A DNA stretch of 64,000 nucleotides, from NCBI RefSeq assembly GCF_023078375.1, contig NZ_CP095554.1:3588501-3652500 (forward strand), in the 5' to 3' direction. Source of the stretch: Roseomonas gilardii subsp. gilardii. GTDB taxonomy: Bacteria; Pseudomonadota; Alphaproteobacteria; Acetobacterales; Acetobacteraceae. This document shows, in pieces, positions 1 through 64,000 of this stretch. The notes under the pieces are model-generated. The model did not search any database. It saw only the letters and a list, made by a program, of their open reading frames with translations, and was not told the DNA's origin. How positions within the stretch are numbered: the first letter of the stretch is position 1; every line of letters starts with the position of its first letter. The translations under genes were made by a program, and so were the position numbers.

Positions 1-1144
1 GGTCTTCCTGCCCGGCGGCACGCCGCTGCAGGCCGGGGCGCGGCTGGTCCAGGGCGACACGGCGGAGACGCTGCGCACCATCGCACAGGAGGGGCCGGAC
101 GCCTTCTACCGGGGGGCGCTGGGGCAGGTCGCCTGCGACTGGTTCGCCCGCAACGGCGGCATCCTGACGCGGGATGACCTCGCCAGCACCGCCCCGATCG
201 AGCGCGAGCCGGTGCGCGGCACCTATCGCGGGCATGAGGTGGTCGGCCCCCCCGCCCCCTCCGCCGGCGGCATGCACATGGTACAGATGCTGAACTTCCT
301 GGAGGGCTTCGATCTCCGCGCCCTGGGCTTCGGCACGGCGCCGACCCTGCACCGCATCGCCGAGGCGCTGAAGCTGGCCTTCGCCGACCGCGCCATGGTC
401 ACCGCCGACCCGGCCTTCGTGCGCATCCCGGTGGAGCGGCTGGTCTCCAGGGCCTATGCCGAGGAGCGCCGCGCGGAATTCGACCCGGGCCGCGCCCGCG
501 ACTGGGCGCCCGGCCTCGCGCCGCTGGCCGAGAGCGCCGACACCACCCATGTCACCACCGCCGATGCCACCGGCAATGTCGTGGCCATGACGCAGACCAT
601 CAACGGCCTCTTCGGCGCGCGGGTCCGCATCCCCGGGCTGGGGCTGATCCCCAACAACTACATGTGCAACTTCGATCCGCGCCCGGGCCTCGCCCAGTCC
701 GTGGCGCCGGGCAAGCGCATCACCACCTCCATGGCGCCGACCATCGTACTGCGCGACGGAAGGCCGGTCTTCGCGCTGGGCCTGCCCGGGGGCCTCAAGA
801 TCTTCGGCTCGGCCATGCAGGCGGTGCTGAACATGATCGACCACGGCATGAGCCCGCAGGAGGCCGTGGAGGCGCCGCGCATCTGGACCCAGGGCCTGGC
901 GCTGGAGGCCGAGGGCGGCATCACCCCCGCGGTGCGGGAGGAACTCGCCGCCATGGGCCACAAGGTCGCGGCGGTGCCGACCGTGGGCGGCGGCATGAAC
1001 CTGATCGCCTTCGGAGAGCTCCCTGGGGAGGGTGGCATGATGACCGGCGCCGCCTGCTGGCGTGCCGACGGCACGCCCATCGGTGTGGCGGGTGGGCTCG
1101 CGAAGCCCGGCGTGCGCTTCGTGCTGGAACAGGCGCGGCGTTAG
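1..1144 (+). CDS. ggt: Gamma-glutamyltransferase, 3' part (5' end outside window)
   Basis: The reading frame is open from base 2, so the gene begins before the window; 380 residues are visible. Gamma-glutamyltransferase (Ntn-hydrolase) cleaves gamma-glutamyl compounds such as glutathione, normally in the periplasm, after self-cleavage into two subunits. The start of the small subunit is visible: the nucleophile Thr is the first Thr of the TTH motif (codon 542-544), followed by the typical GNVVAMTQTINGLFG stretch. The PNNYM and GLPGG segments that line the active site and oxyanion hole follow (family Ser-Pro-Gly-Gly is Leu-Pro-Gly-Gly here). The C-terminus is complete. An amino-acid permease gene starts 133 bp downstream on the same strand, which would suit uptake of released amino acids (inference). 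Confidence 0.9.
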   Translation, partial: VFLPGGTPLQAGARLVQGDTAETLRTIAQEGPDAFYRGALGQVACDWFARNGGILTRDDLASTAPIEREPVRGTYRGHEVVGPPAPSAGGMHMVQMLNFLEGFDLRALGFGTAPTLHRIAEALKLAFADRAMVTADPAFVRIPVERLVSRAYAEERRAEFDPGRARDWAPGLAPLAESADTTHVTTADATGNVVAMTQTINGLFGARVRIPGLGLIPNNYMCNFDPRPGLAQSVAPGKRITTSMAPTIVLRDGRPVFALGLPGGLKIFGSAMQAVLNMIDHGMSPQEAVEAPRIWTQGLALEAEGGITPAVREELAAMGHKVAAVPTVGGGMNLIAFGELPGEGGMMTGAACWRADGTPIGVAGGLAKPGVRFVLEQARR

Positions 1145-1277
1145 TCCTCCGTCCGGATCGCCCCTGGAAGGCGGTCCGGCCCCGCGGCGCGGCGGCCTTT
1201 CCCGTCAGCCCGCCGCAACCGTTCCATTGCACGCGGCATTACGGAACCGGTCCCACAAGGCAGGGAGCGGCAAGCCG

Positions 1278-2759
1278 ATGGACAGGGCCGCCTATACCGC
1301 CCGCAAGAGCATTCCGGACATCATCGCCTCCGCCGATGGCGGCGAGGCGCCGCTGCGCAAGAGCCTCGGCCCGGTCAGCATCACCGCCATGGGCATCGGT
1401 GCCATCATCGGCGCCGGCATCTTCGTCCTGACCGGCACGGCGGCGGCACAGTATGCCGGGCCGGCGCTGATGCTGAGCTTCGTGCTCGGCGGCGTCGCCT
1501 GTGCCTTCGTCGGGCTCTGCTACGCCGAGCTCGCGGCGCTGATCCCCGTCAGCGGCAGTTCCTACACCTACACCTATGCGACGCTGGGGGAGCTGGCGGC
1601 CTGGATCATCGGCTGGGACCTGATCCTCGAATACGCCATGGGCGCGGCCACGGTGGCGGTGGGCTGGTCGGGCTATGTGGGCAGCCTGCTGGGCGGCTTC
1701 GGCCTGCATCTGCCGCCTGTGCTGACGCAGGCAACCGGCACCGTCGTGCATCTCGCCGATGGCGGAGAGGCACGCGCGCTGTTCAACCTGCCCGCCGCGC
1801 TGATCGTGCTGGCGCTGACCGCGATGCTGGTGCTGGGCACACGGGAATCCTCGCGGCTGAACAACATCATGGTCGCGGTGAAGCTGGCCATCGTGCTGAC
1901 CTTCATCCTGGTCGGCGCGGCTTATGTCTCGCCGGCCCACTGGCACCCCTTCCTGCCCGCGAACACCGGGGAGTTCGGCCATTTCGGCTGGAGCGGCGTG
2001 CTGCGCGGCGCGGGCGTGGTGTTCTTCGCCTTCATCGGCTTCGACGCCATCTCCACCGCGGCGCAGGAGGCGAAGTCGCCCCAGCGCGACATGCCCATCG
2101 GCATCCTCGCCTCGCTGGCCATCTGCACATTGCTTTACGTGCTGGTGGCGGCGGTGCTCACCGGCCTCGTCCCCTATTCCCAGCTCAACGTCGCCGATCC
2201 CATCGCCAAGGGCGTCGATGCCATGGGCCTGGCCTGGCTGTCCGGCCTGATCAAGATCGGCGCCATCGCCGGGCTGACCACGGTGATCCTGGTCCTGCTC
2301 TATGGGCAGAGCCGGATCTTCCTCACCATCTCCCGCGACGGACTGCTGCCGCCGGTCTTCTCGCGCATCCACCGGCGGCGGCACACGCCCTGGATCAGCC
2401 AGATCGTGATCGGTTCCGCCGTCGCGCTGATCGCGGCGGTGCTGCCGATCGGTATCCTGGGGGAGATGGTGAGCATCGGCACGCTCTTCGCCTTCGTGAT
2501 GGTCTGCGGTGCCGTGCTCTACCTCCGCCGCCACGCGCCGCGCATGGACCGGCCCTTCCGCGCGCCGGGCGTGCCCATCGTGCCGGTGCTGGGCATCGGC
2601 TTCAGCCTGCTGCTGATGGCCGGCCTGCCGCTCGACACCTGGCTGCGGCTGGTGGTGTGGATGGCGGCAGGACTGTTGATCTATGCCCTCTACGGGCGCC
2701 ACCACTCCCTGCTGCGCCAGGAAGGCCGGGTGGCACCGGGGCGGCAGCCGGCGGAATGA
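1278..2759 (+). CDS. APC-superfamily amino acid permease (cationic amino acid transporter type)
   Basis: 493 residues. The ATG at 1278 is chosen because it is preceded by a purine-rich AGGGAGCGG and because the protein then starts with a short cytoplasmic tail before TM1; the frame is open further upstream but lacks a better start. TM1 carries the APC signature GIGAIIGAGIFVLTG (about residues 39-53), and about a dozen hydrophobic segments follow. The family member closest by eye is the CAT/YfnA group, which imports amino acids by proton symport or exchange. It ends 3 bp from the convergent trmJ-like gene. Substrate cannot be decided from sequence. Confidence 0.85.
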   Translation: MDRAAYTARKSIPDIIASADGGEAPLRKSLGPVSITAMGIGAIIGAGIFVLTGTAAAQYAGPALMLSFVLGGVACAFVGLCYAELAALIPVSGSSYTYTYATLGELAAWIIGWDLILEYAMGAATVAVGWSGYVGSLLGGFGLHLPPVLTQATGTVVHLADGGEARALFNLPAALIVLALTAMLVLGTRESSRLNNIMVAVKLAIVLTFILVGAAYVSPAHWHPFLPANTGEFGHFGWSGVLRGAGVVFFAFIGFDAISTAAQEAKSPQRDMPIGILASLAICTLLYVLVAAVLTGLVPYSQLNVADPIAKGVDAMGLAWLSGLIKIGAIAGLTTVILVLLYGQSRIFLTISRDGLLPPVFSRIHRRRHTPWISQIVIGSAVALIAAVLPIGILGEMVSIGTLFAFVMVCGAVLYLRRHAPRMDRPFRAPGVPIVPVLGIGFSLLLMAGLPLDTWLRLVVWMAAGLLIYALYGRHHSLLRQEGRVAPGRQPAE

Positions 2760-2762
2760 GGG

Positions 2763-3578
2763 TCAGGCCGGCCCCTCATCCTCCTCCGGCCGCCCGCGCC
2801 GCATCCGGCCCCGCGACAGCTCGCTCACCACGCCATGCAGGGTCCGCAACTCCTGCTCCGTCACCTCGCCACGCTGGAACAGGTGGCGCAGGTTGCGGAT
2901 CATCCCGGGGCGCTTCTGCACATTGCTGAGAAAGCCGCAGGCGTCCAGCTCCGAGGTCAGGCGCCCGAGGAAGCCTTCCAGCTCCTCCTTGGTGGCGATG
3001 CGTGTCTCGTTGGTCATCAACTGGCGCGGCGGCGTGGCCTCGGCCGCGGTCCACCACTCATAGGCCAGCACCATCACCGCCTGGGCGAGGTTCAGCGACA
3101 TATGTGCCGGGTTCAACGGATAGCGGACCAGCGTGTCCGCCTGCGCCATGTCCTCGTTGTCCAGCCCGGCACGCTCCGGCCCGAACAGCACAGCCGCCCG
3201 CAGCCCGCGCCCGTTGATCTCGCGCAGGTCCTCGGCCGCCGCGCGCGCCGTGCGCACGGGGATGACCACGTGGCGCGGCCGGGGACAGGTGGCGAAGACG
3301 CGCTGGCAGTCCGCCACCGCCTCCGCCACCGTCGCATGCAGGGTGGCCGCGTCCAGGATGCGCCCGGCGCCGCTCGCCGTGGCCCAGGCGCGCTCCTGCG
3401 GCCAGCCGTCGCGCGGCGCGACGAGGCGCAGGTGGAACAGCCCGCCATTGGCCATGGCCCGCGCCACGGCGCCGATATTGTCCGCCAGTTGCGGCCGCAC
3501 CAGCACCACGACCGGGCTCTCGCCCGGTGCCGGATGCAGGTCCGCGCCGCCATCCCGTCCCGTCATCCCCGTCTCCAT
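2763..3578 (-). CDS. trmJ: SpoU-family tRNA/rRNA 2'-O-methyltransferase, TrmJ type
   Basis: 271 residues from the ATG at 3578; an in-frame TTG at 3620 is possible but less likely, and neither has a clear Shine-Dalgarno. All three SpoU/TrmH (SPOUT fold) motifs are present: NIGAVARAMANGG (motif 1), LFGPERAGLDNED (motif 2) and SLNLAQAVMVLAYE (motif 3), which form the knotted SAM site. Length and the C-terminal helical tail fit TrmJ, which methylates the 2'-O of nucleotide 32 in tRNA anticodon loops. RNA target is an inference from family resemblance. Confidence 0.85.
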   Translation of the reverse strand: METGMTGRDGGADLHPAPGESPVVVLVRPQLADNIGAVARAMANGGLFHLRLVAPRDGWPQERAWATASGAGRILDAATLHATVAEAVADCQRVFATCPRPRHVVIPVRTARAAAEDLREINGRGLRAAVLFGPERAGLDNEDMAQADTLVRYPLNPAHMSLNLAQAVMVLAYEWWTAAEATPPRQLMTNETRIATKEELEGFLGRLTSELDACGFLSNVQKRPGMIRNLRHLFQRGEVTEQELRTLHGVVSELSRGRMRRGRPEEDEGPA

Positions 3579-3648
3579 CCCATGCCGCCGCGAAAGGCGC
3601 GTCCTTGCGTCGGACAGCAAGCGAGAGCAAGGGGCCGGGACGCGGGGC

Positions 3649-4020
3649 TCAGTTCAGCCGCTTGCGGATCGCCTCCAGCTCCCGGATCTCCCGCTCCTGC
3701 GCCGCGATCACGTCCTGGGCGATCTTCCTGATCTCCGGGTCCTTGCCGTATGTCAGCACGGTCCGGGCCATGTCGATGGCGCCCTGGTGATGCGGGATCA
3801 TCCCGGCGATGAAATCCTTGTCGGCATCGCCCGTATAGGGGACGTCCATGGCCTTGTGCATCCGCTCCATGGCGGCGCGGTATTCCGCCGTGCTGGGGCT
3901 GGGCGTGGCCGGTGCCGCAGGGGCGGCCGGCGAGGCGCCATGGCCCGTATGGCCGGACATCTGCGCCATGGCCGGCACGGCGAGGGTCAGGCTTCCCAAC
4001 AGCAGCAGCGCACGGAACAT
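3649..4020 (-). CDS. DUF305 secreted His/Met-rich protein
   Basis: 123 residues. The ATG at 4020 is preceded by GGAAGGAGA and opens a Sec signal peptide (hydrophobic [15 protein letters not shown], cleavage after residue 19 or so). An Ala/Pro/Ser-rich linker precedes a DUF305 domain (about residues 47-123) with the family hallmark [12 protein letters not shown], a ferritin-like helical bundle, and an RMHKAMD helix before it. DUF305 proteins are extracytoplasmic and often linked to copper handling; no metal gene lies next to it here, so metal binding is an inference. It follows cysS on the same strand after 273 bp. Confidence 0.8.
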
Positions 4021-4293
4021 CTGGTTTCTCCTTCCCGGATTGCGGAGAAGCAGGGCTGCGGCCTTCCCCTTGCGGGAAGGCAAGGGCACCCCGCGCCTTT
4101 TCCGGACACGTTCGGCGGCGCGGGGCTGCGCATCGAGGCGATGGCCGAGCCTTCGGCCAGCGAGGAGCTGGCACGGCAGGTCCCGGCCGTCGCGGATAAG
4201 CGCGTGGTGCCGCTGTTCCTGCATGTACGGGTGCGGAAGGACTGAACCCGCGCCGGTGGGGCCCTCCCGCTCCAGGGGAAGGCCCGCCACGGG
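4021..4293. other. Gap between cysS and the DUF305 gene
   Basis: No convincing gene. A small hairpin (4062-4080, CCTTCCC/GGGAAGG) lies upstream of the DUF305 start and could terminate cysS transcription, but no T-run follows on the minus strand. A short plus-strand frame ending at 4245 reads protein-like for about 34 residues from an ATG at 4141 but has no ribosome-binding site or recognisable family. Confidence 0.4.
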
Positions 4294-5726
4294 TCAGGCC
4301 CGGCGCCAGGTCGTGCCCTTCGGCCCGTCCTCCAGCACGATGCCCTTCGCCGCGAGGGCGTCGCGGATGCGGTCGGCCTCGGCCCAGTCGCGCGCCTTGC
4401 GGGCGGCGAGGCGCGCCGCGATGGCGGCCTCGATCTCCGCCGCCTCGCCATCCGCCCCCCCTGGCGCCAGCCCTGCGGGTCGCTGGCCAGCAGCCCCAGC
4501 ACCCCGGCGGCCTCGCGCAGCGCCGCCGCCGCCGTGCCGGGCGCCGGCGCCTCGGACAGGCCGACACGGCCCAGCACCACGGTCGCGGAACCGCCCACGG
4601 CGCCGGTGTTGGCCAGCGTCCGCAGGTCACGCAGCCGGGCGAGCGCCAGCGGCGTGTTCAGGTCGTCCGCGAGCGGTTCCACGGCCCAGGCGGCGAGGCG
4701 CGCGGCCTGGTCCTCATCCACCTCGGCATCCGGAGGAATACGGGCCAGCAGGGCGTAGAAATCGTCCAGCTCCCGCTTCGCCTCCTCCAGCCGCTCCTGC
4801 GTGTAGTCGATCTCGGAGCGGTAATGGGTGCGCAGCAGCAGCAGCCGGAAGGCCTCCCCCGCCCAGGGCCCGTTGGCCAGGATGTCGCGCACGGTGAGGA
4901 AGTTGCCGAGCGACTTCGACATCTTCTCGCCATTCACCCGGAGCATGCCGTTGTGCATCCAGTAATGCGCGAAATGGCTGCCGGGGAAGGCGCAGCAGCT
5001 CTGCGCCACCTCGTTCTCATGGTGCGGGAAGAGCAGGTCCTGCCCACCGCCATGGATGTCGAACTCCTCGCCGAGATACTTCCACGACATGGCGGAGCAT
5101 TCGATATGCCAGCCCGGGCGGCCGCGGCCCCAGGGGCTGTCCCAGCCCGGCGTCTCGTCGTCCGAGGGCTTCCACAGCACGAAGTCGCCCGGATCGCGCT
5201 TGTAGGGCGCGACCTCGACCCGGGCGCCGGCCAGCATCTCCTCCGGATCGCGGCCCGAAAGCCGGCCGTATTCGGCATAGGCCGCGACGGAGAAGAGCAC
5301 ATGCCCCTCCGCCGCATAGGCATAGCCATTGGCGATCAGCCGTTCGATGATCGCGATCATCTCGGGGATCGTCTCGGTCGCGCGCGGCTCGTGGTCCGGC
5401 GGTGCGCAGTTCAGCGCCGCCATGTCGGCGTGGAAATCCGCCGCCGTGCGCGCGGTGATCGCGGCGATCGGCTCGCCCGTCTCGCGGGAGCGCGCGTTGA
5501 TCTTGTCGTCCACGTCCGTGATGTTGCGGACATAGGTGACGCGCGGGAACTCGCGGCGCAGGAAGCGCGTCAGCACGTCGAAGACGACGACCGGCCGCGC
5601 ATTGCCGAGATGCGCGAGGTCATAGACCGTCGGGCCGCAGACATAGAGGCGGACGTTCTTCGGGTCGATCGGCGTGAAGTCGCGCTTGCGCCGCCGGGCA
5701 CTGTCATGGAGCTGGATCTGCATCAA
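4294..5726 (-). CDS. cysS: Cysteinyl-tRNA synthetase, interrupted by a frameshift near its 3' end
   Basis: Class I synthetase charging tRNA-Cys. Visible are the zinc-site Cys in [12 protein letters not shown], the HIGH-like [13 protein letters not shown] and HHENEVAQS (further zinc ligands) and KMSKSLGN. The frame is lost at a C7 run on the plus strand (4455-4461; G7 in the gene): before it the frame reads LLASDPQGW, and after it the expected helical tail ([18 protein letters not shown], ending GTTWRRA-stop at 4294) lies in the other frame. One extra base there gives 477 residues, a normal length. Without correction the frame runs on to 3987 with low-complexity Arg-rich nonsense. The gene is essential, so a sequencing error is more likely than a real break. 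It starts 7 bp after the gltX stop. Confidence 0.93.
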
Positions 5727-5733
5727 TCGGTAC

Positions 5734-7062
5734 TCATCCCGCCGAGGCGGTGAGCCGCTGCACGGCGCGGTCGCGCCCGATCAGCGGCAGAAGGGCCTTG
5801 AGGTCGGGCCCGTGTTCCTCGCCGGTCAGCGCCCGGCGCAGCGGCCAGAACAACAGGCGGCCCTTGCGCCCCGTGCGTCCCGCCAGTTCCGCCGTCCATC
5901 GCGACCAGGTGTCACCGTTCCAGGGCTCCTCGGGCAGGCAGGCCAGGGCGGCACGGAGAAAATCCGCCTCCTCGGGCTGCTCGGAGGGAAGGATATCCCC
6001 CTCCACCACGTCGAGCCAGTCCTTTGCTTCCCCCAGCGTGTCGAGATTGCCCCGGACGGCCAGCCAGAATTCCTCCGTGGCCTCCGGCGGCAGTCGGTCG
6101 CGTACCGTGGCGAAATCCAGCCCGTGCAGGTATTTCCGGTTCAGCGCCAGCATCTGCCGGGGGTCGAAGCGCGCGGCGGAGCGGGACAGCCCCTCCAGCG
6201 ACCAGCCCGCCACCAGATCGGCCGGCATGGCGGGCACCGGGTCGCGCGGCGCGCCCAGCGCGGCGAGGTAGCCGGCCAGCGCCGCCGGCTCGATCCCATC
6301 GCGGCGGAACTGGCGCAGCGAGACGCTGTTCAGCCGCTTCGACAGCGGCGCGCCCTCGGCATCCACCAGCAGCGGCAGATGGGCGAAGCGGATCTCCCGC
6401 CCCATGCCCAGCGCGCCCATGATGTCGATCTGGATGCCGGTGTTGGTGACATGGTCCTCGCCCCGGATGACATGGGTGATCCCCGTCTCCAGGTCGTCCA
6501 CCACCGAGGTGAAGGTGTAGAGGAAGGTACCGTCCGCCCGCACCAGAACCGGGTCGGAGAGCGCCGGCAACTTCACCCGCCGGTCGCCCAGTACCATGTC
6601 GCGCCAGTTCACCTCCCCACCCGAGAGCTTGAAGCGCCAGTAGGGCCGCTTGCCATTGGCCTCGGCCTTGGCGAGCTGCTCCGGCGTCATCCGCAGCGCG
6701 GCGCGGTCATAGACCGGCGCCTTGCCCTGGCGGCGGCGCTGCTCGCGCTTGAACTCCAGCTCCTCCTCGCTCTCCAGGCAGGGATAGAGCCGGCCCTGCG
6801 CCTTCAGCTTCTCAGCCGCTGCCTCGTAGCGGGCGGTGCGGTCGGACTGGCGCAGGAACTCGTCCCAGTCGAGGCCGAGCCAGCGCAGGTCCTCCTCGAT
6901 CGCCCGGGCGTATTCGGGCTTGGAGCGTTCCGTGTCGGTGTCGTCGAGGCGCAAGAGGAACTGCCCGCCCTGGCGGCGCGCGAAAAGCCAGTTGGCCAGC
7001 GCGGCCCGGGCATTGCCGACATGGATGTAGCCCGTCGGGCTGGGGGCGAAGCGGACCTTCAT
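5734..7062 (-). CDS. gltX: Glutamyl-tRNA synthetase
   Basis: 442 residues, complete. Class I synthetase: the N-terminus [16 protein letters not shown] carries the HIGH box (HVGN), and [10 protein letters not shown] is the KMSKS equivalent. Alphaproteobacteria commonly carry two GltX paralogs; the length and the LSKRLN signature suggest the shorter one, but whether it charges tRNA-Glu or also tRNA-Gln cannot be told here. Its ATG overlaps the stop of the upstream gene (ATGA, 7059-7062), implying translational coupling, and cysS follows after 7 bp, so the genes form one operon. Confidence 0.93.
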
Positions 7063-7436
7063 GCCTCGTCCTCCCCCTCATCTTCCTCACCCAGCCGGCG
7101 CGGGTCGAGCACGCGCCAGTTGCGCTCCTCGGCATCGGCGGCGCGCGTCGCGGCGAAGCCCTTCACCTCGGCGCCGCTGCTCCAGCCCTCGCCCCCGGCA
7201 CCCAGCACATCGGCATCCTCGCCGAAGGCGAACCAGGCGGCCAGGACCTCCTCCCCGCTCATGCCCGGGGCACGGCACCGCTCGATGGAATCCCGTACAT
7301 AGCGGCGGGCGAAGGCATTGGCATGGGCCAGGCTCTCGAAGCCGCGGATCGTCTCCACCGGCTCGGCGCCATTGCCGCCGGACAGGTCGCGGATGCGGAC
7401 GGCATAGCCGCCCTCGGGGGAAAACAGGTCGCTCAT
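7059..7436 (-). CDS. Hypothetical acidic protein between nadE-like gene and gltX
   Basis: 125 residues from the ATG at 7436 (MSDLFSPEGG); frames further upstream overlap the nadE-like gene and are rejected. I do not recognise the family. It is soluble, with a compact N-terminal part containing AHANAFARRYVRDSIERC and WFAFGEDADVL, and a strongly acidic tail (EEDEGEDEA). It starts 10 bp after the nadE-like stop and overlaps the gltX start by 4 bp, so it is co-translated with gltX and may act with one of the flanking proteins (inference). Confidence 0.75.
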   Translation of the reverse strand: MSDLFSPEGGYAVRIRDLSGGNGAEPVETIRGFESLAHANAFARRYVRDSIERCRAPGMSGEEVLAAWFAFGEDADVLGAGGEGWSSGAEVKGFAATRAADAEERNWRVLDPRRLGEEDEGEDEA

Positions 7437-7446
7437 GCCGGAAGCA

Positions 7447-9036
7447 TCATGGGTAGGGGGCAGTGAATCCATTGGTGATCGGGAGGCGCCGTGCCGGAGC
7501 GGCAGGGCCGATCCCCCAGCCCGGCGGCGAGGTCCGGCGCTTGTACCCGGCCTGCGCCATGAGACGCCAGACCCGCAGCACCGTGGCCCGGTCATGCCCG
7601 TCGCGCAACAGTGTCTCCAGGCTGCCTCCCTCCGGGCCCTCGCCCGACAGGGTGCGCAGGATCGGATCGAGCTGGTCGGCCGGTGGCAGGTCGGGCGGCA
7701 GGCCGGGGCGCGGCGTCTCGGTCGGGCGCTGCAACGCCTCGGTCAGCCAGCCGCGCTCCACGCTCAGGCGGCTCAGCACGGCGGCCTCGCTGTCATAGAG
7801 GCCCGAAAGCGGCGCATAGGCCCCCGGCCCGGCGCAGCCCAGCAGGGTGCGGGAGCGGGTGGCGGAGGAGAGCAGCAGCGCCCCGCGCGCCTCCGCCAGG
7901 GTCTCCAGCAGCAGGTGGCGCAGCCGGGGCGAGATGTCGAGATTCCGGACCTCCGCCCCCAGAACGGCATGGATCGCGCCGGTGGCGGAGCCGGTCGGCA
8001 GCGTGTCGGTGCCGATGCCCAGGCGCAGCGCGCATTCCGCCGCCCGCCGGCCGGAGCGGATGCCGAGCCCCGGCAGCAGCACCGCCCGAACATGAGCGGC
8101 CCCGACAGCCTCCACCCCCAGCAGGGCCGTCAGCGCCGCCGCCGGCGTGCCATCCAGCTCCAACAGGATCTCGCCATGGCCGTTCTTCTGCACATGGGCG
8201 CGCAGCCCGGTCAGCAGCGCCTCCCAGAGCAGTTCCGGCTCCCCGGGCCGTTCAGGCAGGGGCTGCGGCACCGCCTCCCAGCCCGCATCGCCGCGCCGCC
8301 ATTCCGAAACGCGCAGGGTCTCGGCCAGGGCCGGCAGGCGCAGGGCCAGCCGATGATCGGCGTTCAGGACGAAGGAGGCGCCATCGAAGGCGATGCCGTC
8401 CTGCGCCCCGGCGAGATTGACCGAGAGCAGCGGCAGGCCCGTTTCCACCACCCGGGCCACGCCCCGGTCGATGCGCCGCTCCGCCTCGCCCGGCCGGAAG
8501 GGCTCGGCCTCCAGGGCCAGCAGGAGCTCGGCGCCGCTTTCCGACAGGGTCTCCGCCACGGCAGGCCCGGCGGAATCCGCCCCCACCATCACGCCGAGGC
8601 GCAGGCCGCGGAACACCATCGGCCCAGGGGCCGGGCCGGTCGCGAAGAGAGTGACGTCCTCCGCCAGCCCGGGCTGGCCGGGCTCATGCCGCGCCCGCCG
8701 CGCGCGGACCTGCCCGCCATCGAGGAGAAGGGCGGCGTCGTGGCAGCGCCCACCCTCCTGCCAGGGCGCGCCGAGCAGCAGGCCGGGCCCGCCATCGCCC
8801 GTGGCCTCGGCCAGATGCCGGACCCCCGCCTCGCAGGCCGCCAGCGCGGCCGGATCGCGCGCCAGATCCTCGGGCGGTGCCCCCAGCAGGGCCAGGCGCG
8901 GCACCACCAGCAGATCGGCCTCCTGCGCGGCGGCCTCGGCGCGAAGCGCCAGGATGCGGGCGGCGTTGCGCCCGATATCCCCCATCCAGGGATCGGTCTG
9001 GGCCATGGCGATGCGCAGGGAGGCGGATTCCGGCAT
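7447..9036 (-). CDS. Degenerate glutamine-dependent NAD synthetase homolog (probable pseudoenzyme)
   Basis: 529 residues from the ATG at 9036 (a TTG at 9099 is possible). Layout is that of bacterial NadE: an N-terminal nitrilase-type glutaminase domain (about 1-260; RIAMAQTDPWMGDIGRNAA) and a C-terminal synthetase domain (about 265-529) ending in the typical YKRRTSPPGWGI...PITNGF tail. The catalytic residues are gone. The Glu of the PEL motif is Arg47 (VVPRLALLGAPPEDL); the Lys region reads RARHEPGQPG; the Cys of the CED motif is Gly152 (GVMVGADSAG). In the synthetase domain the SGGxDS P-loop is DGTPAA (295-300), TTGNKSE is SSATRSR (390-396) and the GYATLYGD segment is absent. Yet the frame is intact over its full length, so it is not a decaying gene. 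First gene of an apparent operon with a small protein, gltX and cysS. Role unknown; a scaffold or regulatory role is inference. Confidence 0.8.
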   Translation of the reverse strand: MPESASLRIAMAQTDPWMGDIGRNAARILALRAEAAAQEADLLVVPRLALLGAPPEDLARDPAALAACEAGVRHLAEATGDGGPGLLLGAPWQEGGRCHDAALLLDGGQVRARRARHEPGQPGLAEDVTLFATGPAPGPMVFRGLRLGVMVGADSAGPAVAETLSESGAELLLALEAEPFRPGEAERRIDRGVARVVETGLPLLSVNLAGAQDGIAFDGASFVLNADHRLALRLPALAETLRVSEWRRGDAGWEAVPQPLPERPGEPELLWEALLTGLRAHVQKNGHGEILLELDGTPAAALTALLGVEAVGAAHVRAVLLPGLGIRSGRRAAECALRLGIGTDTLPTGSATGAIHAVLGAEVRNLDISPRLRHLLLETLAEARGALLLSSATRSRTLLGCAGPGAYAPLSGLYDSEAAVLSRLSVERGWLTEALQRPTETPRPGLPPDLPPADQLDPILRTLSGEGPEGGSLETLLRDGHDRATVLRVWRLMAQAGYKRRTSPPGWGIGPAAPARRLPITNGFTAPYP

Positions 9037-9158
9037 GGCCGGAAGGCTAAAGCAGGGTCGCGCGCGGGGGAATTCACGGAAGGCGGAAAATCCCTGCAAA
9101 ACAAAGTATTAATTGGTGATGTTCGGATGCACGGAAAAGCGTGCGCCCGGCCGTCCGC

Positions 9159-10157
9159 CTATCCTCGCGCCACCCGGCGCTTCCTGGGGCCCAGGACGCC
9201 CAGGATGATCCCGGCCGAGACCAGCGCCACCCCGGCCATGCCGCCCGGTTCCAGCACTTCCCCCAGCAGGGGCCAGGCGGCGATGGCGGCCAGGGCCGGC
9301 ACGAAGGCGGTGATGGTCGTGGCGGTGGCCGCCCCCAACGCGTTCACCGCCCGCGTGTAGAGAAAACTCGCCATCACCGCCGCGATGATGCCCTGATAGG
9401 CGAACTGCCAAAGCACCGGCCCCCAGCCGATGGCGGGCAGGTTGCTCGGCAGGAACAGCCACCAGAGCGGCAGGAAGACCGGCGCCGGCAGCAGCGCCAC
9501 GGACAGCACCGCCGTCAGCGCCGGCACGCGCCAGCGCCGCACCAGCAGCGTGTAGATGGACCAGAACACCCCCGCGAGGAGAAACAGCAGGTCGCCGCGC
9601 CAGGCGCCGGGATGCTCGCCCAGGGTCGCCCCGGCCAGGAACGCGATGCCGAGCGCCACCACCAACAGGGACAGCACGCGCTGCCGTGTCCAGCGCTCGC
9701 CCAGGAAAAGCACGGCCAGGGCGGTGGTGATGAAGGGCAGCGTGCCGATCAGCATCACCCCGGCATGCGAGGTCGGCGCGAAGGCGAAGCCGGCATAGAC
9801 GGGCAGCGCGTAGCCGAAGCCGGCGCAGAAGGCGAGCGCCGCGCCCCGGGCCAGGGACAGGCGCGGCCAGCCCAGCCAGGCCACCACCGCGAGCCCTGCC
9901 AGCAGGCTGCCGGTGAAGCGCAGCGCCGCCATGTCGCCCGCGGTGAAGGCCTGCTTCGTCGAGAGCCGCCCGGACAGCAGGAAGCCCGACCAGCAGACCA
10001 GCACGCCCAGCATGCAGAACAGGCCCAGCCGCCGTTCCCGCGCCTCCACCGCCGCGTCGCGGGCCGCGCGTCCGGCCAGGCCGGCCTCCTCCGCCGGCGC
10101 GGGGCGGATGGTCGGCGGGTCGGGCCGCGGCAGGGGCTGGGTGGCGCAATCGGGCAT
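9159..10157 (-). CDS. EamA/DMT-family transporter
   Basis: 332 residues with a charged, Pro-rich N-terminal tail (about 45 residues) and roughly ten hydrophobic helices beginning LGLFCMLGVLVCWSGFLLSG. Two EamA repeats are visible; the TSHAGVMLIGTLPFITTALAVLFLGERW stretch (about residues 129-156) is typical of the end of the first repeat, and the protein ends in a charged RKRRVARG tail. Drug/metabolite transporters of this type export amino acids, metabolites or drugs from the inner membrane; substrate unknown. It lies 122 bp upstream of the nadE-like gene on the same strand and is divergent from the dioxygenase gene. Confidence 0.85.
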   Translation of the reverse strand: MPDCATQPLPRPDPPTIRPAPAEEAGLAGRAARDAAVEARERRLGLFCMLGVLVCWSGFLLSGRLSTKQAFTAGDMAALRFTGSLLAGLAVVAWLGWPRLSLARGAALAFCAGFGYALPVYAGFAFAPTSHAGVMLIGTLPFITTALAVLFLGERWTRQRVLSLLVVALGIAFLAGATLGEHPGAWRGDLLFLLAGVFWSIYTLLVRRWRVPALTAVLSVALLPAPVFLPLWWLFLPSNLPAIGWGPVLWQFAYQGIIAAVMASFLYTRAVNALGAATATTITAFVPALAAIAAWPLLGEVLEPGGMAGVALVSAGIILGVLGPRKRRVARG

Positions 10158-10265
10158 GGCGGGCGAGACTGCGTCACGTCAGCATCGCTGTCCATTCCTG
10201 CACGGGCCGCCTCCCAGCCCGGAGCCCCTTGCCATCCCTGGCCGGGGCGCGGGACAAATCCGCGT

Positions 10266-11315
10266 ATGAGCCAGACCCTGCCGCGCCTGAGCCCTGGGGA
10301 TTTCGTCGCCTCGCTGACCCTGCCGGATGCGCAGGGCGGAGCCTGGGACGTGACGCACCAGTCCATCGCCCATCTGCACCGCATCCTGTTGCTGCCGCCC
10401 TTCCCGGAAGAGGCGGCGCTGCTGGAAGCGGAGCGCAAGGCCCGCGCCCTCGGCGCCATGCTCGTGCTGGTGGAGGCCGCGCCGCCGGACGGCATCCCGC
10501 GCGAGGAAGCGCTCTCCCGCGTCTTCGATCCGGAGCGGCAGCTCGCCGGCATGCTCGGCCTTGGGGCGAAGGGTGGCGCCGCGGTGCTGCTGGCGCGTGG
10601 CAAGATCGGCCATGTCGCCGCTGGCCCCGGGGCGCTGGAGGAGGTGCTCGACACGCTGGTACCGCCTGCCCCGCCAGTGCTGAGGGGCACTCCGGCCCCG
10701 GTGCTGATCATCCCCGATATCCTGGAACCGCCGCTGGTCTCGGCCCTGCTGCGGCACTGGCAGGCCGGGGAGAAGGTGAAGGACCGCGTGGCCAGCGCCG
10801 CCGGGGCCGCCAAGGCCGCCGCCAGCATCAAGCGGCGCGCGGATGTCGCGCTGGACGACCGGCAACTCTACGCCACCTTCGCCGAGCGCCTGAAGCGGCG
10901 CGTGCTGCCGGAGATGATGCGGGCCTTCCGCTTCCGCGCCGCGAGCTTCGAGCCGCCGCGCATCGGCTGCTATGATTCCGCGGAGGCCGGGGCCTTCGGC
11001 GCGCATCGCGACAACCGCACCCCCTTCACCCGCCACCGCCGCTTCGCGCTCAGCCTGAACCTCAACAGCCAGGGGATGGATTACGACGGCGGCACCCTCA
11101 CCTTCCCCGAATTCGGCCCCGACCGGTACGCGCCGGAGGCCGGCGGCGGCGCGGTCTTCTGCTGCGACCTGCTGCATGAGGCACTGCCGGTCACGCGCGG
11201 CCGCCGCTTCGCGATCTTCACCTTCTTCACCGATGCCGAGGGCGCGCAGGCGGAGCAGGAGATGATCCGCCAGCGCGGCGCAGGCCAGGAAGGCGCTGTC
11301 CGGATGCAGGGCTGA
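10266..11315 (+). CDS. 2-oxoglutarate/Fe(II) dioxygenase with peroxiredoxin-like N-terminal domain
   Basis: 349 residues from the ATG at 10266. The C-terminal half (about 155-349) is a prolyl-4-hydroxylase-like double-stranded beta helix: iron ligands His247 and Asp249 (GAHRDN), distal His304 (LLHEAL), and the 2-oxoglutarate Arg in RGRRFAIFTFF. The N-terminal about 150 residues begin LSPGDFVASLTLPDAQGG and resemble the AhpC/TSA thioredoxin fold, but I see no peroxidatic Cys where it would be expected (LLLPPFPEE). So it looks like a redox-dead Trx-fold domain fused to a hydroxylase. Substrate unknown. It is divergent from the EamA gene (108 bp between starts) and convergent with the chemoreceptor gene. 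Confidence 0.8.
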   Translation: MSQTLPRLSPGDFVASLTLPDAQGGAWDVTHQSIAHLHRILLLPPFPEEAALLEAERKARALGAMLVLVEAAPPDGIPREEALSRVFDPERQLAGMLGLGAKGGAAVLLARGKIGHVAAGPGALEEVLDTLVPPAPPVLRGTPAPVLIIPDILEPPLVSALLRHWQAGEKVKDRVASAAGAAKAAASIKRRADVALDDRQLYATFAERLKRRVLPEMMRAFRFRAASFEPPRIGCYDSAEAGAFGAHRDNRTPFTRHRRFALSLNLNSQGMDYDGGTLTFPEFGPDRYAPEAGGGAVFCCDLLHEALPVTRGRRFAIFTFFTDAEGAQAEQEMIRQRGAGQEGAVRMQG

Positions 11316-11349
11316 GTCCCCCGGCCCGGCCCCGCACCCGGCCCCGCCA

Positions 11350-13668
11350 TCACGCGGCCCGGATCGCCCCCAGGAAGCTGCCCGCCTGGGCGCGCAGGCT
11401 GGCCGCGCGCTCCGACAGGTCGCTGCTGGCGGCCATGATCTGCGCCGCCGCCGCGCCGGTCTGTTCCGCCGCGCCCTGCACCTGGCCGATGGCATCGGCC
11501 ACCATGCCGCTGCCTTCCGCCATCTGCGCCGCCGAGCGGGCGATCTCACGCGTTGTGCTGCCCTGTTGCTCCACCGCCGCCGCGATGGCGGTGGCGATCT
11601 CGCTGGTGCGCTCCACCGTGCTGCCGATGCCCTGGATGGCGGACACCGCCTCGGCGGTCGCCGACTGCATCTGGCCGATCTGCGCGGTGATCTCCTCGGT
11701 AGCGCGGGCGGTCTGGGCGGCCAGGCCCTTCACCTCCCCGGCCACCACCGCGAAGCCCTTGCCCGCCTCGCCGGCCCGCGCCGCCTCGATCGTCGCGTTC
11801 AGCGCCAGCAGGTTGGTCTGCCCCGCGATGTCGGAGATCAGCCGCACCACGTCGCCGATGCGCCCGGCGCTCTCGCTCAGCGAACGCACGATGGAATCGG
11901 TGGACTGCACCTCGCTCACCGCCTGCCCCGCCACGCTCGCGGCCTCGCCGACACGGCGGGTGATCTCGCTGACGCTGGCGGCCATTTCCTCCGCCGCCGC
12001 CGCCACCGCCTGTACATCGGCGCTGGACTGGCGGGAGATATCGGCCACCTGCCGGGCGCGCTCCCCGGAATCCGCGGCGGAGGCGGACACCGCTTCCACC
12101 GCCTGCCGTAGCTCATCGGCACGGCTGGCCACGCCGTCCACCTGCCGGCCCACCTCCGCCTCGAAGACATCGGCCAACCGCGCCTGCTCCGTCACCAGGG
12201 CCCAGCTCAGCATCGGGCCGACATAGCCGCCGGCGGCATCGGTGATGGCCGTGGCGCTCAGGTCGAAGACCTCCCCGCCCAGCGTGATCCGGGTGCGGTG
12301 GGGCAGGCGCGACGGGTCGGACAGGATGGTGCGCGCGCCCTGCGGATGGGCATGGAAGATGTCGATGCTCCGGCCCTTCACCGCCTCCGGCGCGCAGGGC
12401 AGCACGCCGCGCAGCCGCTCCAGCAGCGCGGCCATGCCGGCGTTCACATAGGTGATGCGGAACTCGTCCCTCGGATCGGCGGTCATGATGCCGACCGGAA
12501 GCTGCTCGATCATCTGCCCCCGCGCGAAGGCCTCGCCCACCACTTCGCGCAGCCGTTCCAGCGCCTGGGCGATCGCCCCGATCTCGTCGCGCCGGCCGCG
12601 ATCGGGCACGGGCTGCCGGACATCGCCGCCGGCGATGGCGGCGACCGCCCCGGCGAGGCGGCGCATCGGCGCCCCGATGGCCCGCGCATTGATCCAGCCC
12701 GAGACCGCCAGCAGCAGCGCCACGACGCCGCCCAGGATCAGCGGCAGCTTCCACAAACGCTGGATCGAGCCCGCCACCCCCGCATCCGCCTGGACCACGC
12801 GCGCCGCCAGCGTCTGGCCGGTGCTGTCGCCGATCTCCCGCAGGGCCTGGGCAGCGGGCTGGATCTTCTGGGCCATGATGCCCTCCAGCGCCTCGCCGGC
12901 ACCCAGGATCTCCTCCGTCGCCGCGATCATCTCCCCCGCCAGGCGGCCCGCCTTCCGCACATCCTCCTTCAGCCGCTCCGCCATCGGCACGTTGACGGCC
13001 GATTGCAGATGGACCCTCTGCTGCGCGATGGCCGCGCGGATGCGGCGCGTCTGCTGGCCATCCTGCGTGATCAGGAAGCGCTGCAGCCCGAAGCGGATGT
13101 CGTTCACCGCATTCTGGAAGTTCGCCATCCGTTCGCGCAGTTCGGTGGCCGCGGAATTGCTGTCCGTATCGAACTCGATGGCGCTGAACACGCTTTCCAT
13201 CGCCTGGTCGATCGCGTTGCTGGTGGGATAGAAGCGGTCGTCGCGGGCCTGCAACAGGCGCTGGCGGCTGCCGGCCATCTCATCCACCGCGCCGGCATAG
13301 GCCCGCAACAGCGCGGGCAGTTCCGCCAGCCTCCCCCGCAGCGCGTCCGGCACATCGCGCAGCAGGCCCTCTCCCCGCTCCTCCGCCTGCCGCAGCTGGT
13401 TTCGCGCCCGGTCCCTGACATCCCGCACGGCTTCCCCCGTCTGCGCCGCACGCAGGGTGAGGGCCAGGGCCGGAACCTCCTGGACCGTGTCGGACAGGTC
13501 GTTGAGGCGCAGCGCCGTCCTGCTGGCCTGCGAGAACTCCTCCGCCTGATGGCTGATGCTGCCCGCTTCCTGCCAGATCACGGCCGGCAGCGTCCCGAGC
13601 AGAAGCAGCGTCAGCCCGGCCGAGACGGCCAGTTTCCGCCCCACGGAGAGATCACGATACAGGCGCAT
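11350..13668 (-). CDS. Methyl-accepting chemotaxis protein
   Basis: 772 residues from the ATG at 13668 (a GTG at 13683 is in frame). TM1 is near residues 12-30, a helical periplasmic ligand-binding region spans to about 300, TM2 is [19 protein letters not shown] near 306-324, and a HAMP segment ([20 protein letters not shown]) follows. A PAS-like cytoplasmic segment ([20 protein letters not shown]) sits between HAMP and the signalling domain, whose hairpin tip [19 protein letters not shown] is intact near residue 615. It signals to CheA/CheW at the inner membrane. No che genes are nearby, so it is an orphan receptor here; ligand unknown. Confidence 0.92.
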
Positions 13669-14163
13669 CCAAACCCCCAGCACTCAAATGCGGGAAGGAT
13701 GGAGTGGAAAGGTGAAATGCCGGTGAATGCCGGAAGGTGCCTGTGCCACGGAATTCCGGCGCCAAGGATCAGGTGATGCATCGGAAGTATCAAATTCCGT
13801 ACTCTTTCTCATTGCGCGAACCGATGGCAAAGTTCGGGAGCAAGAGAGCGCCTTTCGCCACAGCCTGGGGGACATGCAGCGTGCTGGAGGAATGGAAACA
13901 GCGGTTTCGCCTGTGGTCGCGTCAGGTCGGGAGACCCGGGACGGCGCAGAACATGCAGGCGCTGCTCGCCGCCCAGACCGGGGCGAAGACGGCCCTCGGC
14001 ATGATCGTGGTCGCGCTGACGGTCCTGACCGTCAGGCTGATGGAGGATGCCTGCCGGCATTTCGGACTGGACATCCTCGACGCCACCAGGGGATTTCCGT
14101 TCTTCTGACCCGGGAAGCCCAGGGGTCCCACCACTGCGGGAGCCCCGGGAACGGCGCCCGGGA
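13669..14163. other. Intergenic region upstream of the chemoreceptor gene
   Basis: About 500 bp between two minus-strand genes. The part at 13690-13870 is visibly less GC-rich than its surroundings and should hold the chemoreceptor promoter. The rest overlaps one possible small plus-strand gene (13824-14108). No terminator or repeat was seen. Confidence 0.4.
13824..14108 (+). CDS. Possible small single-pass membrane protein
   Basis: 94 residues if the ATG at 13824 is used. It has a basic N-terminal half (MAKFGSKRAP...EEWKQRFRLWSRQ) and one hydrophobic segment ALGMIVVALTVLTVRLM near residues 61-77, ending DATRGFPFF. It lies alone in the gap between the chemoreceptor and pncB genes, antisense to neither. 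No family recognised and no convincing ribosome-binding site, so it may not be a gene. Confidence 0.3.
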   Translation: MAKFGSKRAPFATAWGTCSVLEEWKQRFRLWSRQVGRPGTAQNMQALLAAQTGAKTALGMIVVALTVLTVRLMEDACRHFGLDILDATRGFPFF

Positions 14164-15363
14164 TCAGCCGGGCCTGCCGCCGCGCAGCAGGAACTCGCGC
14201 CCGACCTTGACCCGCGGCACGCCGTCATAGGCCACGATATCCGCCGTCGCGTAGGTCTCGCTCCAGCGGTCGGGGATGAAGGAGCCGGTGCCGACGACAT
14301 CGAGCGGTGCCCTGGCCTCCGCCATCACGCGGCACTTGGCGACGGAGAAGCCGGAGGAGACGATGATCCGCACCTTCGGGAAGCCCGCCTCGTCCAGCGC
14401 CTCCCGCATCCGCCAGATGGCGGCGGCGGAGACGCCGGTGCCGACCAGGAAGCGCAGCTCCTCCTCGGTGCGGTAGCGGCGGATGGCACCGGGCATGTTG
14501 CGCTCCAGCACCGCATAGGATTCGCCGGGGTCCAGCGTTTCCAGATAGCGGCCGCCATGCGTGTCCAGCCGCACCGAGATCCGGCCCGCCGCGGCGAGGT
14601 CCGGGAAGCGGCGGCAGACCGCCAGCCCGTCCGTGATCTCCCGCCCGAAATAGTCGGTGAGCACGGTGAGGTCGTCGTCCGGATAGGTCTCGCGGAACAT
14701 CTCCGCGGCACGCAGGGTGGAGCCGGCATAGCCGATCAGCGCATGCGGCATCGTGCCCAGCCCGGCCCCGGTGCCGAACCAGTGCGCGGTGACGTTGCTG
14801 GCATTGCCGACGAAGCCGCGCGCGCCTTCCTTCCGGGCGGCATTGCCGCCGGTGGCGGCGGCATAGGCCATCATCTCCTGCATGTCGGCACCGGCGCAGT
14901 GCCGCGCATCCATGGCCAGGAAGGGGGTCTTCGGCAGTTCCAGGCACATCTGGTAGGCGTTGTGGGCGGCGACGCAGGGCGGCCCCACCTGCTGCAGCAG
15001 CAGCGTTTCCAGATCCACCAGCCCCACGAAGGAGCCGGTGACGTAGATCAGCGGATCGCCGGCGCCGACCCAGCTTCCCTCGGGGTGCATCAGATCGATC
15101 TGCACCTCCAGCCCGCGCTCCGCCGTCACCCGCCGCAGCCATTCCAGCGCGAGGCGCGGCGCGGAGATCACCGGCCGGCGCAGGAAGACGGCATAGGTGA
15201 CGCGGCAATCGCCATGCGCCGACACGATCGCCTTGGTGCGGTTGAAGTAGCTGTCGGTGCGGGCGGTGATCTCCGCCTCCAGCGCCGCCCTGCCCCGCGC
15301 CCCGGCTTCCTGTGACCCGGCGTCCTGCGCCCTGGGGGTTGGGTCCGCAGCGGGATCCGCCAT
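14164..15363 (-). CDS. pncB: Nicotinate phosphoribosyltransferase
   Basis: 399 residues from the ATG at 15363 (MADPAADPTP), preceded by GGGAAGG. Type II phosphoribosyltransferase of the NAPRTase family: ITARTDSYFNRTKAIV, QVGPPCVAAHNA, DARHC..ADMQEMMAYAAA, VGNASNVTAHW, VRLDTHGGRYL, IIVSSGFS and GTGSFIPD are the usual substrate and PRPP-binding segments. It makes nicotinate mononucleotide from nicotinate (Preiss-Handler salvage to NAD). It stands alone between the chemoreceptor and DAHP synthase genes, though it belongs to the same pathway as the degenerate NadE homolog 5 kb away. Confidence 0.88.
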   Translation of the reverse strand: MADPAADPTPRAQDAGSQEAGARGRAALEAEITARTDSYFNRTKAIVSAHGDCRVTYAVFLRRPVISAPRLALEWLRRVTAERGLEVQIDLMHPEGSWVGAGDPLIYVTGSFVGLVDLETLLLQQVGPPCVAAHNAYQMCLELPKTPFLAMDARHCAGADMQEMMAYAAATGGNAARKEGARGFVGNASNVTAHWFGTGAGLGTMPHALIGYAGSTLRAAEMFRETYPDDDLTVLTDYFGREITDGLAVCRRFPDLAAAGRISVRLDTHGGRYLETLDPGESYAVLERNMPGAIRRYRTEEELRFLVGTGVSAAAIWRMREALDEAGFPKVRIIVSSGFSVAKCRVMAEARAPLDVVGTGSFIPDRWSETYATADIVAYDGVPRVKVGREFLLRGGRPG

Positions 15364-15521
15364 TCCCTTTTCCTTCCCTCGATCCATCGGCCCGCGCGTG
15401 CCCCCCGGGTGAGGCGCGGCACGGCGTCCTGGCTGTGGCAGGCCGACTGTGGCACGCCAACGGGCGGCCACCCATGCCGCCGGGGCGATGCAGCTCCGCA
15501 CCGCCCCGCCGGGAACGGGGG

Positions 15522-16904
15522 CTACTGCGCGGCCTGGAGCGGCAGGCTGCTCGTGCCTGGCCGGCGGGCCTTGAGCTCCTCGGCCACCAGGAAGGCCAGC
15601 TCCAGCGACTGCTCCGCGTTCAGGCGCGGGTCGCAGGCCGTGGCATAGGAGCGCGACAGGTCCGCCTCGGTCAGCCGGTGCGCGCCGCCCAGGCATTCCG
15701 TCACGTCGGCGCCCGTCATCTCCACATGCACGCCGCCGGGCCAGGTGCCCTCGGCCTGGTGCACGTCGAAGAAGCTCCGCACCTCCCGCAGGATGGCGTC
15801 GAAGGAGCGGGTCTTGTAGCCGCCGGCCGGCACGGTGTTGCCGTGCATCGGGTCGGTGATCCAGGTGACCTTGCGTCCCTCGGCCTTGATGGCGCGCAGC
15901 AGCGGCGGCAGGTGCTGCTCCACCTTGCCGGCGCCCATGCGGGTGATCAGCGTCAGCCGTCCCGGCACGTTGCGCGGGTTCAGCCGCTCGGTGAGGCGCA
16001 GCAGGTCCTCCACCGAGGTGGTCGGCCCGACCTTGAACCCGATCGGATTGGCGACGCCGCTCAGGAACTCGACATGCGCTCCGTCCGGCTGCCGCGTGCG
16101 GTCGCCGATCCAGAGGAAATGCGCCGAGCAGGCATAGTGCCGGCGCGGATGCGTCGAGGGCTCGCGCGTCAGCGCCTGCTCGTAGCCGAGCAGCAGCGCC
16201 TCGTGCGAGGTGTAGAATTCCGTCTCATGGAGCTGCGGCGCGTTCTCCATGCCGCAAGCCTTCATGAAGCGCAGCGTCTCGTCGATGCGCGCCGCGAGGT
16301 CCTGGTAGCGTTCTGCCAGCGGGGAGCGCGCCACGAAGCCCAGGTTCCAGCGATGCACCTGGTTCAGATCGGCGAAGCCGCCGGTGGCGAAGGCGCGCAG
16401 CAGGTTCAGCGTGGCCGCCGATTGCAGATAGGCGAATTCCATGCGTGACGGATCGGGCACCCGGGCGGCGGCGGTGAATTCGGGCCCGTTGACGATGTCC
16501 CCGCGATAGGAGGGCAGCGTCTCGCCATTGCGCGTCTCCGTGTCGGAGGAGCGCGGCTTGGCGAACTGACCGGCCATGCGGCCCAGCTTCACCACCGGCA
16601 GGGAGGCGCCGAAGGTCAGCACCACCGCCATCTGCAACAGCACCTTGAACGTGTCGCGGATGTTGTCGGCCCGGAAATCCGCGAAGGACTCCGCGCAGTC
16701 GCCGCCCTGGAGGACGAAGGCGCGGCCTTCCGCCGCATCGGCGAGGCGGGCGGTCAGGCGGTCGGCCTCCCCGGCAAAGACCAGCGGTGGAAAGGAGGCG
16801 AGCTTCGCCTCCGCGGCCGCGAGGGCGTTGCTGTCGGGGTAGTCGGGCACCTGGCGGATCGGCATGTCGCGCCAGGATCCGGGGTGCCAGTCCTTGCTGG
16901 TCAT
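15522..16904 (-). CDS. Class II 3-deoxy-7-phosphoheptulonate (DAHP) synthase
   Basis: 460 residues, the plant/actinobacterial-type class II enzyme, first step of the shikimate pathway (PEP + erythrose 4-phosphate). Diagnostic stretches: [12 protein letters not shown] (metal-binding Cys), [91 protein letters not shown] and [18 protein letters not shown]. Complete, no neighbours from the pathway. Short tandem repeats lie just upstream (16953-17008). Confidence 0.93.
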
Positions 16905-16952
16905 CGTTGTGGCGCTTCCGTTTTCGGGGGCGGGACCATAGCTGTGGTTCCG

Positions 16953-17008
16953 CCCCCAGGGAAAGCCCCCAGGGAAAGCCCCCAGGGAAAACCCCTCGGG
17001 TAAACCCC
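16953..17008. repeat. Short tandem repeat, 13-bp unit, upstream of DAHP synthase gene
   Basis: Three near-perfect copies of CCCCCAGGGAAAG (16953, 16966, 16979) and one or two decayed copies (CCCCTCGGGTAAA) ending just before the gor stop codon. The core CCCAGGG-AAG is shared with the repeats on the other side of gor (18474-18524). Confidence 0.85.
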
Positions 17009-17017
17009 AGCCGGGGG

Positions 17018-18412
17018 TCAGGCCTCCTCCCGGCCTGCCTCATCCTCCATATCTCCCGCGCGCCGGGCGGGGGAGCGGAGGGTGACGAACTCCTCGGCGG
17101 CGGTCGGGTGGATGCCGATGGTGGCGTCGAGCTGCGCCTTGGTCAGCCCGTTCACCACCGCCACGGCGAAGCCCTGCAGGATCTCCGGCGCGTCCTCCCC
17201 CAGCATATGGATGCCGAGCAGGCGGTCGGTCCTCGCATCCACCACCACCTTCATCAGGCTGCGCCGCCCTTCCCGCTTGCTGATGGTGTGGCGCATCGGG
17301 GTGAAGCGGGTCAGGTAGATGTCGGTCGGCCCCCGGGCCGCGGCCTCCTCCTCCGTCAGTCCGACGCTGCCGATCGGCGGCGAGGAGAAGACGGCCTTGG
17401 GCACGTTGTCATAGGAGGCCCGGCGCGGCCTGCCGCCGAACAGCGTGTCGGCCAGGGCATGGCCCACCGCCGTCGCCATGGGGGTCAGGTTCAGCCGGTC
17501 CGTGACATCGCCCAGGGCATAGATATGCGGAACGCTGGTGGCGTGGTCCTCGTCCACCACCACGGCGCCGCGCGCATCGACCGCCACCCCGGCCTCCTCC
17601 AGCCCCAGGCCCTGGGTCGCCGGCTCGCGCCCCACCGCCACCAGCACGGCATCGGCCTCCAGCACCCGGCCGGAGGCGAGCTCGACGATCCGCCCGTCGC
17701 CCGCCGCGCCGAAGCCGGTGATGGTCTCGCCCGGGTTGATCTTGATCCCCTGGGCGGTCAGCGCCTCGGCCAGCCCTTCGCGCAGTTCCTGGTCGAAGCC
17801 GCGCAGGGGCCATTTCTGGCGGTAGGTCAGCACCACCTCCGAGCCCAGCGCATGCAGCAGCCCGGCGAATTCCACGCCGATATAGCCGCCGCCGACGATG
17901 ATGATCTTCTCCGGCCGCTTCTCCAGCGTGAAGAGGTCATCGGAGATCATCACGCAGTCGATGCCCGGCAGGTCCGGCCGGATCGGGCGGCCGCCCACGG
18001 CGATGACGATGCGCTCCGCCGTCACCCGCTCCTCGCCGACCTGCAGGGTGTGCTCGTCCAGGAAGCGGGCATGGGCCTCGAAGACCCGGGCGCCGTTGCC
18101 CTCCAGCAGCCGGCGGTAGATGCCGTTGAGGCGCGCGACCTCCTTGTCCCGCGCCGCCTTCAGCACCGACCAGTCATGGCCGCGGTTCTCGATGTCCCAG
18201 CCGAAGGCTGCGGCATCCGCCGCCCACTGCCCGTATTCGGCGGCCTGCACCATGATCTTCTTGGGCACGCAGCCGACATTGACGCAGGTGCCGCCCCAGA
18301 AGCGGCTCTCCGCGATACCCACCCGCGCGCCATGGCCGGCGGCGATCCGGGCGCAGCGCACGCCGGCGCTGCCGCCGCCGATCACGAAGAGGTCGAAGTC
18401 GTAGGAGGGCAT
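17018..18412 (-). CDS. gor: Glutathione-disulfide reductase
   Basis: 464 residues from the ATG at 18412 ([19 protein letters not shown]). FAD-binding GGGSAG at residues 12-17, redox pair in [19 protein letters not shown]-binding second Rossmann ([15 protein letters not shown]), FAD site [15 protein letters not shown], and the C-terminal catalytic His-Glu pair in [11 protein letters not shown]. These features, with the VGCVPKK form of the redox motif, indicate glutathione reductase within the pyridine disulfide oxidoreductase family. Cytosolic, regenerates GSH with NADPH. Flanked on both sides by related short tandem repeats. Confidence 0.92.
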
Positions 18413-18473
18413 CCGGAATCCTTGGCTACGGGGGGCGTCTCTGTTCCGGCGCCCTAGGTCGGGCCTTCCGGTG

Positions 18474-18524
18474 CCCAGGGCAAGACCCAGGGGCAAGACC
18501 CGGGGGCAAGGTCCCAGGGCAAGG
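18474..18524. repeat. Short tandem repeat, 12-14 bp unit, upstream of gor
   Basis: Four copies of a CCCAGGGGCAAGA-type unit (18474, 18486, 18499, 18513), varying by one or two bases in the G run, with a further decayed GGGCAAGG at about 18547. It fills the gap between gor and the GH13 gene and resembles the repeat at 16953-17008. Confidence 0.8.
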
Positions 18525-18574
18525 CCCGGCGTCCGGGCCGCGCCGCGGGCAAGGCAGGTCTGCCGCAAGCGGGT

Positions 18575-20263
18575 TCAGCCCGCCGCCAGCCAGACCGCCG
18601 CATTGCCGGGGAGTTCCGCCGCGCCCTCCAGCGGCAGGCTGGCGGCGAGGAGGCGGCCTTCCGGCAGGGGCACCGATGCCTCCCCCAGGTTGATGGCCAC
18701 CCGCACCCCGCCATTGCGCAGCAGCAGCACATCGGGGGGCGAGGTCTCCCAGGCCAGATCCCCCTGTCCCAGGCCATGCTCCCGCCGTAGGCGCAGCAGG
18801 CGGCAGTAGAGTTCCAGGGTGGAATCCGGCACGCCTTCCTGACGGTCCGCCGCATAGGCGCGGAAGTCCTCCGGCTGCGGCAGCCAGGTCGCCCCGGTGG
18901 GGCTGAAGCCGAAGCCCGGCGCCCCTGCCTCCCAGGGGATCGGCACGCGGCAGCCGTCGCGGCCGGTCTCCGCCCCGCCGGTGCGGAAGAAGGAGGGGTC
19001 CTGGCGGTGGCGGGCCTCCAGCGTGGTGTGCTCCGGCAGGCCGAGTTCCTCACCCTGGTAGATATAGGCCGAACCCGGCAGGGCCAGGGTCAGCAACGCC
19101 ATGGCCCGGGCGCGGCGCAGGCCCAGCGCCTCGTCCGGCTGCTCGCCCGCCGCATCGATGCCGGGCGGGCGGGTGCCCGGCACAGACAGCCCGTAGCGGG
19201 AGGCATGGCGCACCGTGTCGTGGTTGGACAGGACCCAGGTGGTCGGCGCCCCCACGGCGGCGGCCGCCCGGAGGGAGGCGTCGATCACCCGCCGGAGTTC
19301 CGCCGCGTCCCAAAGGGCGGTCAGGTAGTCGAAGTTGAAAGCCTGCTGCATCTCATCCGGGCGGACATAGCGGGCGAGGCGGGACTGCGGCTTCACCCAG
19401 GCCTCCGCCACCATCATCCGGTCGCCGGGATAGGCAGCCAGGACGCGGCGCCAGTCGCGGTAGATCGCGTGCACTCCCTCCTGGTCCCACATCGGCCCCA
19501 TGTCGGGTGCCGGGCCGTCGCCGTCCTCCCCCTCGATCATGGTGGCCTGCCCGCTCCATTCCGGCAGGCCGGGGGCCTTGACCAGCCCATGTGCGACATC
19601 GACGCGGAAGCCGTCCACGCCCCGGTCGAGCCAGAAGCGCAGGATGCTCTCGAACTCGGCGCGGACCTCGGGGTGCTCCCAGTCGAAATCCGGCTGCCGC
19701 CGGTCGAAGAGGTGCAGGTACCACTGCGTGTCGCCAGGGGCGCGTGACCAGGCGGAGCCACCGAAGACGCTGCGCCAGTCATTGGGCGGCACCTCCCCGC
19801 CGGTTGCCTCTCCCTGGGGTCTGCGCCCGTCGCGGAAGATATAGCGTGCGCGTTCCAGGCTCCCGGGCGGCGTGCGGAGGGCCGCCTGGAACCAGGGATG
19901 CTCATCCGAACTGTGGTTCGGCACCAGGTCCACGATCACCCGCAGCCCCAGCGCATGGGCCTGGTGCAGGAGGCGGTCGAAATCCGCCAGCGTGCCGAAG
20001 AGCGGGTCCACATCCCGGTAATCCGCGACATCGTAGCCCCCATCGGCCTGCGGCGAGCGGTAGAAGGGCGAGAGCCAGATCGCATCCACCCCCAGCCGCG
20101 CCACATAGGGCAGGCGGGCGGCGATGCCCGGCAGGTCCCCCACCCCGTCACCATCGGAATCGGCGAAGGAGCGCGGGTAGATCTGGTAGATCACGGCCGA
20201 GCGCCACCATTCGGCGCCGGGACGGTGTGAGGAAGGAAGGGCCGCGGTCGCGACTTGATCCAT
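18575..20263 (-). CDS. GH13 alpha-glucosidase / alpha-amylase family enzyme
   Basis: 562 residues from the ATG at 20263 (MDQVATAALP). TIM-barrel GH13 with all conserved regions: DLVPNHSSDEHPWF (region I), GFRVDVAHGL with nucleophile Asp222 (region II), MMVAEAWV with acid/base Glu287 (region III) and WVLSNHD with Asp349 (region IV). The start WWRSAVIYQIYPRSFADSDGDGVGDL is typical of oligo-1,6-glucosidase/alpha-glucosidase subfamilies. No signal peptide, so cytosolic breakdown of small alpha-glucosides is likely. It is followed downstream by gor after the repeats; no maltose transporter nearby. Confidence 0.9.
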   Translation of the reverse strand: MDQVATAALPSSHRPGAEWWRSAVIYQIYPRSFADSDGDGVGDLPGIAARLPYVARLGVDAIWLSPFYRSPQADGGYDVADYRDVDPLFGTLADFDRLLHQAHALGLRVIVDLVPNHSSDEHPWFQAALRTPPGSLERARYIFRDGRRPQGEATGGEVPPNDWRSVFGGSAWSRAPGDTQWYLHLFDRRQPDFDWEHPEVRAEFESILRFWLDRGVDGFRVDVAHGLVKAPGLPEWSGQATMIEGEDGDGPAPDMGPMWDQEGVHAIYRDWRRVLAAYPGDRMMVAEAWVKPQSRLARYVRPDEMQQAFNFDYLTALWDAAELRRVIDASLRAAAAVGAPTTWVLSNHDTVRHASRYGLSVPGTRPPGIDAAGEQPDEALGLRRARAMALLTLALPGSAYIYQGEELGLPEHTTLEARHRQDPSFFRTGGAETGRDGCRVPIPWEAGAPGFGFSPTGATWLPQPEDFRAYAADRQEGVPDSTLELYCRLLRLRREHGLGQGDLAWETSPPDVLLLRNGGVRVAINLGEASVPLPEGRLLAASLPLEGAAELPGNAAVWLAAG

Positions 20264-20393
20264 GCCGGTCGTCCTGCTTGCTGGTCCTGCCGCACCCAAC
20301 ACCCGCCGCGCTGCGGGGTTGAGGCGAAAGCGGGAGGCATCCGCCCCGAGGGCCTTGCGGCACCACGACATGGCGGCCGCCGGGCCATGGCGC

Positions 20394-20816
20394 TCAGACC
20401 TTGTGCGTGGTCAGCAGAAGGCTGGTCTCGGTCGAGGCCACGCCCCGGATCTGTCGTATCCGCTGGAGCGCGGCATCGAAACCCTCCAGCGTGCCGGTCG
20501 CCAGTTCCACCACGAGGTCCCAGCGGCCATTCGTGCTGTGGACCGCCGCCACCTCCGCCATGCCGCGCAGGGAACGCAGCACCGCCTCGGTCCGTTCCCC
20601 GGCCACCTCGATCAGGGTGATGGCGCGGATCCGTCCCGCCTCCGCCTCCGGCATCAGCCGCAGGGTGAAGCCCTGGATCACCCCGCTGGCCTGGAGGCGG
20701 TCCAGCCGGTTCTGCACCGTGCCGCGCGAGACCTTCAGCAGGGAAGCCAGGCTCGCGACCGGCAGGCGCGCATTGTCCCGCAGCAGGGCGATGAGGTTCC
20801 GGTCGATATCGTCCAT
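20394..20816 (-). CDS. Lrp/AsnC-family transcriptional regulator
   Basis: 140 residues. N-terminal helix-turn-helix (IDRNLIALLRDNARLPVASLASLLKVSRGTVQNRLDRLQASG) and a C-terminal RAM ligand-binding domain (about 65-140) with AEVAAVHSTNGRWDLVVEL. Such proteins bind DNA as dimers or octamers and respond to amino acids. It is divergent from the NCS2 permease gene (317 bp between starts), which may be its target along with itself (inference). Confidence 0.9.
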   Translation of the reverse strand: MDDIDRNLIALLRDNARLPVASLASLLKVSRGTVQNRLDRLQASGVIQGFTLRLMPEAEAGRIRAITLIEVAGERTEAVLRSLRGMAEVAAVHSTNGRWDLVVELATGTLEGFDAALQRIRQIRGVASTETSLLLTTHKV

Positions 20817-21133
20817 GGATCGCCTGTCCGGAAGGTGGCCGCCCGGTTCCAGCCCGGCAATCCGCAGCCCAGGGCTGACGGATCGCCAGGGTTTCTGACG
20901 ATCCGCTCTATCGCTTCAGCAATCCGGGCACCAGGGGGCCGTGGTGACGGCGGCCTGCCGCATCTTCACGCGAAAGAGGCCCGTTTCTTGGGCTCGCCGG
21001 CTGCTCTTTCATCAGGAGCCCCTCTCCGGACAGGGCCATCCCCCGGCACGGGCTTTGCTTCGGTTCGTTCCAGCATCGCATCCGGCGGCCTTCCAGCACC
21101 CGTCCGGAACCAGGGAAAACAAGGGAGTCGCCG
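20817..21133. promoter_or_regulatory. Divergent regulatory region between the Lrp-type gene and the NCS2 permease gene
   Basis: 317 bp with no gene. It contains a 7-bp inverted repeat CGGATCG-N13-CGATCCG (20879-20885 / 20899-20905), 63 bp upstream of the regulator start, a candidate operator. An AAGGGAG ribosome-binding site precedes the permease ATG. Confidence 0.45.
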
Positions 21134-22564
21134 ATGTCGGGACGCATGGGGGCCAGGGCTGGCCGGGCGGGCACGGGCCCGCATCCGGTGGACCGGATGC
21201 TGCCGCTGCCGAAGCTGGTGCCGCTCGCGCTTCAGCACGTGCTGGTCATGTATGCGGGCGCCGTGGCGGTGCCACTGATCATCGGGCGGGCACTGAACCT
21301 TTCGCCGCAGGAGGTCGCCTTCCTGATCTCCGCGGACCTTTTTGCCTGCGGCCTGGCGACGCTGGTGCAGTGCCTGGGCTTCCCCGGCTTCGGCATCCGC
21401 CTGCCGGTGATGATGGGCGTGACCTTCGCCGCCGTGGGGCCGATGCTCTCCATGGCCGCCACGCCGGATGTCGGGCTGCTGGGCATCTACGGCTCGGTGA
21501 TCGCCGCCGGCCTCTTCGGGGTGCTGGTGGCCCCTTTCGTCAGCCGGCTGCTGCCGCTTTTCCCGCCCGTGGTCACGGGCACCATCATCCTGGTGATCGG
21601 CATCTCTCTGATGCGGGTGGGCATCAACTGGGCCGGCGGCGGGCTGCCCATGCTGACGCGCGTGGTCGATGGCGTGCCCTATTCCTACGCCAACCCGAAT
21701 TACGGCCAGCTCACCGGGCTGGGCATCGCCCTCTTCGTGCTGCTGGTGATCCTGGCGCTGATCAAGTGGGGGCGCGGCTTCGTGGCCAATGTCGCGGTGC
21801 TGCTGGGCATCGTGGCGGGCTCGGTGCTGGCCAGCCTGATGGGGGTGATGCATTTCGAGCGCGTCCTGGCCGCCCCCTGGTTCGCCGTGGTGACGCCTTT
21901 CCATTTCGGCATGCCGAGCTTCCACCTCGTGCCCATCGTCACGATGTGCATCGTGATGGTCGTGGTGATGATCGAATCCCTGGGCATGTTCCTGGCCCTG
22001 GGGGAGATGACCGGCCGCCCGGTGGACCAGGATGCGCTGAGCCGCGGGTTGCGCGCCGACGGGCTGGGCACGCTGCTGGGCGGCCTCTTCAACACCTTCC
22101 CCTATACCTCCTTCTCCCAGAATGTCGGGCTGGTGGGCGTGACCGGGGTGCGCTCGCGCTGGGTGACCGTGGCGGCGGGCGTGATCATGCTGGCGCTCGG
22201 CCTGCTGCCGAAGATGTCGGCGCTGGTGGAGGCCGTGCCGCAGGTCGTGCTCGGCGGCGCCGGGCTGGTGATGTTCGGCATGGTGGCGGCCACCGGGGCG
22301 CGCATCCTCGCCCAGGTCGATTTCCGCACCAACCAGAACAACCTCTTCGTCGTCGCCCTGTCCGTGGGCTTCGGCATGATCCCGCTGGCGGCCCCGAACT
22401 TCTTCCGGGCCCTGCCGCATGAGCTGCACCCGCTGCTGGAATCCGGCATCCTGCTCGCCTCCATCGTCGCGGTGGCTCTGAACGCCTTCTTCAACGGCCT
22501 GGGCAGCCGGGAACAGGCCCGCAGCGACGCCGCCACGGCGGCCGCGGCGGCGGAGCACGCCTGA
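21134..22564 (+). CDS. NCS2-family xanthine/uracil permease
   Basis: 476 residues. Starts with a basic tail, then LPLPKLVPLALQHVLVMYAGAVAVPL (TM1, with the conserved QH). Signature segments include the QNVGLVGVTGVRSRW motif (family N-x-G-x4-T-G-x-x-S-R; about residues 334-348), the ESLGMFLALGEMTGRP substrate loop and about 14 TM helices. Nucleobase:proton symporter; the ESLGMFLALGEMTGRP motif fits the xanthine/urate branch better than uracil, but this is only a reading by eye. Ends in an Ala-rich tail. Ribosome-binding site AAGGGAG is well placed. Confidence 0.88.
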   Translation: MSGRMGARAGRAGTGPHPVDRMLPLPKLVPLALQHVLVMYAGAVAVPLIIGRALNLSPQEVAFLISADLFACGLATLVQCLGFPGFGIRLPVMMGVTFAAVGPMLSMAATPDVGLLGIYGSVIAAGLFGVLVAPFVSRLLPLFPPVVTGTIILVIGISLMRVGINWAGGGLPMLTRVVDGVPYSYANPNYGQLTGLGIALFVLLVILALIKWGRGFVANVAVLLGIVAGSVLASLMGVMHFERVLAAPWFAVVTPFHFGMPSFHLVPIVTMCIVMVVVMIESLGMFLALGEMTGRPVDQDALSRGLRADGLGTLLGGLFNTFPYTSFSQNVGLVGVTGVRSRWVTVAAGVIMLALGLLPKMSALVEAVPQVVLGGAGLVMFGMVAATGARILAQVDFRTNQNNLFVVALSVGFGMIPLAAPNFFRALPHELHPLLESGILLASIVAVALNAFFNGLGSREQARSDAATAAAAAEHA

Positions 22565-22683
22565 GGGCGGAGCGGCCTCCCCCATCGCCGCGGCCCTGTC
22601 CGAAGGGCAGGGCTGCCGGCCCGGCGGATTGACCTCGCCGGCCACAGGCCACAGCCTCCCCGCCACGCAGCGGAGGAACCCCG

Positions 22684-23463
22684 ATGGCCGACGAGAAACT
22701 GGTCCTGTCGGAGCGGCAGGGGCGGGTGGGCCTGATCACGCTCGACCGCCCCAAGGCGCTCAACGCGCTCAGCGATTCGCTGATGGCGCAACTGGGCGAG
22801 GCGCTGCTCGCCTTCGATGCCGATGAGGAGATCGGCGCCATCGTGCTGACCGGCAGCGAGCGCGCCTTCGCCGCCGGGGCCGATATCCGGGAGATGAAGG
22901 ACCGCCGCTTCCCGGACGTTTACCGGAACGACTTCATCGGCCAGCGCTGGGAAACGATCCTGCAGGTGCGCAAGCCGGTCATCGCGGCGGTGGCGGGCCA
23001 TGCGCTGGGCGGCGGCTGCGAGCTGGCGATGATGTGCGACATGATCGTCGCCGCCGACACGGCGAAGTTCGGCCAGCCGGAGATCAATATCGGCATCCTG
23101 CCCGGCGCCGGCGGCACGCAGCGGCTGACCCGGGCGGTGGGCAAGTCCAAGGCCATGGACCTGATCCTGACCGCGCGGATCATGGATGCCGCGGAGGCCG
23201 AGCGCAGCGGGCTGGTGGCGCGGGTGGTGCCGGCGGCGGAACTGCTGCCCCAGGTCCTGGAGATGGCGGCGCGGATCGCCGCCCTCCCCCCGACCTCGGT
23301 CGCCATGGCCAAGGCCGCCGTCAACGCCGCCTTCGAGACCACGCTGCGGGAGGGCGTGCGGCTGGAGCGCCAGCTCTTCCTCAGCCTCTTCGGCACGCCG
23401 GGGCAGGTCGAGGGCATGGCCGCCTTCGTCGAGAAGCGGAAGCCCGATTTCGGGCGCGGCTGA
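22684..23463 (+). CDS. Enoyl-CoA hydratase (crotonase family)
   Basis: 259 residues, the usual length. Crotonase fold with the oxyanion-hole segments [11 protein letters not shown] (residues 60-70) and [16 protein letters not shown] (about 103-118), and both catalytic glutamates in the expected places (GGCEL and [19 protein letters not shown]). Hydrates trans-2-enoyl-CoA in beta-oxidation. Ends 154 bp before rpsT. Ribosome-binding site GGAGG precedes the ATG. Confidence 0.9.
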
Positions 23464-23617
23464 CCGCCTTGCCCCTCCCCCGCCCCCTCCCGCGCGGGGG
23501 TTTGCGGTTGACTTCGCGCCCGCGTGGGGTCTAGAAGCCCCGACCTTCTGCTGTCCCCCTGGTCCTGTCCTGGAGGGTGGCGGCGTTCCACAGACAGATC
23601 GGCAGTCAGTACAGCTC

Positions 23618-23896
23618 ATGGCGAACACGCCCTCTGCGCGTAAGCGCATCCGTCAGACCGAGAAGCGCAACGCGCGCAACACCGCCCGCCGTTCCCGCGT
23701 GCGCACCTTCCTGCGCAAGCTCGAGGACGCGCTCGCCGCCGGCGACAAGAGCCAGGCCCAGGCCGCTTATCAGGCTTTCCAGCCGGAGATGATGCGCGCT
23801 GTCACGAAGGGCGTGCTGCACGCCAACACCGTGGGCCGCAAGCTCTCCCGCCTGTCCGCCCGCGTGAAGGCGCTGGGCGCCACGGTGCAGGGCTAA
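23618..23896 (+). CDS. rpsT: 30S ribosomal protein S20
   Basis: 92 residues: [21 protein letters not shown], basic helices typical of S20, which binds 16S rRNA. ATG at 23618; the open frame upstream is non-coding. Placed just before dnaA, as in many alphaproteobacteria. Followed by a strong intrinsic terminator. Confidence 0.97.
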
Positions 23897-23927
23897 AAAT
23901 TCGATCACACCTCTGGTAGGTGTGTTG

Positions 23928-23963
23928 ACGGCCCGGATCGTTCTGATTCGGGCCGTAATTTTT
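23928..23963 (+). terminator. Rho-independent terminator after rpsT
   Basis: Stem ACGGCCCG (23928-23935) with CGGGCCGT (23949-23956) followed by AATTTTT. A smaller hairpin CACACC/GGTGTG (23908-23926) precedes it. Confidence 0.85.
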
Positions 23964-24254
23964 GCAGGCTTTTCAAAGCAGTTAGCCGATGAGGCTAAGA
24001 CGTCATCCGAATTTTGGTTGGCTCTTCACGGCTTCGTTGCAACAGTGTGACTCGGGAGTCGGGGCCTCGCTCTGACTCTTCTTGATCGGCTCCGGGCTTC
24101 GCGCTGATGTGCCCCCACCCTGGATGGGAGAGGGGGTACCACGCGCCCCCCTTTTCGCCAAGGGTGGTGACGGAGCCGGTCCGGGTCAGGCCAGGTTATC
24201 CGGCCCTGTCGGCCGGTCGAGGGAGAGCGGCGCGAGCCGCGGTTCGGAGAGAGG
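23964..24254. promoter_or_regulatory. Upstream region of dnaA
   Basis: About 290 bp without a gene, AT-richer in its first third, which should hold the dnaA promoter. Only one weak DnaA-box-like TTATCCGG (about 24197) was seen and no AT-rich unwinding element, so this does not look like a full oriC. Confidence 0.4.
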
Positions 24255-25733
24255 ATGCGGATGCTCATGCAGCAGGAAGACCTCGGCAGCCCCTCTCCCG
24301 TCCTCTCCGGCACCGGCCTGGATTCCGCCAATGTCACCGAGGCCTGGGCGCGCATCCGTGGCCGCCTGCGCGAGGAAATCGGCGAAATCGAGTACCGCAC
24401 CTGGATGCGCCAGATGACCCTGGCGGCCATCGAGGGCGAGGAGGCGGTGGTGCAGGTGCCCTCCCGCTTCCTGCGCGACTGGCTGCGCAGCCAGTACGGG
24501 GACAGGCTGCGCGCGCTCTGGCAGGCCGAGAATCTGGGCGTGCGCCGGGTGGACATCCGCGTGGCGCCGGCACCGGCGGCCGATGGCGCGACGGTGGACG
24601 GCGAGGCCATGCCGCGTGCCCTGCCGGAGCAGGCACGCCCGGCCGAGGCCCGCGCCGCCGATCCCGCCCGGGCCGCCGATCCCCGCAACGCCGATCCCCG
24701 CAACGACTGGGCGGCGCCGCTCGATCCGCGCTTCACCTTCGACAGCTTCGTGGTCGGCAAGCCGAACGAGTTCGCCTATGCCTGCGCCCGCCGCGTGGCG
24801 GAGAAGCCGGCGAGCCCGGGATTCAACCCGCTTTTCCTCTATGGCGGCGTCGGGCTGGGCAAGACGCATCTGATGCATTCGATCGCCTGGGCGCTGCGCG
24901 AGCCCGGCCTCGACCGCTCGGTGGCCTATATGTCCGCCGAGAAGTTCATGTACCGCTTCATCGCGGCGCTGCGTTCGCAGAGCACGATGGAGTTCAAGGA
25001 GAGCCTCCGCTCCGTCGACGTCCTGATGATCGACGACCTGCAGTTCCTGATCGGCAAGGACAACACGCAGGAGGAGTTCTTCCACACCTTCAACGCGCTG
25101 GTGGATGCCGGCAAGCAGATCGTGGTCTCCGCCGACAAGTCGCCCTCCGACCTGTCGGGGCTGGAGGACCGGCTGCGCACACGGCTCGGCTGCGGCATGG
25201 TGGCCGATATCCACGCCACCACCTACGAGTTGCGCATCTCGATCCTGGAGGCCAAGGCGCAGGCGGCGGGCATCCCGGTGCCGGCGCGGGTGCTGGAATA
25301 CCTCGCGCACAAGATCACCTCGAACGTGCGGGAGCTGGAAGGCGCGCTGAACCGGCTGATCGCCCATTCCGGCCTGTTCGGCCGCCCGGTGACGCTGGAA
25401 AGCTGCCAGGAGGTCCTGCACGACATCCTGCGCGCCCATGACCGCCGCGTGACGATCGAGGAGATCCAGAAGCGCGTCGCCGAGCACTACAACATGCGCC
25501 TCGCCGACATGTCCTCGGCCCGCCGCGCCCGCAATGTGGCCCGGCCGCGGCAGGTGGCGATGTACCTGGCCAAGCAGCTCACCTCGCGCTCCCTGCCCGA
25601 GATCGGGCGCAAGTTCGGCAATCGTGACCACACCACCGTCATGCATGCCGTGGCCAAGGTGCAGGAGCTGATGCAGCAGGATGCCGGCTTCGCCGAGGAT
25701 GTCGAGCTGCTGCGGCGGATGCTGGAGACCTAA
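24255..25733 (+). CDS. dnaA: Chromosomal replication initiator DnaA
   Basis: 492 residues; in-frame ATGs at 24255, 24261 and 24267 compete. Domain I (about 25-95, WARIRGRLREEIGEIEYRTW), an Ala/Pro/Asp-rich linker (domain II) containing a repeated ADPARAADPRNADPRND stretch, the AAA+ domain with Walker A GGVGLGKTH and Walker B LMIDDLQF, and domain IV with the DnaA signature GNRDHTTVMHAV. Binds DnaA boxes and opens oriC. Heads dnaA-dnaN-recF-gyrB. Confidence 0.97.
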   Translation: MRMLMQQEDLGSPSPVLSGTGLDSANVTEAWARIRGRLREEIGEIEYRTWMRQMTLAAIEGEEAVVQVPSRFLRDWLRSQYGDRLRALWQAENLGVRRVDIRVAPAPAADGATVDGEAMPRALPEQARPAEARAADPARAADPRNADPRNDWAAPLDPRFTFDSFVVGKPNEFAYACARRVAEKPASPGFNPLFLYGGVGLGKTHLMHSIAWALREPGLDRSVAYMSAEKFMYRFIAALRSQSTMEFKESLRSVDVLMIDDLQFLIGKDNTQEEFFHTFNALVDAGKQIVVSADKSPSDLSGLEDRLRTRLGCGMVADIHATTYELRISILEAKAQAAGIPVPARVLEYLAHKITSNVRELEGALNRLIAHSGLFGRPVTLESCQEVLHDILRAHDRRVTIEEIQKRVAEHYNMRLADMSSARRARNVARPRQVAMYLAKQLTSRSLPEIGRKFGNRDHTTVMHAVAKVQELMQQDAGFAEDVELLRRMLET

Positions 25734-25918
25734 TCTCCCCCCGGCGCCGGGTTCCCGGGCGCCACCCCCTTCCGCTCCGCCCGGCCGCGCCGGAATGGGG
25801 GCCGAAATGCGGGCGGGTGCCCCGCTTCCCCGGGTTTGGGCGGGATGATAGGAATGTCCCCTTGTCAACGCAGGGTCCCCGGCTCCGGGACCCCCAACAG
25901 CTTCGAGGATAGGCGCCG

Positions 25919-27058
25919 ATGAAGTTCACGGTGGACCGGGCGGTGCTGCTGAAGGCGCTCGCGCATGTCCAGAGCGTCGTCGAGCGTCGCAACACCATCC
26001 CCATCCTGGCCAATGTCCTGCTGGATGCCGCGCAGGACCGGCTGACGCTGACCGCCACCGACATGGAGATCGCGGTGGTGGAGGAGATCACCAGCGGCGT
26101 CGAGGTGACGCAGCCGGGCCGCTGCACCGCCCCGGCGGCGACGCTCTACGAGATCGCGCGCAAGCTGGGCGACGGGCTGAAGGTGGAGTTCGACCAGGCG
26201 GGCGGCGATGCGCCGCTGGGCCTGCGCGCCGGGCGCTACGTGACCTCGCTGATGGTGCTGCCGGTCGAGGATTTCCCGGCGATGACGGAGGGCAAGCTGC
26301 CGCACCGCTTCAGCCTGCCCGCCGCGACGCTGCGCGAGCTGGTGGACCGCACCCGCTTCGCCATCTCCACCGAGGAGACGCGCTACTACCTGAACGGCAT
26401 CTACCTGCATGTCGCGGAGGGCGAGGATGGCAAGGTGCTGCGCGCCGTGGCGACCGACGGACACCGCCTCGCCCGCGTCGAGGCACCGCTGCCGGAGGGC
26501 GCCTCGGGCATGCCGGGGGTGATCGTGCCGCGCAAGACGGTGGGCGAGGTGCGCAAGCTGGCCGACGAGGCCTCGGGCGAGGATGCGACGGTCGAGGTGC
26601 GGCTCTCCGACACCAAGATCCAGTTCCGCCTCGGCCCGGTGACGCTGACCTCCAAGCTGATCGACGGCACCTTCCCGGAATACGAGCGCGTCATCCCCAA
26701 GGGCAACGACAAGGAGCTCAAGGTGGACCGCGCCCTCTTCGCCCAGGCGGTGGACCGGGTGGCGGCCATCTCCTCCGAGCGTTCGCGGCCGGTGAAGCTG
26801 GCGCTGGGCAGGAACCAGCTCGTCCTCACCGCCTCTTCCCCGGAGCAGGGGCAGGCGCGCGAGGAACTGGACGCGGATGCCGTCAGCTACGCCTCCACGC
26901 CTCTGGAGATCGGCTTCCAGGCCCGCTACCTGAAGGACATCACCGACCAGGTGCAGGGCCAGGTGGTGTTCCGCTTCTCCGACGGTTCCGCCCCCACCAT
27001 CGTGCAGGACGAGGACAAGGCCAGCGCGCTCTATGTGCTGATGCCGATGCGGGTCTGA
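25919..27058 (+). CDS. dnaN: DNA polymerase III beta sliding clamp
   Basis: 379 residues, MKFTVDRAVLLKALAHVQSVVERRNTIPILANVLL to the hallmark C-terminus YVLMPMRV. Three clamp subdomains of about 120 residues. Encircles DNA and tethers polymerase III. It lies 185 bp after dnaA and just before recF, with its own GAGGAT ribosome-binding site. Confidence 0.97.
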   Translation: MKFTVDRAVLLKALAHVQSVVERRNTIPILANVLLDAAQDRLTLTATDMEIAVVEEITSGVEVTQPGRCTAPAATLYEIARKLGDGLKVEFDQAGGDAPLGLRAGRYVTSLMVLPVEDFPAMTEGKLPHRFSLPAATLRELVDRTRFAISTEETRYYLNGIYLHVAEGEDGKVLRAVATDGHRLARVEAPLPEGASGMPGVIVPRKTVGEVRKLADEASGEDATVEVRLSDTKIQFRLGPVTLTSKLIDGTFPEYERVIPKGNDKELKVDRALFAQAVDRVAAISSERSRPVKLALGRNQLVLTASSPEQGQAREELDADAVSYASTPLEIGFQARYLKDITDQVQGQVVFRFSDGSAPTIVQDEDKASALYVLMPMRV

Positions 27059-27116
27059 CCCGCCCTTCCCTGCCTCCCGCCTGGATTGTCCGGGCGCCGC
27101 CGCATCGCCATCTGTG

Positions 27117-30964
<3,848 letters not shown>

Positions 30965-30996
30965 CGTCTGCCCCCGGGGGCAACCGATACCGGCAA

Positions 30997-31025
30997 GGCC
31001 GGGCCCTCCAGGGTCCGGCCTTTTT
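30997..31025 (+). terminator. Rho-independent terminator after gyrB
   Basis: GC-rich stem GGCCGG/CCGGCC extended by CCCT/AGGG (30997-31020), followed by TTTTT. Confidence 0.85.
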
Positions 31026-31131
31026 CCTGTCCGGCGGACGGAAGGACACAGGCCTCCTTTTTTGTAAGATCATTCCAAAATTCAGCCCAATCCGTTTCGG
31101 AAAGGTGCATAAGCATCCCAGGGGAGATGCA

Positions 31132-31623
31132 ATGGACCAGTGGGAACGAAAAGCTCGCCACCGGAGAGCGCGGAAGCGCGGTGTCCGATGGCGGCCGGCT
31201 TTCCTGGCGCTCCTGCTGCCTGGTCTTCTCCTGGGCATCGCGTCCCCGGCCCATGCGGCGGCACCGGCCCAGGACGGGTCCCTGGCCGCCCTGCCCGCGC
31301 AGGCTCCGTCCCCTTCCACACCCGACCATGCAGGGGCCGCGGGCAGCGCGTCCTTCGAGGCGCTGATGCGCGCCGGGGATCAGGCGATGCTGCGGGGCGA
31401 CGTGTCCCGGGCACGGGCCATCTACCAGCGCGCCGTGACGCTCGCCCCGCAATCGGCTGCCGCCTGCCTGTCGCTGGGCTCCACCTACGACCCGAACATG
31501 CTGGCCACGATCGAGGCCCGGGGCGGTGGGCTGATCGACACGGCCAAGGCCCGCGAATGGTATGAGCGCGCGCGGGCGCTGGGCCATCCCGCCGCCGATC
31601 GCGTGCTGAGCCGGCTGCCATGA
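31132..31623 (+). CDS. Exported tetratricopeptide/Sel1-like repeat protein
   Basis: 163 residues from the ATG at 31132, preceded by GGGGAGATGCA. A long basic n-region (MDQWERKARHRRARKRGVR) and hydrophobic core (FLALLLPGLLLGIASPAHA) form a signal peptide. After an Ala/Pro-rich linker comes one TPR (AGDQAMLRGDVSRARAIYQRAVTLAP, about residues 82-107) and a Sel1-like helix pair (DTAKAREWYERARALGHPAA). Probable periplasmic scaffold. It precedes a TAXI binding-protein gene by 37 bp and is probably co-transcribed with it. Confidence 0.7.
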   Translation: MDQWERKARHRRARKRGVRWRPAFLALLLPGLLLGIASPAHAAAPAQDGSLAALPAQAPSPSTPDHAGAAGSASFEALMRAGDQAMLRGDVSRARAIYQRAVTLAPQSAAACLSLGSTYDPNMLATIEARGGGLIDTAKAREWYERARALGHPAADRVLSRLP

Positions 31624-31660
31624 CGCCGCATGCCGCGCGCCACAGGAGGAACACAGCGCC

Positions 31661-32680
31661 ATGAACCGCCGAAACCTGCTCGCCGGGCTGGCCGGTGGCC
31701 TCGCCCTCCGCGCCGCCACAGCCGGCGCGCAGCCCCTGCCGCCCGTCCCCGGAGGGGCCGTGCCGCCGCGCAGCGACGATACGCTCGGCCTCATGGCCGC
31801 CGGCCTGGACGGGACCTATATCCGCTTCGCCGACGACATTTCCAACGTGCTCGACGGGGTGGATGGGCTGCGCATCCTGGCCATGATCGGGCGCGGCTCG
31901 CTGCAGAACCTGTCGGACCTGCTCTATCTGCCCCGGGTGGACCTCACCTTCGTGCAGTCGGACGTACTGGCCGCGGCCGCGCAGCAGCGGCTCTTCTCCG
32001 GCCTGCAACAGCAGGTGAACTACATCGCCAAGCTCTATGATGAAGAGGTGCACATCTTCGTCCGCCCCGGCATCGCGCGGCTGGAGGACCTCGCCGGGCG
32101 CCGGGTGAATGTGGAAAGCCGCCAGTCCGGCACGGCGATGACGGCGCAGTTCCTGTTCACGCAGCTCGGCCTGCGGGTGCAGACGGTGAACCTGCCTTCG
32201 AACGACGCCACGGAACTGCTGCGCCGGGGCGAGATCGACGCGGTGATGCGCATCGCCGGCAAGCCGATACGCTTTTCCACCCCTATGCCGGAGGGCACGC
32301 GGCTCCTGCCGGTCCCGCTTTCCGAGCAATTGCTGGAAGCCTATCTGCCAGCCACCTTCACGGCCCGGGACTATCCCGGCGTGGTTCCGGAGGGCGAGAG
32401 CGTGGACACGGTGGCGGTGGGCGCGGTCCTCGCCTGCTACAACCACCAGAACCCGATCCGGCGCGAGAGGCTGCAACGCTTCTCCCGGGCCTTCGCGCAG
32501 AAATTCGATGCCTTCCTGCAACCGCCACGGCACCCGAAATGGCGCGACGTGAACCTCGCCGCGACGCTGCCGGGCTGGACGCGCTTCGATCCGACGCTAC
32601 AGGCCGCCTCCGCCACCGCGGCGCCCCGTTCCAGGCAGGCTGCGCGCTCGCGCCTTCCGGCCAATCCGCCGGCGGACTGA
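31661..32680 (+). CDS. TAXI-family TRAP transporter solute-binding protein
   Basis: 339 residues with a signal peptide (MNRRNLLAGLAGGLALRAATAGAQ). The body reads as a type II periplasmic binding fold of the TAXI family: DGTYIRFADDISNVLDG, VDLTFVQSDVLAAAAQ, LAGRRVNVESRQSGTAMTAQFLF, EIDAVMRIAGKP. TAXI proteins deliver solutes to TRAP permeases, but no TRAP membrane subunit gene is adjacent, so this may be an orphan or a sensor-linked binding protein together with the TPR protein in front (inference). Pro/Ala-rich tail after residue 315. Confidence 0.8.
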   Translation: MNRRNLLAGLAGGLALRAATAGAQPLPPVPGGAVPPRSDDTLGLMAAGLDGTYIRFADDISNVLDGVDGLRILAMIGRGSLQNLSDLLYLPRVDLTFVQSDVLAAAAQQRLFSGLQQQVNYIAKLYDEEVHIFVRPGIARLEDLAGRRVNVESRQSGTAMTAQFLFTQLGLRVQTVNLPSNDATELLRRGEIDAVMRIAGKPIRFSTPMPEGTRLLPVPLSEQLLEAYLPATFTARDYPGVVPEGESVDTVAVGAVLACYNHQNPIRRERLQRFSRAFAQKFDAFLQPPRHPKWRDVNLAATLPGWTRFDPTLQAASATAAPRSRQAARSRLPANPPAD

Positions 32681-32825
32681 CGCGGCTGCAGGCGGAAGGG
32701 GCCGGAAGGATCCTTTCCCGCATGAAACTTTCTCTGGTCGTAATTATGGCCTAGGATCGCGAAATTCGTACCGCGCTGCACAAAAGAGACGGCCGGTCGC
32801 TTCGGGGGTGAAGGACAAGAACGGC

Positions 32826-34102
32826 ATGCGCCCTTCCGCCACTCTGGCCAGCCTGCTCCTGTTCGGCGGCTCGCTGAGCCTGGCAGCCATCGTGCCACGG
32901 CAGGATGCATATGCGGCCAGGCCGGACCAGCCGGCCTCGGAAGCGGTCCCACGAAATGTGCCTGACAAGCTGGCCCTGGCCGCCACCGCCCGGCCGATCG
33001 AACTGCCGGACAGCCTGCCGGCGCTGGAACAAGAGCGGGCCACGCTCCAGGAACGCCTCGCGCAGATCGGCCTGACGATCGACCGCATCCTGACCGGCGT
33101 GGTGATGGCGGCGCGGAAGGCCGATCCCTGGGGCCCCGCGCGGGAAAGCGATCCCGCGCCGGTCCTGGAAGCCCTGGGTCAGGAGCGGCAGTTGATCCTC
33201 GACCGGCTGGGACAGATCGACCGCAAGACCTTGTTGCTGGCCGCCGCGCCCGGCCCGGCACCGGGCCGTCTGGCCCCGCAGGACCCGGATGCCGATCTTC
33301 TGGCCGGTTTGGATTCATCGCCGGGGCTGGAGGATACCGAGACCGCGGAGGCGCTCATGGCGCGGGTCGAGCGCTTCGACGCCGCCATGGATCGCCTGCT
33401 GGCCAGCATCGAGGCGCCGCCGGACAGCCTGGAGCGCGGCGGCGCCAGCGGGGAAGAACTGTTGAAGCGGCTCTATGGGTTGCGGGACGCGCAGGCGCGG
33501 CTGCTGGAACGGATCGCCCGGATCGAACCGCCTTCCATCCCGCTCCCGCCGCCGAGCCCGCCGGAGGAGCAGGTCGCGTCGGCGCCGGCGGTTGACAGCC
33601 CGGCCCCGGTCTCGCCCACCGGAAACGACCCCACCCGAAACGACATGGTGGAAGCCACTTCCCCGGTCCGGGAAGCGGAAGCCCCGCCCCTGTTCCCGCC
33701 ACGCCGGAACCGCCCGCCGTAGCGGAAGCACCGACGGCGAAAACGCGGCTGGTGGAGGCCCCAGCGGTCGAGACACCGGTGATGAAGGCGCCGGCGGCAG
33801 AAGCCCCCGTGGCAGCACCGCCCGCACAGGCACCCGTGGCACCGCAGGTCCTGACCCTGGGACCGGCCGTCCCGCCACCTCCGCCGCCGCAGGCCCCACC
33901 TCCGGCGGAATCGCTCCCGGCGGCGCTGGCCATGGCCCCTTCGGTCCCGGCTGCGCAGCCGGTGCGGGACAGCGCTCCGGCTGTCCGGGAGGCAAGATTG
34001 ACGCCCGCCCTGCGCTGCCGGGCGCTGCTGCAACGGGCTCAGTTGGGGGAGGAACTGACGCCCACCGAGCGCAAGGACCTCCGGGGCGCCTGCGTGACGT
34101 GA
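32826..34102 (+). CDS. Exported coiled-coil and Pro/Ala-rich protein, interrupted by a frameshift
   Basis: Family not recognised. Signal peptide (MRPSATLASLLLFGGSLSLAA), then several short coiled-coil helices of one repeating type (LEQERATLQERLAQIGLTIDRIL, LGQERQLILDRLGQIDRKTLL, LRDAQARLLERIARIE), then a long Pro/Ala/Glu region and a short C-terminal basic segment (LRCRALLQRAQLGEELTPTERKDLRGAC). The frame breaks at the C runs 33682-33690: frame one stops at 33722, while the Pro-rich region continues in the next frame (TPEPPAVAEAPTAKT). One extra C joins them into 425 residues. Likely periplasmic or envelope-spanning. Confidence 0.6.
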
Positions 34103-34135
34103 CGCGGCAGCCCCGGCTCGCTCAGGCGGGGTGGA

Positions 34136-34282
34136 TCAGCGGGTGTGGCTGTAGTTGGTGCCCATATAGCCGCCGATGGACAGCTTCGGCGCCTCGCCCG
34201 CGATGGGGGCGTTTTCCGGAGCCGTGGCCACTTCCGGTCCGGGCATGCCGCAGCCGGCCAGCAGGAGCGGCAGCAGCAGCAT
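34136..34282 (-). CDS. Very small lipoprotein
   Basis: 48 residues from the ATG at 34282: MLLLPLLLAGCGMPGPEV has a minimal signal and lipobox (LAGC, lipidated Cys11), leaving a mature peptide of 38 residues ending GGYMGTNYSHTR. A longer frame starts at 34348. No family recognised. Convergent with the Pro-rich protein gene. Confidence 0.55.
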   Translation of the reverse strand: MLLLPLLLAGCGMPGPEVATAPENAPIAGEAPKLSIGGYMGTNYSHTR

Positions 34283-34353
34283 GGGCCGGGGATGCCATGG
34301 CAGCAGCCCCTTCGCCCCGGCATGTGTCGGAGGCGGTGCCCGGAACAAGGCGA

Positions 34354-34470
34354 TCAGCCCTCCCCTTCCTTCAGGAAGCTGCGGATGGCGAGCAGCACGA
34401 GAACAGCGGCCGCCGTGCAGAACAGGCCACCAAGAATCGCGAACAGGTCCCCAAGCGGAATCGTATCCAT
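34354..34470 (-). CDS. 38-residue single-pass membrane protein
   Basis: ATG at 34470 (reverse CAT), stop at 34354. It reads MDTIPLGDLFAILGG, then a hydrophobic helix with AAAVLVLLA, then a charged end RSFLKEGEG: a classic small membrane protein with N-out/C-in charge pattern. It sits directly upstream of the small lipoprotein gene on the same strand, so the two may be one transcript. No clear Shine-Dalgarno. Confidence 0.45.
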   Translation of the reverse strand: MDTIPLGDLFAILGGLFCTAAAVLVLLAIRSFLKEGEG

Positions 34471-34797
34471 GGCGCGGAAATGGGGCTCCTCTCCCCCGAT
34501 AAGCTATGTCTTTTGCTGCATGGCAGCCGCTCGAACATGCAAGCCATGCGTTACCGCCCGATCACACACCGAAGGCTGCCCGGGACGTCCCGGACTGGGC
34601 GCCGATGGGCCGCCTCCGTCACCCCTGGCTTGTGGCCCGGCGCAGCCGCCGCGTCGGTGTCGCCGGACACAGGATCCTTCGACGGAGATCATCCGAATGG
34701 ATGATGTTCCAGGGCGAGCCGTCCGGCGGGTCCGGGGCGCCGGCAACGTATGGCCGGCGCCACCGTCGCCGTCATGGATCCAGGCTGGCGGAGCGGC
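34471..34797. other. Gap without a supported gene
   Basis: About 330 bp between the 38-residue gene and the Gly-rich lipoprotein gene. Open frames here are Arg-rich and shadow-like. No terminator or repeat seen beyond short GC palindromes. Confidence 0.4.
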
Positions 34798-34995
34798 TTA
34801 GCGCCACCCGCCTGGCCCGCCCGGGCCACCGGGGCCATGGCCGCCCCAGCCAGGACCACCGGGGCCTCCTCTGGGCCCGCCATAGTCACCGCACCAGTTG
34901 AGGCCAAGCGGGCCGCAACCGCAGGCCGACAGGCTTCCTGCCATCAGCAGGAGAACCAGGACCCCGAACAGGCGACGCTTGTTACGCATCGGCAT
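34798..34995 (-). CDS. Small Gly/Pro-rich lipoprotein
   Basis: 65 residues from the ATG at 34995 (MPMRNKRRLFGVLVLLLMAG). Signal peptide with lipobox SAC (Cys near residue 25), then a Cys/Trp segment and a collagen-like GGPGGPGWGGHGPGGPGG tail. No recognised family. Its ribosome-binding site GGAG lies in the 3' arm of a perfect 15-bp hairpin (35006-35040), which may control translation. Confidence 0.6.
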   Translation of the reverse strand: MPMRNKRRLFGVLVLLLMAGSLSACGCGPLGLNWCGDYGGPRGGPGGPGWGGHGPGGPGGPGGWR

Positions 34996-35005
34996 GTAAT
35001 TATCC

Positions 35006-35040
35006 CATCTCCACACGGCCTCCGGGGCCGTGTGGAGATG
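35006..35040 (-). promoter_or_regulatory. Perfect 15-bp inverted repeat overlapping the lipoprotein ribosome-binding site
   Basis: CATCTCCACACGGCC (35006-35020), a 5-nt loop, and its exact complement (35026-35040). In the minus-strand transcript the arm nearest the gene ends GTGTGGAGATG, placing the GGAG about 14 nt before the ATG at 34995. Folding would hide the site. No T-run follows, so it is not a normal terminator. Confidence 0.7.
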
Positions 35041-35163
35041 AAACGCGGCGAAGATGGCAAATATTGGCAAGGAGCCGTCATAGCGGCGACAAGTATCGGT
35101 GAGCCCAGCCACCCGGTTTCATTCCGGGACCGGATGACAGGCGCGGTTACGGGGTATGCGGCA

Positions 35164-37493
35164 TCAGCCACCCGGCGGGTCGAAGGCACGGACCGGCGGC
35201 AGGTTGCCGGTGAAGCGTTCCACCTCGACCGTGGTGAGCTGCCCGGTGCAGCCCTGCGCCAGGGCGGAGGTGCCGACATCGCGCGTCAGCACGTTGGGAT
35301 TGCCATGGACGCAGAGCGGCGCCTCCTCCTCCGGATCGGCCGGGTCGTACCAGGCGCCGGTGGGAAGCTGCACCACGCCCTGCCGCACATCCTCCGTCAC
35401 CATCACCGCCGCGAGGCAGGCGCCGCGCGCGTTGAACAGGCGGATGATGTCGCCCTCCGCGATGCCGCGCGCCGCCGCATCCACCGGATGCATCCGCGCC
35501 ACCTCCCGGCCGCGATGCTTGGCCCTGGCGCTGTGCCCGCCGAAATCGAGCTGGCTGTGCAGCCGGGTCGCGGGCTGGTTCGCGACGAGGAAGAGCGGCG
35601 CCTCGGCACGGGGCGCATCCTCGGGGGCAGCCAGGCGGGGTGGCCGGGGCAATCGGCCTCGCCATAGGAATCGATGGTGCTGGAGAAGACCTCGATGCGG
35701 CCCGAAGGAGTGGGGAGCGGGTTCGCCACCGGGTCCTCGCGGAAGCGGCGCAGCTCGCCGCCGTCATCTTCTTCCTGCGGCAGGGTCAGGCTGCCCGCCT
35801 CCCAGAATTGCGCGAAGTCCGGCGCCGGCAGCCCCTTCTCCTCCAGGCCCTTGCGGGTGCGCTCGTAGAGATGCTCCAGCCATTGCCGGGCGTCGCGCCC
35901 CTCGGTGAACTCCGCGCCCCTGCCCAGGCGATCCGCCAGCCCGGCGAAGATGGTGTAATCGTCCCGCGCCTCGCCGAAGGGCTCGGCCACCCTGTGCATG
36001 GCCACCATCAGCGGGTCGTTGGAGCTGGCCCCGATATCCTCGCGCTCCAGCGTCATGGTGCAGGGCAAAACGATATCCGCGTGCCGCGCCGTGGCGGTCC
36101 AGGCCAGTTCATGCACCACCAGCGTATCCAGCCGGGCGAAGGCGCGGCGCAGGCGGTTCAGGTCCTGGTGGTGGTGGAAGGGATTGCCGCCCGCCCAGTA
36201 GACGAGGCGGATATCGGGATAGGTCCGCGTCTGCCCGTTGTAGCGATAGGTCCCGCCCGGGTTCAGCAGCATGTCGGAGATGCGCGCCACCGGGATGTAG
36301 TCGGCGACGCGGTTGCGCCCCTGTGCCAGCGTCGGCAGCGGCACCGCGCTGTTGCGGCGGCCGTAATAGCCGATGGCCCCCAGCGCATAGCCGTAGCCGC
36401 CGCCCGGCAGGCCGATCTGCCCCAGCGCGGCGGCGAGGACGGCGCCCATCCAGACGGGCTGTTCGCCATGCTCGGCGCGCTGCAGGGAATGGGCCACCAC
36501 CACCAGCACGCGCTTGCCGTGCAGGCGGCGGGCCAGGGCGCGGATCTCCTCCGCCGGGAGGCCAGTGATCGGTGCGGCCCAGATGGCATCCTTGGGCTGG
36601 CCATCCGCCTCGCCCATCAGGTAGCGCTCGAAGACCGGCCAGCCTTCGGTGTAGCGGTCGAGGAAGGCGCGGTCGTGCAGACCCTCCGCCACCAGCGTGT
36701 GCACCAGCGCCAGCATCAGCGCCGTGTCGCTGCCGGGAATATTGGCGATCCATTCGGCGCCGGCCTCCGGCGGCAGGTCGCTGCGCAGCGGCCCGACCAG
36801 CAGGAAGTCGCACCCCCGGGCACGGGCGCGGGCCATGGCGCCGCGCTCGACATGCTGGCTGATGCTGCCGCCCGCCACCATGCTGTTCTTCAGCGCCATG
36901 CCGCCGAAAGCGATCACCGCCTCGGTGTGCTCGGCGATCTGTTCCCAGGTGACGTTGCGGCGGGTCAGGTCGTCATAGCTGCCCAGCACATGCGGCACGA
37001 TCACGCTGGCCGCGCCGGAGCTGTAGGTGTTCACCGAGCGCACATAGCCGCCCATGGCGATGTTCAGGAAGCGGTGCACCTGGCTCTGCGCGTGGTGGAA
37101 GCGCCCGGCGCTGGCCCAGCCATAGGAGCCGCCGAAGACCGCCCCCGGCCCATGGGTGTCACGGATGCGGCCCAGCTCGGCACCCAGCCGGTCCAGCACC
37201 TCCTCCCAGGACACGGGGACGAACTCGTCCCGCCCGCGCCGGCCATCGGGGCCGGGGCCGCGCTCCAGCCAGCCGCGGCGGATCATGGGCTGGGCGATGC
37301 GGGCACGGTGGCGCAGGGCGGTGGGGAAGTTGTCGATGATCCCGTTCGGGTCGGGATCGCCCGCATAGGGGCGGACATCCAGGACGCCGTCCCGCAGCCG
37401 TGCCGAGAAGACGCCCCAGTGGGAGGTATGTGGCTGGAAGCCATCCCCGGCGAGGCTGACCGGCGGCAGTTCGGCGGCGTCCGTCATGGGCAT
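35164..37493 (-). CDS. Molybdopterin S/N-oxide reductase, BisC/TorA type, interrupted by a frameshift
   Basis: DMSO-reductase family enzyme binding bis-MGD: HTSHWGVF at the start, GGSYGWASAGRFHHAQSQ, the Mo-ligand Ser region VNTYSSGAASVIVPHVLG, GMALKNSMVAGG, GYGYALGAIGYYG and the C-terminal dinucleotide-binding domain. No Tat signal and no N-terminal Fe-S cysteines; with about 776 residues this matches cytoplasmic biotin (or methionine) sulfoxide reductase BisC in size. The frame breaks at the G5 run 35623-35627: the last 150 residues (LFLVANQPATRLHSQLDFGGHS...HPVDAAARGIAEGD) are in another frame, and one extra base joins them. Start at 37493 or 37487. Confidence 0.85.
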
Positions 37494-37754
37494 CCTTTCG
37501 TGATGTCGTGGCGGCCGGAGAAGGCGTCCGGAGCGACATGCAATCCGGCGGTCCTTGTGGCGCCGGATGCGCCGCGGGTCCATCGCAAGACTGGCATGGC
37601 GGCCGTTCCGCGCGCTCCAGGCTCGTTCCGGCTGGATGGCAGGGGCCCATTCCATCACATCCGCCGGAGATCGGGGGCCATCGGCGCACATCACCCATCC
37701 CCGGCGATATCGGCCACCCCTATCTATAGGGCCTAGAGCAAGGAGCGAACCGGG

Positions 37755-38030
37755 ATGAAGGCAGAGCAGGAGGATTTCACCCCCGTCCCCGGGCACCAGG
37801 AAGCTGTCCATCGTGCCCGGGTCCTGGCCAGGCTGGTGGAGGAGCAGTTGCTCGGCCACCCTGCCCTCGCCACCAACTTCTTCTGGCGCAACAAGGCCGA
37901 GCAGGCTCTCGACGCCCTGAGCGACCTCGCCGCCGCACTGGAGGCCGGAGCACCCCGCCGGCGGATGGTGGAGGCACCGGGCGGACGCGGCCAGGCCCCT
38001 GGGATGACGATGCCTCGCGCCGAACTCTGA
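37755..38030 (+). CDS. Small hypothetical protein
   Basis: 91 residues, preceded by a good AAGGAG. Soluble and helical (HQEAVHRARVLARLVEEQLL, NKAEQALDALSDLAAALEAG) with a disordered tail. Not recognised. It is divergent from the molybdoenzyme gene (about 260 bp between starts). Confidence 0.55.
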   Translation: MKAEQEDFTPVPGHQEAVHRARVLARLVEEQLLGHPALATNFFWRNKAEQALDALSDLAAALEAGAPRRRMVEAPGGRGQAPGMTMPRAEL

Positions 38031-38166
38031 GGAGAACAGGCGGCAACAGCACCCCCTCCCCTGCGCCGGGCGCAGGACTGGACGCGCCTCTTTGGGCGCG
38101 ACAGGCTCCCGCCATGGGCGCAGAATGCGGCACGGGGCTCCACCCCATTCCGCGGAAGAACCCGTG

Positions 38167-38985
38167 ATGTCGGGAGACGAGGCGTTGCAGCCGGGTTCCT
38201 GGAACCGTCCGAACACCTTCTGGCCGGTGCAGAATGGCTGGAGGATGCTGTTCCGGTCGGAGCCGAACGAGGTTCAGTTCGGCCTGACCCTGGCCTTCAT
38301 CGCCGGGGCCATCAATGCCGGCGGCTTCATGATCGTGGGGCAGTACACCTCCCACATGTCGGGCATCGTCTCGGCCATGGCAGATGGTGCCGCGGCCGGG
38401 GCCTGGGCCCTGCTCCTCGCCGGGCTGGCGGCCCTTTGCTCCTTCCTGGGCGGCGCCGCCTGCTCGGCCATCCTCATCAACTGGTGCCGGCGGCACCATG
38501 CGCGCAGCCAGTATGCCCTGCCCCTGCTCCTGGAGGCCCTGCTGGTGGCGGGCCTGGGGCTGCTGGGGGAACATCTCCCGCCGGGCATCGCCATCGCGGT
38601 GCTGGTGCCGCTGCTCTGTTTCCTGATGGGGCTGCAGAATGCCACCATCACCAAGATCTCCGGCGCGCGCATCCGCACCACCCACGTGACCGGCATCGTC
38701 ACCGATATCGGGATCGAGCTCGGCAAGCTGTTCTACTGGAACATCCATGTGACCGAGGCGAACGCCCCGCATGTCCGGGCGGACCGTGCCAAGCTCCGCC
38801 TGCTGTCCAGCTTCCTCGGCTGCTTCTTCGTCGGCGGAGTCCTGGGCGCGGTGGGCTTCAGCCATATCGGGCTGGCTGCCTTCCTGCCGCTTTCGGTCCT
38901 GCTACTCCTGCTGGCCAGTGCCGTTGTCCAGCCGGCGCCGGATATGACGGCGGGAGCCGGGCGCGGCCTGCCGGATCGGAGCTAG
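38167..38985 (+). CDS. DUF1275 (YoaK-like) membrane protein
   Basis: 272 residues from the ATG at 38167. DUF1275 features: FIAGAINAGGFMIVGQYTSHMSGIVSAMAD in the first helix pair, FLMGLQNATITKISGARIRTTHVTGIVTDIGIELG, and six or seven TM segments. Inner-membrane protein of unknown transport role. An N-terminal 30-residue cytoplasmic tail precedes TM1. Confidence 0.85.
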   Translation: MSGDEALQPGSWNRPNTFWPVQNGWRMLFRSEPNEVQFGLTLAFIAGAINAGGFMIVGQYTSHMSGIVSAMADGAAAGAWALLLAGLAALCSFLGGAACSAILINWCRRHHARSQYALPLLLEALLVAGLGLLGEHLPPGIAIAVLVPLLCFLMGLQNATITKISGARIRTTHVTGIVTDIGIELGKLFYWNIHVTEANAPHVRADRAKLRLLSSFLGCFFVGGVLGAVGFSHIGLAAFLPLSVLLLLLASAVVQPAPDMTAGAGRGLPDRS

Positions 38986-39169
38986 CGGCTCCACAGAATA
39001 CAATCCCAGGTAGACATTACCCGTTTCGCATGCAACCTTTTGGCTCAGCAGCGGCTGGGGATCCCTGATGTGACGTTGTCCGGAAAAACCTCCCCCTTCC
39101 GGCCGGGCCGCTCCACGACCCGCGACTGCCTCCCCCTTTCTTCCAGCGACGGTCCTTCCGCCCGAATCC

Positions 39170-39592
39170 ATGCAGCTTCCCCTCGTGAATGCGCTCAGTC
39201 CCATCAGCCAGGACCGCACGGAGGATGCCGTCTATGACGTGCTGATCGTGGACGATGACGACCTGGTGCGGGCGACACTCGCTTCCGTGATGGAGGACGA
39301 GGGCTGGACTGTAAGGGAGGCCCGTAACCCCGCCGAGGCACTGGGCGCCTGCGCCGGGCCGGAACGCTGCCGCCTGCTGCTGACGGACATCAATCTCGGC
39401 ATGCCGCAGGACGGCTTCGACGTCGCGGCCATCCTGCGGCAGCGCTTCCCGGACCTGCCGGTCGTGTTCATCACCGGCCGGCCCTGGGTCTATGAGAACC
39501 GGCGCTTCGGCAAGCGGGAGCGCGCCCTGTCGAAGCCCCTGACCATGTCCTCGCTCGCCGAGACGGTGCGGGAGCTCATGCAGGCCGGCTGA
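39170..39592 (+). CDS. Stand-alone response-regulator receiver protein
   Basis: 140 residues. CheY-like receiver domain: acidic triad VDDDD near the start, phosphoacceptor Asp in [10 protein letters not shown], Thr in VFITGRP and Lys in LSKPLTM. No output domain, so it acts by phospho-relay or protein contact. A 21-residue extension precedes the domain. No histidine kinase gene nearby. Confidence 0.85.
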
Positions 39593-39785
39593 GGCTTGCC
39601 GCCTTCTCCTTTCATCCCTTGCCTTTATCCCTTGGCGGTGTCGCGTTTCCCGCGCGAAGGGGATAGACCTCCCTTACCCTGCGGCCGGAATGCTACCCGC
39701 AGGCCCAGGCCGCGGCGGCACCCCTGTGCCGCCCCTTGTCCAGACGGCCCCATGCGAAGGCGGGCCGAAGAAGGAGGATCCCCCG

Positions 39786-40994
39786 ATGAACGCCATCCCC
39801 GGCAGCGAGTCGAAGGCCAAGGCCGCGCGTCCCGTCTTCCAGTGGGATGACGCGCTGCTGCTGGAGGACCAGCTGAACGAGGAGGAGCGCATGATCCGCG
39901 ACGCGGCGCGCGCCTTCTGCCAGGACAAGCTGATGCCCCGCGTGCTGGAGGCCAACCGGCGCGAGCATTTCGACCGTGAGATCATGAACGAGTTCGGCGA
40001 GCAGGGCTTCCTGGGCGCGACGCTGGAGGGCTATGGCTGCGCCGGGGTCGGCTATGTCTCCTACGGGCTGATCGCGCGAGAGGTGGAGCGGGTCGATTCC
40101 GGCTACCGCTCCGCCTTCTCGGTGCAGTCCTCGCTGGTCATGTATCCGATCCACGCCTTCGGCTCCGAGGCGCAGAAGGAGAAGTACCTGCCGAAGCTGC
40201 GCAGCGGCGAATGGGTCGGCTGCTTCGGCCTGACCGAGCCCGATGCCGGCTCCGACCCCAATTCCATGCGCACCCGTGCGAGGAAGGTCGATGGCGGCCA
40301 CTCCCTCTCCGGCTCCAAGACCTGGATCAGCAATTCCCCGATCGCCGATGTCTTCGTGGTCTGGGCCAAGGACGATGAGGGGACCTTGCGCGGCTTCATC
40401 CTGGAGAAGGGGATGAAGGGGCTCACCGCGCCCAAGATCGAGGGCAAGTTCAGCCTGCGCGCCTCCATCACCGGCATGATCATGATGGACGAGGTCTTCG
40501 TCCCCGAGGAGAACCGCCTGCCGGGCGTGAAGAGCTTCGCCGGCCCCTTCTCCTGCCTCAACCGCGCCCGCTACGGCATCTCCTGGGGCGTGCTGGGCGC
40601 GGCCGAGGATTGCTGGCACCGCGCCCGCGACTACACCATGAACCGCATCATGTTCGGCCGGCCGCTGGCGCAGACGCAGCTGATCCAGAAGAAGCTCGCC
40701 GACATGCAGACGGAGATCACGCTGGGGCTCCAGGCTTCGCTGCGCGTCGGGCGCCTGTTCGACGAGCACAAGGCGGCGCCGGAGATGATCTCCCTGATCA
40801 AGCGCAACAACTGCGGCAAGGCGCTCGACATCGCCCGCATGGCCCGCGACATGCATGGCGGCAATGGCATCGTGGACGAGTACCACGTGATCCGCCACGC
40901 CATGAACCTGGAGACGGTGAACACCTACGAGGGTACGCACGACGTCCATGCGCTGATCCTGGGCCGCGCCCAGACCGGCCTGAACGCCTTCTGA
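39786..40994 (+). CDS. gcdH: Glutaryl-CoA dehydrogenase
   Basis: 402 residues from the ATG at 39786, preceded by AAGGAGG. Acyl-CoA dehydrogenase flavoprotein; [37 protein letters not shown] and the catalytic-base segment [19 protein letters not shown] (Glu382) match glutaryl-CoA dehydrogenases, which oxidise and decarboxylate glutaryl-CoA to crotonyl-CoA in lysine/tryptophan breakdown. A family III CoA-transferase gene follows after 16 bp, probably supplying glutaryl-CoA. Confidence 0.92.
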
Positions 40995-41010
40995 GCGGGC
41001 GGGCAGCAGC

Positions 41011-42222
41011 ATGGCCGGTCCGCTGGAGGGCGTGCGCGTCCTCGATCTGAGCCGCGTCCTCGCCGGCCCCTGGGCGAGCCAGAACCTGGCCGACCTGGGC
41101 GCCGAGGTGATCAAGGTGGAGCGCCCGGGCGCGGGGGACGACACCCGCGGCTGGGGCCCGCCCTATGTCGAGGATGCGGCGGGGCGGCCCACCGAGGTCA
41201 GCGCCTATTTCCTCTCGGCCAACCGGGGCAAGCGCTCCGTGACGGTGGATTTCACCCGCCCCGAGGGACAGGAGATCCTCCGCCGCCTCGCGGCGGAGAG
41301 CGATGTGGTGCTGGAGAACTACAAGTTCGGAGGCCTGCGGAAATACGGGCTGGACCATGACAGCCTGCGGGCGGTGAACCCGCGGCTGATCTACTGCTCC
41401 ATCACCGGCTTCGGCCAGACCGGCCCCTATCGCCAACGCACGGGCTACGACTTCCTGCTCCAGGCCATGGGCGGGCTGATGAGCGTCACCGGCGATCCGG
41501 ATGGCGAGCCGATGAAGGTGGGCGTCGCGATCACCGACATCCTCACCGGCATGTATGCCTCCACCGCCATCCTGGCCGCGCTGCACGAGCGCGGGCGCAG
41601 CGGCGAGGGCCAGCATATCGACCTCGCCCTGTTCGACGTGCAGATCGCGACCCTGGCCAACCAGGCGCTGAACTACCTCGTCTCCGGGCGTGAACCGCGG
41701 CGGCTGGGCAATGCGCATCCCAGCATCGTGCCCTACCAGTCCTTTCCCACGGTGGATGGCGACATCGTGCTGGCGGTGGGCAATGACGAGCAGTTCCGCC
41801 GCTTCGTCACCTCCGCCGGGCGGCCCGACCTGGCGGAGGACGAACGCTTCCGCACCAACACCGCCCGCGTGCGGAACAGGGAGTTGCTGGTGCCGCTGCT
41901 GCGCGACCTGATCGCCGGGCAGACCACGGCGCAATGGCTGGCGCAACTGGAGCCGCTGGGCGTGCCCTGCGGCCCCGTGAACGGCGTGGCGGCCACCTTC
42001 GCCGACCCCCAGGCCCAGGCGCGCGGGATGCGGCTGGAGATGCGGCATCCCGAACTCGGCACGGTCCCGGGCGTGGCCAGCCCGATGCGCTTCTCCCGCA
42101 CCCCGATCGCCTATGAGCAGGCCCCTCCCCGCCTTGGCGAGCATACCGAGGCGGTGCTGCGAGAACGTCTCGGCGCCAGTGAGGCGGAACTCGTCCGGTG
42201 GCGGGAGGAAGGCACGATCTGA
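41011..42222 (+). CDS. CaiB/BaiF family III CoA-transferase (probably glutarate CoA-transferase)
   Basis: 403 residues. Typical family III start [44 protein letters not shown] (about residues 3-46), the [17 protein letters not shown] segment, [26 protein letters not shown] and the catalytic Asp region [12 protein letters not shown]. Operon with gcdH indicates glutarate activation using succinyl-CoA or another donor (inference from context; SUGCT-like arrangement). Confidence 0.88.
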
Positions 42223-42234
42223 CCGGAGGAGGTG

Positions 42235-42262
42235 GCCCACCCCTCCACGCGGACGGGTGGGC
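42235..42262. terminator. Hairpin between convergent genes
   Basis: Stem GCCCACCC (42235-42242) with GGGTGGGC (42255-42262) in the 49-bp gap between the convergent CoA-transferase and MFS genes. No T-run, so efficiency is uncertain. Confidence 0.5.
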
Positions 42263-42271
42263 GCGCGGGGG

Positions 42272-43618
42272 TCAGACAGGCCGCAGCGTCAGGCGGCGGA
42301 TCGGCCCCATCAGGAAGAGATAGGCCAGGATCGCCAGCACCGCATGCGCCGCGACGAAGAGCAGCACGCCGTCATAGGAGCCGGTGGCCACGATGATGTA
42401 GCCGCTGACGATCGGCGTCACGATGCCCGCGATGTTGCCGATGGCGTTGAACATGCCGCCGGTGAGGCCGGTGATCTCCTTGGGCGCGGAGTCGGAGATC
42501 ACCGCCCAGCCGATCGCCGCGAGGCCCTTGCCGAAGAAGGCCAGCGCCATGATGGCGATCACCGCCCATTCCGCCGCGACGAAGTTGCAGCCCACCAGCG
42601 TCGTGGCCAGCGCCATGCCGATCACGAAGGGCGTCTTGCGCGCGGCGGAGAGTGAGACGCCCCGGCGCAGCAGCAGGTCGGAGAGCATGCCGCTGCAAAC
42701 GCCGCCCAGGAAGCCGCAGATGGCCGGCAGGGCCGCCACGAAGCCGACCTTCATGATCGACATACCGCGTGCCTGCACGAGATAGATCGGAAACCAGGTG
42801 ATGAAGAAGTAGGTCAGCGCGGTGATCGCGTACTGGCCGGCATAGGCGCCGAGCAGCAGGCGGTGGCTCAGCAACTGCTTCACATGCCCCCAGCGGAGCT
42901 TCACGGGAGCGGCGGCGCCGGCGCGGTCCATGTCCACCAGCGCGCCGCCCTTCTCCAGATGCTCGATCTCCGCCGCATTGGTGCGCGGATGGTCCTTGGG
43001 ATTATGGATCAGCCAGGGCCAGGCCAGGCTCAGCAGGATGCCCAGGGCGCCCATGAAGAGGAAGATGTATTCCCAGCCGAAGCTGGCGGTGATCCAGCCC
43101 ATGATCGGCGCGAAGAAAGCCACCGCGGCATACTGGGCGGAGTTGAAGATCGCCGTGGCCGTGCCGCGTTCCGCCGTCGGGAACCAGGCGGCGACGATGC
43201 GGTTGTTCGCCGGGAAGGCCGGTGATTCCACGAGGCCGAGCGCGAAGCGCACGGCGAAGAGCACCAGGAAGGCCGAGGCCGGGTGGAGGAGACCAACGCC
43301 GCCCTGCATCAGCGTGAAGAGCGACCAGAGGAACAGGCTGAGCCCGTAGATGAGCTTCGATCCGTAGCGGTCCAGCAGCCAGCCGCCGGGAATCTGCCCG
43401 ATCACATAGGCCCAGCCGAAGGCCGAGAAGAGATAGCCCATGCCGATCGGATCGAAGTTCAGCTCGCGCGCCAGGGCGGTGCCGGCGATCGAGAGCGTGG
43501 CGCGGTCGGCGTAGTTGATGGCCGTGACGAGGAAGAGCAAACCCAGGATCGCGTAGCGCACGCGGGTGGCCTTCACGGCCTGGGCGGCCGCGCTGCCGAT
43601 GGATGTCGTACTGCTCAT
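42272..43618 (-). CDS. MFS transporter of the anion:cation symporter (sugar-acid) type
   Basis: 448 residues, twelve TM helices. YAILGLLFLVTAINYADRATLSIAG in TM1 and GQIPGGWLLDRYGSKLIYGLSLFLWSLFT (motif A loop) fit the ACS family (GudP/DgoT/ExuT) that imports hexonates and aldarates. Substrate not determinable, but the pentonate-type operon 4 kb away would be a suitable user (inference). It is divergent from the RTX gene. Confidence 0.87.
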   Translation of the reverse strand: MSSTTSIGSAAAQAVKATRVRYAILGLLFLVTAINYADRATLSIAGTALARELNFDPIGMGYLFSAFGWAYVIGQIPGGWLLDRYGSKLIYGLSLFLWSLFTLMQGGVGLLHPASAFLVLFAVRFALGLVESPAFPANNRIVAAWFPTAERGTATAIFNSAQYAAVAFFAPIMGWITASFGWEYIFLFMGALGILLSLAWPWLIHNPKDHPRTNAAEIEHLEKGGALVDMDRAGAAAPVKLRWGHVKQLLSHRLLLGAYAGQYAITALTYFFITWFPIYLVQARGMSIMKVGFVAALPAICGFLGGVCSGMLSDLLLRRGVSLSAARKTPFVIGMALATTLVGCNFVAAEWAVIAIMALAFFGKGLAAIGWAVISDSAPKEITGLTGGMFNAIGNIAGIVTPIVSGYIIVATGSYDGVLLFVAAHAVLAILAYLFLMGPIRRLTLRPV

Positions 43619-44086
43619 GCAGACCTTTCCTGGAACAGCCCGGCCCGTCCGGCCGCGCCCTCCTGTTCTTGCTGGCCCTTGCCCACTCGCCCCTTTCTCT
43701 CAGGGGCCTGGAGCGGCGCAGACGTCATGCAACTGATGCAAGACCAATAAGGGACGGGGACAATGCCGGTCCAAGCCAGAAACGGCATCAATCCATATGA
43801 TTGTTGAATTGATCATCCGCGCCTGAAGGGTGGAACCCACCTGCCATCCTCCGCCGTGATGACCGGACCGGCTCTTCCTTTGTAACGAGCCGTGCGGGAC
43901 GCGGCGGTGTGTTCCGAAGCGGGCGAATGGAAACGGACGATTTCCCGCTCGCGACCGCACAATCATCAATGCTACCCAAGGTTGTATTCAGGGAGTGAGC
44001 AAGAAACCTTCGCCTCTGAAGGAACCCGAAGAAATCGCGGGGCCGGGGACAATCCTTGACCTGAAATACAACCACAGGTTGAATTC
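43619..44086. promoter_or_regulatory. Divergent intergenic region upstream of RTX and MFS genes
   Basis: 468 bp, clearly lower in GC than the genes around it. It holds an inverted pair of GGTTGTATT (43980-43989 and the complement at 44065-44073, ending 13 bp before the RTX ATG). No gene found. No good Shine-Dalgarno precedes the RTX ATG. Confidence 0.45.
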
Positions 44087-46417
44087 ATGACATCAACGAA
44101 CGCCATCCGGGCCGAGGACTTCATCGAGTCCATCGGCGTGAATATCCACACCGGCTATCTCGATACACCCTATGGCGATGTCAGCAGCATCCTGGCCTCG
44201 CTGGAGTATCTCGGCATCGACAATGTCCGGGACACCACCTCCTGGCCCGAGACACAGGAAGACCGCCTGGCGACGCTGGGCGAGGCCGGCATCAAGCTCG
44301 ATCTTGTCACCGGCGTGCAGGGCGACGATTACGACAGCCAGTTCGCCATGGTCGAGGCCCTGGCGGCCTATGTCCGCTCCGTGGAAGGGCCGAACGAGGT
44401 CAACTACTGGACCGTCACCTACAATGGCGAGACCGGCATCAGCGCCGCGCAGGCGATGCAGGAAGCCATCTACGACTTCGTGAAATCCAGCAGCGCGCTC
44501 AGCGATGCGGTGGTGGTGAACTTCACCGTCGCCGCCTCGGACGAGGCGACCTTCTCCTCCTATGGCGACAACTCCGCCTCTGCGGATTATGGCGCGGCCC
44601 ATATCTATTACGGTTATGGCGCCACGCCTTACAGCGTGCTCGAAACCTATGTCGCCATGGCCAATCTGATGGACCCGGACGACCCGATGTACGTCACGGA
44701 ATCGGGCTATCCGACGCTCACCACCGGCGCCGGGAATCAGGGCGTGGACGAGACGGTGCAGGCCAAATACACGCTGGACCTGCTGCTGGATGCCTACAGC
44801 CTCGGCATCGCCGTCACCTATATCTACGAGTTGTTCGATTCCTTCGAGGACAGCGACGGCACGAACCAGGAGGCGCATTACGGCCTTTTCGACTATGACG
44901 GCACTGCCAAGGAGGCGGCGGTAGCGTTGCATAACCTGACGACGATCCTGTCCGACACCTCCGACACAGCGGAAAGCTTCACCACGGGCACGCTGGACTA
45001 CACGGTGGAGAACCTGCCCTCCTCCGGGCATAGTCTGCTCTTCGAGAAGTCCGACGGCATCTACGAACTCGCTATCTGGAACGAACAGCAGATCTGGGAC
45101 AGCACCACGAACACCGAGATCGCCACCGAGGCCACGACCGTCACCGTCTCGCTCGGCCAGGTCTTCGCCACGGTGACGGTCTATGATCCGCTCGAAGGCA
45201 CGGACGCCATCGCGACCTATTCCAACGTCAGCAGCATCTCGGTCAGCATCAACGACCACCCACTGATCATCGAGCTGAGCGGCGCCGATGGCACGACCAC
45301 CCTGACGGCTTCCGCCACTACGGCCAGCGCCGTGACCAGCGCGACCAGTGCCACCCTCGCCAGCGGCGATACCGACCTGACGCTGACGGGCACCGACGCC
45401 ATCGCCGGCGTCGGCAATGCGCTCGGCAACACCATCACCGCCAATGACGCGGGCGATACGCTGTCCGGCATGGCGGGCAACGATACGCTGATCGGCGGCA
45501 GCGGGAACGATCACCTCAACGGGGGCACGGGCGCCGACACCATGTCGGGCGGCGCAGGCGACGACGGCTATTTCGTCGATGACGCGGGCGATGTGGTGAC
45601 AGAATCGACCGACGCGGGCGACGATCGCGTCTACTCCTCCATCAGCTACGCCCTGCCCGACAATGTCGAACGCCTGAAGCTCACCGCCGAGGGGCTGACG
45701 GGCACCGGCAACGCGCTCGACAACGTCCTCTATGGCAGCAGCGGCAGCGACACCCTCTCCGGCCTGGGCGGCAAGGACGTGCTCTATGGCGCCGCGGGCA
45801 ATGACACGATCTATGGTGGCGACGGCAACGACATCCTTCAGGGCGGCGAGGGTACCGATACCATGGTCGGCGGCGCGGGCGATGACAGCTACACGGTGGA
45901 CGATGCGGGCGACGTGGTGACGGAGGCCGCGGATGAGGGCGATGACCGCGTCTATTCCTCCATCAGCTATACCCTCCCCGACAATGTCGAGCGCCTGAAG
46001 CTCACCGCCGAGGGGCTGACGGGCACCGGCAACGCCCTGGCCAACATCCTCTACGGCAGCAGCGGCAGCGACACGCTCCAGGGCATGGCCGGCAATGACA
46101 CGCTCTACGGCAACGAGGGTGGCGACACCCTCCATGGCGGCGCCGGCAGTGACTATCTCAAGGGAGGCACCGGCGCCGATACCTTCGTCTTCCAGATCGC
46201 CGACGGCGCCGGCAAGGATGTCATCGCCGATTTCAGCGGCAGCGAAGGCGATGTGGTCGAACTGGTCGGCTTCGGCCTGACGAGCTTCGACGAGGTCGTC
46301 GCCGACATGACCCAGTCCGGATCGAACGTGAAGCTGACCCTCGGCAACGGGGACGTCATCGTCTTCCAGAACATGACCATCGCTGCCTTCTCCGCGGGCG
46401 ACTTCGCCTTCGGTTAG
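44087..46417 (+). CDS. RTX calcium-binding protein with N-terminal clan GH-A-like glycosidase domain
   Basis: 776 residues. N-terminal about 290 residues look like a TIM-barrel glycosidase: IGVNIHTGYLDTPYGDV, an Asn-Glu acid/base candidate in VEGPNEVNYWTV and a second Glu in PMYVTESGYPTLTTG, as in GH5/GH39-like folds. A beta-rich linker (about 290-440) leads to RTX nonapeptides (GGSGNDHLNGGTGADTMSGG; calcium-binding). Two copies of a 107-residue unit (offset 321 bp; GDVVTE...YSSISY..LPDNVERLKLTAEG) are nearly identical. Ends with an aliphatic tail (ADTFVF...GDFAFG). No signal peptide: such proteins leave by type I secretion through the C-terminus, but no T1SS gene is in this window. Lower GC than neighbours by eye. 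Confidence 0.85.
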   Translation: MTSTNAIRAEDFIESIGVNIHTGYLDTPYGDVSSILASLEYLGIDNVRDTTSWPETQEDRLATLGEAGIKLDLVTGVQGDDYDSQFAMVEALAAYVRSVEGPNEVNYWTVTYNGETGISAAQAMQEAIYDFVKSSSALSDAVVVNFTVAASDEATFSSYGDNSASADYGAAHIYYGYGATPYSVLETYVAMANLMDPDDPMYVTESGYPTLTTGAGNQGVDETVQAKYTLDLLLDAYSLGIAVTYIYELFDSFEDSDGTNQEAHYGLFDYDGTAKEAAVALHNLTTILSDTSDTAESFTTGTLDYTVENLPSSGHSLLFEKSDGIYELAIWNEQQIWDSTTNTEIATEATTVTVSLGQVFATVTVYDPLEGTDAIATYSNVSSISVSINDHPLIIELSGADGTTTLTASATTASAVTSATSATLASGDTDLTLTGTDAIAGVGNALGNTITANDAGDTLSGMAGNDTLIGGSGNDHLNGGTGADTMSGGAGDDGYFVDDAGDVVTESTDAGDDRVYSSISYALPDNVERLKLTAEGLTGTGNALDNVLYGSSGSDTLSGLGGKDVLYGAAGNDTIYGGDGNDILQGGEGTDTMVGGAGDDSYTVDDAGDVVTEAADEGDDRVYSSISYTLPDNVERLKLTAEGLTGTGNALANILYGSSGSDTLQGMAGNDTLYGNEGGDTLHGGAGSDYLKGGTGADTFVFQIADGAGKDVIADFSGSEGDVVELVGFGLTSFDEVVADMTQSGSNVKLTLGNGDVIVFQNMTIAAFSAGDFAFG

Positions 46418-46444
46418 GCACGGGCTCATGGGCTGAGGAAGGGA

Positions 46445-46472
46445 GCGCCGCCATCCGGGGGGATGGCGGCGC
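46445..46472. terminator. Bidirectional hairpin between convergent RTX and lysR genes
   Basis: Perfect 12-bp stem GCGCCGCCATCC (46445-46456) with GGATGGCGGCGC (46461-46472) in the 63-bp convergent gap. TT/CC rather than a T-run follows. Confidence 0.6.
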
Positions 46473-46480
46473 GTTCCCGT

Positions 46481-47389
46481 TCATGCGTCTGGCCGCATGG
46501 CCGGGCCGCACAGGAGTTGCAGGATGGTCCTGAGCGCCGGCAGGCTGTCGCCGCTCCGGACCACGGCGAACAGGTCGGCCGAGGGCGCGCCCGGCTCCAG
46601 TTCCCGGTAGCGGATGCCCGGCAGGCCCAGGCGCCGGGCCGAGGCCGGCACGATGGCCAGGCCGAGCCCGGTGCCGACCAGCGGCAGGATGGTGTGGATC
46701 TGGCTGATATACTGCACATAATTCGGCAGCGCCCCGGCCGAGCGGACCATGTCGGAGACGAGGCCGTGGAAGTACTGCCCCTCGGTCGGCGAGTACATGA
46801 CCATGTCCTGGCCGTTGAGGTCGGCGATGCGGAACGGCCCCTGCCCCGCATGTTCCTCGGCGAAGGGGTGCATCTCCGGCACGGCGAGGACCAGCGGCTC
46901 GCGCCAGACGGGAAAGGTTTCCGCCCCCCGCCGGTCGAAAGGCGGACGGACGAAGCCGAGATCGATCCGCTGCGCCGCCAGCGCCTCCATCTGCTCCCGC
47001 GTCACCATCTCCTTCAGCGCCATGTCGATGCGCGGCAGGCTGCGGCGGACCAGCGAGACGAAGCGCGGCAGGAAGCCGAAGCTGGTGCCGGCGGTGAAGC
47101 CGATGGTGACGGAGCCCGCCTCGCCCCGCGCCACCCGCCGCACCGCCAGCGCCGCGCCCTCGGAGAATTGCAGCAGCCGCCGCGCCTCCGGAAAGAAGGC
47201 ACGCCCGGCCTGGGTCAGGCGCACCGAGCGGCTGCTGCGCTCCAGCAACCGGACATCCAGCGCGTGCTCCAGGAGCTGGATCTGCCGGCTGAGGGGCGGC
47301 TGGGTCATGTGGAGCCGGGCGGCCGCGCGCCCGAAATGCAGCTCCTCGGCCACCGCCACGAAGCAGCGGAGCTGACTCAGCTCGAACAT
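46481..47389 (-). CDS. LysR-family transcriptional regulator
   Basis: 302 residues. N-terminal winged HTH ([41 protein letters not shown]) and a periplasmic-binding-like effector domain. It is divergent from the aldehyde dehydrogenase/dehydratase/RraA-like operon with 193 bp between starts, the classic LysR arrangement, so it probably controls that operon in response to a sugar acid. Confidence 0.9.
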
Positions 47390-47582
47390 CGATCTAATTC
47401 CCGCATCATCGCATCCATTTTATGTGTTGGACCAGCATAGATGTAACTCTTACAAGCCTTGCCCGACAGCTTGGCGCTCCCCGGCCGAACCGGTTTGTGG
47501 AAGGGTGGCGCCTAGGCAAGGACCCAGGGGGACGGAAGCGGGCCATCTCTTCCGCCCCGGTCCAGGAAGGGGAGGAGTGACC
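47390..47582. promoter_or_regulatory. Divergent promoter region between lysR and the sugar-acid operon
   Basis: 193 bp, AT-richer than the flanks around 47395-47460, as expected for divergent promoters with a LysR site. GGAGGAG just before 47583 is the operon's ribosome-binding site. Confidence 0.45.
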
Positions 47583-49163
47583 ATGCAGCTCACCGGCGAA
47601 ATGCTGATCGGGGCCAGCGCCGTGCGCGGCACCGACAAGGCCGTTCAGGCCATCGAGGCCCAGACCGGCAAGCCGATGGAGCCCAGCTATGGCGGCGGCA
47701 GCGCGGCGGATGTGGAACGTGCCTGCGACCTCGCCTGGGCGGCCTTCGACACCTATCGCGAGACCTCGCTGGAGGACCGGGCGCGGTTCCTGGAGACCAT
47801 CGCCAGCAACATCCTGGATCTGGGCGACGCCCTGATCGAGCGCACCATGGCCGAGAGCGGCCTGCCGCGCGGCCGCATCGAGGGCGAGCGCGGCCGCACC
47901 GTGGGCCAGCTCCGCCTTTTCGCCGAGGTGGTGCGCGAAGGCTCCTGGCTGGAGGCGCGCATCGACCCGCCGCTGCCGGACCGCAAGCCGCTGCCGCGCG
48001 TGGACCTGCGCCAGCGCCATATCGCGCTCGGCCCCGTCGCCGTCTTCGGCGCCTCCAACTTCCCCCTCGCCTTCTCCGTGGCGGGCGGCGACACCGCCTC
48101 GGCGTTCGCCGCCGGCTGCCCGGTGGTGGTGAAGGCACATTCGGCGCATCCCGGCACCTCCGAGATGGTGGGCCGCGCGATCCAGGCCGCGGTGAAGAGC
48201 TGCGGCCTGCCGGAAGGCGTCTTCTCGATGCTCTACGGCTCCGGCGCCGTGGTCGGCCAGGGCCTGGTGGCGAACCCGCATATCAAGGCGATGGGCTTCA
48301 CCGGCTCCCGCTCCGGCGGCACGGCGCTGATGAAGACCGCCGCAGCCCGGCCCGAGCCGATCCCCGTCTATGCCGAGATGAGCTCGATCAACCCGGTCTT
48401 CCTGCTGCCGCATGCGCTGGCCAAGCGGGCCGAGGCGCTGGGCAAGGGCTTCGTCGGCTCGCTCACCCTGGGCGCCGGCCAGTTCTGCACCAATCCCGGC
48501 CTGGTGATGGCGGCGGAAGGCCCTGACCTGAAGCGCTTCCTCGGCGCCGCGACCGAGGCGCTGGGTGGCGTGCCGGCCCAGACCATGCTCACCCCGGGCA
48601 TCCTCAGGGCCTATCAGGAAGGCGTCGGCAAGCTCGCCGCCAACAAGCGCATCGAGAAAGTGGCGGAGGGCCAGCTCGCTTCCGGCGACACGCAGGGCCA
48701 GGCGGCGATCTTCTCCACCACCGCCGATCACTTCATCGCCGATCCGAGCATGGAGGAGGAGGTCTTCGGCGCCGCCTCCCTCGTCATCCGCTGCCAGGAG
48801 GTCGAGAAGATGAAGGAGATGGCGGAGAAGCTGGAAGGCCAGCTCACCGCCACCGTCCTGATGGAGCCGGAGGACATGGACTTCGCCCGGGCGCTGCTGC
48901 CGATCCTGGAGCGCCGCGTCGGCCGCATCCTGATCAACGGCTTCCCCACGGGCGTCGAGGTCAGCCACGCCATGGTGCATGGCGGCCCCTATCCCTCCAC
49001 CTCGGATGGCCGCACCACCTCGGTCGGTACGCTGGCGATCCGCCGCTTCCTCCGCCCGGTCTGCTACCAGGACTTCCCGGCCGAGCTGCTGCCCGAGGCG
49101 CTGCGCGACGGCAATCCGCTCGGCATCTGGCGCCGCACCGACGGCGCGCTGGGCAAGAACTGA
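47583..49163 (+). CDS. 2-oxoglutarate semialdehyde (2,5-dioxovalerate) dehydrogenase, type III
   Basis: 526 residues from the ATG at 47583 (GGAGGAGTGACC before it). ALDH superfamily, the long NADP-type subgroup of [31 protein letters not shown] (cofactor site), general base Glu265 in [11 protein letters not shown], nucleophile Cys302 in GQFCTNPGL, and the C-terminal [20 protein letters not shown]. Converts 2,5-dioxopentanoate to 2-oxoglutarate, the last step of the Weimberg oxidative pentose pathway. First gene of the operon. Confidence 0.88.
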
Positions 49164-49187
49164 GACAAGAACAGGAAACGCGTTCCG

Positions 49188-50999
49188 ATGTCTGAAACCC
49201 CCAAGGGGACCCCCGACCTGCCTCCGCGCGAGCTGGAGGCCGAGAGCGGCGAGAACTCGCCGCTTCCTCGCCGCAAGCCGGTGGAGGAGCTGCGCTCCCG
49301 CCGCTGGTTCGGCCCGGCCGACCTGCGCAGCTTCGGCCACCGCTCCCGCGCCATGCAGATGGGCTACTCCCCCGAGGAGTGGACCGGCCGCCCGGTGATC
49401 GGGATCATCAACACCTGGTCCGACCTCAACCCCTGCCACGTCCACTTCAAGCAGCGCGTCGATGACGTGAAGCGCGGCATCCTGATGGCGGGCGGCTTCC
49501 CGGTGGAGCTGCCGGCCATCTCGGTGAGCGAGAGCTACGTCAAGCCGACCACCATGATGTACCGCAACTTCCTGGCGATGGAGACGGAGGAGCTGCTGCG
49601 CTCCCACCCCATCGACGGCGCGGTGCTGATGGGCGGCTGCGACAAGACCACGCCGGGCCTGCTGCTCGGCGCCACCAGCATGAACATCCCGGCGATCTTC
49701 CTGCCCGCCGGCCCCATGCTGCGCGGCAACTGGCAGGGCAAGACGCTCGGCTCCGGTTCCGATAGCTGGAAGTACTGGGACGAGCTGCGCGCCGGCAAAA
49801 TCACCGACCAGGACTGGCTGGGCGTGGAGGGCGGCATCGCCCGCTCCTACGGCACCTGCATGACCATGGGCACGGCCTCCACCATGACGGCGATCGCGGA
49901 ATCGGTCGGCATGGTGCTGCCGGGCGGCTCCTCGGTGCTCGCCGCGGATGCGGGGCATATCCGCCTCGCCTCCGAGAGCGGCCGCCGGATCGTGGAGATG
50001 GTCTGGGAGGACCTGACGCCGCAGAAGATCCAGACCCGCGAGGCCTTCGAGAACGCCATCGCCGTCGCCATGGCCATGGGCTGCTCGACCAATGCGATCA
50101 TCCACCTGATCGCCATGGCCCGCCGCGCCGGCCAGGATATCGGCCTCGACGATTTCGAGCGCTACAGCCGCAAGGTGCCGGTGATCGGCAATGTCCGCCC
50201 CTCGGGCGACAAGTACCTGATGGAGGACTTCTTCTACGCCGGCGGCATCCGCGCGCTGATGAAGGAGATCCGCGAGTTCCTGCACCTCGGCTGCCTGACC
50301 GTCTCGGGCCGCACGCTGGGCGAGAACATCGAGGGCGCGAAAGTCTTCAACGACGATGTCATCCGGCCGCTGAGCAACCCGATCTATGGCGAGGGCTCGC
50401 TGGCGGTGCTGAAGGGCAACCTTGCCCCTTCCGGCTGCGTGATCAAGCCCGCCGCGATGGACCAGAAGTTCCTCAAGCATTCCGGCCCGGCCTTCGTCTT
50501 CGACGACTATCCCTCGATGAAGAAGGCGGTGGAGGACGAGAACTATCCCTTCACGCCGGACTCCGTCCTCGTGCTGCGCAATGCCGGGCCGCAGGGCGGG
50601 CCGGGCATGCCGGAATGGGGGATGCTGCCGATGCCGAAGAAGCTGCTGAAGATGGGACTGCGCGACATGCTGCGCCTGTCCGACGCGCGCATGTCCGGCA
50701 CCTCCTACGGCGCCTGCGTGCTGCATGTGGCGCCGGAAAGCTTCATCGGCGGCCCGCTCGCACTGCTCAAGACCGGCGACATCATCAGCATCGACGTCGA
50801 TGCCCGCACCATCCACATGGAAGTGTCGGATGAGGAGCTGGAGCGGCGCCGCGCCGCATGGAAGCAGCCGGAGAAGCGCTTCGAGCGCGGCTATGGCTGG
50901 ATGTTCAGCCAGCATATCCAGCAGGCCGACCAGGGCTGCGACTTCGACTTCCTACGCACCGATTTCGGCGCTCCCGTCCCCGAACCTGTGATCTTCTGA
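49188..50999 (+). CDS. IlvD/Edd-family sugar-acid dehydratase (L-arabinonate dehydratase type)
   Basis: 603 residues. RRWFGPADLRSFGHRSRAMQMGYSP at the start and the pentonate-dehydratase stretch GKTLGSGSDSWKYWDELRAG mark the L-arabinonate/D-xylonate dehydratase branch rather than IlvD itself. Cluster cysteines are Cys83 (NPCH), Cys151 (GGCDKTTPG) and Cys224 (SYGTCMTMG). It dehydrates a pentonate to a 2-keto-3-deoxy acid. It starts 24 bp after the dehydrogenase gene. The exact sugar acid is not certain. Confidence 0.88.
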   Translation: MSETPKGTPDLPPRELEAESGENSPLPRRKPVEELRSRRWFGPADLRSFGHRSRAMQMGYSPEEWTGRPVIGIINTWSDLNPCHVHFKQRVDDVKRGILMAGGFPVELPAISVSESYVKPTTMMYRNFLAMETEELLRSHPIDGAVLMGGCDKTTPGLLLGATSMNIPAIFLPAGPMLRGNWQGKTLGSGSDSWKYWDELRAGKITDQDWLGVEGGIARSYGTCMTMGTASTMTAIAESVGMVLPGGSSVLAADAGHIRLASESGRRIVEMVWEDLTPQKIQTREAFENAIAVAMAMGCSTNAIIHLIAMARRAGQDIGLDDFERYSRKVPVIGNVRPSGDKYLMEDFFYAGGIRALMKEIREFLHLGCLTVSGRTLGENIEGAKVFNDDVIRPLSNPIYGEGSLAVLKGNLAPSGCVIKPAAMDQKFLKHSGPAFVFDDYPSMKKAVEDENYPFTPDSVLVLRNAGPQGGPGMPEWGMLPMPKKLLKMGLRDMLRLSDARMSGTSYGACVLHVAPESFIGGPLALLKTGDIISIDVDARTIHMEVSDEELERRRAAWKQPEKRFERGYGWMFSQHIQQADQGCDFDFLRTDFGAPVPEPVIF

Positions 51000-51008
51000 G
51001 GAAACGCC

Positions 51009-51728
51009 ATGTCCACGCTCAAGCCCGAGACCCGGGACAAGCTCAAGGGCGTCAGCACCGCCACCCTCGCGACCGCGCTGTACAAGCGGGGGCTGCGGCA
51101 GCAGTTCATCCAGGACGTGCGGCCGCTGCATCCGATGAAGGAGAGCATGGTCGGCCCGGCCTTCACGCTGCGCTACATGCCGGCACGCGAGGACCTGAAC
51201 CAGCTCTCCGCCTTCCGCGACCGGGGCCACCCGCAGCGCAAGGCGGTCGAGGAGTGCCCGCCGGGCGCGGTGATGGTGATGGACAGCCGCAAGGATGCCC
51301 GCGCGGCCTCCGCCGGCGGCATCCTCGTCACCCGCCTCCAGGCCCGCGGCGTGGCCGGGGTGGTGACTGACGGCGGCTTCCGCGATTCCGCGGAGATCGC
51401 CACGCTGGACATCCCCGCGTTCCACCACCGACCCTCGGCACCGACCAACCTGACGCTGAACCAGGCGATCGACATCAACGTGCCGATCGGCTGCGGCGAC
51501 GCGCCTGTCTTCCCGGGCGACATCGTTGTGGGCGACAATGACGGCGTCATCATCATCCCCGCTCACCTCGCCGACGAGATCGCGGACGAGGCGGTGGAGA
51601 TGACCGCCTATGAGGACTTCGTGACCGAGCGGGTGCGCGCGGGCCACACCATCCTGGGCCTCTATCCCGCGACGGACGAGAAGAACCTGGAAATCTTCGC
51701 TGATTGGCGAAAGAAGAACGGGCGCTGA
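51009..51728 (+). CDS. RraA-like family protein (possible aldolase/dehydratase in sugar-acid operon)
   Basis: 239 residues, starting 9 bp after the dehydratase stop, so part of the same transcript. RraA/MenG-like fold: GGILVTRLQARGVAGVVTDGGFRDSAEI contains the Arg-Asp pair used for metal and substrate binding by HMG/oxaloacetate aldolases of this family, and PIGCGDAPVFPGDIVVGDNDGVIIIP follows. Annotated relatives are often called ribonuclease activity regulator RraA, but the operon suggests a carbon-chain reaction on the 2-keto-3-deoxy acid instead (inference). Confidence 0.85.
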   Translation: MSTLKPETRDKLKGVSTATLATALYKRGLRQQFIQDVRPLHPMKESMVGPAFTLRYMPAREDLNQLSAFRDRGHPQRKAVEECPPGAVMVMDSRKDARAASAGGILVTRLQARGVAGVVTDGGFRDSAEIATLDIPAFHHRPSAPTNLTLNQAIDINVPIGCGDAPVFPGDIVVGDNDGVIIIPAHLADEIADEAVEMTAYEDFVTERVRAGHTILGLYPATDEKNLEIFADWRKKNGR

Positions 51729-51736
51729 GCCCATCG

Positions 51737-51762
51737 GGGCCAGGGGGATCTTCCCCTGGCCC
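51737..51762. terminator. Hairpin between convergent RraA-like and NIPSNAP genes
   Basis: Perfect 10-bp stem GGGCCAGGGG (51737-51746) with CCCCTGGCCC (51753-51762), nine bases after the RraA-like stop. No T-run. Confidence 0.6.
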
Positions 51763-51812
51763 GTCACCGGCCCGATGCCGCGCAAAGCGGGGAACCTCCG
51801 GCGGGAGGATCG

Positions 51813-52139
51813 TCAGGGAGCCGGTGAGTAATCGACGAATCGCAGCACCCGGCTTTCGATCCCGCCCACCAGCCGCCCGTCGCGGGCACCGGTTTCGTCC
51901 TTGATGCGGGACCACTCCGTATCCGCCATGAAGCTGGCCCATCCCGCCTCGAGGGCCGCCTCGTCCGACCAGCGCAACAGGTAGATGAATTCCGGCCCCC
52001 GTGCGCCCTCGGCTTCCCACATCGCCACGATGTCGAAGCCATGGCGCCGCATGATCCGGGCCGCATGATCGCGGAAGCGGGCGTGGAACGCCGCCTTGTT
52101 GTGTTCGAAGATCTCGTAGATGCGAAGCTGGCAGATCAT
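51813..52139 (-). CDS. NIPSNAP-family protein
   Basis: 108 residues from the ATG at 52139 (MICQLRIYEIFEHNKAAFH). A single ferredoxin-like dimeric alpha/beta barrel of the NIPSNAP family: RFRDHAARIMRRHGFDIVAMWEAE and FIYLLRWSDEAALEAGWASFMAD are characteristic. Small-molecule or enzymatic role unknown. It lies downstream of the LysR gene (52239-53113) on the same strand with about 100 bp between them. Confidence 0.8.
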   Translation of the reverse strand: MICQLRIYEIFEHNKAAFHARFRDHAARIMRRHGFDIVAMWEAEGARGPEFIYLLRWSDEAALEAGWASFMADTEWSRIKDETGARDGRLVGGIESRVLRFVDYSPAP

Positions 52140-52238
52140 GCCGGCCCTCCCGAAGCCTGTCCTGGTTCCTCCAAGACTGGTGAGCGGGCGCCATCCGATC
52201 AAATACCGATCACAGGGTTGCGTGATAGGCGGCGCCTA

Positions 52239-53113
52239 TCAGGCGAAGGCCACAGCCAGTTCCCGGCAGGCCGGATCGAGCTGCCCGGCAGGCCAGGCGA
52301 GCATGGTCTCGAACGCCGCGTCATCACTCTCGATCCGGCGGAACGCGACCGTCTCGGGATGCAGGCGCGCCATGCGCGACGGCACGAGCGCGACGCCCGC
52401 GCCCGCTGCCACCAGCGACAGCACAGCGTGCATGCCATGCGCCTCCTGCACGATCCTGGGCCGGAAGCCGGCTTCGTGGCAGAGCCGCATGGCACGGGCA
52501 TGGAAGCCTTGCCCGGCACGCTCCGGCCAAAGGATGAAAGGCTCGCCCGCGAGATCGGCGAGCGTCGCGCGGCCCGCCAGCGGATGTGCGGCGGGCAGGG
52601 CCATCTCCAGCCGGTCCCGGTCGAAGGGGCGCAGTTCCAGCCCACCCGCATCGGCGAGCGGAGGGATCAGCACCGCCATGTCGAGGCTGCCGTCGCGCAG
52701 CCCCCTGACCTGGGCCGCCGTCGTCGCTTCCGTCAGGACCAACCTCACCCCAGGATGGCTGAGGCGGAAGGCTCCGATCGCCACCGGAAGCCGCCCGTAC
52801 ATGGCGCTGCCGACATAGGCGAGACGCACCAGCCCGCTCCGCCCCGCGGCCGCGTCGCCGTGATCGCCGCCTCGGCCTGGTCGAGCAGCTTCCGGGCCTC
52901 TTCCAGAAGCGTCCGCCCCGCCGCCGTCAGGGCGATGGTGCTGCGGCCCCGCTCCAGCAGGACGGCGCCGATCTCCTCCTCCAGCCGCTTCACGGCAGCG
53001 GTAAGCGGCGGCTGGGAGATGTTGAGCCGGGCGGCCGCGCGCCGGAAATGCAGTTCCTCGGCGACCGCCACGAACTGCCGCAACAGCCGGAGGTCGATCA
53101 CGGGCGGCCTCAT
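52239..53113 (-). CDS. LysR-family regulator, interrupted by a frameshift
   Basis: The HTH domain ([44 protein letters not shown]) starts at 53113 and reads to about residue 90; the effector domain (GLVRLAYVGSAMYGRLPVAIGAF to the end at 52239) is in a different frame. The switch is around the C4 run 52842-52845; one extra base gives 291 residues, a normal LysR length. It lies downstream of the M55 peptidase gene on the same strand. Confidence 0.82.
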
Positions 53114-53138
53114 GGACGGAGCGCCCCACGAACCTCCG

Positions 53139-53959
53139 TCAGCGCAGAAAGGCCGAGAGCGCCGAGACGGTGTTCACCCAGCCCAGCACGCCCCCCATCT
53201 CCGCGGCGTCGAAGCCGACCGTCACGGGATCAAGGCGCTCCGCCGCCGGGATGATGGCGGCGAGATCGGCCAGGGCCGGCGTGCTCAGCACGATCTCCAG
53301 CCGATAGGGCGGCGCGATGGTGAAGAGCGCCAGCCGGCGCGTCCGGGCCTCCCGCACCGCTGCCTCCGCCTCGATGCGCAGCCGCTCCCGCGCCAGGGCG
53401 GGCGAGATGGCCCGCGCGGCCCTGGCACCCAGCGCCTGCTTCGTCACCACCCGGCGCGCATCGAGGAAATGCCCGCCGCATTCCTCCGCCGTCAGGTCGT
53501 CGCCGGAAATCAGCACCACCGGCACGCCCAGGCTGCCGGCATAGGCGCCGTTCAGCGTCGCCTCGGAACAGGGCTGTCCGTTCAGGCGGATGGTGCGGAA
53601 AGCGAAGCCGTTCACCGTATGCGCCAGCACGCCATGCCGGCTTGCCCCGGTGTGGTAGCCGGTGAACATCGCCGCGCCGAAGCCGGCATCCAGCCCGGCG
53701 CACATGTTCATCGGCTTGGGCTTGCCCAGGATCAGCTCGGCGCGCGGGTCCAGCAGTTCGGGGATGATGTTGGTCATCGGCCCGTGGGAATCATTGACCA
53801 GGACCTCCGTGGCCCCGCCGGCGAAGGCGCCCGCCACCACGGCGCTGACCTCCTCGGTCATCAGGCGCCGGGCGCGCTCGTATTCCGGGTTGCCCGGCTG
53901 GCCCTGGAGCGGCGAGACGACGCCGGCCACGCCCTCGATATCGGCGGAAACATAGATCT

Positions 53960-53963
<4 letters not shown>
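53139..53963 (-). CDS. M55 family D-aminopeptidase (DppA type)
   Basis: 274 residues. MKIYVSADIEGVAG supplies zinc ligands Asp8 and Glu10; His60 (NDSHGP), His104 (GYHTGAS), the catalytic His115 (AHTVNGF) and Glu134 (SEATLNGAYAG) all align with DppA. Self-compartmentalising decamer that removes N-terminal D-amino acids, usually D-Ala. Its ATG overlaps the stop of the P1 peptidase gene (ATGA at 53960-53963), so the two are translationally coupled. Confidence 0.92.
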
Positions 53964-54982
<1,019 letters not shown>

Positions 54983-55391
54983 CCTCCGAAGCACGGTGGG
55001 ACAAGACTTCAAAGGCCGCAAGGCTGCCATGCGGAGTTGTTCGCAACCAGCGGAGCGACAGGCTGAACCCTGCCTGCCCAGGCCGGAAAACAGGCTGATC
55101 CATGTGATCTCCCTTCTCCCGCGAGGCTTGTAGAACCGGCCACAGCCGCCCACCAAGTCTTTGTCATAGCTTGTTTTGCAGGGAGCGCGCAGTCATCTCC
55201 GGCCTGGACAGCCCCTCTTCCGGCCATACGGAGCAGCCAGCCGCATCCATGACGCTTCGATGTTTTGTTCGGTTTATCCGAACAAACTATCCGGCTCAGG
55301 GCGGATTTTCTGCGCAGTTAGGAAGCTATCTAGACGCCCACAACCGCGGACCACTCACGATCCGCGTGAGAACACCAAGGACGCTTCTCGC
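54983..55391. promoter_or_regulatory. Divergent intergenic region between P1 peptidase and small secreted protein genes
   Basis: About 410 bp with no supported gene; somewhat AT-richer from 55150. It contains the palindrome at 55264-55286. Confidence 0.4.
55264..55286. promoter_or_regulatory. Perfect inverted repeat, candidate operator
   Basis: TTTGTTCGG (55264-55272), 5-nt spacer TTTAT, CCGAACAAA (55278-55286), 106 bp before the secreted-protein start. Symmetry and spacing fit a dimeric repressor site; not a terminator since no gene ends here. Confidence 0.5.
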
Positions 55392-55721
55392 ATGCGTATT
55401 TCCCTTCGCCTCGGCTTCGCTCCCCTCATGGCCGTGGCGATCATGGCCGCCGCCCCTGCCGTTGCCCTCGCGGCTGAGGGCGGCGGCTACTCCCGCTACA
55501 CCCCCGGCTCCACCCCGCGCGACGTCAGCGGCACGGGCTCCTCGGCTGTGCGCGGCATGCCGCTGGCCGATCTTCCGGTGACGAGCGAGCGCTTCGGCAG
55601 CACGGTGCTGAACGAGAGCAATGCCGGCTCCTCCGCTGTGAACGGCGTTCCGCATGGCAACATGCCGGTGACGAACAGCACACCCGGCGCCACGCCGCTG
55701 GATGTCAGCAACAACACCTGA
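55392..55721 (+). CDS. Small secreted protein with internal duplication
   Basis: 109 residues from the ATG at 55392. Signal peptide (MRISLRLGFAPLMAVAIMAAAPAVALA). The mature part holds two copies of a Ser/Gly/Pro-rich unit: GSSAVRGMPLADLPVT and GSSAVNGVPHGNMPVT, flanked by TPGSTPRDVS and TPGATPLDVS. No cysteines in the mature part. Family not recognised. Followed by a strong terminator, so it is a separate transcription unit and probably well expressed. Confidence 0.7.
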   Translation: MRISLRLGFAPLMAVAIMAAAPAVALAAEGGGYSRYTPGSTPRDVSGTGSSAVRGMPLADLPVTSERFGSTVLNESNAGSSAVNGVPHGNMPVTNSTPGATPLDVSNNT

Positions 55722-55749
55722 CGCGATCTCCAGCCCAGGGGCTGGATGC

Positions 55750-55779
55750 GGGGGCGCCCACCCGGCGCCCCCTTTTTTT
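55750..55779 (+). terminator. Rho-independent terminator after the small secreted protein gene
   Basis: Perfect 9-bp stem GGGGGCGCC (55750-55758) with GGCGCCCCC (55764-55772), then TTTTTTT (55773-55779). Confidence 0.92.
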
Positions 55780-55803
55780 GTCTTCCTTCCGGGTGGCCCG
55801 GCC

Positions 55804-56094
55804 TCAGCGGCCCCGGCGGCCCTGCTGGTAGCCCTGCTGGAAAGCCCGGTCCTGTGCCCGTTCCGACTGATCCCAGAGATAGCCGCCGGCCGCGCCGGCA
55901 CCTGCACCAATCAGCGCGCCCCAGCCGGCATTGCCGCTGAAGGAGCCGGCGACCGCGCCCAGGGCGGCACCGCCGGCCGCGCCCGTGCCGACGCGGCGCT
56001 GCGAATCGCTCATGCCTTCACAGGCGCAAAGGCTCCCCAGGGCCAGGAGGGGCAGGACGAAACGGGCGGAACGGAGCGTCATGGTCGTCCTCAT
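55804..56094 (-). CDS. Glycine-zipper lipoprotein
   Basis: 96 residues from the ATG at 56094 (a second ATG at 56082 is as likely). Lipoprotein signal FVLPLLALGSLCAC, then a glycine-zipper region VGTGAAGGAALGAVAGSFSGNAGWGALIGAGAGAAGGYLWD and a polar Arg/Gln tail. Such proteins sit in the outer membrane or periplasm; function unknown. Its start is 3 bp from the stop of the Rap1a-like gene, so the two form an operon. Confidence 0.75.
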   Translation of the reverse strand: MRTTMTLRSARFVLPLLALGSLCACEGMSDSQRRVGTGAAGGAALGAVAGSFSGNAGWGALIGAGAGAAGGYLWDQSERAQDRAFQQGYQQGRRGR

Positions 56095-56096
56095 GG

Positions 56097-56522
56097 TCAG
56101 CGGGCCGGACGGGTGGAACGGGCGGCAGGCTGCGGGCAGGGATAGGTGGCCTGCGCCCAGCGGAGCAGGCCGTCGAGGGCCGGCTCGCTGCCATATTGCG
56201 GGTTCTGCTTCGCCCAGTTGGCGAAAGCGATCGCCGACTGCGCCACGGTCGGGGCGGGCGTCGGCAGGCAGAACAGCGGGGGCCGCCGCGACGAAGAAGG
56301 ATGCAGTGCCGCGTGATACTGGCCCGCCGCGGTGAAATAGCCCTGGCAGTAGGCGATGGCCTCCAGCCGCTCCACGCCCTGGGCCGTCGGCAGGCAGATC
56401 TCGGCAAGATCGCCGGTGGTGCTGACGGCAGTGGGCGTGCCGCTTGCCGGTGATTGCGCCATCACGGGCGCCGCGGCGCCCAGCATGGCCGCGACGGCAG
56501 CCGAAGCGAGGAGGTGTCGCAT
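56097..56522 (-). CDS. Exported Rap1a/Tai-like immunity-type protein
   Basis: 141 residues from the ATG at 56522. Signal peptide MRHLLASAAVAAMLGAAAPVMA. The mature domain has the Rap1a/Tai pattern: an ICLPTAQG...CQGYFTAAGQYH helix pair with two Cys, then FCLPT...TVAQSAIAFANWAKQNPQ...ALDGLLRWAQATYPCP with two more Cys. Founding members protect against type VI amidase toxins, but many relatives are housekeeping periplasmic proteins; no toxin or T6SS gene is present here. Confidence 0.7.
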   Translation of the reverse strand: MRHLLASAAVAAMLGAAAPVMAQSPASGTPTAVSTTGDLAEICLPTAQGVERLEAIAYCQGYFTAAGQYHAALHPSSSRRPPLFCLPTPAPTVAQSAIAFANWAKQNPQYGSEPALDGLLRWAQATYPCPQPAARSTRPAR

Positions 56523-56687
56523 GTTGTCCAGCTTCTCCCTGTCCAGGACCGGAGGCGGACTGCTCCCGGTCAGACTCGGGCATAGCCTGTCGCCCGTTGC
56601 CAGGGCTGGCAACCCCTGATGGCGCCTCAGGGACAGCCGGCCAAGAAACGGGACACCGCTCCCCAGGCCCCAAAGGGATTTCGGAGG

Positions 56688-57146
56688 TCAGTCCAGATCG
56701 GTCTTCCAGGTGATGTAGAAGCCAACATCGCCCGGCATGCCGTTCGGGTAATCGAGGATCACCGGCCGGATGCCGAATCCGCGCGGCGCCAGTTCCTTCT
56801 CGTAGAAATCATAGGCCCGCCGGGCGAAGCCGGTGAGCTGTTCCGGCCAGGTCTCGAGCCCGCTGGTAATGGAGCGGCCGCTGTCCTTCATCCATTGCGA
56901 GGGGAAGTGCAGCACCAGCGCTTCCCGCTCCCCATCCAGCGCGGCTCGCCGGATCATGCCCTGCAGCTTCGTCAGCGCATCCGGCGGCAGGTCCCGCTCC
57001 TCGAAGGAGCGGCGCAGATCGGACATGCCGGTCTGCTTCTCCTCCTCGGCGCGCCGCGCCTCCTCCTCCCGCTCCGCCCGCCGCCGCTCCATCCAGGCGC
57101 GGATACCCTCGGCATCGAAGCGTCCAGAATCAGGAAAATCGCTCAC
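56688..57146 (-). CDS. Hypothetical cytosolic protein with charged coiled coil
   Basis: 152 residues using the GTG at 57146, which has a clear GGAGG ahead of it. An N-terminal coiled-coil of Arg/Glu (WMERRRAEREEEARRAEEEK, about residues 16-35) is followed by a compact domain (LHFPSQWMKDSGRSITSG, WPEQLTGFARRAYDFYEKEL, FGIRPVILDYPNGMPGDVGFYITW). No family name recalled with certainty. Confidence 0.7.
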   Translation of the reverse strand: MSDFPDSGRFDAEGIRAWMERRRAEREEEARRAEEEKQTGMSDLRRSFEERDLPPDALTKLQGMIRRAALDGEREALVLHFPSQWMKDSGRSITSGLETWPEQLTGFARRAYDFYEKELAPRGFGIRPVILDYPNGMPGDVGFYITWKTDLD

Positions 57147-57397
57147 ACCCGTCCTCCAGTCCTGATCGTCATGGCACCCGGGCATGACCCCGCTGCCGGC
57201 ACTCGCGTCGGCACCCCCGGTACATGCGCGATCCGGAGGAACGGAAGACAGATTGTCCCGGCCCGGCCGGGAAACCAACCGCAGATCCGCAGGCCAGCCC
57301 CGTCAGGTCCGAGGGGGATTCAGAAGCGGAGGGGAAACGGCCCGATCCCACCACGAGGCGACACGATAGCGGCAGGCTTGGACGGTTAGGTAGGGAA

Positions 57398-57473
57398 TGG
57401 TGCCCAGGGGCGGAATCGAACCACCGACACTGCGATTTTCAGTCGCATGCTCTACCAACTGAGCTACCTGGGC
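57398..57473 (-). tRNA. tRNA-Phe (GAA)
   Basis: 76 nt including encoded CCA. On the minus strand it starts GCCCAGGTAGCTCAGT; acceptor GCCCAGG/CCTGGGC, D-arm GCTC/GAGC, anticodon loop CTGAAAA with anticodon GAA, T-arm GGTTCGATTCC. It lies downstream of yacG (about 100 bp), on the same strand. Confidence 0.97.
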
Positions 57474-57575
57474 ACAGCGCTCTTGGCGTGGCGCGGAATT
57501 AGCCCAGCCCCCGGCCAGTGTCCAGCCGCCCGCCGCAATCTTTTTGCGGCATCCGGCGCGGAGTGGCGAGCGGCA

Positions 57576-57797
57576 TCAGTCCTCCAGATCGGGATCGCGC
57601 TCCCCGACCGGCTCGCCCGGTATGGCATAGCGGCCGGACAGCCAGTGGCCGAGATCGACCTGCCGGCAACGCGGCGAGCAGAAGGGCCGGTGCGCGGGCA
57701 CCACCGGGCGGCCGCAGATCGGGCAGCGGGCGCCGCGCTGGGCGCGCTCCGGCTTGGCGGCAGGCCCCGGCGGGGCAGCGGGCGGGCGGTCAGGCAT
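57576..57797 (-). CDS. yacG: DNA gyrase inhibitor YacG-type zinc protein
   Basis: 73 residues from the ATG at 57797, overlapping the RNase E/G gene's end by 8 bp. One zinc ribbon of four Cys (CPICGRP...FCSPRC), then [16 protein letters not shown], matching YacG, which binds GyrB and inhibits it. Pro-rich N-terminal tail. Last gene of infA-maf-RNase E/G-yacG. Confidence 0.88.
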
Positions 57798-58947
57798 CCT
57801 CGGCAAGCTCCTCTCCGAAAGCGATGGCGGCATCGGGCCGCAGGACCAGGGGCAGCGCGGCCATGGCCTCGAATTCCTCCAGCACGCCCGGCCATTCCCG
57901 CAGCGCCGCCAGGACCCGCGGATGCGCCCGCAGGGCCGGGCGCAGGCCGGGCTGGTGACGGAGCGCGCGCAGCACGCGGCGCAGCGCCGCCAGGCCCAGG
58001 CTCAGCGGCGCGGGCGGCTGCCCGGTGATCTCGTGCAGCGGCGGATGTACCCGCGTCCGCACACATTCGATCAACCCGAGAGCGGTCAGGCCCATGATCC
58101 GGAGTTGCGTGTCGGGGCGCGCCGCCTCGCGCAGCGCCGGCAGGAAGGCTCCCCGCGCCTTGGGGGCCAGACCGGCGAGGTCGATCAGGATCGGACCCGC
58201 CAGCCGGCGCAGGCGGATCTGCCGCGCCACCTCGGCCAGCGCCGCCTCGTTCACCCGGGCCTGGGCCGCGCGGTCCCGCCCCGTCGCCGTGCCGGTATCC
58301 ACGTCGATCGCCACCAGCGCCGGCGTGGGGTGGATCAGCAGCCTGCCGCCGCCCGGCAAGGGCACCTCCGGCCGCGCCAGGGCCTCGAAAGCCTCCTCCA
58401 GCTCCTCGCCGAAGACCGGCTCCGTCGCCAGCGACACCTGTGCGGCCCCCAGGGCGCGCAGCGCCCGCACGGCCTCGGCGGAATCGGTTCGCAGCACGGC
58501 CTTCGGAAAGGCCCGCGCCAGGCGCTCCACCGCCACCGGTCCCGGCTGCAGCAGCCGCGGCGGGCCGCGCAGGGGGGATGGCAGGTCCAGACCCTTCGGC
58601 AGCTTGCGGTCCAGCCGAGGGCCCTTGCCGCCCTGGGCGCCACGGACCACGCGGACGGCGATGTGGTTGCCCTCCGAGACCCCCTCCCCACCCTGAATTC
58701 CCCCTTGGGCATCGGGCAGGAAGCCGCTCTCCTCCCCCGGCAATGCCACGAAGACCCCGGACAGGGCCGGAACCCGGGCGGTGACTCGGCCGACGAGGAT
58801 GTCGCCCACCCCATCCGGCCGGGCGGGGCGCTCGATCCAGGCTTCCTCCAGCACGCCGCCGCGCAGCAGCGCCGTCCGGCGCTCGCCGGGCGAGGCGCTG
58901 TGCAGGATCAGCACCTCCGGCACGGGGCGCGTCAGGGCCGCAGCCAT
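57790..58947 (-). CDS. Ribonuclease E/G family protein (short RNase G type)
   Basis: 385 residues. S1-like segment near the start ([31 protein letters not shown]) and the catalytic core with the metal-binding aspartates in [14 protein letters not shown] and [10 protein letters not shown]. Endoribonuclease for rRNA/mRNA processing. It is shorter than E. coli RNase G (about 490) and I see no clear Zn-link CPxC motif at the C-terminus, as in some alphaproteobacterial versions. The start overlaps maf by 16 bp. Confidence 0.85.
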
Positions 58948-59531
58948 CCCACGCCACGCAGGAGCTGCGCGGTCTCGAACATCGGCAGGCCGACCACGTT
59001 GGAATGGCTACCGGACAGGAAGCGGACGAAGGCCTCGGCCCTTCCCTGGATGGAATAGCCGCCGGCACAGCCGCGCCATTCGCCGCCTTCCAGGTAATGG
59101 TCGATCTGGGCGCGGGTCAGCCGCTGGAAGGCGAGGATCGTCGTCACCAGCCGCTCCCGCCGAATCCCATCGGGGGTGACGAGGCAGACGCCGGTGGTCA
59201 CCCGGTGACGCCGGCCGGACAGCAGATCCAGGAAGCGCCGCGCCTCCGCCTCATCCGCCGGCTTGCCGAGGCAGCGGCGCCCGACCCCCACCACCGTATC
59301 AGCGGCAAGCACCAGCGCATCCGGCGCGCGGGCGGCGGCTGCTTCGGCCTTGGCGCGCGCCAGGCGGGCCGCCAGCAGGCGCGGCAGCTCGTCCTTGCCG
59401 GGGGTTTCGTCGATCTCTGCGGGCTCGACCCGGCCGGGCACCACGCCAAGCCGGGCCAGGAGATCCAGCCGCCGGGGGCTGGCGCTGGCCAGCACAAGCG
59501 GCGGCCGCTCCGCCGGGAGGGGCCGTTCCAT
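58932..59531 (-). CDS. maf: Maf-family nucleotide pyrophosphatase
   Basis: 199 residues from the ATG at 59531 (MERPLPAERPPLVLASASPRRLDLL); an upstream in-frame start at 59606 adds an Arg-rich tail. Phosphate loop ASASPRR, substrate loop DETP and AADTVVGVG are present. House-cleaning enzyme hydrolysing modified nucleotides such as dTTP/UTP derivatives. It lies between infA and the RNase gene. Confidence 0.9.
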   Translation of the reverse strand: MERPLPAERPPLVLASASPRRLDLLARLGVVPGRVEPAEIDETPGKDELPRLLAARLARAKAEAAAARAPDALVLAADTVVGVGRRCLGKPADEAEARRFLDLLSGRRHRVTTGVCLVTPDGIRRERLVTTILAFQRLTRAQIDHYLEGGEWRGCAGGYSIQGRAEAFVRFLSGSHSNVVGLPMFETAQLLRGVGWLRP

Positions 59532-59637
59532 CGGGGGAACCTCTTCGCTGGCCACCGGCGGGACACGGCGTGTCCGGCGGGTGGTCAGGTCAACGGGATC
59601 GGTCAACAGGCCGGAACCGGCTCTTGAACCGGCCAGC

Positions 59638-59856
59638 TCACTTGAATCGGAACGTGATCCGGCCCTTGGTCAGGTCGTAGGGCGTCATCTCGACATTCAC
59701 GCGGTCGCCGGCCAGCACGCGGATGCGGTTCTTGCGCATCTTCCCGCTGGTATGGGCCAGGACCATGTGATCGTTGTCGAGCTTCACTCGGAACATCGCG
59801 TTGGGCAGCAGTTCGACGACTTGGCCGCTGAACTCGATCATGTCTTCTTTCGACAT
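59638..59856 (-). CDS. infA: Translation initiation factor IF-1
   Basis: 72 residues: [28 protein letters not shown], the OB-fold typical of IF-1, ending RGRITFRFK-like (KGRITFRFK). Full-length and unmodified. Heads the infA-maf-RNase E/G-yacG set, as in many alphaproteobacteria. Confidence 0.97.
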
Positions 59857-59992
59857 GCATCCTCTTGGGTTGCGGACGCGCGCGGGCGCGCCCGGGGGAG
59901 CGTGGAACGGGGCGGAACATGGTCTTGACGCCCCCGCCGGTCAAGCAAGGACGTTGCGCCAGGGCACCAGCCATGCGGCGGCGAGAGGCGGG

Positions 59993-60700
59993 TCAGCCGC
60001 CGGGGGCCGCCGCATCTCCCCTTCCCCCAGGCCTTCCATGGGCGCGCAGGAGGAAAAGCCGGACCTCGTGCAGGTCGCGCGCCACGGCGCGGCAGAGGCC
60101 GCGCATCTCGTCGGTCGCCTCCAGCAGGTCCGGGACCATCACGGTCATCATCCCGGCCGAGGCGGCGGAGCGCACGCCGTTATGCGAATCCTCCAGCGCC
60201 AGGCAGAGCTCCGGCGCCACGCCCAGCCGTTCCGCCGCGCGCAGGAAGGGGTCGGGGGCCGGCTTGCCGGCAGCATAGTCGCCCTGCGCCACCACGGCGT
60301 GGAAGCGCCCGGCCAGCCCGTGCATCCCGAGATGATGCTCCACCTTCTGGTGCTGGGAGGAGGTGGCGATGGCCCGCGGCAGGCCCAGCCGGTCGAGCGT
60401 GTCGAGGATCTCCACCACCCCGGTCTTCAGCGCCAGCCGCGTCGCCGCCAGGGATTCGAAATCCCGCGCCCAGGCGGCGCGGAGGGCGGCCACCGAATCC
60501 TCGGAACCGTAGAGGTCCATCAGCAGCTTCCAGATGGTCGGCCAGGGATTGCCCACCATCTGCCGGTACAGTGCCTCGCTCACCGGCAGCCCCGTCTCCG
60601 CCCCAGCGGAGAAGAGCGCCTCCCGGTACAGGGTCTCACTGTCGAAAAGCAGGCCGTCCATGTCGAAGATGACGGCGGCGGGGGCTTGGGGCAGCGGCAT
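59993..60700 (-). CDS. HAD-superfamily hydrolase (phosphoglycolate/beta-phosphoglucomutase type)
   Basis: 235 residues from the ATG at 60700. HAD motif [11 protein letters not shown], motif II AIATSSQ, motif III Lys in AGKPAPDPF and motif [13 protein letters not shown]; the helical cap between motifs I and II ([23 protein letters not shown]) is of the beta-PGM/CbbY group. Acts on a small phosphorylated metabolite; substrate unknown. Confidence 0.88.
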
Positions 60701-60827
60701 GGGACCGGTTTCGCGCCGGAACGGCCCTGGCGCAACCACGGCTTCCGGGGGGCGGACCAGCGCCCGGGGCGGTGCCGCCCCCTGCCCGTGCTTGACCCGG
60801 CCCCACCCCTCGCGGCACCCAGTCGCC

Positions 60828-61085
60828 ATGCAGGATCGCGACACCCCCATGCCGGAACGCCCCCGAGCCGCCACCGAGATCGAGCGGGAGGAGCGCCTCG
60901 CCCGGGCGCTGCGGGAGAACCTGCGCCGCCGCAAGGCCCAGGGCCGTGCCTGTGCCGCCCAGGAGGCGGTTCAGGAAGGGGACCGGGAAGTGCCCCAGGA
61001 AGCCGCGGGTACGGCTGGGAAAGCGGCAGGCGGGCCACAGCCTCCCAGGGCTACCGATCCCCTGGCCAACGACTCGAAAGGCTGA
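60828..61085 (+). CDS. Small charged hypothetical protein
   Basis: 85 residues from the ATG at 60828. It contains a highly charged helix ([25 protein letters not shown], about residues 16-40) and a disordered tail. No family recognised. It ends 86 bp before dcd on the same strand. Confidence 0.5.
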
Positions 61086-61171
61086 AGCGCGCCACGAGCG
61101 GTTGCCCCGCCCCGCCCCGGCGGGCTAAGCCCCGGACCTTCGCCGTTTCCCCACTCCGGACAAGCCTGCCC

Positions 61172-61726
61172 ATGTCGATCATGCCCGATACCTGGATCCG
61201 CCGCATGGCGACGGAACACGGGATGATCGAACCCTTCGTGGAGGCGCAGCGGCGCGAGGGGGTGATCTCCTACGGCCTCTCCTCCTTCGGCTACGACGCC
61301 CGGGTGGCCGACGAGTTCAAGGTCTTCACCAACGTGGACAACGCGCTGGTGGACCCGAAGCACTTCGCCGAGGACAGCTTCGTCACCCGCCGGGGGCCGA
61401 CCTGCATCATCCCGCCGAATTCCTTCGCCCTGGCGCACACGGTCGAGTATTTCCGCATCCCGCGCGACGTGCTGGTGATCTGCCTCGGCAAGAGCACCTA
61501 TGCCCGCTGTGGGCTGATCGTGAACGTCACCCCCCTGGAGCCCGAATGGGAGGGCCAGGTGACGATCGAGATTTCCAACACGACTCCCCTTCCGGCGCGT
61601 ATCTACGCCAATGAGGGGATCTGCCAGTTCCTCTTCCTGCAGGGCGCGGGGGCGCCCGAGGTCAGCTATGCCGACCGGGCGGGCAAGTACATGCGCCAGC
61701 GCGGCGTTGCCTTGCCCCGCCTGTGA
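61172..61726 (+). CDS. dcd: dCTP deaminase
   Basis: 184 residues from the ATG at 61172 ([12 protein letters not shown]). Trimeric dUTPase-fold enzyme: [55 protein letters not shown] with the catalytic Glu. Makes dUTP for dTMP synthesis. Next comes murA after 48 bp. Confidence 0.95.
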
Positions 61727-61774
61727 CCCCGGTTGGCTGACGGCGGGACGTAGGGAAACAAAGGGGGCTACCAC

Positions 61775-63033
61775 ATGGACCGTATTCGCGTGCGCGGGGC
61801 AGGCCCCTGCGCGGCCGCATTCCCATCGGAGGCGCCAAGAACGCCGCCCTGCCGCTGATGGCGGCGGCGCTGCTGACGCCGGAGGAGCTGGTCCTGACCA
61901 ACGCCCCGGCGCTGGAGGATGTCCGCACCCTGACCCGGCTGCTGGCGCAGCACGGCCTTTCGGTGGAGCACGACACCGCCCGCCGCCGCATCAGCCTTTC
62001 GGGCCAGGCCACCAACATGGAGGCACCCTATGACCTGGTGCGCAAGATGCGTGCCTCGGTGCTGGTGCTGGGGCCGCTCCTGGCCCGCTACGGCCGCGCC
62101 AAGGTCAGCCTGCCCGGTGGCTGCTCCATCGGCACCCGGCCGGTGGACCTGCATCTCAGCGCGCTGGAAACGCTGGGCGCCCGCATCGACCTGACCGGCG
62201 GCTATATCGACGCCCGGGTCGAGGGCCGGCTCCGGGGCGCCCGGGTGGTCTTCCCCAAGGTCTCCGTCGGCGCCACCGAGAACCTGCTGATGGCCGCCGT
62301 GCTCGCCGAGGGCACCACCGAGCTGGTGAACGCCGCCCGCGAGCCGGAGATCGGCGACCTCGCCCAGTGCCTGATCGCCATGGGCGCGCGGATCGAGGGC
62401 GTCGGCACCGACCGGCTGACCGTCGAGGGCGTGGACAGCCTGCATGCCGCCACCCACCCGATCATCCCCGACCGGATCGAGGCCGGCACCTATGCCTGCG
62501 CCGCCGCCATCACCGGCGGCGAGGTGCTGCTGGAGGGCGCCAGCGTCCTCCAGCTCGGCGCCTGCGCCAAGGTGCTGCAGGAGGCCGGGGTGGTGCTGGA
62601 GGACCAGCCCGGCGGGCTGCATGTCCGCCGCCTGAACGGGCTGCACGGCGTGGACGTGATGACCGAGCCCTTCCCCGGCTTCGCCACCGACATGCAGGCC
62701 CAGACCATGGCGCTGATGTGCGTGGCCGACGGCGCCTCGATGCTGACCGAGACGATCTTCGAGAACCGCTTCATGCACGTGCCGGAGCTGACCCGCATGG
62801 GCGCCCGGATCAACGTCCACGGCTCCTCGGCCATCGTGCGCGGCGTGCCGAAGCTGTCCGGCGCGCCGGTCATGGCCACCGACCTGCGCGCCTCGGTCTC
62901 GCTGATCCTGGCGGGGCTGGCTGCCGAGGGGGAGACGGTGGTGAGCCGGGTCTATCACCTCGACCGCGGCTACGAGGCCGTGGAGGCCAAGCTGGCGGCG
63001 GTGGGGGCCGAGATCGAGCGGCTGCGGGACTGA
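61775..63033 (+). CDS. murA: UDP-N-acetylglucosamine enolpyruvyl transferase, frameshifted near its 5' end
   Basis: The N-terminus MDRIRVRG lies at 61775 in one frame, but [25 protein letters not shown] and everything after lies in the next. The shift is at the G4 run 61796-61799; one extra G restores 419 residues, a normal MurA. The catalytic Cys is in [19 protein letters not shown], and GAKNAALP provides the UDP-GlcNAc-binding Lys-Asn pair. First committed step of peptidoglycan synthesis. Essential, so a sequence error is likely. Confidence 0.94.
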
Positions 63034-63118
63034 CGGGCAGCCGGCCGCCCTCCGCGCGGCCGACCCCTGCGTTTTGGGCGCTTGCGCCCCGGGCGGCGGC
63101 TGGGACATAGGCGCCGCC

Positions 63119-63811
63119 ATGGACCATCCGCTTCCCGATGCCGCGGCGCTCCGCGATGCCGAGACCGGGCTCGTCATGGCTCTGCCCAAGGGGCGGATCC
63201 TGAAGGAGCTGACGCCGCTGCTGGCGAAGGCCGGGCTGCATCCGGAGCCGGACTTCTCCTCCGAATCCAGCCGCAAGCTGCGCTTCGCCACCAACCATCC
63301 GGGGCTGGACGTGATCCGCGTCCGCTCCTTCGACGTGGCGACCTTCGTGGCCTTCGGCGCGGCGCAGATCGGCGTCTGCGGCGCCGACGTGCTGATGGAG
63401 CACGACTACCCGGAGATCTACGCGCCCCTCGACCTGCGCATCGGCGCCTGCCGCGTCAGCGTGGCCGAGCCGGTGGAGCGCGCCGCGACGGACGACCCCA
63501 GCCGCTGGAGCACCGTCACCGTCGCCACCAAGTATCCCCGCATCGCCGCCCGGCACTTCGCCGCCCGGGGCGTGCAGGCGGAGATCGTCCACCTGAACGG
63601 CGCCATGGAGCTCGCCCCCTCTATGGGCCTGTCCCGCCTGATCGTGGACCTGGTGCAGACCGGCGGCACGCTGAAGGCCAACGGGCTCGTGGAGACCGAG
63701 GTCATCGCCCCCGTCACCTCCCGCCTCATCGTCAACCGCACCGCGCTCAAGACCGAGCCCGAGGCCATCGGCGCCTGGATCGCCCGGCTGCGGGCCGCGC
63801 TGGAGGGTTGA
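63119..63811 (+). CDS. hisG: ATP phosphoribosyltransferase, short form
   Basis: 230 residues from the ATG at 63119. Short-form HisG: VMALPKGRILKELTPLL, GAAQIGVCGADVLMEHD, KYPRIAARHF and the PRPP loop IVDLVQTGGTLKANGL. No C-terminal regulatory domain, so it needs HisZ (not in the window). First step of histidine synthesis. It follows murA by 85 bp. Confidence 0.95.
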   Translation: MDHPLPDAAALRDAETGLVMALPKGRILKELTPLLAKAGLHPEPDFSSESSRKLRFATNHPGLDVIRVRSFDVATFVAFGAAQIGVCGADVLMEHDYPEIYAPLDLRIGACRVSVAEPVERAATDDPSRWSTVTVATKYPRIAARHFAARGVQAEIVHLNGAMELAPSMGLSRLIVDLVQTGGTLKANGLVETEVIAPVTSRLIVNRTALKTEPEAIGAWIARLRAALEG

Positions 63812-63911
63812 AGCCGGGCGGGCTTTGCCTGTAGGCGTCGCCCGCGTGGTGCGCGGGAGGCGCCTCCTCCCGCATCCTCCGCCGGAGACCTCGCAGGTCC
63901 CCGGACTCCGC

Positions 63912-64000
63912 CATGCGTTGGCCTGGGGCGGCCAGCCAGCGCATGGGAGGTCGGGGAACCTCAGGTTCCTCGCGGGAGAGCGCGAGAGGGCGGAGCCCTC
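63912..64000. repeat. String of short inverted repeats after hisG
   Basis: Four palindromes in a row: CATGCGTTGGC/GCCAGCGCATG (63912-63945, one mismatch), GAACC/GGTTC (63956-63968), CTCGCG/CGCGAG (63969-63986) and GAGGGC/GCCCTC (63986-64000). The rest of the gap from hisG (63812-63911) shows no gene. Confidence 0.6.

Follow-up and report, generated by a model that had tools for sequence, protein, structure and literature searches.

The window analysed here, a stretch of 64,000 nucleotides from Roseomonas gilardii subsp. gilardii, carries a member of a real pseudoenzyme lineage. The lineage derives from NadE2, the short glutamine-dependent NAD synthetase, was most likely displaced by the long form NadE1, and is under selection in Roseomonas-like bacteria. 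The window protein is probably a folded, non-catalytic descendant of NadE2, retained as a binding module once NadE1 had assumed its task. The observations behind this reading are orthology and synteny, the loss of every core catalytic motif, a co-resident intact NadE1, selection on the protein, constraint on the nitrilase-like half and residues that are specific to the dead copies. The gene and its two halves are located as follows.

7447..9036, minus strand: erased NadE2 ortholog (short glutamine-dependent NAD synthetase), 529 aa, identified by translation, Pfam, NCBIfam, alignments and synteny
8302..9015, minus strand: nitrilase-like (CN_hydrolase) half, residues 8-245, the better conserved half; PF00795, 51.1 bits
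7534..8226, minus strand: onetime NAD synthetase half (NAD_synthase), residues 271-501; PF02540, 28.7 bits

Translation of positions 7447-9036 on the minus strand gives 529 amino acids and a stop codon. A nitrilase-like domain is followed by an NAD synthase domain, which is the layout of NadE2-Gln proteins of the ~530-560 aa type, and both domains exceed their Pfam cut-offs. The two-domain glutamine-dependent layout claimed in a preliminary description of this DNA, made from the letters alone, is therefore recovered by Pfam. The NCBIfam model PRK13981 (NF010588, short NAD+ synthase) covers residues 5-525, but with 280.7 bits the window protein, unlike NadE2-Gln enzymes, stays below the cut-off of 479. 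Among solved structures, NadE of Burkholderia thailandensis (4F4H, E 3e-47) is the best match by sequence, and NadE of M. tuberculosis is matched only over residues 7-110. On these sequence comparisons, the gene is assigned to the dimeric NadE2-Gln group. An antisense open frame at 7435-9360 on the plus strand, with 641 codons, exceeds the NadE2 frame in length, which calls for caution with ORF-based gene calls in this genome.

The residues on which both catalytic centres of NadE2-Gln depend have been replaced in the window protein.

8896..8898, minus strand: R47, replacing the glutaminase Glu
8689..8691, minus strand: R116, replacing the glutaminase Lys
8581..8583, minus strand: G152, replacing the glutaminase Cys; Gly in 22 and Ala in 2 of the 24 dead copies
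8137..8154, minus strand: DGTPAA (295-300), replacing the ATP loop SGGxDS
7849..7869, minus strand: SSATRSR (390-396), replacing TTGNKSE

These replacements were read from alignments to solved NadE proteins and to 34 motif-bearing relatives; the residues taken as catalytic are those of nitrilases and NadE proteins in general. Neither the Glu-Lys-Cys triad of the glutaminase nor the SGGxDS and TTGNKSE motifs of the synthetase are present, and it is in these features that the protein departs from NadE2-Gln enzymes such as Azospirillum brasilense NadE2 and B. thailandensis 4F4H. The preliminary description had reported the loss of the Glu, the Cys, the Lys region and both synthetase motifs, and each of these changes was found again in the alignments with functional NadE. 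A sequencing artefact is very unlikely to be the cause, because two more genomes, G003 (87% identical) and G004 (85%), carry identical replacements. With nucleophile, ATP loop and substrate loops all missing, the protein, as judged from its sequence, cannot synthesize NAD by the known mechanism. Among the 24 dead copies collected, Lys and Cys are lost in all 24 and SGGxDS or TTGNKSE is kept in none (0/24). The glutaminase Glu is still present in 8.

The neighbourhood of the gene speaks for its ancestry, and the following genes surround it.

7059..7436, minus strand: conserved 125-aa protein between nadE2 and gltX, recognized by its conserved position; no family match in Pfam or NCBIfam
5734..7062, minus strand: gltX (glutamate--tRNA ligase); TIGR00464, 338.1 bits
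4297..5723, minus strand: presumably cysS (cysteine--tRNA ligase), named after its sequence; the frame breaks around 4455-4461
9159..10157, minus strand: EamA-type transporter, the upstream neighbour; PF00892, 83.6 bits

Only 10 nt separate the stop of nadE2 (7447) from the next start (7436), and the window gene therefore heads a tight gene run, in which the 125-aa ORF overlaps the start of gltX and cysS starts ~10 nt past gltX. The order nadE2 - 125-aa ORF - gltX - cysS is common to the window and to the motif-bearing NadE2 loci of G030, G060, G149, G254, G289 and Sabulicella. For this reason, the window gene, which holds the position of a NadE2-Gln ortholog, is the ancestral NadE2 altered in place and no stray duplicate. 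The gene had also been described as retained in an operon with two aminoacyl-tRNA synthetases. It does lead the gltX-cysS run, but motif-bearing NadE2 holds the same place in other genera, so the link is inherited and the neighbourhood gives no specific pointer to a new role. Two further observations concern the neighbours. The 125-aa ORF lies near gltX in all compared loci, including those without nadE2. In cysS, the frame changes near codon 424 (window positions 4455-4461, minus strand), beside a run of G; compared with CysS of three relatives (479-480 aa), the window cysS matches in two frames, up to 422/423 and from 425, 449 or 450. Either a sequencing error in the homopolymer or a genuine break may account for this change.

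The same genome carries a second NAD synthetase of the long form, ~121 kb from the window gene. This NadE1 has 686 aa, scores 1084 bits with NCBIfam PRK02628 and presents the motifs FPELCLSGY, PKIHLPNY, EICEDVW, GVSGGLDS and GTGDLSE. The intact second nadE that had been proposed as a check on the pseudoenzyme claim was thus found. NadE1-Gln, the type that matches this long form, is octameric, and the short NadE2-Gln is dimeric (PMC7196632). Concerning DISPLACEMENT by NadE1, 299 genomes of the family were compared: NadE1 was above the cut-off in 168 and NadE2 in 130, and both were above it in only seven (G019, G030, G060, G125, G149, G198 and G245), as counted by eye from two tables. Under independence, co-occurrence would be expected in ~73 of the 299 genomes, a contrast that is inflated by relatedness. 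NadE1 and intact NadE2 are almost mutually exclusive in the family.

Some relatives combine the two forms in ways that resemble steps of a replacement. NadE2 of G198 and G245 (L142, L143) has Gly in place of the Cys and retains most synthetase motifs, with NadE1 also present. The dN/dS of this pair is 0.304, versus 0.119 in the intact pair G254/G289, and the protein is possibly an intermediate stage or an ammonia-dependent enzyme. Genus g143 includes G254 and G289, with intact NadE2 and NadE1 not above the cut-off, G156, with NadE1 and a dead NadE2 copy, and G212 and G319, with NadE1 and a clean loss of NadE2. These cases suggest an inferred order that begins with the arrival of NadE1; the glutaminase nucleophile would be the first part to disappear, followed by erosion of the synthetase and, at the end, retention or loss of the gene.

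A dead copy was found at this locus in 14 of the 15 genomes of the genus; in G010, the 125-aa ORF, gltX and cysS are present and the dead copy is absent. The genus copies have 468-566 aa, and 10 of the 14 fall at 468-485 aa with a strongly reduced synthetase half. Nevertheless, one C-terminal motif is kept throughout.

7534..7545, minus strand: YKRR (498-501), C-terminal motif, kept in 14/14 genus copies though 10 have lost much of the synthetase half

Reading frames are open in all 14 copies (a TGA flagged in the G009 copy is the gene's own stop). A profile from these 14 copies was run on 73 genomes, namely G010 and 72 hand-picked carriers of NadE1 without intact NadE2. Clear copies appeared in nine: all seven tested genomes of genus g16 (Pseudoroseomonas), G156 and G020. 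The remaining 64 of the 73 gave no match above 60 bits. G348, whose copy is cut off by a contig end, matches Pseudoroseomonas ludipueritiae (L067), from which genus g16 takes its name here. The 24 dead copies thus comprise 14 from the genus, seven from Pseudoroseomonas, one from P. wenyumeiae (L091) and those of G156 and G020; the last is highly divergent (branch 2.8) and comes from a genome that is 86% complete with 5% contamination. In G212 and G319 (L153, L152), nadE2 has been lost cleanly and the EamA transporter lies directly beside the 125-aa ORF and gltX. The gene is dispensable in some lineages, since it is absent from three relatives examined (G010, G212 and G319).

Selection on the protein sequence of the dead copies is real, although it is relaxed about two-fold. 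In 10 of 10 pairs of dead copies, some of which share genomes, dN/dS was 0.185-0.501 by NG86 and 0.076-0.207 by YN00. In the same 10 pairs, NG86 gave 0.101-0.255 for gltX, and the upstream transporter gave 0.230-0.260 in three pairs; by this measure, the dead copies change more quickly than gltX and at roughly the pace of the transporter. YN00 failed in 5/10 gltX pairs and 6/10 pairs of the small ORF, and codon maximum likelihood served as a second method, for the pseudoenzyme in three pairs only. It gave 0.080-0.092 in all three, next to 0.039 for gltX and 0.047 for intact NadE2 (one pair each), and the constraint is called relaxed because dN/dS is ~2x that of intact NadE2. The values across relatives, a check that the preliminary description had called for, are hence far below 1. 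Codon position 3 differs 1.8-5.3x as often as positions 1 or 2 in 8/8 pairs (chi-square p <=1.2e-5). In the other two sense frames, dN/dS was 1.36-2.89 (5 ungapped pairs); the antisense frame aligned to codons, to which the 641-codon ORF of the window belongs, gave 1.31-2.09 (5/5 pairs), and one antisense frame that shares wobble positions gave 0.27-0.47, above the sense frame in 5/5 pairs. Purifying selection at the protein level, a mark of pseudoenzymes, is therefore present with frame controls. The uninterrupted 529-codon frame had earlier been taken as a sign of selection, a point that proved weak by itself. As proof of selection the open frame was rejected, because neutral simulation of eight pairs left a 5-59% chance of zero stops per pair and the 641 antisense codons are also open.

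The frame might have been kept only because it opens the gltX-cysS run, where a stop or frameshift would interrupt the expression of essential downstream genes through polarity or translational coupling, while its protein is useless. The close spacing of the run described above would suit such an operon leader, as would the lengths of the near copies (529, 531 and 531 aa), which are whole codons apart. However, selection on a leader preserves the open frame alone and fails to explain the constraint on amino acids that is visible in the excess at position 3 and in the codon likelihood values of ~0.09. In addition, the downstream genes persist where nadE2 was lost. A mere leader is thus quite unlikely.

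The gene could also be a decaying remnant that NadE1 has made redundant and that is still open by chance in GC-rich DNA poor in stops. Over a short time, chance alone can readily leave a frame free of stops, as the simulation indicates; the C half has shrunken in most genus copies, the gene is gone in three relatives, and the NG86 values of the closest three copies (0.185-0.354) are near those of the transporter. This last value is that of a selected gene, however, and every measured pair lies well below 1 while the other sense frames lie above 1. Frames are open in 14/14 genus copies despite gltX divergence of up to ~32%, and residues are common across the dead copies. We consider simple decay improbable.

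The selection acts unevenly along the protein. The N half had a lower dN/dS than the C half in 8/8 pairs, some with shared branches; pairs that include G000, G003 or G004 were cut at codon 262 and all others at mid-length. Of the columns that are invariant in the 34 motif-bearing NadE2, those kept in at least 80% of the dead copies were 52/103 in the nitrilase-like half and 15/152 in the synthetase half (23 copies, G020 dropped). Four residues are shared by 20 or more of the 24 dead copies and appear in 0/34 motif-bearing copies, the Pro listed below among them.

7810..7812, minus strand: P409 (functional position 419), Pro in 22/24 dead and 0/34 motif-bearing copies

No such dead-specific residues arose in 200 random splits of the motif-bearing set, a control that ignores relatedness. 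The residues common to the dead copies may have been inherited from one dead ancestor and then kept over long divergence. A fold kept without catalytic residues, another mark of pseudoenzymes, is predicted for the window protein by a model that leans on intact relatives. Since at least 90% of the 40 rows in the alignment behind this model carry intact synthetase motifs, its confidence partly reflects those motifs. Single-sequence AlphaFold2 of the P. wenyumeiae copy gave a pLDDT of 35.3, too low for the model to be used.

The number of origins can be read in two ways. In the NadE2 tree, all 24 dead copies lie on one side of the motif-bearing copies (100/99), a split made unsafe by long branches and a skewed composition. 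On the tree of gltX, the adjacent gene, four or more changes between the dead and the intact state are required. The dead residues in common speak for a common origin or strong convergence. Either there were several origins with convergent residues, or there was one origin and intact NadE2 returned in G254/G289.

It is very improbable that the protein is an enzyme with changed chemistry, for example one with ammonia-dependent or non-nitrilase activity through other residues. The genus retains the C-terminal motif YKRR..PPG as well as the predicted fold, and the form in G198/G245 combines a Gly for the Cys with most synthetase motifs, but the synthetase motifs, the Lys and the Cys are missing from all 24 dead copies. 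Moreover, the Lys position and the old ATP loop vary among species, unlike a new active site. That the real gene is the antisense frame at 7435-9360 (+), longer than the NadE2 frame, with the resemblance to NadE as a fossil, is rejected as practically ruled out by the substitution pattern: dN/dS exceeds 1 in every codon-aligned pair (window copy vs G003 1.72, vs G004 1.63), two stops interrupt the frame in G003, and its protein has no match among Pfam families.

The reading as a non-catalytic descendant of NadE2, by contrast with these alternatives, leads to a mechanism in which the takeover by NadE1 and the action by binding are what we infer. The long NadE1, of the octameric type and encoded at another site of the genome, would have taken on the job of the ancestral short NadE2. 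No longer needed for catalysis, NadE2 would then have shed its glutaminase residues, ATP loop and substrate loops, while purifying selection preserved it at its old site as a folded protein that does not catalyse. The absences from G010, G212 and G319 and from 64 of the 73 profiled genomes, the reduced C half of 10 genus copies and the relaxed constraint weigh against this reading. Most likely a nitrilase-fold dimer, the dead protein may hold an old partner, and in this bound state it could link nitrogen or NAD status to a target without substrate turnover. The nitrilase fold forms dimers in this superfamily (PMC4700190), and a binding module is proposed because this dimer-forming half holds the main constraint. 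As to the partner, our guess is the nitrogen-signalling protein PII or NadE1. A regulator that binds PII or NadE1 is the most economical guess, since PII is reported as a dissociable subunit that intact NadE2 binds (PMC7196632) and is encoded twice in the genome. On the other hand, these two PII genes lie far from this locus, at distances of ~1.1 and ~2.4 Mb. Of the earlier pseudoenzyme claim, the erased sites, the intact NadE1, the dN/dS far below 1 and the place at the head of the run with gltX and cysS are borne out, and the binding, sensing or scaffolding role stays at the level of a suggestion.

A wider version of this idea is a recurrent class of bacterial pseudo-amidotransferases, in which, among these alphaproteobacteria, NadE2 displaced by NadE1 would repeatedly have become a nitrilase-fold regulator. 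The change of Cys to Gly, with switches to Pro, Leu and Ala, would have been fixed in separate lineages each time. Such a regulator would read nitrogen or NAD status, for example as a PII- or NadE1-binding subunit encoded at the head of the gltX-cysS run. We regard this class as unlikely, and mention it tentatively.

Pseudoenzymes are known as a kind, and PDX1.2 of plants is named as a non-catalytic regulator of this type in PMC6829848. Like such proteins in general, the window protein has kept sequence constraint and lost catalytic residues while an active enzyme of the pathway is encoded in the genome. Unlike them, the active enzyme here belongs to another subfamily, and both centres of a two-domain amidotransferase are gone. 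NadE1-Gln (M. tuberculosis 3DLA, long octameric-type) shares its superfamily and domain order with the window protein but is a separate, intact 686-aa gene in this genome. A search of open-licence papers, through titles and the openings of abstracts, yielded no report of a NadE pseudoenzyme, Roseomonas included. The terms 'inactive', 'paralog' and 'degenerat' are absent from the main text of PMC3376133. A variant derived from NadE2 appears to be new.

In genomes of this sort, two NAD synthetases will probably be counted although one of them is dead, because the dead protein passes both Pfam cut-offs. The relatives display apparent stages: intact NadE2 alone, intact NadE2 beside NadE1, the change of Cys to Gly (G198, G245) and the dead, near-full-length form of the window, followed by dead copies with a shrunken C half and, finally, clean loss (G212, G319). 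With this apparent series, it can be tested directly what maintains a protein whose chemistry has been lost. Through the dead copies, roles of NadE2 other than catalysis, PII binding for example, could also be traced separately from its activity.
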